A DNA stretch of 38,267 bases from Verrucomicrobiota bacterium (lineage in GTDB: Bacteria > Verrucomicrobiota > Verrucomicrobiia > Opitutales > Oceanipulchritudinaceae), in assembly GCA_009908535.1 (NCBI GenBank), contig JAAAOD010000043.1, positions 1-38,267 on the forward strand, in the 5' to 3' direction. The notes beneath the pieces were generated by a model, which saw nothing but the letters and a program-made list of their open reading frames with translations, did not search any database and was not told the DNA's origin. Of this stretch, positions 1 to 38,267 are shown in pieces; the stretch's first letter is position 1, and each line of letters begins with the position of its first letter. The position numbers and the translations under genes were made by a program.

Positions 1-32
1 AGTAAAAGCTGCTCGCGGAAGGCTGAGGCGGG

Positions 33-935
33 ATGGCCTTCCGTCCCGAGCGCGACGTCCCGCTCGCACCGCTGACGACTTGGAAAATCGGCGGCCCGGC
101 GGAATGGTATGCCGCGCCGCGGACACGCGAAGACCTGCTCGCCGCGCTTGCATGGGCGAAAACGGAAGGATGTCCGCTGACGATCCTTGGCCGCGGCTCC
201 AATGTTCTTCTGCCCGACGAGGGCCTTTCCGGCCTCACGGTCGTGCTCCGTCACTACGCGCCGGAGACGGTCCTTCACGGGGAGGCGGGGGACGGGAGCC
301 GCCTTTTTGAAACGGGTGCGGGATTTTCGCTGCCCCGGCTGGCGCGGGAGGCGGCCGCGGCCGGCTATGGCGGTTACAGCTTCTACATCGGGATTCCCGG
401 AACGGTTGGCGGGGCTGTGGTCATGAATGCCGGCTTCGGGCCGGGGGACGAACGGCAGACGGCCCACCGCTGCGAGGAAGTGGAGGCGCTTCGCCCGGGC
501 GAAGCGCCGCGCTGGCGTCCGTACGCCGACTTCGGACCGACGTACCGCCATACCGCCTTGATCGGAAGCGACGCCGTCGTCCTCACCGCGCGCTTCCGCT
601 TCCGTGAACGTGCGAGCGCGGAATCCCTGCGCCAGGCCACGGCGGAGCACCTTGCCATGCGCAAGCGCATGCAACCGCTGACGCGGCCGACGGCGGGCTC
701 CGTCTTCAAGGGGACTTCCGAGGGGCAGCCCGCGGGACGCCTCATCGACGAAGCCGGTTTGAAGGGTCTCCGCATCGGCGGTGCGGTGGTTTCTGAGAAG
801 CACGCCAACTGGATCGAGAACCACGGTGGAGCGACGGCGGCGGATGTGCGGGCCCTCATCGTGCGTATCCAGGAACGGGTACAGGCGCGCACGGGTATTT
901 TCCTTGAGCCGGAGGTGCGGATGCTTACCCCTTGA
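33..935 (+). CDS. murB: UDP-N-acetylmuramate dehydrogenase (UDP-N-acetylenolpyruvoylglucosamine reductase)
   Basis: 300 aa ORF; N-terminal TTWKIGGPAEWY, LGRGSNVLLPDEGLSGLTVVL, GIPGTVGGAVVMNAG and C-terminal PTAGSVFKG...AGRLIDEAGLKG...HANWIEN are hallmark MurB motifs. Confidence 0.96.
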   Translation: MAFRPERDVPLAPLTTWKIGGPAEWYAAPRTREDLLAALAWAKTEGCPLTILGRGSNVLLPDEGLSGLTVVLRHYAPETVLHGEAGDGSRLFETGAGFSLPRLAREAAAAGYGGYSFYIGIPGTVGGAVVMNAGFGPGDERQTAHRCEEVEALRPGEAPRWRPYADFGPTYRHTALIGSDAVVLTARFRFRERASAESLRQATAEHLAMRKRMQPLTRPTAGSVFKGTSEGQPAGRLIDEAGLKGLRIGGAVVSEKHANWIENHGGATAADVRALIVRIQERVQARTGIFLEPEVRMLTP

Positions 936-941
936 CGGGAC

Positions 942-1919
942 ATGAAAGCCTTTATTACCGGGATCACGGGCCAGGACGGCTCCTATCTGACCGAGCTGCT
1001 CCTCGAGAAAGGCTACACCGTACACGGCCTTGTCCGCCGCCCGGAAAACCTGCCCTACGGCAACCTTGCCGCATTTGTCGCCGATGAATCGATTTACAAT
1101 GAGCGGCTTTTTCTCCACATCGGATCGTTCGAGGACGCTACCCACCTGCGCCGGCTGATCGTCCGCGCGCAACCGGATGAATTTTACCACCTCGCCGCGC
1201 AGAGCAGCCCGCGCGTCAGCCTCGAGCTGCCGGAGACTACGGTGGAGAGTGTGGGCATGGCGACGGTTCGGCTTCTGGAGATCCTGCGCGACCTCGATCA
1301 TCCCCCCAAGTTCCTCTACGCTTCCTCCTCGGAAATTTTCGGATCGCCGCCCCATTCCCCGCAGGACGAAGGCACCCCGGTGATTCCCTCCACCCCCTAC
1401 GGGGCGGCCAAGGCCTTTTCCATGCAGATGGCCCGGATCTACCGCTCCGCCTACGGCCTGCAAACCTGTTCGGCCATCCTCTACAACCACGAATCCGTTC
1501 GCCGTAGTGGCGGATTCGTGACAATGAAGATCGCGCGCGCAGCCGCCCGCATCAAGGCGGGCCTGCAGCAGCGCCTCGAGCTGGGCAGCCTCGAGGGCCG
1601 GCGCGACTGGGGCTGGGCGCAGGATTATGTCCACGGCATGTGGCTGATGCTGCAGCAGGAGGCCGTGGACGACTTCATTCTCGCCACCGGTCGCCTTCAC
1701 AGCGTGCAGGACGTCGTCCGCGTCGCCTTTGAAGCGGTCGATCTCAACTGGCAGGACTACGTCGACCATGACGCCGCCCTTGTCACGGCGGTGGAACCGA
1801 CCTCCCTCTGCGGCAATCCCGGCAAGGCGCAACGGATCCTCGGCTGGCGCAATACCGTTCCCTTCGAGGAGATCATCCGGAGGATGGTCCGGCACGAAGC
1901 TGGAAAAATCCCCGCCTGA
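942..1919 (+). CDS. gmd: GDP-mannose 4,6-dehydratase-like NAD(P)-dependent SDR
   Basis: 325 aa; TGITGQDGSYLTELLLEKGYTVHGLVRR, FYHLAAQSSPRVS, YASSSEIFG, YGAAK (YxxxK), YNHES and RRDWGWAQDYVHGMWLMLQ are typical of Gmd. Lies 6 bp after murB. Confidence 0.88.
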   Translation: MKAFITGITGQDGSYLTELLLEKGYTVHGLVRRPENLPYGNLAAFVADESIYNERLFLHIGSFEDATHLRRLIVRAQPDEFYHLAAQSSPRVSLELPETTVESVGMATVRLLEILRDLDHPPKFLYASSSEIFGSPPHSPQDEGTPVIPSTPYGAAKAFSMQMARIYRSAYGLQTCSAILYNHESVRRSGGFVTMKIARAAARIKAGLQQRLELGSLEGRRDWGWAQDYVHGMWLMLQQEAVDDFILATGRLHSVQDVVRVAFEAVDLNWQDYVDHDAALVTAVEPTSLCGNPGKAQRILGWRNTVPFEEIIRRMVRHEAGKIPA

Positions 1920-1959
1920 AACCCGCCCGCGACACAAGCTTTTCAAGAGATCCTGCGGT

Positions 1960-1997
1960 AAAAAAAGAAGAAGGCCGGGGGGTGCCGGCCTTCTTCT
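1960..1997 (-). terminator. Rho-independent terminator, best oriented for the minus strand
   Basis: Perfect 12-bp stem GAAGAAGGCCGG / CCGGCCTTCTTC (1967-1996) around a short loop; flanked on the + strand by A7, which is a U-run on the minus strand. Weaker T-rich flank on the + side, so possibly bidirectional. Confidence 0.8.
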
Positions 1998-2043
1998 AAC
2001 CTACGGGATTCTCCGCTAAAGGATTGACTGTCGCAAACTCAAC

Positions 2044-2250
2044 CTACTCTTGCCTGTGAAAATCCCGCAAAGACTTACCCTCCAGAAAGCTAGTCGTTTC
2101 CAATGTTGCGACCAGACCGATCCACGTCAGCATAAAAAGAACCACTGCCTGCGACATGGGGAGCCGCATAAGGGAGCAGACGCTGGCGACAGCCAGGCTG
2201 GCCAAGCCAACAACGATAAAAACAAATAACTTTTTGGAGATAACAATCAT
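2044..2250 (-). CDS. Small hypothetical membrane protein (~68 aa, two hydrophobic segments)
   Basis: In-frame internal ATG of the 2044..2454 ORF gives MIVISKKLFVFIVVGLASLAVASVCSLMRLPMSQAVVLFMLTWIGLVATLETTSFLEGKSLRDFHRQE. Local sequence is AT-richer, and the minus-strand terminator at 1960-1997 follows the stop. No clear RBS. Confidence 0.5.
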   Translation of the reverse strand: MIVISKKLFVFIVVGLASLAVASVCSLMRLPMSQAVVLFMLTWIGLVATLETTSFLEGKSLRDFHRQE

Positions 2251-2383
2251 TTGGGGTACGCGGGAAACGTGGAGGCTTCCGCAACGCTCGTCAACGCCAA
2301 AAACAACAATATTTTGGTGAGCGGACAAATAAAGTGATAAGCGGCCGAGGGCCTTCAATTGGCAGGAACGGGCTTGCCCCGGC

Positions 2384-3556
2384 ATGGATGCGTGCCCTAA
2401 TGCGGAGAGGAAAGTTGCTGTCGTGAAGGAACGCCACTCATTCGCCGCCACCAATCCCTGCCATGTTTACGATCTGGCCCTCGCTTTGGGGGAGATGGGG
2501 GCGCTTGGGACCTACCTGAGCGGCTATCCCCGGTGGCGGTTGCGGCCGCCGGCGGGATTCCCGCTGCGGTCACGCAGCTGGCGGACCCTGGTGACCTACG
2601 GTCTGCAACGGTTTCCGGAATTCCTGCGCCCGGCCGATGACGCCGTTTTCCGCTGGCAGGACCGGGGTTTTGACAAGGCGGCTTCGGCGCTGCTGCCGGA
2701 GGAGGGCTTTCTCCACGGGCTTCCGGGGCAATGCCGCGCCCTCTTCCGGGCGGCACGGCAGCGCTCCCTTCCCACGGTCCTGAACCATGCCATGGGGCCG
2801 CTGGAGCAGCAGCGCAAACTGGTCGCTCCGGAGTATGAACGGGCGGGCCTGAGCCTTGAGAAGCAGGTGCCGCTTCCGGCGCATTACCTCGACCGTCTGC
2901 AGGAGGAGCGGGAACTGGCTGACTGGCACTGCGTGGCCTCCACCGTGGTCCGTGACCAGCTGGTGGCGGACGGCATGCCGCGGGAGAAGATCTGGGTGGT
3001 TCCCTACGGCGCGGACGGGCGCCTCTTTGCCAAGCGGGATTGCGTTCCGAAGGGCCCGTTCCGCATCTGTTTCGCCGGTCGGCAGAGCCTGCGCAAAGGC
3101 ATTCATTATTTGCTCCAGGCCCTGAAGGAAACCGATTCCACCGGATGGGAATTGCACTGCTTCGGGATGACCTTCCGGGAGACGGCAGCGGATTTTGCCA
3201 GCTACGGGGGGCGGGCCACCGTCCGCCAGCGTGGATCCGTCGCGCAGGCCGAACTGGCGAAGGAACTGCGGCAGATGGATGTTCTGGTCCTGCCCTCGGC
3301 GGAGGAGGCCTTCGGCCTGGTTGTGGTACAGGCACTGCAGGTGGGGGTTCCCTGCATTGTCAGCGAACGGGTGGGGGCGAAGGACCTGTTGCGCGAGGGG
3401 GAAACCGGGGAGGTGGTTCCCTTCGGCAACCCCGCCGCCCTCGCTGACGCGCTGCGGCGCTGGGCGCGGCAGCGGCGAACGGTTCCGGACGCGTTTCCCT
3501 GGACGCAAAGCGCGGAGAAACTGCTCGAAGAAGCCCAGGCCCACGATGAGCGATAA
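2384..3556 (+). CDS. Glycosyltransferase family 4 (GT-B)
   Basis: 390 aa; VPYGADGRLF, ICFAGRQSLRKGIHYLLQAL and LPSAEEAFGLVVVQALQVGVPCIVSERVGAKDLL (E-x7-E motif). True start may be downstream, e.g. GTG near 2423. Confidence 0.88.
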   Translation: MDACPNAERKVAVVKERHSFAATNPCHVYDLALALGEMGALGTYLSGYPRWRLRPPAGFPLRSRSWRTLVTYGLQRFPEFLRPADDAVFRWQDRGFDKAASALLPEEGFLHGLPGQCRALFRAARQRSLPTVLNHAMGPLEQQRKLVAPEYERAGLSLEKQVPLPAHYLDRLQEERELADWHCVASTVVRDQLVADGMPREKIWVVPYGADGRLFAKRDCVPKGPFRICFAGRQSLRKGIHYLLQALKETDSTGWELHCFGMTFRETAADFASYGGRATVRQRGSVAQAELAKELRQMDVLVLPSAEEAFGLVVVQALQVGVPCIVSERVGAKDLLREGETGEVVPFGNPAALADALRRWARQRRTVPDAFPWTQSAEKLLEEAQAHDER

Positions 3557-4976
3557 CAACAATATTGGACCCAGTCCGGCGGGAACGATCCTGCTGCTGG
3601 CCGCCTGTGTCATTGGTTATTTCCTGAGCACCGTGGAGGCAACCTCTTCGAAGATGGCCGGCCAGGTCAGCATGGTGCTGTTAGGCGCCATCGCCATCAG
3701 CCTGCTCTTCGACATGAAAGCGGGGATCCGCAACCTCATCCGGGTCGATATTTTCGCCCTCATCGCCTTCTATTTTCTTACTTTCTTTGAATTTCTTTTC
3801 CCGCAGAGCAAGTTCGACCTACTCGTCATTCCGGAACACGTCGTTACGGCCACCCAGCTCGCTCTCCTTGGATTCGCCACCATGGCCATCGGACGGCATA
3901 TCAACCTCTTTCCCCGCCGTTGGCTGGAACCGATCGGGGCGGTGAAGATCCGCGACGGGGATTTCCTCATCATCTATTTTGGAGCGGCCTTTCTGAATTT
4001 CCTGCCGATGTTTCTGGCGGTGGATTTCAATCCGGTAACCTGGGCCAACGAGCTGCTGGAGCCGCGTTTCACCCAGCCATGGAGCCGCGGACGTTACGGG
4101 AGCCTTGCGACGCTGCTGAATGAATTGAAACTCCTCGGTTACGTCATGCCCCCGCTGGCAGGGGTCATTTTCGCACGGCGCAAGCATTACAACATCGTCC
4201 CCCTTGTTCTTATCGCGTTGACGATGCTCATGCTCTATTTCGTGGCCTTCGCGGGGGGAACGCGCAACGTCCTCGCCATTCAACTGGCGGGGTTGCTCGG
4301 GGGCTACTTTGTCATCCAGCCCAAAATCCGCTTTGTCCCCATGGCGATCACCGTTCTGGCCTTCGGCGTGAGCTTCCTGTATCTGGCTGAACGAATGCTG
4401 GAGTTTCGGGAGATGGGGCTGCGGCAGTATGTGGAAGGCGGATATTACCAGCCCGGCTACCGCGAAATCGCCGATACCTACCTTGCGGGTGCCTACGAGC
4501 AGCCGAAGGAATCGGGATACATGGTGGATTACAATCTCTGGCGAATATCCCAGATGGTGGCGGCGTTTCCCGAGGTATACGATTTCATCGGCTTCAACAT
4601 GCCCTATGTCGCGATAACCAAACCGGTGCCGCGGGCCTTCTGGCCCGGAAAACCGAAGGATCTGAAAGTAGGGCTCGAGGAAGTCGTGGGCGCCGAGGGC
4701 TACACCGTCGCCTGTACCTGGATGGGGGAGGCCTTCATTGCGGGGGGAGGCCTTTGGATCGTCATCGTCGGGCTCATGATCGGGGCCTTCTGCTGCTTCT
4801 GGAACGGACTGGCGACCTACCTTCACTCGACTTTTGCGCTCATTGTTTTTGCGAGCGGGTTCTATGCCGTGTTGCTTCTGATGCGGAGCCTGATGTTTTT
4901 TACAACGGCCTTGCTGCCCTCCATAGCCTTGATCATCATGGGAATAATTCTTTACAAGACGCGGGGGGTAAAATGA
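3546..4976 (+). CDS. Polytopic membrane protein, candidate oligosaccharide repeat-unit (Wzy-like) polymerase
   Basis: ATG at 3546 overlaps the end of the preceding GT; many hydrophobic segments and a long central periplasmic-like loop (LEFREMGLRQYVEGGYYQPGYREIADTYLAGAYEQPKESGYMVDYNLWR). Function assigned from topology and context. Confidence 0.6.
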   Translation: MSDNNNIGPSPAGTILLLAACVIGYFLSTVEATSSKMAGQVSMVLLGAIAISLLFDMKAGIRNLIRVDIFALIAFYFLTFFEFLFPQSKFDLLVIPEHVVTATQLALLGFATMAIGRHINLFPRRWLEPIGAVKIRDGDFLIIYFGAAFLNFLPMFLAVDFNPVTWANELLEPRFTQPWSRGRYGSLATLLNELKLLGYVMPPLAGVIFARRKHYNIVPLVLIALTMLMLYFVAFAGGTRNVLAIQLAGLLGGYFVIQPKIRFVPMAITVLAFGVSFLYLAERMLEFREMGLRQYVEGGYYQPGYREIADTYLAGAYEQPKESGYMVDYNLWRISQMVAAFPEVYDFIGFNMPYVAITKPVPRAFWPGKPKDLKVGLEEVVGAEGYTVACTWMGEAFIAGGGLWIVIVGLMIGAFCCFWNGLATYLHSTFALIVFASGFYAVLLLMRSLMFFTTALLPSIALIIMGIILYKTRGVK

Positions 4977-5569
4977 CCGATTTTCAACGCGAGGAAATTT
5001 TCAGCGCCCGCCTGCACCGCGGCAACGAGAACTACCGACCCGAGGAATACCGCAGGCGGGTGTTGTGGATGGCTCTGCGGGGCCCATTGCGGCTTCTTCC
5101 CCGGTTCTGCTACGAGACACGCAACCGAATCCTCCGAGCGTTCGGGGCACGCATTGGAAGGGAGGTCCGTATCTATGCGGACGTGGATATCTTCTTTCCA
5201 TGGAATCTCGAGATCGGGGACGAGGTCACCATCGGCCCCCGGGTCCAACTGTATTCCCTTGGGCCGATTCGGATCGGAGCGGGGACGATGATCTCCTACG
5301 GGGCGCATTTCTGCGCCGGGACCCATGACTACACCCGTCGCAACCTGCCTTTGCTGAAGCCGGAGATCCGTCTCGGGGCGGGGATCTGGGTTTGTACGGA
5401 TGCCTTCATTGGCCCGGGCGTGGAGATCGGGGACTTCAGTATCGTGGGGGCGCGCGCGGTCGTCCTGAAATCCTTTCCCTCCCTCAGCATTCTCGGGGGC
5501 AATCCGGCCCGCAAGGTAAAGGACCGGCCGCTGCCGTCGGACAGCCGGTCGAGGGAGGCCACGTCGTGA
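4973..5569 (+). CDS. WcaF/LacA-type acyltransferase (left-handed parallel beta-helix)
   Basis: ATGA overlap with the upstream stop (4973-4976). Hexapeptide repeats: IGREVRIYADVDIFFPWNLEIGDEVTIGPRVQLYSLGPIRIGAGTMIS...IGPGVEIGDFSIVGARAVVLKSFPSLSILGGNPARKV. Confidence 0.86.
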   Translation: MTDFQREEIFSARLHRGNENYRPEEYRRRVLWMALRGPLRLLPRFCYETRNRILRAFGARIGREVRIYADVDIFFPWNLEIGDEVTIGPRVQLYSLGPIRIGAGTMISYGAHFCAGTHDYTRRNLPLLKPEIRLGAGIWVCTDAFIGPGVEIGDFSIVGARAVVLKSFPSLSILGGNPARKVKDRPLPSDSRSREATS

Positions 5570-6813
5570 GCGGGGGTCGCCTGATTTTTCTCAACCGCTT
5601 TTTCTGGCCCGACCAGAGCGCGACGGCCCAGTTGTTGACGGATCTCGCCACCCGCCTGGCCTCCGAGGGCGAGGCGGAAGTGCTGGTCGTCACGAGTCGG
5701 CTCGATTATGCGGATAGCCGTCGCAGCTATGCGGCACGGGAGGAAAAGGAGGGGGTCCGCATCCGCCGGCTCTGGTCGACCCGTTTCGGGCGGGGCCGGT
5801 TGCCGGGGCGTGTTCTCGATTACCTGACGATCTACGCCTCCTTTTTCCTCTTCCTTCTCCGCGAGGCGCGTCCGGAAGACCGGGTTGTCCTGAAAACGGA
5901 TCCGCCCCTTCTCACGGTTCCGGGGATGCTGGCCCGGGCCCTGCGCCCCTTCCGGATGGTGGCCTGGTGCCAGGACCTTTTCCCCGAAGTGGCGATGGCG
6001 GGCATGCGCCTTCCGGGCTGGGGTCAGGCCGCCCTGCGGTGCCTGGCCAAGGTGCGCGACGGCAGCCTGCGCAGGGCGGAGGCCGTGGTCGTGCTCGGGG
6101 AGGACATGCAGCGCTACCTGGAGAGGCGGGGCCTGCCGCGCGAGCGGCTCCACATCATTCCCAACTGGTCCATCCAGCGCGAGGAAGGCGGTGGGCCGGA
6201 GCCATTGGAATTGCGCAGGCGCTGGGGCATCGGGGAGGAACCTTTCGTTGTCGGTTATTCCGGAAACCTTGGTCGCGCGCATGACCACAGGACGGTTCTC
6301 GCCGCCGCCCGGGAGTTCTCGGAAGAGGCGGGCAGAGTGGTATTCCTCTGCGTCGGCGGCGGGCACGGCTATGAGCGCCTGCAGCGGGAGGCCGCCGAGG
6401 AGGGGCTTTCCGGTCTTTTCCATTTTCAGGCCTATGTGGACCGGGCGGAGCTACACGCCTCCCTGCGTGTACCCGAGGTGCACTGGTTCAGCCTCCGCCC
6501 CGCGCTGACGCCTTACCTCTATCCAAGCAAATTTGCGGGAATCCTGCAGGCGGGACGGCCGGTTATTTTTGTCGGAAAAGCCTCCTCCGCGATCGCTGCG
6601 ATGACCGAGGCGGAGGGAATCGGTTCGGCCGTGGAGGAAGGGGATGGGAGCGGCTTCGCCGCCAGCGTGCGGGCCTTGCTCGCCGATCCTGCCGGACGCA
6701 GGGAAGCGGGCCGGCGTGCGTATGCGCTATGGGAACGGGACTTCCGGCGCCGGGACCGGCTGCAGGACTGGAGTGCCTTACTGAAAGGGGGAGAGGGGCC
6801 GTGCAGCGCATGA
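5566..6813 (+). CDS. Glycosyltransferase family 4 (WcaI-like)
   Basis: GTG at 5566 overlaps upstream TGA (GTGA). LIFLNRFFWPDQSATAQLLTDLATRLA, DLFPEVAMAGM, IIPNWSIQ, VGYSGNLGRAHDHRTVL, YPSKFAGILQAGRPVIFVG. Confidence 0.88.
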   Translation: MSGGRLIFLNRFFWPDQSATAQLLTDLATRLASEGEAEVLVVTSRLDYADSRRSYAAREEKEGVRIRRLWSTRFGRGRLPGRVLDYLTIYASFFLFLLREARPEDRVVLKTDPPLLTVPGMLARALRPFRMVAWCQDLFPEVAMAGMRLPGWGQAALRCLAKVRDGSLRRAEAVVVLGEDMQRYLERRGLPRERLHIIPNWSIQREEGGGPEPLELRRRWGIGEEPFVVGYSGNLGRAHDHRTVLAAAREFSEEAGRVVFLCVGGGHGYERLQREAAEEGLSGLFHFQAYVDRAELHASLRVPEVHWFSLRPALTPYLYPSKFAGILQAGRPVIFVGKASSAIAAMTEAEGIGSAVEEGDGSGFAASVRALLADPAGRREAGRRAYALWERDFRRRDRLQDWSALLKGGEGPCSA

Positions 6814-7889
6814 CACCGGCACCGGTCCTCGTTGTCTGGGACCGGATCGGGGATTATCACCGGGCGCGTCTGGCCGCGCTGGAGGCACAGCTTCCGCCCG
6901 GAGCGGTTCTTTATGCCGATCTTGGCGGTGCCGATCAACTGTACGGCTGGAAGAGCGAAAACGGTGGCGAGCGCTACTTCCTCCTTTCCGAAAAGCCGAT
7001 TGAATCGGCCGATTTCCTTCGCCGCGTTCTACGTTTCTGGAAAATCCTGCGGCAGGAAAAGCCCCGTGCGCTCGCCCTTTCCGGCTACGGACGTGCGTCC
7101 TACCTAGCCTTTCTTCTGCTGGGAAAGGTCCACCGCTGCCGCATCACCCTTTTCGCGGAATCATGGTACGGCAAAGGCGGTTTCCGGGACCGGCTCAAGG
7201 GTGCGCTCCTGCGCCTCAGCGGTTGCCGGTTCCTGCTTTCCGGCCAGCGGGCCCTCGCCCATTTCCGTGACCGCTTAGGGGTGCCCGCCAAGCGGCTTTT
7301 TCTCCCGTACAGTGTCGTCGACAACGCTCATTTTGCGGCGGCTTCCGGCGGCGCCTTCAGGGAACGGGAGCCGGTGTTCCTGTGCGTGGCCCGCTTCAGC
7401 CCCGAGAAGGATCTTTCCACCCTGCTGGAGGCCTTTCTTTCCTCCTCGGCACGCCGGACCCATCGGCTCCGGCTCCTCGGCGGGGGACCGCAGAAGGCGG
7501 CGCTGCAACGGCAGGCCGAGGGGGTGGAAGAGGTGGAATTTCTCGACTGGGTCGGATATGACGAACTGCCCGGGCATTACGGGCGGGCGCGTTTTTTTAT
7601 CCTCCCCAGTCGTTTCGAACCCTGGGGACTGGTCGTCAACGAGGCGATGGCGGCGGCCTTGCCCGTGATTCTCAGCGACGCCTGTGGTTGTGCCCCCGAC
7701 CTTGCCCGAAAGGAAAACGGGGAGGTCGTTCCGTCCGGGGATGTTGACGCGCTGCGGGACATCCTCGACCGCATGGCGGCGCTGCCGGAGGAGGAATGGG
7801 CGCGGCGGAGTCATGCTTCCCGTGCCATCGTGGAGGAGTATTCCTGCGGGGCATGGGCCCGGAACCTCTGCCGGAGCCTGCAGCCGTGA
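6810..7889 (+). CDS. Glycosyltransferase family 4
   Basis: ATG at 6810 overlaps upstream TGA (ATGA); in-frame GTG at 6801 also possible. FLCVARFSPEKDLSTLLEAF, LLGGGPQKAAL, LPSRFEPWGLVVNEAMAAALPVILSDACGC. Confidence 0.9.
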   Translation: MTPAPVLVVWDRIGDYHRARLAALEAQLPPGAVLYADLGGADQLYGWKSENGGERYFLLSEKPIESADFLRRVLRFWKILRQEKPRALALSGYGRASYLAFLLLGKVHRCRITLFAESWYGKGGFRDRLKGALLRLSGCRFLLSGQRALAHFRDRLGVPAKRLFLPYSVVDNAHFAAASGGAFREREPVFLCVARFSPEKDLSTLLEAFLSSSARRTHRLRLLGGGPQKAALQRQAEGVEEVEFLDWVGYDELPGHYGRARFFILPSRFEPWGLVVNEAMAAALPVILSDACGCAPDLARKENGEVVPSGDVDALRDILDRMAALPEEEWARRSHASRAIVEEYSCGAWARNLCRSLQP

Positions 7890-9031
7890 AGCGCGTCATC
7901 CACATCGTCGACCGGCTCGACCGGGTGAATTTCGGGATCTGGAACGCCGCCCTCGCCACGACCCGGCCTTTGCGGGAGCGTCACGGCCTCGGGGCCGAGA
8001 TCTGGTATCCCGCCGCCACGCGGGAGGGCGAGGATCCCGACCTGCAGGGGGCTGTTTCCCGCGGTCTTCCCGACACTGGCAAGCCCGCTCTGGCCGCCAC
8101 CGCGGAAGCGGCGGGGCTCGATCCGGAAGAAGATGTGATCGTCAGCCATGGTTGCTGGCGATATCCGACCCGCTGGGGATATGCGCTTCGCCTCCGCGGT
8201 TTTGCCTGGCTGGCCGTTCCCCACGGGATGCTCGAAGGGTGGAGCGTCCAGCAGAAGCGCCTCCGCAAGGCTCTCTACTTCCGGTTTTATGAAGGGCCGC
8301 GTCTGCGCATGGCCCAGCGCCTCCGCGCGGTGGGCCGTCCGGAATGGGAAAATCTCCGGAAACAGTTCGGCGACAAGGTGATCTGGATCCCCAATGGGGT
8401 GCCGAAGCGAAAGGCATCCTCGCCCGAAAGGGCCTCCAGGGAAGAGCGGATCGTGCTCTTCCTCGCCCGCTTGCATCACAAAAAGGGCTTGCTGCCCCTG
8501 CTGGAGGGCTGGCGGCGGAGTCGCGTCTCCGCGGACCGGCGTTTCCGCCTTGTCCTTGCCGGGCCGGATGACGGTGAACTTGCGAGGGTGCGCTCCTGTA
8601 TTGCCGAAAACCTCAGGGGTGCTTCGATCGAACTGCCCGGTCCCGTGTACGGGGAAGAGAAATTCCGGTTGCTGGAGAGAAGCCGGTTCTATGTCCTGCC
8701 CTCGCACAGCGAGGGATTCCCCACCAGTGTTCTCGAAGCCATGCAGTTCGGCCTGGTGCCATTGATTTCCATGGGATGCAATTTTCCCGACGTTTTCGAG
8801 AAGGACCTCGGCCTTCGCGCGGAACCGGATCCGGAGAGCATCCGGCGGGCCCTTGATCGAATCGGGGCGATGGACGACGCGGAATGGCAGCGGCGCTCCC
8901 GGGCTGCCGCCGCCTACATCGACGCCCATTACACGAACGAGCGTCTCGGGGACGAGCTCCATGCCCTTTACCGGCAACTCCTCGGGGAGTGCCGAACAGG
9001 GACCACCGCCGGCAATCGCATCCAAGGATGA
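7886..9031 (+). CDS. Glycosyltransferase family 4
   Basis: GTG at 7886 overlaps upstream TGA. IPNGVPKRK, ERIVLFLARLHHKKGLLPLLEGW, LPSHSEGFPTSVLEAMQFGLVPLIS. Confidence 0.9.
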   Translation: MKRVIHIVDRLDRVNFGIWNAALATTRPLRERHGLGAEIWYPAATREGEDPDLQGAVSRGLPDTGKPALAATAEAAGLDPEEDVIVSHGCWRYPTRWGYALRLRGFAWLAVPHGMLEGWSVQQKRLRKALYFRFYEGPRLRMAQRLRAVGRPEWENLRKQFGDKVIWIPNGVPKRKASSPERASREERIVLFLARLHHKKGLLPLLEGWRRSRVSADRRFRLVLAGPDDGELARVRSCIAENLRGASIELPGPVYGEEKFRLLERSRFYVLPSHSEGFPTSVLEAMQFGLVPLISMGCNFPDVFEKDLGLRAEPDPESIRRALDRIGAMDDAEWQRRSRAAAAYIDAHYTNERLGDELHALYRQLLGECRTGTTAGNRIQG

Positions 9032-9130
9032 CTCTTGACCGGCAGCGCCTTTTCCAGTGGTCTGTGCATGGCTCCAGCGGATGCGGCTCGCATCGCGGAG
9101 CCTGTAGTCAACCTGTAACGACAAACGAAC

Positions 9131-10186
9131 GTGAAAAAAATACTGGTTACTGGATCCTCCGGACTGATCGGTTCGGAGGTTTGCGTTTATTTTGCCGAGC
9201 GGGGCTGGGAGATCCACGGAGTGGACAATAACCAGCGCGCTGTGTTCTTTGGTCCGCAGGGTGACACCCGCTGGAACCAGGATCGCCTGTCCGCCAGCCT
9301 CGAAAAACAGTTTGTTCACCACGAGGTCGATATTCGCGACCGCCTCGAGGTCCTCAACCTGATGCAGGAGGTGCAGCCGGCGGCGATCGTCCACACGGCC
9401 GCCCAACCCAGTCATGACCGTGCCGCCGCCATTCCTTTCGCTGACTTCGACACCAACGCGGTCGGGACCGTCAACCTTCTCGAAGCGGCCCGGCGAAGCT
9501 GCCCGGAAGCCCCCTTCGCACACATGTCGACGAACAAGGTCTACGGCGACCGGCCCAACACCATTCCGCTTACGGAGCACGAAACGCGGTGGGATTACGA
9601 TGATCCGGCCTACGGGGACGGCATTCCCGAGGATTTTCCCATCGACCAGTCCAAACATTCCCTCTTCGGCGCCTCCAAAGTAGCGGCCGATGTCATGGTG
9701 CAGGAATACGGGCGTTACTTCAACATGCCGACCTGCGCGCTGCGGGGCGGGTGCCTGACCGGCCCCAACCACAGCGGAGTGGAACTTCACGGCTTCCTCA
9801 GTTTCCTCGCCAAATGCAATCTCGAGGAAAGGGAATTCAAGATCTTTGGCTACAAGGGCAAACAGGTTCGCGACAATATCCACAGCCACGACGTAGCCCG
9901 TTTCATTCACGCCTTCATCGAGAAACCGCTTCCCGGGGAGGTCTACAACATCGGCGGGGGCAAGGACAATACCTGCTCCATTCTGGAAGCCTTCCAACTG
10001 GTGGAGAAGTATTCCGGAAAACAAATGACCTATTCGTATGTGGAGACAAACCGGATCGGCGACCACATCTGTTACTATTCCGATCTCACGAAAATGCGGA
10101 AGCATTACCCGGCGTGGGACATCTCCATCAGCCTCGAGGAAACGATGCAGCAGATCGTGGAGAGTTGGCTGCAACGCCGGACCTGA
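9131..10186 (+). CDS. NAD-dependent epimerase/dehydratase, CDP-paratose 2-epimerase-like SDR (Phe in place of the YxxxK Tyr)
   Basis: 351 aa; [31 protein letters not shown] (GxxGxxG), [88 protein letters not shown]. Confidence 0.85.
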
Positions 10187-10190
10187 ATCC

Positions 10191-11393
10191 ATGCGGGTCC
10201 TGATTGCGGAGGAGGCCCTGCAGTCCGGGGCCGGTCACTGGCCCAGCTACATTGGCGGCCTGGGGAGTGCTTTCCGCGAGGCGGGGGACAGGGTGGAGGT
10301 CGCGGTGCACCGCGGAGCCGGTGAGGACCTCTGTGCTCGGGTGGGCGGAACCCCGTGGTTCAGTCGTAATTGCTGGATCGATACGCGCAGCCAGGGAGCG
10401 CTTGGCGGGCTGCGCCACAACTTTATTTACCATCGTGAGCTGAAGGACTGGCTGCGAAGGGAAGAGGAACCCCTTGACTGGGTGCTCGCCCTCACCGTGC
10501 GGCCGCAGCACCTTCTGGCTCTCGCCCGGCTCGGGCGGGACCGCGAGGCCATGGGGGGAGCGCGGTTGCTCCTTCTTTTCGTACAGGGATTCGGCCGGTA
10601 CAACGGGCCGGGCCGCTCGGTGTGCTTCTCCTCCACGCCGACGAACCGCATGGCGAGGTTCTGTTTCCGGCTTCTCGCCCCCGCCGTCCGCGAGGGAAGG
10701 GCTGTTCTCGCTGCGGAGACGAACGGAATGAGGCGCGAACTGGAGGAATTCAGCGATCTTCCGGTGAAGCTCTTCCCCCATCCCGTGCCGCCTCCGGAGA
10801 AGCTGCCGCCACCGGTGGCCGGGAGATCACCTTTTCTGCTCACGGCACCGGGATTCGCCCGTCACGAGAAGGGGAGCGACCTCCTGCGGACGGCCATCGA
10901 GGAGCTGCTCGGTGCGGGCGAGGCGGACGGGGTTGAATTTGTTCTCCAGTGGCCCGAACCGTTTTCCCTGCACGACGGATCCCCTCTCGGTCCCGGGGAG
11001 AGGCTGGCCTCCGATCCCCGGGTCCGCCTCGTCAATGAAAACCTCGATCCTGCCGCCTACGAAAAGCTCATCGCGGAGAGCGGCGCGGTCCTGCTTCCGT
11101 ATCGACGAAATTCCTACCACAATCGCCTGTCCCGTGTGGCCATCGAGGCGGCCGGGCGGGGCAAGCCCCTCCTCTACACGACGGGGACCTGGACGGAGGA
11201 GGTCGCCGTAACCGCCGGCACGGGCGTTCCCGTTCACGAGGAGTCGGCCCGGGCGCTGGCGGCGGCGATCCGCGAAGCGGTAGCGCGGCGGCACGAACTG
11301 GAGGCACGGGCCCGCGAGGGCGCGGCGGCGGTGGCTTCCTTCCACACCGCGGCCACCTTCCGGCAGCAACTGCAGGAGATCATGGAAAAATGA
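10191..11393 (+). CDS. Glycosyltransferase family 4-like (GT-B)
   Basis: ATG at 10191 in the ORF 10038..11393 frame; LLTAPGFARHEKGSDLLRTAIEELL, AVLLPYRRNSYHNRLSRVAIEAAGRGKPLLYTTGTWTEEV. Confidence 0.78.
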   Translation: MRVLIAEEALQSGAGHWPSYIGGLGSAFREAGDRVEVAVHRGAGEDLCARVGGTPWFSRNCWIDTRSQGALGGLRHNFIYHRELKDWLRREEEPLDWVLALTVRPQHLLALARLGRDREAMGGARLLLLFVQGFGRYNGPGRSVCFSSTPTNRMARFCFRLLAPAVREGRAVLAAETNGMRRELEEFSDLPVKLFPHPVPPPEKLPPPVAGRSPFLLTAPGFARHEKGSDLLRTAIEELLGAGEADGVEFVLQWPEPFSLHDGSPLGPGERLASDPRVRLVNENLDPAAYEKLIAESGAVLLPYRRNSYHNRLSRVAIEAAGRGKPLLYTTGTWTEEVAVTAGTGVPVHEESARALAAAIREAVARRHELEARAREGAAAVASFHTAATFRQQLQEIMEK

Positions 11394-11929
11394 ACCGACG
11401 TCTGTTCGCGGGCGCGGTGGCCGCCTACCTTTACAACGGCTGGATCGGCCGTTTCCCCTCCCGTCGTCTGCGGTGCTGGTACCTTCGACGGTGGCTGGGA
11501 AACATGGGTCAGAGGGCGGGCGTTCAGCTGGGCTGCCGTTTCCTGAACGGACGCAACGTCCATCTGGGGGAGGGCGCCGTCATCAATTTCGGGAGCTTGC
11601 TGGACGGGCGAAAGCATGCCGTCGAGATCGGCCATGATGCCAGTATCGGGCCGGAGGCCGCCCTCCTGACCCTCGGGCACGATCCGCAGGCGGCGGACTT
11701 CGCCGATCGGGGCGGGGTCGTCCGGATCGGGCCGCGGGTCTGGATCGGCTATCGCGCCATTGTCCTGCCCGGGGTGACGATCGGTGAAGGCGCCGTGGTC
11801 GCGGCCGGGGCCGTCGTCACCCGCGATATCGATCCCTTCAGCATTTGCGCCGGAAGCCCGGCCCGCCCCGTCGGCGAGAGGTCACGGGAAATCAACTACG
11901 AATTGCACTACAGTCCGTGGCTGTTATGA
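11390..11929 (+). CDS. Left-handed beta-helix acyltransferase (hexapeptide repeat)
   Basis: ATGA overlap with upstream stop; IGHDASIGPEAALLTLGHD...VRIGPRVWIGYRAIVLPGVTIGEGAVVAAGAVVTRDIDPFSICAGSPARPV. Confidence 0.88.
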   Translation: MNRRLFAGAVAAYLYNGWIGRFPSRRLRCWYLRRWLGNMGQRAGVQLGCRFLNGRNVHLGEGAVINFGSLLDGRKHAVEIGHDASIGPEAALLTLGHDPQAADFADRGGVVRIGPRVWIGYRAIVLPGVTIGEGAVVAAGAVVTRDIDPFSICAGSPARPVGERSREINYELHYSPWLL

Positions 11930-11951
11930 GAATGCACTTGGGAGCTCCAAT

Positions 11952-13049
11952 ATGAGAATACTGATTACGGGAGTCTGCGGTTTTGTGGGAACCTCACTTG
12001 TCCGGGAGATAAGGCGGGCGCATCCTGACTGGGAACTGGTTGGCCTCGACAACTTTTCCCGCGCGGGATCGTGGCGCAACAAGGATTCCGTTGAAACGGA
12101 GGCCGGCGTCCACCTTTTCCACGGGGACATCCGCTCCGCGAGTGATCTGGAAACCCTGCCACCCTGCGACTGGGTGCTCGATGCGGCCGCCAACCCCAGC
12201 GTCCTCGCCGGAGTCGACGGGCAGACGAGTTCGCGCCAGTTGGTTGAACACAACCTGGCCGGAACCATCAATCTACTTGAGTACTGTCGCCGGCATGAGG
12301 CGGGCTTCATCCTCTTGTCAACGAGCCGGGTCTATTCGATTCCGCCTTTGGCCGGGTTGTCCATACGGGTCGAACAAACCCACGAAGGACGCAACCGCTT
12401 TACTCCGGAGCCCGGAACGCCAATGCCGACGGGGGTGAGTCCGGCTGGCGTCGCGGAGAGCTTTTCAACGGAACCGCCTGTTTCCCTCTATGGCAGCACC
12501 AAAGTTGCCAGCGAACACCTCGCGCGCGAATACGGGTGCACCTATGGGTTCCCCGTCTGGATCAACCGCTGCGGGGTTCTCGCCGGAGCCGGCCAGTTCG
12601 GGCATCCCGCGCAGGGGATCTTTGCCTTCTGGGTGCACGCCTTCCGCGAGGGCCGTCCGCTGAAGTACATTGGATTCGACGGGGAAGGGCGGCAGGTCCG
12701 CGACTGCCTGCATCCGCGGGACCTTTTGCCGCTGCTCGATCAACAAATGGGGGCGGGGAACGACGTTTCCGGAAAGCCCGCGGTCGTCAACCTGGCCGGG
12801 GGGCTCGAGAACAGCATGTCCCTGGCCGAACTGACCCGCTGGTGCCGGAAGCGGTATCCGGATTCCCCTACCGGGGAACCGGAATCTTCGCCGGAAAATC
12901 GCCCTTTTGATCTGCCCTGGGTGGTGCTCGACACGCACAGGGCGAAGGAAGCATGGGGCTGGCAGCCGGGGACCCCGATCGAATCCATCCTCGGGGAGAT
13001 CGCGGCCTTTGCTGATGAACAGCCCGAGTGGCTCTCCCTCACTTTTTAA
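11952..13049 (+). CDS. NAD-dependent epimerase, CDP-paratose 2-epimerase-like SDR (intact YxxxK)
   Basis: MRILITGVCGFVGTSLVREIRRAHPDWELVGLDNFSRAGSWRN, LLSTSRVY, SLYGSTKVASEHLAREYG, NRCGVLAGAGQFG, EGRQVRDCLHPRDL. Confidence 0.85.
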   Translation: MRILITGVCGFVGTSLVREIRRAHPDWELVGLDNFSRAGSWRNKDSVETEAGVHLFHGDIRSASDLETLPPCDWVLDAAANPSVLAGVDGQTSSRQLVEHNLAGTINLLEYCRRHEAGFILLSTSRVYSIPPLAGLSIRVEQTHEGRNRFTPEPGTPMPTGVSPAGVAESFSTEPPVSLYGSTKVASEHLAREYGCTYGFPVWINRCGVLAGAGQFGHPAQGIFAFWVHAFREGRPLKYIGFDGEGRQVRDCLHPRDLLPLLDQQMGAGNDVSGKPAVVNLAGGLENSMSLAELTRWCRKRYPDSPTGEPESSPENRPFDLPWVVLDTHRAKEAWGWQPGTPIESILGEIAAFADEQPEWLSLTF

Positions 13050-13065
13050 TCAGGGCCGATCCGCC

Positions 13066-14889
13066 ATGTCCGCATTTTTGCAAAAAGCTCAACGCATCTA
13101 CAACCTTGCCGCGCCCTACGGGCGCCGGAAGATGCTGCTGGTCTTCCTCGTCGCCCTGGCGCAAGGCATTTTCCAAGTGATCGGGGTGACCTCGATTTTC
13201 CCCTTCCTCGCGCTTGCTGCCAATCCGGGTCAGTTCATGAATTCCGAACTGGGACAGACCCTCCTGCGCTGGCTGCCTGAGATCACGGAAAGGCAACTGT
13301 TGCTGGTGGCCGGCCTCTTCGCCATTCTTGCCCTGCTGAGCGCAAACGCGGTCATGCTTCTCGGGGAGGTCGCCCGCGCACGGTACGTGGCGGGACTCGG
13401 CCACTGGCTGCGCGTGCGTCTCCTCAGTCAGATGGTCAACAATCCTTACGGCTACTTTCTGCACCACAACACGGGAGAACTGCTGAAGAAGGCTTCTGCC
13501 GACGTGATGAGTTTCATCGGGGGCATTTTAGCTCCCCTTATGGACTTTCTCGCGCGCCTGATCATGGTGATCCTCCTTCTTGCGACCCTCCTCTGGATCA
13601 ACCTTGGCATCACTCTGGTGGCGGGCCTCATTCTGGTCGGATTCTACGTGCTGGTCTACAAGATCCTCGGGCGAATGCGGAAGGCGACCTCGGACGGCCT
13701 TAAGGCGGCCAACCGGGGTGCGATGAAGGAGGCGCTTCAGGTTTTATCCGGCATCAAGCCCATCAAAGTGCACGGAGTGGAACGCTTTTTTATCAGGAGG
13801 TACGGCGGCTTTACCGCCATGCAGGCCCGCCTTGCGAAATGGATCCCGGTCGTCAACAACTCGCCGCGGTACCTGATCGAACCCATCGCCTTCGGCGGGA
13901 TCGTTGGCGTAGTGATTTACTATGTGGTACTCGGCCAGTCGGTGCAGTCGATCCTCCCGGTCCTCGGGGTCATGGCGCTTGCGGGCTACCGTTTGCTGCC
14001 GAATATCCAGCTCATGTACGGCGCCTTCAGCGGGATTTCCATCTCCTCGCACGCCCTTGAGGAAATCTACGACGAGATCCGCGGGCGCGGCTTTCAGCAT
14101 CCCCTCGTTTTTCCGGATCCCTTCGCCGCCAGCGGCCCCAAACCGATCCGCTGGGAAGAAGCCATCGAGTTAAAGGATATCACTTTTCACTACAAAGGAG
14201 CCAAGACACCGGTCCTCGACGGGATGAACCTCCGCATTCCGAAAAACCACTTCTATGCCTTTATCGGGGAAACCGGATCGGGGAAATCGACGCTCATCGA
14301 CCTGATCCTCGGGCTTCACGAGCCATCCGGGGGCCAGATTCTGGTCGACGGGATCCCTCTGACGCCTGAACGGATGCGTTCCTGGCGCGCAGGCATTGGT
14401 TACGTGCCCCAGGATATCTTTCTCATGGACGATACCATTTCGGCCAATATTGCTTTCGGCGTTCCTCCTGAAGAAATAGAGATGGAACGTGTCCACGAAG
14501 TGGCGAAGGCCGCGCAGTTGAGACGTTTCATCAGCGAGGAGCTTCCCGACGGGTTTGCAACGAAAGTGGGGGAACGCGGCGTCCGCCTTTCCGGCGGGCA
14601 GCGCCAGCGCATCGGCCTTGCCCGGGCCCTCTACCACGAGCCGGCCCTGCTGATCCTCGACGAGGCGACCAGCGCCCTCGACAACCAGACCGAAGCGGCC
14701 CTCATGGAGGCCATAGAAAGCCTCCACGGGAAACTGAGTCTCCTCGTCATCGCCCACCGTCTCACCACCGTGCGCCGGGCGGACAAGGTGATCCAGCTTG
14801 CCGGGGGCGGAGTGGCAAGGGAAGGCACCTACGCGGAGATCGTTCCTTACCTCCCGGAGGAGGAGGTTGTGAATCAGGATTCCGGTTAG
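13066..14889 (+). CDS. ABC transporter permease/ATP-binding half-transporter, PglK/MsbA-type (candidate lipid-linked oligosaccharide flippase)
   Basis: TM domain followed by NBD: Walker A GETGSGKSTLIDLILGL, Q-loop GYVPQDIFLMDDTISANIAFG, signature LSGGQRQRIGLARALY, Walker B LLILDEATSALD, H-loop VIAHRLTTV. Permease YRLLPNIQLMY resembles the PglK YRLMPS segment. Confidence 0.93.
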   Translation: MSAFLQKAQRIYNLAAPYGRRKMLLVFLVALAQGIFQVIGVTSIFPFLALAANPGQFMNSELGQTLLRWLPEITERQLLLVAGLFAILALLSANAVMLLGEVARARYVAGLGHWLRVRLLSQMVNNPYGYFLHHNTGELLKKASADVMSFIGGILAPLMDFLARLIMVILLLATLLWINLGITLVAGLILVGFYVLVYKILGRMRKATSDGLKAANRGAMKEALQVLSGIKPIKVHGVERFFIRRYGGFTAMQARLAKWIPVVNNSPRYLIEPIAFGGIVGVVIYYVVLGQSVQSILPVLGVMALAGYRLLPNIQLMYGAFSGISISSHALEEIYDEIRGRGFQHPLVFPDPFAASGPKPIRWEEAIELKDITFHYKGAKTPVLDGMNLRIPKNHFYAFIGETGSGKSTLIDLILGLHEPSGGQILVDGIPLTPERMRSWRAGIGYVPQDIFLMDDTISANIAFGVPPEEIEMERVHEVAKAAQLRRFISEELPDGFATKVGERGVRLSGGQRQRIGLARALYHEPALLILDEATSALDNQTEAALMEAIESLHGKLSLLVIAHRLTTVRRADKVIQLAGGGVAREGTYAEIVPYLPEEEVVNQDSG

Positions 14890-14894
14890 AGGCG

Positions 14895-15794
14895 ATGAAG
14901 GAATTCCGTATCCATTTTATCATTATCGGCGCGGCCAAGGCGGGGACGACGAGCCTTGCCCGCTGGCTGGCGGAAACGCCCGCGTGTTGCCTGAGCGAAC
15001 CGAAGGAAACGATGTTCTTCGGAAGCGAGCGCCGGCACCGGGAGGGGCTGGACTGGTACCGGCGGACCTACTTCGCCCACTGGGATGGAAAATCCCTGCC
15101 GGGGGAGGCAACGCCTGCCTATTCCGACCGGACGGAATGTCCGGGTACCCCGGAACGGGTTCATGCCCACAACCCCGGAGCCCGCATTCTCTACATGGTG
15201 CGCGATCCGGTCAAACGGACGGAATCCGCATGGCGTATGTGGGCGAGCCTGGAACCCCACGGCCATCCTTTCGCGGATCACCTGATCGAGCGTGCCCGGG
15301 CCGGATTCCATGCCTGGCTGGAAGATGCGACCGTATTCCGCCACGTCACGGAAACCAGTCGCTACGCCTGGCAGTGGGAAGCCTGGAAGGCGTTTCCCGC
15401 CAGTCAGCGGATGACCCTCTTTCTTGAGGACCTGCAGGCCGACAAGGAGAGGGCCTTGCGGCAGGTGGCGCAATTCCTGGAAATCCCCGCCGGCCCTCTC
15501 CTCGCGAAAAGCAACCGCAACTATAATACTGCGGAAGGCCGTATCATGAAAACGGCCCTTCGGAAAGGAGTGGAGGGGCACGTCCTCTGGCGCTCGGTCA
15601 AGCGGTTCGTCCCGGAGGTGATGAAACGGCGCCTCCTTGATAGCCCCCTCGGCACGCGCAAAGCCGAACTGCCGGCGGAGGGCTGGAACCCGGGCCTGAA
15701 ACGGCGGTTTCTCGACGAAGTTCGGGAGGATGCCCTGCGTCTTTTGCATGAACAGGGCCGGCCCGGCAGTTTCTGGGATCTGGAACTTGAATGA
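14895..15794 (+). CDS. Sulfotransferase domain protein
   Basis: FIIIGAAKAGTTSLARWLAETPAC (5'-PSB-type P-loop), CLSEPKETMFF, ILYMVRDPVKRTESAWRMW (3'-PB-type RDPxxRxxS). Confidence 0.9.
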   Translation: MKEFRIHFIIIGAAKAGTTSLARWLAETPACCLSEPKETMFFGSERRHREGLDWYRRTYFAHWDGKSLPGEATPAYSDRTECPGTPERVHAHNPGARILYMVRDPVKRTESAWRMWASLEPHGHPFADHLIERARAGFHAWLEDATVFRHVTETSRYAWQWEAWKAFPASQRMTLFLEDLQADKERALRQVAQFLEIPAGPLLAKSNRNYNTAEGRIMKTALRKGVEGHVLWRSVKRFVPEVMKRRLLDSPLGTRKAELPAEGWNPGLKRRFLDEVREDALRLLHEQGRPGSFWDLELE

Positions 15795-16783
15795 AGAAGA
15801 GCGGAAAACGATTGCTGTTATGGACACCCGGGATTGAGACCCACGGAGGTCGGCCCAGCGCCAACCTTGGGGATCTCATCATCGAGGAGGCGGTGGAAGC
15901 CGAACTCCGGACGCTATTCCCGCAGTGGGAAATGCAAAAGGTGTCCACTCACCTTCGCTTCGGGCCAGCCCACCGCCGACAGGCCAGGGAAGCCGACCTG
16001 ATTGTGGTTGGAGGTTCCAACCTGCTCAGTTCCTACATGGATGGTTATTTCCAGTGGGATCTGACCATGGTCAATGCCGTGGCGGCCCGGGGCAGTGTCC
16101 TCATGGGTGCGGGGTGGTGGCGGGACCAGGGCGTCGCCAACCGGTACACGAAGATTCTCCTGAATCTTGTCTTGTCGAGGAAGTTCAAGCACTCTGTCCG
16201 GGACGGCCAGGCGGCGGCCCGGCTCCGGGAAATCCATATACCCAAGGTCCTGAACACGGCCTGTCCGACGATGTGGAAACTCGCGGAAATGGATTTATCG
16301 CGGCTGCGTACGAAACCGGCCGAGAAGGTGCTCTGCATGTTGACCGACTACTACCCGGAACCGGAACTCGACCGGCGTCTGCTGGATTTACTGAAGGAGC
16401 GGTACAAAACGGTTTATTTCTGGCCGCAGGGCTTGGGGGACGAGATCTACTCCCGCGAGCTTTCCTTTGACGGAGTCCTGCTTGACCGTAATTTGGAAGC
16501 GCTTGATGAGCTTCTCGCCACCGAAACGGAGCTCGATTACGTGGGGACGCGGCTGCACGGCGGGGTGCGGTGCCTCAAAGCCGGAAAGCGCTGCCTGACC
16601 CTCGAGGTTGACAACCGCGCGCGGGAAATCGGCAAAGACACGGGGCTTCCGACCGCGGCGAGGAGCGACCTCGAGGCCGTGCGGAAGTGGACGGAGGGGT
16701 CGGATCCCGTGCAACTCCGTCTCCCGCGGGAATCAATTCAGGAGTGGAAGGGGCAGTTTGCCCGGTTTTCGGAGCATGAATAA
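15791..16783 (+). CDS. Polysaccharide pyruvyl transferase family protein (CsaB/WcaK-like)
   Basis: LLWTPGIETHGGRPSANLGDLIIEEAVEAEL, ADLIVVGGSNLL, FWPQGLGDE, ETELDYVGTRLHGGVRCLKAGKRCLTLEVDNRAREIGKDTGLP. ATGA overlap with the sulfotransferase. Confidence 0.87.
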   Translation: MKKSGKRLLLWTPGIETHGGRPSANLGDLIIEEAVEAELRTLFPQWEMQKVSTHLRFGPAHRRQAREADLIVVGGSNLLSSYMDGYFQWDLTMVNAVAARGSVLMGAGWWRDQGVANRYTKILLNLVLSRKFKHSVRDGQAAARLREIHIPKVLNTACPTMWKLAEMDLSRLRTKPAEKVLCMLTDYYPEPELDRRLLDLLKERYKTVYFWPQGLGDEIYSRELSFDGVLLDRNLEALDELLATETELDYVGTRLHGGVRCLKAGKRCLTLEVDNRAREIGKDTGLPTAARSDLEAVRKWTEGSDPVQLRLPRESIQEWKGQFARFSEHE

Positions 16784-18047
16784 AAGCTCGTACCAGATTC
16801 GCCACTACACGACTTATCCTGCCGGGGGAGGCGCGGGTATTGCCGCCGACCGTCTCGTCCGCGGCCTTCTGGCCTCGGGTGTTCGGGCGGACCTTTGCGG
16901 AGTGAAGCCGCGGGGAAGCGCGGAACACCTGGGCGCGATCCGCTACGGAAAGTCCATTCACGAGCGGGTATGGCGCCGCTGGCGCAGGTGGCAGCTGCAA
17001 CATCTTCCCGAAGGATATACCGGAATGTCCTCCCAGGGGGCTGTCTTCAGCAGCGACCGCAGTGCCCATGGAATGGCCTTGCGCAGCAGTTTCCAGGGTG
17101 CGGATCTGTTGCACTTCCATTGGATGTCGGACATGATCGACTATGGAAAGAGTCTTGCCGACCTTTCCCCGGCAACCCCGATCGTCTGGACCCTCCACGA
17201 CATGGGGCCTTTTACGGGCGGTTGCTCCTACAGCCTCGAATGTCGTGGTTTCGAACGCTCGTGCAAAGCCTGTCCCCAACTTCCGGCAGCGGCGGCCCCG
17301 GAAGCGGAACGCAGTCTCGGACGGAAGATCAAGGCGGTGCGTTCTTTACGCCATCGCATCGTCTGCATTGCCCCGAGTCACTGGCTCACTGATGAGGCAC
17401 GGCAAAGCAGCGTCTTTGCCGGTGTGCGGTGTGAGACGATCCCGAATGGTCTCGACCTCGGGATTTTTTCCCCGCGACACCGGGCGCAAGGGCGGCAAGA
17501 GCTCGGGTTGAATTCCGAGGATCGCCTTATCCTCTTTGTCGCGGCGTCCCTCGCCAATCCCCTCAAAGGCATGGGGACCCTGCTGGAAGCGGCGACCGGG
17601 CTAGCGGCGCGCCGGAATGTCCGGATCGCCTACCTTGGGAAAACGGAGGAGACGGCGTTTCCGGAAAACTGGGAAGGCCTCGGCAACCTGCGGGAGGAAG
17701 CGGACCTTGCGAAGGTGTATGCGGCGGCGGATGTGGTCGTGGTGCCCTCGCGGGCGGACAATTACCCGAATGTGATAGCGGAAGCCCTTGCCAGCGGGAC
17801 CCCGGTGGCGGGAAGCCGGATCGGGGGAATTCCCGAAATGGTGCGCGAAGGGGAAACGGGTTGGTTGTCGGAACCGGGTGATCCCCGACATCTACGGCAT
17901 GTTCTTGAGGAGGCGGTCTCCATGCCATCGGAGTCGTATCGCGGTCTTCGCGCACGCGCGCGCAGGGCCGCCGCGACCACGTTCGCGCTTACGCGGGTCA
18001 GTAATGAGTACCGCAGGCTTTATGAGGAATTATTGAAGGGGGTGTAA
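16776..18047 (+). CDS. Glycosyltransferase family 4 (WcaC-like)
   Basis: ATG at 16776 overlaps the preceding stop. WTLHDMGPFTGGCSYSLECRGFERSCKACPQLP, IPNGLDLGIFSP, VPSRADNYPNVIAEALASGTPVAGSRIGGIPEMV. Confidence 0.92.
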   Translation: MNKSSYQIRHYTTYPAGGGAGIAADRLVRGLLASGVRADLCGVKPRGSAEHLGAIRYGKSIHERVWRRWRRWQLQHLPEGYTGMSSQGAVFSSDRSAHGMALRSSFQGADLLHFHWMSDMIDYGKSLADLSPATPIVWTLHDMGPFTGGCSYSLECRGFERSCKACPQLPAAAAPEAERSLGRKIKAVRSLRHRIVCIAPSHWLTDEARQSSVFAGVRCETIPNGLDLGIFSPRHRAQGRQELGLNSEDRLILFVAASLANPLKGMGTLLEAATGLAARRNVRIAYLGKTEETAFPENWEGLGNLREEADLAKVYAAADVVVVPSRADNYPNVIAEALASGTPVAGSRIGGIPEMVREGETGWLSEPGDPRHLRHVLEEAVSMPSESYRGLRARARRAAATTFALTRVSNEYRRLYEELLKGV

Positions 18048-19225
18048 TGGAAAAGCCGCGCGTTCTGATTGTGTCGTCCAATCCGCCCCTGAATGAGATG
18101 GGGGGATCGCTTCTCCTCTATCGCAAGTTTGTCGAGCGGGACGACTACGATTTCGCCGTTCTGACGGACCGGGACAATGGCGATCCCAATGCCCTCTGGG
18201 AACGCATACATCCGCCTGTATGGATCCGGCGACTACAGAAAACGCGGTACTCGCTCTGGGGACATGATCTCCTCCACCTTTTCGGGAAGCTGTTCCTTCA
18301 TCGCGACCACCTGCGCTTCGCCCGCAGCTTTCAGCCGGACCTTGTCATGATCGGTGCGGAGACTTGGGTCGCCGATATCGGCCTGGCGATTGCGCGCAGG
18401 ATGGGCGTGCCCGCGGTGGGGCACTTCATGGACTGGCCTACTTACGCATCGCTGGCCCATCCCTTCGTGAGGAAGCGACTCGGGAGCATCTTCCGAAAGC
18501 GTTACCGGCAATGTCATCTCGCTTTCGGCATTTCGCCGGAAATGATTGAAGCGCTGGGACCGCATCCCAACCCGCGGGTTTTTTATCCCAGCGGGACGGC
18601 TGTGGAGGAGGATATGCAGCCCCGCCGGCGGCCGGAAGGCGAGCCCTTCCGGCTGTTTTTCGGGGGTAATCTGGGACAGTGGTACGGGAAAGCGCTGGTA
18701 CGCCTTTACCGCGAGCTCAGGAACCAGGGGGACTTCGGCCTGCGCATCGCGGGAGGGAATCCCTCCTGGACGGCAGCGGAAGAAGAAGAGCTCAAGGCCA
18801 ACGGAGTCTTTGCAGGCTATCTCGGGAAGGAGGCGTATGCGGCGGAGTTGGAGGCCGCCGATGCCCTCCTTGTCATAATGGGATTCGGGGAGGAGAACCG
18901 GATGATTGAAAGCACCAGCTTCAAATCCAAGATGGTCGATTATCTGCAGATGGGCCGGCCGCTGCTGATCTGGGGTCCTGATTACTGCACGGCAGTCCGC
19001 CATGCCCGAAGGGAAGGCTTCGGCATGACCGTCACGGAACCGGACCCTTCCGAGGTCGTCGCGGCCCTCGCGGAGATGGAGGCCAACCCGGAGAAGTGCG
19101 CCGGCTATGTCAGGGAGGGGAAGAGGTTTTTCCGCGAGCGTCTGGATGCAGACCGTGTCATGACAGAAGCGTACAGCGCCATTATGAACCTGCTCTCTCC
19201 CGGGGAAAGGAGCGCACTCTCATGA
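18047..19225 (+). CDS. Glycosyltransferase (GT4/GT-B-like, divergent)
   Basis: VLIVSSNPPLNEMGGSLLLYRKFV, FFGGNLGQWYGKALVRLYREL, STSFKSKMVDYLQMGRPLLIWGP. Shares 1 bp with the upstream stop. Confidence 0.75.
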   Translation: MEKPRVLIVSSNPPLNEMGGSLLLYRKFVERDDYDFAVLTDRDNGDPNALWERIHPPVWIRRLQKTRYSLWGHDLLHLFGKLFLHRDHLRFARSFQPDLVMIGAETWVADIGLAIARRMGVPAVGHFMDWPTYASLAHPFVRKRLGSIFRKRYRQCHLAFGISPEMIEALGPHPNPRVFYPSGTAVEEDMQPRRRPEGEPFRLFFGGNLGQWYGKALVRLYRELRNQGDFGLRIAGGNPSWTAAEEEELKANGVFAGYLGKEAYAAELEAADALLVIMGFGEENRMIESTSFKSKMVDYLQMGRPLLIWGPDYCTAVRHARREGFGMTVTEPDPSEVVAALAEMEANPEKCAGYVREGKRFFRERLDADRVMTEAYSAIMNLLSPGERSALS

Positions 19226-19800
19226 AGGGAATCCTCAGAAAACTTATTGTCCGCTGGCGTGGAGAATGTTGGCGGAGAAGGCAGGTCCGCGGGGGCGTTG
19301 CCGTCGGGAGGGGATTTCGCAGCAAAGGTCACCCCTTTGCTTTGCGGTCCATCGAGCTCGGCAAGGGGGTGGTGCTGGAGGAGGGGGTGCTCGTTTGGGT
19401 CGCCCCGGTCTCGGATGTTCCGCAGTTGACGATCGGCAGGAATAGTTACATCGGCCGGTGGGGTTATCTGGCCGCGGGCGCGGACCTGACCATCGGAGAA
19501 AATGTTCTTTTCGGTCCGAATGTCCATGTGACGACCGTCAATCACCGGATGTCCCGCTTTGACACACCCATTCGCGAGCAGGGATACGAGAAGGCCCCGG
19601 TGATGATCGGTGACAATGTCTGGCTGGGCGCGAACGTTGTCGTGATGCCGGGAGTACAGATCGAGGAGGGGGCGGTCGTCGGTGCCAACGCTGTCGTGAC
19701 GAAAAGTATCCCGGCTGGGGAGATCTGGGGCGGCGTCCCTGCCCGGTACTTGAAGACGAGAATACAACAGGAAGGAGGCTGTGATGCGGGAGCGGATTGA
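19222..19800 (+). CDS. Left-handed beta-helix acetyltransferase (hexapeptide repeat)
   Basis: ATGA overlap; LTIGRNSYIGRWGYLAAGADLTIGENVLFGPNVHVTTVNHRM...VMIGDNVWLGANVVVMPGVQIEEGAVVGANAVVTKSIPAGEIWGGVPARYLK. Confidence 0.9.
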   Translation: MKGILRKLIVRWRGECWRRRQVRGGVAVGRGFRSKGHPFALRSIELGKGVVLEEGVLVWVAPVSDVPQLTIGRNSYIGRWGYLAAGADLTIGENVLFGPNVHVTTVNHRMSRFDTPIREQGYEKAPVMIGDNVWLGANVVVMPGVQIEEGAVVGANAVVTKSIPAGEIWGGVPARYLKTRIQQEGGCDAGAD

Positions 19801-20707
19801 GGAAAAACTTAAACGCCGGATTCTTTCCCACTTACGAGAGGGACCTCTTTACCGGGCAAGCAAAGGAGGGTACCTCGCCGGGAAGCGTCTTCTCGACCCG
19901 ATCATCCGTCCTCGTCGCTTCCGCTGCTACGGTCTCGGACTCGGAAAGTCGGGAACGCACAGTCTTGCCGCCCTATTCGGCCGGGAGTATCATTCCGCCC
20001 ACGAGCCCTACGACAAGGAACTGATCGGGAAGCTGCTTGAGCGCGAGCAGGGCCGGCTGTCGCGGGCCGCCTTCCGGGCCTACCTGCGCCGCCGGGACCG
20101 GCATCTGTGGCTGGAAATCGAGGTTTCCACCCTGCTCATTCATTATGCGGAGGATCTCGCGGAGATGTACCCGGAGGCGCGTTTCGTCCTGTTGATGAGG
20201 GATCCTTTCAGCTGGATAAACTCCTCATGGAACCAGTTGGCCCTGCGCGACCGGGCGGAATGGTACCGGGACCTTGACGCCTGGCGTTACGGCGCAGATG
20301 CGCGGGACTACGGGGATCCGAGCGAGGCGGAAGCCCTCGGGCCGCACCGGCTTCCGGGGGTCCGTTCCCATTTTCGCCTGTGGGGTGACCACTACCGGAG
20401 GTTGCGGAAAAACCTGCCGGCGGAAAGGACCCTGCTGATCCGTCTTCTAGACTGGGAGGCCGCTCCGCAGCGACTCGCGGAATTCCTCACCCTTCCCGCA
20501 GAGCATCTCCGGATGGAAGAGCGCGAGCAGTACCGGGCTCGGGGGAATCTTGGTTTGATCCACAGGATTGACGGAAAGTACCTTCATGAACTGGCGGAGG
20601 CGTATTGCGGAGACCTCGTTCGGGAATGGTTTCCCAGCATAGGCAGCCGGGAGGCCGCCGTGGCCGCAGGCGTCCTGCCCCCGCCGGAAGAAGGGGGATC
20701 CCGATGA
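19784..20707 (+). CDS. Sulfotransferase-like protein
   Basis: AAGGAGG RBS ~6 nt before ATG 19784; FRCYGLGLGKSGTHSLAALFG (P-loop) and ARFVLLMRDPFSWINSSWN (RDP..S) match the PAPS-binding signature pair. Confidence 0.8.
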   Translation: MRERIEEKLKRRILSHLREGPLYRASKGGYLAGKRLLDPIIRPRRFRCYGLGLGKSGTHSLAALFGREYHSAHEPYDKELIGKLLEREQGRLSRAAFRAYLRRRDRHLWLEIEVSTLLIHYAEDLAEMYPEARFVLLMRDPFSWINSSWNQLALRDRAEWYRDLDAWRYGADARDYGDPSEAEALGPHRLPGVRSHFRLWGDHYRRLRKNLPAERTLLIRLLDWEAAPQRLAEFLTLPAEHLRMEEREQYRARGNLGLIHRIDGKYLHELAEAYCGDLVREWFPSIGSREAAVAAGVLPPPEEGGSR

Positions 20708-21825
20708 GGCTCGCCGTCATTTCAACGGTGCGGGGATACAGCTGGGCCGGCAGCGAGGAGCTCTGGCTCGGGTGCGCTATGGAGGCCCTGCGGGAAGGCG
20801 CCGACGTCACCGCCTGCCTGCATGCGGACCTGCTCGCTGGCGAGCCGCTGGAAACCTTCCGCGAGAACGGGGGGGTCCTGAGCGAATGGCGGACGCGCCC
20901 CATTGCCCGTCTGGCGAATCTGCAGGAGCGTATCCAGCCGAATTTCCCCATGCGTCGGCTGGGGAATCCCGACCATATCCTTGTCTCCACCGGATCGCTC
21001 CCTTCTCTTCTGAACGTACCGGGGCTGCTTCCTTTTATCCTTGCAACCTCCGTTCCCCTGACCGTGCTCGTGCAGTTCAATGCCGACTGCCTCCCGGTCT
21101 CTCCGTGGGAACGCGAAAAGGTGGGAAAGGTGCTCCGGAAAGCGCGGAAGCTGGTCTTTGTTTCCCGGCACAATCTCCGGCTCGCGGAGCGGCAATTCGG
21201 ACTGTGCTTCGAGGAGAGGGCGAGGGTCATCTACAATCCGATCAGGAACCGGAGAGACGCACCGGTCCCTCTCGATGAAAGCAAAGAGACGCGGTTCGCC
21301 TGCGTGGCACGTTTCGAGACTCTCTGGAAGGCCCAGGATCTGCTTGTGGAGCTCTTTTCCCGCCCGCCGTGGACGGATCGACCCGTCCGGCTTCGGTTTT
21401 ACGGGGAAGGCCCGGATAAAGGCCATGTCGAGGGCTTAGCGAGGCGTGGCGGGAGCCATATGTTCGAATTCCCGGGGTATGTCCGTGATCTGGAGTTGTT
21501 GTGGTCGAACAATGATGCCATGGTGCTGCCCTCGCGCGGGGAAGGAACCCCCCTCGCGGCCCTTGAGGCCATGATGTGCGGTCGTCCCGTCATCACGACC
21601 GATGTCGGCGGGAACCGTGAAGTGATCGAAGACGGTGTGCACGGTTACATTGCCGATGCCGCGACCCCGATCTCCTTCGGGGCCACCCTTGAACGTGCCT
21701 GGCAGGGGCGGCAGTGCTGGGCGGAGGTCGGGAGGGCCGCCCATGAAAGGGCGAAGGAACTGGCCTCCGCAGAGCCCGCGCGACGATTGTGGGAATGGAT
21801 ACGGAGCTCCGGCAATACGAGGTGA
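20704..21825 (+). CDS. Glycosyltransferase family 4
   Basis: ATGA overlap at 20704; FACVARFETLWKAQDLLVELF, LRFYGEGPDKG, MVLPSRGEGTPLAALEAMMCGRPVITTDVGGNREVIEDGVHGYIA. Confidence 0.93.
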   Translation: MRLAVISTVRGYSWAGSEELWLGCAMEALREGADVTACLHADLLAGEPLETFRENGGVLSEWRTRPIARLANLQERIQPNFPMRRLGNPDHILVSTGSLPSLLNVPGLLPFILATSVPLTVLVQFNADCLPVSPWEREKVGKVLRKARKLVFVSRHNLRLAERQFGLCFEERARVIYNPIRNRRDAPVPLDESKETRFACVARFETLWKAQDLLVELFSRPPWTDRPVRLRFYGEGPDKGHVEGLARRGGSHMFEFPGYVRDLELLWSNNDAMVLPSRGEGTPLAALEAMMCGRPVITTDVGGNREVIEDGVHGYIADAATPISFGATLERAWQGRQCWAEVGRAAHERAKELASAEPARRLWEWIRSSGNTR

Positions 21826-21830
21826 AGGCC

Positions 21831-22961
21831 ATGTCGCGACGTCTGCACTACATCGATAACCTGCGTGTGCTCGTAAATTTCCTTATCGTGCTGAACCATA
21901 CGGTGAGAAATCCCTACCTGACCGAGAAGCTCTTGGATGGCAATCTCGCCGTCGCGGAGATTCTCAAGAATGTGTCCATGCACTTCGCGCCCATCCGGGT
22001 TCCTTTCTTTTTCTTTATCGCAGCCGTGTTTTCCGTCACCTATCTGCGCAACCGGGGACTTCGGTCCTTCGTGCGTACGCGGATACACCGCATTTTCATT
22101 CCGCTTGCCATCGCGGCGTTCTCCTACGTTTACATTGTTGTAGCGGTAATTGACTACAAGGATCCGGAAAAACTGCTGCAGCCCAAGGCCTACATGGATT
22201 ACATTCTCAACGGCTTCCATGGTTTCAGTTACCTGTGGTTCCTTTATGTGCTGATCCTCTTCTCGGTTATCCTGGCCGCGGGAGTTTTTATCGGCCGCGG
22301 CACCCGCTGGGGAGCTTTTGTGCCGAGAGCGGTGGAGGCCGTCCTGCCCGGCAGGTACGCGCTGATTCTTCTTTTTTTCTTTCTGGAAGGTGGAAAATTC
22401 CTCTTTCTGCATGCCTTTTCCTTCCACCGGGAGCTTTCCCTCCCCCTCTTCCCGTTGTATCATCTGGTCCGCGACGGGACCTATTTTCTCGCCGGGCTTG
22501 CTTTCGGCCTTTGTCTCCACAAACAGGAGCGGATTCTCTGTTTCCGGCCATGGGAAATCGGTCTTCTCCTTGCCTCTTACCTCGGGTTGGGTTTTCTTGG
22601 CCATCTTCTACAGTGGAAGCTGGCCTTTCTTCTCTATTCGCTGCTTTCGAACTTTCTTCCGTTGCTTCTCCTCCTCGTCCTTTTCCAGACCTTTCTGAAC
22701 CGGCCTTATCGACCGCTTGCCTTCATCGCAGGGAATACGTATACGATTTACCTTATCCACTTTCCGGTTTTGTGCCTAACCACTTGGGGAGCCCACACCT
22801 TCCTGGAAAGCGGGGCAGGAACCGTCTACTTGTTAACCATCGCGATCGTGTATCCCCTCTCCCTGGCACTGGCTGTCCTGATTCGCCTGGATCCGCGTCC
22901 GGCCCGTATCTTCGGGGCCAGGCCGCTTCCCATGAAAAAACCGCACGCCCTCGAATCGTAA
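21831..22961 (+). CDS. Acyltransferase family 3 (OpgC/OafA-like) integral membrane protein
   Basis: LHYIDNLRVLVNFLIVLNHTVRNPY (IDxLR...H motif), VPFFFFIAAVF, many TM segments, GNTYTIYLIHFPVLC. In-frame GTG at 21822 overlaps the upstream stop and may be the true start. Confidence 0.88.
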   Translation: MSRRLHYIDNLRVLVNFLIVLNHTVRNPYLTEKLLDGNLAVAEILKNVSMHFAPIRVPFFFFIAAVFSVTYLRNRGLRSFVRTRIHRIFIPLAIAAFSYVYIVVAVIDYKDPEKLLQPKAYMDYILNGFHGFSYLWFLYVLILFSVILAAGVFIGRGTRWGAFVPRAVEAVLPGRYALILLFFFLEGGKFLFLHAFSFHRELSLPLFPLYHLVRDGTYFLAGLAFGLCLHKQERILCFRPWEIGLLLASYLGLGFLGHLLQWKLAFLLYSLLSNFLPLLLLLVLFQTFLNRPYRPLAFIAGNTYTIYLIHFPVLCLTTWGAHTFLESGAGTVYLLTIAIVYPLSLALAVLIRLDPRPARIFGARPLPMKKPHALES

Positions 22962-22973
22962 AGGTCCACCCGA

Positions 22974-24032
22974 ATGAAGAAGAGAAGCAGCCTGCCGGGG
23001 TACATGGACGGCGTCAGCGTCATTATTCCCGCCTACAATCGGGCCAATCTGATCGGGGAGACGCTGGAGAGCCTGCTGAGGCAAACCTTGCCGGCTCTGG
23101 AAATCCTTGTCGTGGATGATGGATCCACGGACCGGACCGCTTCGGTGGCGCGGTCCTTCGGCTCCCCGGTCCGGGTCATTGCCCAGGAGAACGCGGGTCC
23201 CGGAGCGGCGAGAAACCACGGGCTTCGGGAGGCGAAGGGGACCTTTCTGCATTTTTTCGATAGCGATGACATCGCTTTGCCGAACAAGCAGGAAGTCCAG
23301 TCTGCCATCCTCGCGAAAACCGGGGCAGACATTGCCTATGGCCCGTGGACAAAGGGGTTCTTCGAAGGAAGGGAGTTTTTCCCGGAGAACCAGGTTTACC
23401 AGCAGACCGGTCTTCCCAAAGGGGATCTGGTCCGCGCTCTTCTCAGTTCATGGTCCGTGGTCCCGCATGCCTGTCTCTTCCGCCGCGAGGTGGTGGAACG
23501 GGCGGGCGGGTTTCCGGAGGACCTACGGGTGGGCGAGGACCAGCTGATGTTTTTGCGCTGCCTGTTGGCCGGAGCCCGGGTGGTGCCGTCTCCGGATACG
23601 CTCGAGCTGTACCGCCTCAATAACAGCGATAAGTTGACGGCTTCCGAGGAAGGTCTCCGCAACCGGATCGTGGAGTGGGGACGTTTCCTCCTCAAGGCGG
23701 CGGAGCTTTGCCGATCGCCCGATCGGGAGCCCGAAAAGTGGTTCGGATTTCGTCAACGGGTCTCCCTGACCGCGCGGGAAGCCTCCGCTTTCAACGACGA
23801 AGAGGCGCGTGCGGTGGTGAAGGAACTTCGCGCCCTTTATCCGCGATCCTGGGAGCTGCCGCTACGCATCTTCACCTGGTTCGGGAGAAAGGTGGCCGGC
23901 CTCGACAAGCGTTTGCGGGGGCGTCGGGGCAGTGCGGCTTTTTGTTTTGGAGAACTGACGCCGGGGCAAAGAAAAGGGATCGCGGAGGCCGGATACCAAC
24001 TGGCGGGGGAAGGGCCTTTGGAGAAGCCATGA
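22974..24032 (+). CDS. Glycosyltransferase family 2
   Basis: GVSVIIPAYNRANLIGETLESLLRQTLPALEILVVDDGSTDRTA...NAGPGAARNHGLREAKGTFLHFFDSDD. Confidence 0.95.
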   Translation: MKKRSSLPGYMDGVSVIIPAYNRANLIGETLESLLRQTLPALEILVVDDGSTDRTASVARSFGSPVRVIAQENAGPGAARNHGLREAKGTFLHFFDSDDIALPNKQEVQSAILAKTGADIAYGPWTKGFFEGREFFPENQVYQQTGLPKGDLVRALLSSWSVVPHACLFRREVVERAGGFPEDLRVGEDQLMFLRCLLAGARVVPSPDTLELYRLNNSDKLTASEEGLRNRIVEWGRFLLKAAELCRSPDREPEKWFGFRQRVSLTAREASAFNDEEARAVVKELRALYPRSWELPLRIFTWFGRKVAGLDKRLRGRRGSAAFCFGELTPGQRKGIAEAGYQLAGEGPLEKP

Positions 24033-25189
24033 GGGAACTGGTTTATTTTGTAGAGGCGGACCGGGGCGGCATCGCCACCTATGCGCGTTATCAGGCCGAA
24101 GCGTTGGCAGAGGCCGGCGTCGCCGTCTCCTTCCTCTGTCGGCCCTCTTATCCCGACCTGGAAATTCCGGGGGTGAGGGTGGTGCCGGAGCTCCCCCGCC
24201 GACGCGAATACCCAAGCCGGCCCGCCCGCCTCCTTGCCTATATCCGGGACTTTCGGCATTGTCTCCATCGTCTTGGCGAGGAAGTTAAGGCCGCGGGTGA
24301 TCCCGCCGTTCTCCTTGATAGTTTTCGTGAATACTTGTCCCCCTTCTGGTCCGGGAAAGTGGAGCGGCTGCGGAAGATGGGGGTGCCCGTAGGGGTGCTT
24401 TTACATGACCCGGTCCGCGACTTTATCGTCGGGCCCGAATGGTGGCATCGAATCAGTGTTCGCAAGGCCTACAAAGGGATCAGCCATGTCTTTCTGCACG
24501 ATGACCGTGAGATCGATTTCGGCGGGATGAATCCCGGTAACTTCCAGTGCGCGGTCCTTCCGCACGGACCCTTTGCCTATCCTTCCGCGCAATCAGGGAG
24601 GGAAGCCAAACGCCGTGACCTGGGCATTCCCGAAACCGGCAGGGTCCTTCTTTCCTTCGGGCAGGTGCGGGACGGGAAGCAACTGGACCTTGTCTTGCAG
24701 GCGCTTTCGCAGCTTCCGGAAGACGTCTTTCTTCTCGTCGCGGGGCGGGCGGACGCCCGTTCGCAGAAACCGGTCCCCTTTTATCAGCACCTTGCGGCGG
24801 AGCTTGGTCTGGAGAAGCGTTGTCTCTGGGAGGATCGCTACATTGAGGAGGCGGAAGTGGGCGATTTCTTCCTCGCCGCCGATTTTGTCCTGCTGACGTA
24901 TTCGCGCAGATTCGTCTCCGCGAGCGGTGTTCTCAATACAGCCGTCCATTATGAAAGGCCGGTTCTTGCCTCCGCCGGCGAAGGGCCCCTGAAAAAGGCC
25001 GTCCGGGAGTACCCTATCGGGGAATGGGCCGAACCGGAGAATCTTGATTCCCTGCGCAAGGGGCTTGAACGGCTTCTTGGAGGCGACGGCGGCTACCGGT
25101 TCTCCGCCTACCGGAAAAATCACGGTTGGCAGGAGAATGCTGCTGTTGTTAGGAATCACCTGCTAATGTCTATCGGAATTCCTGAATGA
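24029..25189 (+). CDS. Glycosyltransferase family 4-like
   Basis: ATGA overlap; YFVEADRGGIATYARYQAEALAEAG, VLLSFGQVRDGKQLDLVLQAL, FVLLTYSRRFVSASGVLNTAVHYERPVLAS. Confidence 0.82.
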   Translation: MRELVYFVEADRGGIATYARYQAEALAEAGVAVSFLCRPSYPDLEIPGVRVVPELPRRREYPSRPARLLAYIRDFRHCLHRLGEEVKAAGDPAVLLDSFREYLSPFWSGKVERLRKMGVPVGVLLHDPVRDFIVGPEWWHRISVRKAYKGISHVFLHDDREIDFGGMNPGNFQCAVLPHGPFAYPSAQSGREAKRRDLGIPETGRVLLSFGQVRDGKQLDLVLQALSQLPEDVFLLVAGRADARSQKPVPFYQHLAAELGLEKRCLWEDRYIEEAEVGDFFLAADFVLLTYSRRFVSASGVLNTAVHYERPVLASAGEGPLKKAVREYPIGEWAEPENLDSLRKGLERLLGGDGGYRFSAYRKNHGWQENAAVVRNHLLMSIGIPE

Positions 25190-25190
25190 G

Positions 25191-26384
25191 ATGCGCCTTC
25201 TTTTCCTAGCCACCTATTTCCCGGACCCCTTTCATCCTTCGCGGGGCAATTGGGCGCTTGAGCAAGCACAGGCCTTCCAGAATGCCGGCGACGAGGTGCT
25301 TGTCATGGTCCCGACGGCATGGGTGCCGCGTTGGATGCGGCTGCTTCCGGGGAAGATCCGCAACCACGCCCTCGCCCCGCCGCATTGGCAGGTGGAGGAC
25401 CTCTCCATTGAATATCCCCGTTGGCCTTATTACCCGTGGCATTTCCTCGCCGGCTGGAACCGGCGCCACCCTTCCTACCTGTTGCGGATGGCGTGGCTTG
25501 CGCGCAAGGGCCGTTTCCTGCGCAGGATTGATGAGTTCGAACCGGACGCTATCTGCGCGCATCACACCCTTGTCAACGGACAATTGGCTTGGATGATTTT
25601 CCAAGCGCGCGGCATTCCCTACTTCGTCACGGACCATGAAATCGGCGACCTGCTTGCGGCGGAACAGCGCCGGGAGATTGCCGACATTTTCCGGAAGGTG
25701 GGCAAGAGCGCAAAGGCCATGGTGGTCGTCTCCAAGGCGATGCAGAGAAAGGCGAATACCCTCTTTCCGGAACTGCCCGTGAAAACTATCTACAACGGCA
25801 GCTCCTTTCCCGCCACGCCTTCGATGGACCGCCCCCCGAGGACGGAGCCGGTGATCTTTTCCTGCGCCAAGTTCTACGGGCGCAAGGATATCCCCCTCCT
25901 CGTGAGGGCCTTTGACAGGGTCGCGGAAACGAGCCCGGGAAGGTTGCGGATTGCCGGCGACGGCCCCGACCGGGCCGAGGTGGAATCAGCGGTCGCGCAG
26001 GCAGGTCACCGGGATCGCATCGAATTACTGGGGTTGCTCCGCCCTGAGGAGGTGAGGAAGGAAATGGGGCAAGCGGATATATTCGCCCTTGTCGGTTGGG
26101 CGGAGCCTTTCGGGGTGGTTTTCCTCGAAGCCATGGCTTGCGGCCTTCCCGTCCTGCTCAGCGAGGACGCCGGCATTGCCGAGATCCTCGAGGATGGAAA
26201 GACCGCCGTTTTCAGCAAGCCTCGCGACCGAACTTCCGTGGAGAAAGTCCTGCGGCCGCTGCTTCAGGACGCCGGGCTGCGGAAGAGGATCGGGGAAGCG
26301 GGAAGGATGCTGTATCGGGAGCATTTCCAATGGGCATCCATCATTCGCCAGTATCAGGATATCCTAACAAGGGAAGCGGGATGA
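25191..26384 (+). CDS. Glycosyltransferase family 4
   Basis: LFLATYFPDPFHPSRGNWALEQAQAFQNAGDEVLVMVP, IYNGSSFP, IFSCAKFYGRKDIPLLVRAF, GWAEPFGVVFLEAMACGLPVLLSEDAGIAEIL. Confidence 0.93.
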   Translation: MRLLFLATYFPDPFHPSRGNWALEQAQAFQNAGDEVLVMVPTAWVPRWMRLLPGKIRNHALAPPHWQVEDLSIEYPRWPYYPWHFLAGWNRRHPSYLLRMAWLARKGRFLRRIDEFEPDAICAHHTLVNGQLAWMIFQARGIPYFVTDHEIGDLLAAEQRREIADIFRKVGKSAKAMVVVSKAMQRKANTLFPELPVKTIYNGSSFPATPSMDRPPRTEPVIFSCAKFYGRKDIPLLVRAFDRVAETSPGRLRIAGDGPDRAEVESAVAQAGHRDRIELLGLLRPEEVRKEMGQADIFALVGWAEPFGVVFLEAMACGLPVLLSEDAGIAEILEDGKTAVFSKPRDRTSVEKVLRPLLQDAGLRKRIGEAGRMLYREHFQWASIIRQYQDILTREAG

Positions 26385-27175
26385 AGGGCGGGATAAAGGA
26401 AATTGCCCTCTATGGGGAACGATGCTCCGGAACCAACCTCTTCGCAGCAATTCTCCGGGCAAACAGCCCCTGTGCCGTTGCCTACCCCTTAGGATTCAAA
26501 CATTTCCCAAGAATGTCCGCGGAAAGGGAACAGCGCCGCCTCCTGCGTGATCGCCCGGTTATTTTCCTAATCCGTCATCCTGAAAGCTGGGTTCGTTCCA
26601 TGTTCCTGAACCCCTGGCACGCCAAGGAAGATATTCGAGAAAAAGACTTTTCCGGTTTTCTTCGGGCCGAATGGCAGTCGATCTGGAATGAGGAGGCGAA
26701 TGTCTTCCCCGGCAATCCCCGCTATGGGACGTCGATCAAAGAAGACTGCGATTCCGTGACCGGCAAGCCTTTCCCCAATCTCCTCCGTATGAGGACCGCG
26801 AAAATTCGCCGGTTCAAGGAGATTGCGACCTGGAGCAGCCAATCCCGATGGATCCGCCTGGAAGACCTTGTTCGGGACCAGGAAACTACTTTCCGCGAAA
26901 TCGCCCATCTGTTCGGTCTCCCTGTCCGGGGCGAATTCACTCCGGTGCTCGCCTACAAAGGGAACGCCTCCTGGCGATCGGAGTTGCTCCGCCGCGTCGG
27001 ACTGCATCGCTTCAGTGCCAGTGCACGGAGGGAAGCGAGGAAACCGGTCATCAAAGCAGAAGACCGTGATTTTATCTGGTCGGAACTGGACGCGGTGACG
27101 GAAGCCGCCTTCGGCTATGCGCCCGGATTCAACATTGCCGCGATGGAGGGAAAGGAGGTTGGAATCGATTCATGA
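26381..27175 (+). CDS. P-loop sulfotransferase-like protein
   Basis: ATGA overlap; EIALYGERCSGTNLFAAILRAN (P-loop-like) and RPVIFLIRHPESWVRSMFLNPWH (3'-PB-like), WSSQSRWIRLEDLVRD. Confidence 0.68.
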   Translation: MKGGIKEIALYGERCSGTNLFAAILRANSPCAVAYPLGFKHFPRMSAEREQRRLLRDRPVIFLIRHPESWVRSMFLNPWHAKEDIREKDFSGFLRAEWQSIWNEEANVFPGNPRYGTSIKEDCDSVTGKPFPNLLRMRTAKIRRFKEIATWSSQSRWIRLEDLVRDQETTFREIAHLFGLPVRGEFTPVLAYKGNASWRSELLRRVGLHRFSASARREARKPVIKAEDRDFIWSELDAVTEAAFGYAPGFNIAAMEGKEVGIDS

Positions 27176-27978
27176 AAATCAGTTTGTGCGTAACCACTTA
27201 CAATAAACCGGAAATTCTCGATAAGGTTCTTTCCGGAATCCGGAGAATGGGTGTTCTTCCGGAGGAAGTTATCATCTGCGACGACGGGTCCGGGCCGGAA
27301 ACCTCCGAGGTTATCCGCAACTGGCAAAGCGTTTTTCCGGTTCCCCTTCGTCATTGCTGGCAGGAGGATGATGGGTGGCGTGTCGCCGAAGTAAGGAATC
27401 TCGGGATCCGGCAAAGCAGCTGTGATTACATTGTTTTTCTGGATGGGGACTGCATTCCCGAGCGCCATTTTATTGCCGACCATCGCCAGCTTGCCAAACC
27501 CGGCCATGCCATCATGGGCGACCGCAGTCACGTGCGCGAATCCTGGGTTACCCGCTTTAACCCCGATCTGGCCACGGTGTTCTGGTTTGCCATCCGCAAT
27601 CGGCTCCGGAAGCGCAGCAATGCCTTTCGAAATCCGCTCGAAACACCGGTGGTGCACCGTTTCGACTCGGTCTCCCCGGAAGAGCTCGGGCACCTTGCGG
27701 TTGGCTGTAATCTCGGGGCATGGCAGAAGGACATTCTGGCGGTGAACGGATTCAACCAGTATTTGACCGGTTGGTACCTGGAAGACATCGAACTGGTCGC
27801 CCGGCTCCTTGCCGCGGGGATCAAGGCCGGAAAAGTGAGGCGTCGTGCCATCGTCTACCACCTTGACCATCCGGTACGGCCTTTCGACAAAGAGGCCGTC
27901 CTCGAACCGACAAGGGAAGTCTTTCGACGCAAATTAACCAGTACCACGAATGGACTGCGAAAGGGGAATGGGCAGTAA
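27172..27978 (+). CDS. Glycosyltransferase family 2 with galactosyltransferase-like C-terminal region
   Basis: ISLCVTTYNKPEILDKVLSGIRRMGVLPEEVIICDDGSG...GWRVAEVRNLGIRQSSCDYIVFLDGDCIPERHF...GWYLEDIELVARLLAAG. Confidence 0.93.
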   Translation: MKISLCVTTYNKPEILDKVLSGIRRMGVLPEEVIICDDGSGPETSEVIRNWQSVFPVPLRHCWQEDDGWRVAEVRNLGIRQSSCDYIVFLDGDCIPERHFIADHRQLAKPGHAIMGDRSHVRESWVTRFNPDLATVFWFAIRNRLRKRSNAFRNPLETPVVHRFDSVSPEELGHLAVGCNLGAWQKDILAVNGFNQYLTGWYLEDIELVARLLAAGIKAGKVRRRAIVYHLDHPVRPFDKEAVLEPTREVFRRKLTSTTNGLRKGNGQ

Positions 27979-28971
27979 ATGAAAACCGCTTTACTGGTAT
28001 ACTGGGGTATCCTATCGGGCATTGGGAAGGATGTCCGGATCGTTTCGCGCATTTTAGAAGCGAACGGGTATGGTGTGAAGCGGCTGCCGACCCGGCGCCG
28101 GGAAGACCGTAGGGAGCGGGTCGGCCATTTCCTTCGGCAGGCCCACCGCCTTTTTTTCCCTTACCCCCTGCAGGTCCATCTTGAGCAGATTCACCGGGAG
28201 CAGTTCCGGCTGGGACATCATAATTTTGTCTTCATCAATCCGGAGTGGACCGATGTGACCGTTTTTGGAAAAATGAAACAAATGCCGTGGATTCTCTGTA
28301 AAACCAGACACGGGGAGGCGTTGTGCCATGGTCTGGGATCCACGGTCAGGTACGTCGGCTTTACGAGCGAAGACTTGCTCGATTCCGTGGTGGAAAAGGA
28401 CTACAAGCTGTTCCTTCATGTCGCCGGGCGCAGTGCCTACAAGGGAACAAGAGCCCTGTACAATGTCTGGGCGAGGAACCCCCAATGGCCGAAACTTCAT
28501 ATTCTCCGGGCACGCATCAACCACTATGGGGAAGAAGAGGAAAGGCTGGGGTCATTGCCGAATGTGGAAGTGCATGAGGATTGGATGGCGGATGAAGACT
28601 TCCGCACCCTTTCCAACCAATGCGGAGTCCACCTGTGTCCGTCCGAAATGGAGGGGTTCGGACATACCTTGATGGAAGGGATGTCAACGGGGGCGATCCT
28701 CGTCGCAACCAATGGTTCCCCCATGAATGAACTCGTGCGGCCCGAAAGAGGATTTCTTGTCGAAGCGAAGGAGACCGGACGTAATTTCATGAGTCCGCGC
28801 TACGCTGTGAGCGAGGAGGCCCTTGAACAGACCATCACCAAGATTCTTGAGAAACCAGAGCGGGAATGCCGCGAGCTGGGGAGGGCCGCCCGATGCTTTT
28901 ACGAGGCGAATGATGCCGCCTTTCGATGCCGGATGCAGGAACTCGTGGAGGAGATCAACTCCCGCGGGTAG
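27979..28971 (+). CDS. Glycosyltransferase (GT4/GT-B-like)
   Basis: LFLHVAGRSAYKGTRALYNVW, HLCPSEMEGFGHTLMEGMSTGAILVATNGSPMNELV. Starts immediately after the preceding stop. Confidence 0.83.
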   Translation: MKTALLVYWGILSGIGKDVRIVSRILEANGYGVKRLPTRRREDRRERVGHFLRQAHRLFFPYPLQVHLEQIHREQFRLGHHNFVFINPEWTDVTVFGKMKQMPWILCKTRHGEALCHGLGSTVRYVGFTSEDLLDSVVEKDYKLFLHVAGRSAYKGTRALYNVWARNPQWPKLHILRARINHYGEEEERLGSLPNVEVHEDWMADEDFRTLSNQCGVHLCPSEMEGFGHTLMEGMSTGAILVATNGSPMNELVRPERGFLVEAKETGRNFMSPRYAVSEEALEQTITKILEKPERECRELGRAARCFYEANDAAFRCRMQELVEEINSRG

Positions 28972-28983
28972 CCCCTCCTTCCC

Positions 28984-30099
28984 TTACCATCGAGCCCGGA
29001 AACCGACGCCCGTACGTAGCCGGTCATACTGGAAAAAGTCCACGTTGGAGCTGCGATCGGAATAGCGAAGGGAGGCGGAGAGGCTTCCCCAACGGGAGAA
29101 TTTCCAGTTCAGGGAGGCCGTGGCGTAGTATTCCTCGTCTTCACGATCCTCCCCGGTCAAGCCTTCATAGGTGATGTCGGTGTAGCCGATCCCTGCGTTC
29201 GCCGACCAGTCCCGGTTGAGTTGCCGCCGGAAAATCACGGAGAGATCGAGGGACTCGGTGGTAAGGTCGCTGAAGGTTGTGTTCGTCTGGTAATTGCTGC
29301 GGATTGCGGAGCTGGTTGTTTCGTTGATCATCCATTCGAGGCTGCCAGCAAGATAAGGCGTGGTACTATCCTCCCGGTCCTCGAACGAGCGTTGCTGCAG
29401 GCCAACAGAAAGGGATCCGGTCACCTTGCTGAGTATTTGATCGCGGAGACCGACATACACGGTCACGGTGTCGTGTTCGCTGCGAATTTCGTCATCGGAA
29501 TCGGTCTTCTGGTAGGAAGCTCCCAGCTCGCCTGTCATTTCCTTGCGGATGGGAAAGCGGGCGGCAATACCGGCGTTTGTTCGCTGCACCTCGTCAAAGC
29601 GGTCTGAATCAGGATCCTCGAGCTGACTGCCGGCAGTTCCGACCAGCGTCAGCCGCTGATTGACCCGGTAGGTGAGTTCAGCGGCCAGGCCGTAGGTCCG
29701 TACGTTGACGATCTCACCGAGTGTCTCTTCACTCCGGGTCTGGGAATTCAGGATCAGGTCGACACTGAAGCTGAAACGATCCCCCTCGAACCGCTGGCCC
29801 GGGCTGACGCTCAGGTCGAACTTGAAATTCTCGTCGTCAAATTGCGAATTATCGAGGTAACGGATAAAGCGGATGCCGGCCGAAGCACGGATGGCCAATG
29901 TGGGTGACGGACGCGAGAAATGAAGGTCGGTGCCGAGGCTCCCGATGAAATCGGACAGCCCCTGGTTGCGGGCATTGATCTCCGAATCATAGCTGAAATC
30001 CCCCTGGAGGGAGAGGTCTACAGTAGATTCACCCAAGTTGAAGAGGGCCCATAAAGGACAGGGAAGGAGGAGAAGCAGGAACGGGGTCAGTTTCATCAC
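28984..30099 (-). CDS. Outer-membrane beta-barrel protein associated with EPS export
   Basis: Signal peptide MMKLTPFLLLLLPCPLWA; alternating amphipathic strands throughout; C-terminal strand ending in RTGVGFRARW (terminal aromatic). Overlaps the kinase stop by 4 bp. Confidence 0.75.
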   Translation of the reverse strand: MMKLTPFLLLLLPCPLWALFNLGESTVDLSLQGDFSYDSEINARNQGLSDFIGSLGTDLHFSRPSPTLAIRASAGIRFIRYLDNSQFDDENFKFDLSVSPGQRFEGDRFSFSVDLILNSQTRSEETLGEIVNVRTYGLAAELTYRVNQRLTLVGTAGSQLEDPDSDRFDEVQRTNAGIAARFPIRKEMTGELGASYQKTDSDDEIRSEHDTVTVYVGLRDQILSKVTGSLSVGLQQRSFEDREDSTTPYLAGSLEWMINETTSSAIRSNYQTNTTFSDLTTESLDLSVIFRRQLNRDWSANAGIGYTDITYEGLTGEDREDEEYYATASLNWKFSRWGSLSASLRYSDRSSNVDFFQYDRLRTGVGFRARW

Positions 30100-32228
30100 G
30101 AGGCCTTGCTTGGATAGTAGCTTTTGTATTTTCCGTAATCGGAATAGCGGTACACACCCAGATTGCGGGATTTTGTCCGGGAAACTTTGTTGACAATCAG
30201 CCCGAGGACCTGGGCATTGCTCTGTTCCAGCCGCAGCATGATCGCCTTGAGGGCCGACTTGCGATGCTTATTGATTTGGGTGAGGAAGAGAAAATGGTGA
30301 CCATATTTGCCGATGAGCCCTGCGTCCGGGAAAAGTCCCGAGGGAGGGGTGTCAATAATGACGATGTCATATCCATCCTGAAGGCGGCGAAGTTCGGTAC
30401 GGAATTCGTTGGATTCAATCCACTCGGTCGCCTCCACGGTTGTTTTGCAAGCGGGGAGAATGTCGAAATTTTCCGCGTAAGGAAGCGGTTCGCCGTTGTC
30501 GCCGTGCTCCTTGCGGATTTTGTCCAGATCCTCTTTCATTCGTCCCCCGACGGAAGGGCGGCGGAAATCACAGTCCATCAGAAGCGTCTTGTAATGGTGC
30601 CGGCTGAAGGAGGCGGCCAGGTTGATAGCGAGGAAGGATTTGCCCTCCTTTGGCAGGGCGCTCGTGATGATGAAGGTGTGCCCGGGCTGCAGGACTTTGT
30701 TGCGAAGGAGAATCTGGCTATGCAGCTGGCGGAATAATTCCGATGCCTGGGGATCCAGTTGCTTGAGGACGACGTTGTGAAGCTCCTTCAATCGGCGGGG
30801 GAATTTCCGTATCTCCCCGAGGAAGGGAACCTGGAGCTGTTGCTCGATATCGGCGGCCGTCTTCAAATTGAGGTTGAGGAAATGAATGGCGTAAGGGACC
30901 GTGCCGAAACAGGCGAGGAAAATAAAAACCGCCATCGAGTACATCTTGTTTTCATCCGGGAGGAAAGGCTTGGATGCCGGCCATGCACGATCGATCAAGC
31001 GCATGTTCGTCTCGTTGAGCTGGCTGGAGAGAAGAGCCTCGTTGAGGCGCTGGTGGACCTGCGTGAACAAGCGCTTGTTGGTGTCCAGTTTGCGACGGAG
31101 GACATTATATTCGATAGCCACCTGATCGAGCTCAAGGGCCTCTTTTTCGGCTTCCGCAAGAGCCTCTTCCAGCTTGCCGACCCGCATCCGCATTTCCTCA
31201 TGCTGCTTTCGGAAATCAGATACATTCTTTTTGATACTTTCCCGTATATCGGTCTCCAACTGCTCGAGGGCCGCTTCGTTTTCCACCATTTTCGGGTGCC
31301 TTTTGCCGTAGCGCAATTTCATGCTGGAACGCTCTCCGAGGAGGCTGTTTCTGCGTTCGAACTTCTGGGGGAGGCTTCCCATTTGGTTGATGGCGGGGAG
31401 TTTTGCCAACTCGTCCAGATCCATGTCGGTGCCCTCGATGGTCTCGAGGGTAGCGGACAAGTTGAGCAACTGGACGTTCGCCTCGTTCAGCCGCCCGCTG
31501 AGGTTTTTCATGCGGTCGACAATCAGGTTCTGGCTCTCCTCGAGAGAGACCAGGTTGCGCTCCTGACGGTAATTCTGCACCGCCATTTCAGCCCTTTCCA
31601 CCTTGAGTTTCAGCTCCTCGCTCTGGCGACGCAGAAAGCGAAGGGCCGATTCGTTGGTTTTCCGGGAACGTTCCGTAATGAAATTGAGAAACTCCTCGCT
31701 GAAGCGATTGGCAAGGAGGGCGGCCGCCTGCGGATTCCTGTGGTGGAATTCGAATTTAAAGAGATTGCCTCCCACCTGGGAGATTTTGTTCCCCCCCGCT
31801 ATGATTCCGTGCAGGCTGGGATCCTCGTTTGACCCGGGTGTCTTATAATCCCTGAGCAGAAGTTCGCGTTCGTCCGGGGTGAAGCTGTCGATTACCCGGG
31901 AGCGAAAGGAATTACTCCGAAGATCGGTCAGGTGTCCTTTCAGGATGAGGCTGGCGGTTCCGGGGTTGGTTCTGCCGCCCGCATTGTCGATATTCAGGAC
32001 CCGCTCCTTTTGCGGTTCAAAAACCATGATGGCCATCGACTTGTACAGGGGGATGGTCTGGGATTCCTTGTAGATGTAGAAGCCGGCCGTGGTGAGCGCG
32101 ACGAGCAGGGCAAGAAACCAGTGCTCCCGGATTATCCACAGGTAATCCAGCCAGCTTTTTTCGGTCATTAATTTGCTGGCTTTATCGGATCCCGGCGTGC
32201 TTGTGCTGGAGGATGACTCGGAAGACAT
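30096..32228 (-). CDS. Polysaccharide co-polymerase/tyrosine autokinase (Wzz domain fused to BY-kinase)
   Basis: N-terminal Wzz with two TM segments (HWFLALLVALTTAGFYI; MAVFIFLACFGTVPYAI) and a coiled coil; C-terminal Walker A SALPKEGKSFLAINLA, Walker A' LLMDCDFRRP, Walker B IVIIDTPPSG and Tyr-rich tail VYRYSDYGKYKSYYP. Confidence 0.94.
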   Translation of the reverse strand: MSSESSSSTSTPGSDKASKLMTEKSWLDYLWIIREHWFLALLVALTTAGFYIYKESQTIPLYKSMAIMVFEPQKERVLNIDNAGGRTNPGTASLILKGHLTDLRSNSFRSRVIDSFTPDERELLLRDYKTPGSNEDPSLHGIIAGGNKISQVGGNLFKFEFHHRNPQAAALLANRFSEEFLNFITERSRKTNESALRFLRRQSEELKLKVERAEMAVQNYRQERNLVSLEESQNLIVDRMKNLSGRLNEANVQLLNLSATLETIEGTDMDLDELAKLPAINQMGSLPQKFERRNSLLGERSSMKLRYGKRHPKMVENEAALEQLETDIRESIKKNVSDFRKQHEEMRMRVGKLEEALAEAEKEALELDQVAIEYNVLRRKLDTNKRLFTQVHQRLNEALLSSQLNETNMRLIDRAWPASKPFLPDENKMYSMAVFIFLACFGTVPYAIHFLNLNLKTAADIEQQLQVPFLGEIRKFPRRLKELHNVVLKQLDPQASELFRQLHSQILLRNKVLQPGHTFIITSALPKEGKSFLAINLAASFSRHHYKTLLMDCDFRRPSVGGRMKEDLDKIRKEHGDNGEPLPYAENFDILPACKTTVEATEWIESNEFRTELRRLQDGYDIVIIDTPPSGLFPDAGLIGKYGHHFLFLTQINKHRKSALKAIMLRLEQSNAQVLGLIVNKVSRTKSRNLGVYRYSDYGKYKSYYPSKAS

Positions 32229-32291
32229 GGTAAATAAGCTGAGTGGATAAAAAGGTCAGCGGTAGGTGCGGTAATCCGTTCGGCGGATTGA

Positions 32292-32951
32292 CTAGAAAAG
32301 CCGCTCGGGGACGAATATGATATCCTGCGGGTAGATTTGCACGAGTTCGCTTCTACGGCGTTTGTTGCCCCGGATCATTTTATCAAGATCGACCGTGAAT
32401 TTTTCCTCTTCGTTGGAGTTCGGCAGGGGCCTCCGGACCACGATATCGGATCGCTTGGCGTACTGCGAGAGGTCTCCCGCGAGGGTGATCGCTTCGAGGA
32501 TGTCAATGGAGGCCTCCCCTGAAGGAAACGTTTTCGCCCCCGGACTATTTACTTCCCCGAAAACATAAAACACTTTCTCCGCGTGTCTGACAATGGTGAC
32601 GGTCACCTGCGGGTGGATCAGATATTCCTCCTCGATAAACTGGTTTTCCAGGAATGATTCGGCTTCCCGAAGGGATTTCCCGGAGAGGTTGGTTCGACCC
32701 AGCAGGGGGATAATGATGACGCCGTTGGGGTCGATCTCCTGTTCCACGGAGAGGTCCGGTTCGTTAAAAACCCTGACGGCAATCACGTCTCCGCTTTGCA
32801 GGATATAAGTTGCCTCTTCCTGGGGAGGTGTTCCCTGACCCTGTGCAGAGAGGGGAAAGCAACAGGTGAGCAGGAAGCCCGCAATGAAGAGCGTCCGGGT
32901 GAAGGTGTTTTGTTCAGTACGCGACAGCACAGTAATTAATATACAAGACAA
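32292..32951 (-). CDS. Short polysaccharide export protein (OPX/Wza family, SLBB)
   Basis: YILQSGDVIAVRVFNEPDLSVEQEIDPNGVIIIPLLGRTNLSGKSLREAESFLENQF (Poly_export) plus VFYVFGEVNSPGAKTFPSGEASIDILEAITLAGDLSQYA (SLBB). ORF-track start is TTG; GTG at 32930 is an alternative. Confidence 0.92.
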   Translation of the reverse strand: MSCILITVLSRTEQNTFTRTLFIAGFLLTCCFPLSAQGQGTPPQEEATYILQSGDVIAVRVFNEPDLSVEQEIDPNGVIIIPLLGRTNLSGKSLREAESFLENQFIEEEYLIHPQVTVTIVRHAEKVFYVFGEVNSPGAKTFPSGEASIDILEAITLAGDLSQYAKRSDIVVRRPLPNSNEEEKFTVDLDKMIRGNKRRRSELVQIYPQDIIFVPERLF

Positions 32952-33127
32952 GACAACGGTAAGGTGAATTCAAGAGAAAGACCCGCAAACGACAAGGCAA
33001 AAAAACGAATGCTGGCCCACGTTGCCCCGACGAGCGCGTCCGGGAAGCCTGTCTTTACAGGGTTTTCATAATAAGATGCAATTGGGGTGGGCGCGGCGTA
33101 CTTCGGCGGGAGCTTGTTAAATACGCT

Positions 33128-36100
33128 GTGAAAAAGGCGGTTTGGCTTCCGGTCCTCTTCCTGAGGCGGATTCTGTCGGGCTATGGTGCCGCCACCATGA
33201 AAAGCAGCGCTCTGAACACCTTGATGAAGATGTTAGTTCCCCGGAAACGGCTTTTATCCTTTGCGGTAATCAGCTTGTTGATAGCCGGTTTCTGGAAAGC
33301 GGGCTTTACGCCCGAGCGGTCCGACGCCCCGGCGATGGAGAAAGCCGCTGAAGCCCGGATGGAGAAAGCAGAGTCTGCGTGGTTGCCAGCCAGCAGCGCC
33401 GAGGCGGTAGCGGCGACGCAGGAAGAGGCCGCCCCGCTTCTTCATTCGCCGTTTCTCGACACCGAGAATCTGGAGATGGAGGAGTGGCGCAGCCGGGCCG
33501 GTACGGTCGAGGGGATTTTCCGCCTGCGGGATGGGCGGCGCGTTGTTTTTTCGGCCCGCAAAAACAGGCAAGGCCATTTGTCCATTCGTTCCGCAGCGAT
33601 CGCCGGGGAGTACATTCTGCGCACGGACGACCTCCCCTGGTCTGCGTGGCAAGCCGAGAAATACTTCCGGCGCGGACGCATCCAAGTCTTAGAGTCCAAT
33701 AAGCACTTGACTCAAATCCGCGTACCGGCGGAGGACCTGAGAGCCATCGAAACATCGGAAACCATGCTGTTCCGGCATCTTGGGAAAGAACAAGTGGGGC
33801 GAAACGGCCTGGTCTACCCGGTTGCGGCACCTGATGATCCAAAGTACGCTGCCTCGTGGGCCCTTGCCAAGCTGGATCTCGAACCAGTCTGGGAGAAGTT
33901 CGGGTTTTCCCCGGAAGCTTCCCTTGCCCGCCGGCCGATTATCGCGGTGGTTGATAACGGGGCGCCTGCCGACTACCCGGATTATCATTACTGGGTGAAC
34001 GAGGATGAAGTTCCGGGAAACGGGATTGATGATGACGGGAATGGGTATGTCGATGACCTTACCGGGTATAATTTCCACCACTACAATTCCGACCTGAGCT
34101 TCAGCGGCGGGCATGGATCCTCCATCGCGAGGATTTCGGCCTCCATCACCAACAATGGATGGGGTTCGGCCAGCCCCGCCTCCTCGGCCGCGCTCATGCG
34201 GGTCAATTACTACGAAAAAGCTGCCGGCACCCATTGGGGGGCGCTTAGTGCAATGCTCTACGCCGGTGAGAACGGTGCCGATGTCATCAATTGCAGCTTT
34301 GTTTCGCAGATCGACACCATGTTCAGTTATGTCATCAGGGAAATCGGCCGTCATGGGGGCATCGTCGTCGCTGCCGCGGGCAACAACAGGATCAATCTTG
34401 ATGACGATTCCATGTATCCCGCTTCCTCTCCGGAGGCGAATGTCATTACGGTCGGTGCAAGCAATGCGGAGGATGAACGTGCCGCCTCCAACTTCAGCGC
34501 CACTCAGGTGGATGTGTTTGCACCCGGTGAGGTCACTTCTTTTGCGACGCCGCTTGTGACCTCCACCCTTGCCCTTCTACGGGCACTGGATCCTTCGGCG
34601 AGCTCAAGCGAGTTGATTGCCGCCGTGGTGGAGGGCGCGGATCCTGTTCACGCCCTTGAAGGCCTTTGCGTTGCCAATGGACGCTTGAACACTCGGGGCG
34701 CGGTGGAGTCGCTTCTCGGCATCTCCCTTTCCGAGGAAGCCGATTTGAAACCCGAGGCCCCTGAACCTCCCCAAGCCCCGGTTTTTGCAGATGTCGAGGC
34801 CAGCAGAGGCTCCATCAAGTTGAGCTGGTCAGAACTTGATGGGATCGACGGGTTTGAGATTCATTACAGTGAGGACGGGAATCCCTTCCTTCCCGTGGAG
34901 CCTTCCTCAATGCTTCCGGCCACTGTTACTTCCCTTGTCGTGGATGGATTGCTGGACGGAACGGACTACAAATTCCGCCTCCGCACCTATGCTGGCAGCC
35001 TCTATTCGGACTGGACTCCGTCGGCTCTTGTCGCGACCCCCGAATCCTCGCCCGAACCTGTCCAAGAGCCGGGACCTACTCCCGAGGTGGAAGGCCGGGT
35101 TCCCGCCCCCTTGCATTACTGGGATATCACGGGTGTGGATGGGAATCCGTTCGAGGATACCGCGACGCGGAACTACCCGATGCTGGTGGAGTCGGTTAAG
35201 GTGGTAAGTGATGAGATCGATGGACACGTGGATCAGGTGGCGGATGTGACGCCTGCCGGAAAAGCTTCCCTCGAGAGCGCGAATTCAACCAATCTTCAGA
35301 TCCGGGATGAGTACACCATTTCCTTCTGGGTGCGGCCATCGGCCGAAAGTCTTGTCGGGCGACCGGTATTATTTGAACAAGGGGGCGGATCGCGAGGCCT
35401 CTGCCTTCATCTGGATGAAGGCAGACTGGTCGCCGGCGCCTGGAATGCCGTTACTTCTGAAAGCGGATGGCAGGGTACCTGGCTACAGGGACCCGCACTC
35501 GCGGTTGAGGAATGGGTCCACATCGGTCTCACCCTCTCCGGAGGCGAAGAGGTCGGCGATTCCGGCTTGACGCTCCATATTAACGGGCAGGTTGTCGCGG
35601 AAGGCCCTGCCTCCCAGCTCTGGCGCCACAGTGATGGCATCGGAATAGGGACCGTGTCCGGGAAAGCCCGCGTAAATGGAGAGGTCGTCTCTTCAGCGGA
35701 TCCGTTCGCAGGTGCCTTCGATGACTTGGCCATCTGGCACACCAGTCTTTCGGAAGCGGAATTCCATGATTGGATCGGGATAACCTGTGGAAGGGATCGC
35801 CCTGCAGAAAATTGCCCTGCTCCGATATACGAACCAGCACCCGGGAGTCCCGTTGTCACCAAGCCGGATCCTAATGGCGAAGCCGAGGTTGTTGCGGAGA
35901 ATGAAGGGGGGGCCACTCCCGCGCAACAGGACATCTACAGCGCGCCGCAACTCGATGCCAATGGCAACGTTGTGGTGGTGGTCCCCGATCCTGCGCACTT
36001 CTGGGATTTTGAAGAAGGCAACGGCGCCTGGGCGATGGACGGAGGATATGATCCGGTGAACTTGAAAGTCACTGCATGTGATTGGGTTGCGGTCGGGAAC

Positions 36101-36670
36101 GGAGAAACCTTCCTTGAATTTCCCGAAAACCATCCGGGAGTGCGAATGGACGGCTCAACTTCCATTAACCTGGAAACAAGGCGGATGCTTACCATTGCGA
36201 TGTGGGTGCGTCCCGACGAATCGGCAGGGGAAAAGACCTCCGTCCTGTATGAGCAGGGTGGTTACTGGCGTGGTTTGAATCTCCTTCTTGAAAACGGACG
36301 CCTGCAGGCCAATGGCTGGAACAAGCCGGATAACGAATCCGGCTGGAACCTGACGACTTTGCATGGAGGCGATGTCCTTCTTGGTCAGTGGAACCATGTG
36401 GCTGTCGTTCTTGAAGCAGGTGATGCGGTGAAGGAAGGATCTTTCCGGCTCTTCCTGAACGGCAATTTGGTCGATGCGGGAGCCGCTTCGCAGCTCTGGG
36501 TGCATTCAGGTGCCATTGGTCTTGGGCAGGTCCAAGGAACGACCCTCTACCGTGACCAGGGGGTTCGGGAATTGGACCCGTTCCAGGGGTGCATTGATGA
36601 CCTGGCAGTTTGGGAAGCTCCCCTTTACGGAGCCCAGATCGAGGAACTCATCCTCAGTCGTTCTTTTTAA
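33128..36670 (+). CDS. Secreted S8 subtilase-like protein with FN3 and two LamG-like (concanavalin A-like) domains
   Basis: RPIIAVVDNGAPADYPDYHYW (Asp), GNGIDDDGNGYVDDLTGYNF (Ca-binding-type insert), GGHGSSIARI (His), GGIVVAAAGNN (Asn), APGEVTSFATPLV (Ser); FN3 at PPQAPVFADVEASRGSIKLSWSEL...; two repeats with YTISFWVRP / LTIAMWVRP and FDDLAIW / IDDLAVW. Start uncertain (33128 is GTG; internal ATGs exist). Confidence 0.85.
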   Translation: MKKAVWLPVLFLRRILSGYGAATMKSSALNTLMKMLVPRKRLLSFAVISLLIAGFWKAGFTPERSDAPAMEKAAEARMEKAESAWLPASSAEAVAATQEEAAPLLHSPFLDTENLEMEEWRSRAGTVEGIFRLRDGRRVVFSARKNRQGHLSIRSAAIAGEYILRTDDLPWSAWQAEKYFRRGRIQVLESNKHLTQIRVPAEDLRAIETSETMLFRHLGKEQVGRNGLVYPVAAPDDPKYAASWALAKLDLEPVWEKFGFSPEASLARRPIIAVVDNGAPADYPDYHYWVNEDEVPGNGIDDDGNGYVDDLTGYNFHHYNSDLSFSGGHGSSIARISASITNNGWGSASPASSAALMRVNYYEKAAGTHWGALSAMLYAGENGADVINCSFVSQIDTMFSYVIREIGRHGGIVVAAAGNNRINLDDDSMYPASSPEANVITVGASNAEDERAASNFSATQVDVFAPGEVTSFATPLVTSTLALLRALDPSASSSELIAAVVEGADPVHALEGLCVANGRLNTRGAVESLLGISLSEEADLKPEAPEPPQAPVFADVEASRGSIKLSWSELDGIDGFEIHYSEDGNPFLPVEPSSMLPATVTSLVVDGLLDGTDYKFRLRTYAGSLYSDWTPSALVATPESSPEPVQEPGPTPEVEGRVPAPLHYWDITGVDGNPFEDTATRNYPMLVESVKVVSDEIDGHVDQVADVTPAGKASLESANSTNLQIRDEYTISFWVRPSAESLVGRPVLFEQGGGSRGLCLHLDEGRLVAGAWNAVTSESGWQGTWLQGPALAVEEWVHIGLTLSGGEEVGDSGLTLHINGQVVAEGPASQLWRHSDGIGIGTVSGKARVNGEVVSSADPFAGAFDDLAIWHTSLSEAEFHDWIGITCGRDRPAENCPAPIYEPAPGSPVVTKPDPNGEAEVVAENEGGATPAQQDIYSAPQLDANGNVVVVVPDPAHFWDFEEGNGAWAMDGGYDPVNLKVTACDWVAVGNGETFLEFPENHPGVRMDGSTSINLETRRMLTIAMWVRPDESAGEKTSVLYEQGGYWRGLNLLLENGRLQANGWNKPDNESGWNLTTLHGGDVLLGQWNHVAVVLEAGDAVKEGSFRLFLNGNLVDAGAASQLWVHSGAIGLGQVQGTTLYRDQGVRELDPFQGCIDDLAVWEAPLYGAQIEELILSRSF

Positions 36671-36782
36671 ATTAATTTCCCCTCGGGTTACCGGAAAGGG
36701 GGAATCAAGCAGTCAGCGTCGTGATGCCCTGAGAGGAGTATTCGCTGTGTTTTCCTGGTAATACGCTGCTGCTAACATGAGA

Positions 36783-36816
36783 GGGTCGTTTCCACCGGAA
36801 GCGGCCCTTTCTTTTG
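36783..36816 (+). terminator. Rho-independent terminator downstream of the subtilase-LamG gene
   Basis: GGGTCGTTTCC-ACC-GGAAGCGGCCC: 11-bp stem with G-T pairs and 3-nt loop, followed by TTTCTTTT. Confidence 0.72.
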
Positions 36817-36818
36817 CA

Positions 36819-36846
36819 TAAAAAAAGCCACCCGGGTGGGTGGCTG
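36819..36846 (-). terminator. Rho-independent terminator for the first PEP-CTERM gene
   Basis: AGCCACCC/GGGTGGCT inverted repeat (36826-36845) followed on the minus strand by a T-run (A-run on +), 24 bp after the stop. Confidence 0.8.
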
Positions 36847-36869
36847 AAAAAGGGCGGTTTCAAACGAGA

Positions 36870-37667
36870 TTACTTCCGGGCTGTCCGCCGGCGCCGGACG
36901 TAAAGGAACCCACCGAGGCCCAAAAGCGCAAGCGCCGCGATCTGGGACGGTTCCGGTACCGGTGTGCTGTTGACATAAAAGAAGCCGTCATCGAAGTCGA
37001 TCGCGTCTCCGGTGCGGTCATCGATCGCGAAAATGTACTCGTCAATGATGGGACTGCCGTCAAGCGGATCTACAGCCTGGAACATTTTGAATTTGTTTTC
37101 ATCCGACTGGTCCGCGAAGACCCCGACGGAGAGGTCGTCGTGCGCGAACCGAACCACAGCGTTAGCCGCATAATCGTTCACCACGGCAACGGTGCGAGGC
37201 GGATCGTCCGGATCGGCTCCGTTGTTATCCTCGTCATAGAGAAAGAGGCTTTCTGATCCTGCGACCGGTGTATCCACTTCCAGAATAAGTTCATTCAGGT
37301 CGATACTGGAATTGCCGAAGTACCCCACGTCCATAATCCCTCCATTTCCCGGGATCAGGAAGGCTGGAAGGTTAACCGTCATTTCGACGAACTTGTGTGT
37401 GGCGACGCTGCCGGCTTCCTTCAAACCCGGAGAGCTGTTGGTCCAGAAGTCACCGGCGACAGAATCAAAAAAGATCTCTGTGTAAGGAGGCCCCTCGGAT
37501 ATACGCCAGATATCGACGACATACAGGTCCTGTTTATCCGACTCCATTTGGTCGATGAAGCCATTGAAAACAGCGTTGGGATTAGGTTCCGTTATGGAAA
37601 CCTGCCCGAAAACAAAAGCAGGGGAGAGCATCCCCGCGGCTGTGACAAGAGTGATGATTTTTTTCAT
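36870..37667 (-). CDS. PEP-CTERM sorting-domain secreted protein (copy 1)
   Basis: Internal ATG at 37667 gives signal peptide MKKIITLVTAAGMLSPAFVFGQ; C-terminus VPEPSQIAALALLGLGGFLYVRRRRTARK is a canonical PEP-CTERM tripartite tail. Confidence 0.9.
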   Translation of the reverse strand: MKKIITLVTAAGMLSPAFVFGQVSITEPNPNAVFNGFIDQMESDKQDLYVVDIWRISEGPPYTEIFFDSVAGDFWTNSSPGLKEAGSVATHKFVEMTVNLPAFLIPGNGGIMDVGYFGNSSIDLNELILEVDTPVAGSESLFLYDEDNNGADPDDPPRTVAVVNDYAANAVVRFAHDDLSVGVFADQSDENKFKMFQAVDPLDGSPIIDEYIFAIDDRTGDAIDFDDGFFYVNSTPVPEPSQIAALALLGLGGFLYVRRRRTARK

Positions 37668-37696
37668 AATGACTGAGTTTGCGATGTTGAAGGCAA

Positions 37697-37725
37697 TATC
37701 TAGGGTATTTTCCTGAAAAAAGCAA
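37697..37725 (-). promoter_or_regulatory. Candidate sigma70-type promoter of PEP-CTERM copy 1
   Basis: On the minus strand TTGCTT-N17-TAGATA in an AT-rich stretch, with the -10 element ~30 bp before the ATG at 37667. Confidence 0.4.
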
Positions 37726-37819
37726 GGAGTTTTTCTGAAGGAAACGGAACTTTTCCGGTTTCCGGCCTGCCCGATGTGGAAGATGCTTTCCCTGCGGAAG
37801 CTGCGTTTCCTTGTCAGTA

Positions 37820-37847
37820 TAAAAAAAGCCACCCTTGCGGGTGGCTG
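37820..37847 (-). terminator. Rho-independent terminator for the second PEP-CTERM gene
   Basis: AGCCACCC-TTGC-GGGTGGCT (37827-37846) followed on the minus strand by T7. Confidence 0.82.
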
Positions 37848-37875
37848 ATCAAAAAAGATTCCGGCTCAGCCCGGC

Positions 37876-38267
37876 TTACTTGCGGGACTGGCGGCGCCGA
37901 CGGATATAGAGAAATCCACCCAGCCCAAGGAGGGCAAGGGCCGCAATCTGCGACGGTTCCGGTACCGGAGCGATGTCGCCGGTCACGTAGAAGAAACCAT
38001 CATCGAAATCAATCGCGTCGTTGGTGCGATCATCAATGGCAAAGATGTACTCGTCATCAATGACGGAGCCGTCCGTAAGGTCGACTGCCTGAAACATTTT
38101 GAATTTGTTTTCGTTCGACTGGTCCGCGTAAACGCCGACGGACAGGTCATCGTGTGCGAAACGAACCACGGAGTTAACGGCGTAATTGTTCACCACGGAA
38201 GCGGTGCGAGGCGGGTCGTCCGGATCGCCTCCGTTATTATCTTCATCGTAGAGGAAGAGGCTTCCCG
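37876..38267 (-). CDS. PEP-CTERM sorting-domain protein (copy 2; N-terminus beyond the window)
   Basis: Frame stays open to the window edge: ...GSLFLYDEDNNGGDPDDPPRTASVVNNYAVNSVVRFAHDDLSVGVYADQSNENKFKMFQAVDLTDGSVIDDEYIFAIDDRTNDAIDFDDGFFYVTGDIAPVPEPSQIAALALLGLGGFLYIRRRRQSRK, close paralog of copy 1. Confidence 0.88.
   Translation of the reverse strand, partial: GSLFLYDEDNNGGDPDDPPRTASVVNNYAVNSVVRFAHDDLSVGVYADQSNENKFKMFQAVDLTDGSVIDDEYIFAIDDRTNDAIDFDDGFFYVTGDIAPVPEPSQIAALALLGLGGFLYIRRRRQSRK

Follow-up and report, generated by a model that had tools for sequence, protein, structure and literature searches.

A subtilase lacking the hairpin before its catalytic serine in an exosortase/EPS locus of Verrucomicrobiota

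The locus described here raises the question whether a subtilase from which the segment directly before the catalytic serine has been lost can still be an enzyme, and, if so, what it would do amid genes for polysaccharide export and PEP-CTERM proteins. The gene lies in a stretch of 38,267 nucleotides of verrucomicrobial DNA, the whole of which is called the window below (Table 1). Its reading frame (33128-36670, plus strand) was verified as present, and translation probably starts at the ATG at 33197 (MKSSALN...), since the orthologue from the same genus begins with MKSSTSN right after an in-frame stop. The product matches the S8 profile PF00082 with 67 bits (curated cut-off 21.8; 67-99 bits among the related genes discussed below) and carries in addition one FN3 and two Laminin_G_3 (LamG) domains. 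The predicted signal sequence suggests a secreted multidomain protein, and the conserved region ahead of the catalytic domain may represent a propeptide.

Table 1. Position of the features discussed, in window coordinates
Feature	Position	Strand	Basis or remark
BBP2_2 outer-membrane beta-barrel, PEP-CTERM-system type	28984..30099	-	PF10082; TIGR03016-like, below cut-off
Wzc-type chain-length determinant/tyrosine autokinase	30096..32228	-	TIGR01007, TIGR03007-like, below cut-offs
Wza-type polysaccharide export protein	32292..32951	-	PF02563; TIGR03027-like, below cut-off
Hairpin-less S8 subtilase gene	33197..36670	+	ORF opens with GTG at 33128; likely start ATG 33197; 1157 aa
N-terminal propeptide-like region, clade-conserved	33449..33808	+	clade alignment; boundary approximate; no family match
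Subtilase catalytic domain as modelled, 303 aa	33809..34717	+	PF00082; AlphaFold2
Catalytic Asp codon (Asp32 equivalent, VVDNG)	33953..33955	+	invariant alignment column D49
Catalytic His codon (His64 equivalent, HGSSIARI)	34112..34114	+	invariant alignment column H102
Oxyanion-hole Asn codon (Asn155 equivalent, AAGNN)	34382..34384	+	invariant alignment column N192
Deletion junction	34520..34540	+	APG 34520-34528, EVT 34529-34537, catalytic Ser codon TCT 34538-34540
Fibronectin type III domain	34769..35017	+	PF00041, residues 548-630
Upstream Laminin_G_3 copy	about 35190-35800	+	PF13385; limits approximate
C-terminal Laminin_G_3 (ConA-like) domain	36179..36640	+	PF13385
PEP-CTERM protein 1, convergent neighbour	36870..37667	-	TIGR02595
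PEP-CTERM protein 2, tandem paralogue, cut by contig end	37876..38267	-	TIGR02595; continues on C30

The junction reads DVFAPG-EVT-SFATPLVTSTLALL (the full stretch in the window subtilase being DVFAPG-EVT-SFATPLV), and a direct count confirmed the initial annotation in that no more than EVT lies between APG and the catalytic serine. In about 120 S8 relatives, drawn from relatives of the source genome and from many phyla, this spacing was at least 17 residues with a mode of 18, and a spacing of 3 was confined to the clade that includes the window gene. The loop is thus indeed shortened, and 15 residues are missing, corresponding to the hairpin that links the APG strand to the serine helix. We take these to be the equivalent of BPN' 204-218 (with APG at 200-202 and Ser at 221), and at the junction Glu would correspond to 203, Val to 219 and Thr to 220. 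The change of GT to VT before the serine noted earlier accordingly concerns Gly219 only, as Thr220 is kept. Two spacings of 9 were traced to a second 'APG' within an intact hairpin, and very short spacings at other loci turned out, on direct counting, to be splits in the alignment.

A local assembly or sequencing error that dropped 45 bases in frame would also yield such a junction, and the assemblies concerned are drafts, beyond which nothing speaks for it. However, the identical junction was found in eight genes with diverged DNA from five separate genomes, indicating that the deletion is genuine and leaving an error a negligible probability. The initial annotation had asked whether homologues share the deletion and had reckoned with intact-loop homologues next to a local deletion error; the nearest homologues share it. 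The conserved hairpin before the serine is really absent from the window subtilase.

The five genomes belong to one family and comprise that of the window (G000), a member of the same genus (G002, 61% identity in the catalytic domain), G005 with three genes, G012 with two and G015. The homologue search covered 72 related genomes, and seven complete genes were used in the counts given below, one of the two G012 genes being a contig-end fragment. In a tree of 92 sequences the seven complete short forms constitute one clade (100/99 support) in which identity reaches down to about 43%, pointing to a single origin of the deletion. Of 384 genomes in the class, only two (G000 and G005) contained the DNA pattern of the junction, the clade consensus protein at high stringency matched the same two among 388 genomes of the phylum, and a contig scan retrieved the clade, among the matches listed, only from Opitutales bacterium Super_Day6_Bin.11 (the same genome as G005). 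Taken together, these searches suggest that the hairpin-less subtilase does not extend beyond a single family of Opitutales-type Verrucomicrobiota. No publication on subtilases with this hairpin deletion was recognisable by title and abstract.

The Asp-His-Ser triad in S8 order and the oxyanion Asn are all present in the window subtilase (Asp32, His64, Asn155 and Ser221), as the initial annotation had it, and the four columns (D49, H102, N192 and S244) are invariant in 92 S8 sequences, all seven complete clade members included. The surroundings of these residues have changed at sites that are nearly universal in S8. Position 70 is Gly in 85/85 other S8 sequences and Arg in 7/7 clade members, Gly127 has become Val or Ile, Gly219 Val or Ala and Gly229 Ser, and further substitutions concern Thr33 (Asn), Met222 (Phe, Tyr or Trp), His226 (Leu) and a Gly-Val pair (Ser-Pro); Gly70, Gly127, Gly219, Gly229, His67, Met222 and His226 are replaced in every complete clade member. 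The His motif HGSSIARI, earlier called weak, is atypical, its departures lying mainly at His67, which is variable, and at Gly70. Further alterations lie in the Asp motif, which reads VVDNG, and in the S1 strand, where NCSFV replaces the usual NxSxG. None of the seven members matches any of the classic Asp, His and Ser signatures, versus 90/118, 102/118 and 106/118 of the other S8 sequences, respectively; these patterns are typical of S8 and not obligatory for each member. The catalytic domain also contains two clade-invariant cysteines (C282 in NCSFV and C407 in GLCVANGRLN, alignment numbering), which possibly form a disulfide.

The lost hairpin, the glycine replacements and the failure of all three signatures in every member could mean that activity was lost, and the initial annotation had indeed considered a pseudoprotease kept as a binding module; at this locus, a dead domain could have a binding or scaffolding role within the EPS matrix or the machinery of the exosortase. 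We regard this as rather unlikely. The triad and the oxyanion Asn have stayed invariant despite the divergence within the clade, the region preceding the catalytic domain is retained, and dN/dS values of 0.066-0.078 in close clade pairs reveal strong purifying selection, indicating that the genes are functional. CspC and CspA of Clostridioides difficile likewise have the S8 fold and a degenerate region around the active site, but triad residues are no longer present in the pseudoprotease CspC (G485, T170), whereas the window subtilase keeps all of them and is changed by deletion of a hairpin (PMC6636752). Taking the loss of at least one triad residue as the mark of a CspC-like pseudoprotease, we found no such loss.

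The structure prediction proposed in the initial annotation gave a confident subtilisin-like fold for the catalytic domain (AlphaFold2 with the alignment of 92 sequences; pLDDT 94.2, pTM 0.94), the closest PDB fold being that of the S8 protease deseasin MCP-01 (3vv3, TM 0.89). In the model, strand 236-239 is followed by helix 243-260, which starts with T243-S244, so that the catalytic serine is the second residue of the helix, a placement that also argues against a pseudoprotease. As the alignment consists mostly of ordinary S8 sequences with an intact hairpin, the model speaks for compatibility with the fold and not for activity, and a subtilisin-like outcome was likely regardless; a run on the seven clade sequences alone (pLDDT 52.7) was set aside. 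The window subtilase and deseasin also share the triad order, the oxyanion Asn and a NEDE..DDDGNGYVDD insert. Compared with deseasin and S8 in general, the window subtilase lacks the hairpin before the serine, has Gly70, Gly127, Gly219, Gly229 and Thr33 replaced and fails the signatures. It is thus an S8 member by fold, profile and triad, yet a new structural variant.

As to the cleft, Tyr217 of subtilisin and subtiligase is a principal specificity determinant on the acyl-acceptor side (PMC9126251) and falls inside the missing hairpin, so a stripped leaving-group side is to be expected. With Gly127, Gly219 and Met222 replaced as well, the altered substrate cleft suspected earlier is well supported. 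The retained catalytic residues, the purifying selection, the fold and the contrast with CspC together lead us to prefer a functioning enzyme whose cleft is unusual.

We also found the window to be part of an exosortase/EPS locus, a context that the initial annotation did not include. The genes for the Wza, Wzc and beta-barrel proteins lie upstream of the subtilase and are divergent from it, and farther upstream there are many glycosyltransferase genes, two sulfotransferase-like genes and one acyltransferase gene. The sulfotransferase-like genes (14895-15791 and 26096-27172, the latter a weak match) lie within the glycosyltransferase cluster and suggest that the exopolysaccharide may be sulfated. 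On the other side, two tandem PEP-CTERM paralogues (window 36870-38267 and C30 1-600) converge on the subtilase, the second being split over two contigs. The last 143 bases of the window are 99.3% identical to the start of contig C30 (L148), indicating that C30 continues the window contig (C190) and carries the exosortase. C30 contains, in this order, the N-terminal part of the second PEP-CTERM gene, a TPR gene, the exosortase gene, a second TPR gene, a histidine kinase gene and a WecA-like transferase gene. The exosortase (522 aa) has XrtD (TIGR04152) as its nearest typed relative and, with 122 bits, stays below the 400-bit cut-off of that type. Exosortase/EPS loci are already known, and PEP-CTERM, exosortase, Wza/Wzc, glycosyltransferase, TPR and histidine kinase genes cluster in the same way in the PEP-CTERM/EpsH systems (Haft et al. 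2006, PMC1569441); the window locus differs in its dedicated subtilase, in a PEP-CTERM ectodomain family of its own and in an exosortase below the XrtD cut-off. In the open-licence literature we found no description of a subtilase as a component of such a locus.

The cluster, in which a subtilase converges on PEP-CTERM genes and a TPR gene and then an exosortase gene come next, is conserved in two genera. The gene order in G002 is identical to that of the window and C30 as far as it could be read, and in G005 one region (G005:C8, L048 1718-10864) contains two subtilases, each converging on PEP-CTERM genes of the same family, followed by TPR and exosortase genes. These two subtilases, whose catalytic domains are 94% identical, represent a tandem duplication of the subtilase/PEP-CTERM unit; a single PEP-CTERM gene separates them and two more follow. 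Linkage to both exosortase and PEP-CTERM genes is direct in G000 (C190 plus C30), G002 and G005:C8, and the subtilase of G012:C369 adjoins PEP-CTERM and TPR genes. This exosortase locus also occurs in G003 (C204, L155 1-8000), a third member of the genus. There the contig breaks off within the TPR gene, towards the expected position of the subtilase and PEP-CTERM genes, so that these need not be absent from G003. The link is not universal in the clade, as a sister group within the short forms (G005:C112, G012:C191 and G015:C207) lies away from exosortase loci, with LemA and M48 peptidase genes as flanks in G005 and G012 and a contig too short to read the flanks in G015. In two sister-group subtilases (L047 3255-8962 and L037 3023-8838) the linkers are long EP repeats.

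A profile of the PEP-CTERM ectodomain, built with the signal peptide and sorting tail removed, detected this family in 4/223 genomes of the order and in 2/388 genomes of the phylum sample (only G000 and G005). In the genomes sampled its members always adjoin a short subtilase of the exosortase-locus form, the lone exception (C30:7-492) being the remaining piece of the second PEP-CTERM gene of the window. In G015 we found neither the exosortase-locus form of the subtilase nor the ectodomain family. The subtilase itself gave no TIGR02595 match to a PEP-CTERM sorting signal and ends in a LamG domain. A sorting signal of its own is expected of a sorted cargo protein, not of an accessory enzyme.

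The C-terminal domains vary by lineage. The G002 orthologue (L039 5421-10004) has eight FN3 hits, several of them nearly identical, and one LamG domain, versus one FN3 and two LamG domains in the window subtilase, indicating a fast turnover of C-terminal domains. Such lectin-like and FN3 C-termini, together with the conserved region before the catalytic domain, would fit an enzyme that cuts only its own propeptide and afterwards serves as an adhesin at the surface via FN3/LamG or discoidin-like domains, since self-processing would demand an intact triad even with the cleft closed to other substrates. This seems quite improbable to us: the reshaped cleft stays constant while the C-terminal domains change, and single-turnover cleavage by itself leaves unexplained why the subtilase is so strictly tied to a single PEP-CTERM family.

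Given its setting at an exosortase locus, the subtilase might also be a peptide ligase or transpeptidase, in which the open acceptor side would favour aminolysis and which would transfer or attach PEP-CTERM proteins or other nucleophile-bearing surface polymers. Engineered subtilisin ligases use S221C, and the clade keeps Ser, which argues against this. Positions 217 and 222, which govern acceptor behaviour in subtiligase and peptiligase, are changed here as well, but the engineered ligases are improved by a small residue at 222, where the clade has a bulky aromatic one, and the window enzyme differs from them in being natural, of the Ser type and without the whole 204-218 segment (PMC9126251). 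We consider ligation highly improbable.

We lean towards the view that the window gene encodes a catalytically competent subtilase of narrow specificity, with a stripped leaving-group side, that is dedicated to the exosortase system and probably acts on PEP-CTERM partners. In the ancestor of the clade, a clean excision of the 15-residue beta-hairpin (BPN' 204-218) would have joined the APG turn to the helix of the catalytic serine and left the leaving-group side of the cleft without a wall. With the triad and oxyanion Asn kept, acyl-enzyme chemistry should be possible, and the larger residues at 127 and 219 and the aromatic residue at 222 would reshape the rest of the cleft in favour of narrow specificity and away from general proteolysis. 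In the lineage of the window the enzyme would be a standing component of the exosortase/EPS locus, and its signal sequence and FN3/LamG domains would probably direct its export to the cell surface or the EPS matrix. There it would mature by removal of the propeptide and cut a narrow set of surface proteins, the likeliest substrates being the adjacent convergent PEP-CTERM proteins, which may be trimmed or released. An open leaving-group side would suit substrates with a bulky, anchored or glycosylated downstream part.

The downstream fate of proteins handled by exosortase systems is poorly known. We tentatively suggest, as a possibility that we hold to be less likely than not, a hitherto undescribed maturation step in which an open-sided dedicated subtilase trims, releases or transfers its cognate PEP-CTERM proteins after sorting. 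If the subtilase is active, the leaving-group-side hairpin and several supposedly fixed glycines would be dispensable for subtilisin function, and nature would thereby offer, in this clade, a template for the redesign of subtilisins and ligases. Should the subtilase act on its PEP-CTERM neighbours, the two would constitute a concrete enzyme-substrate pair for exosortase systems.
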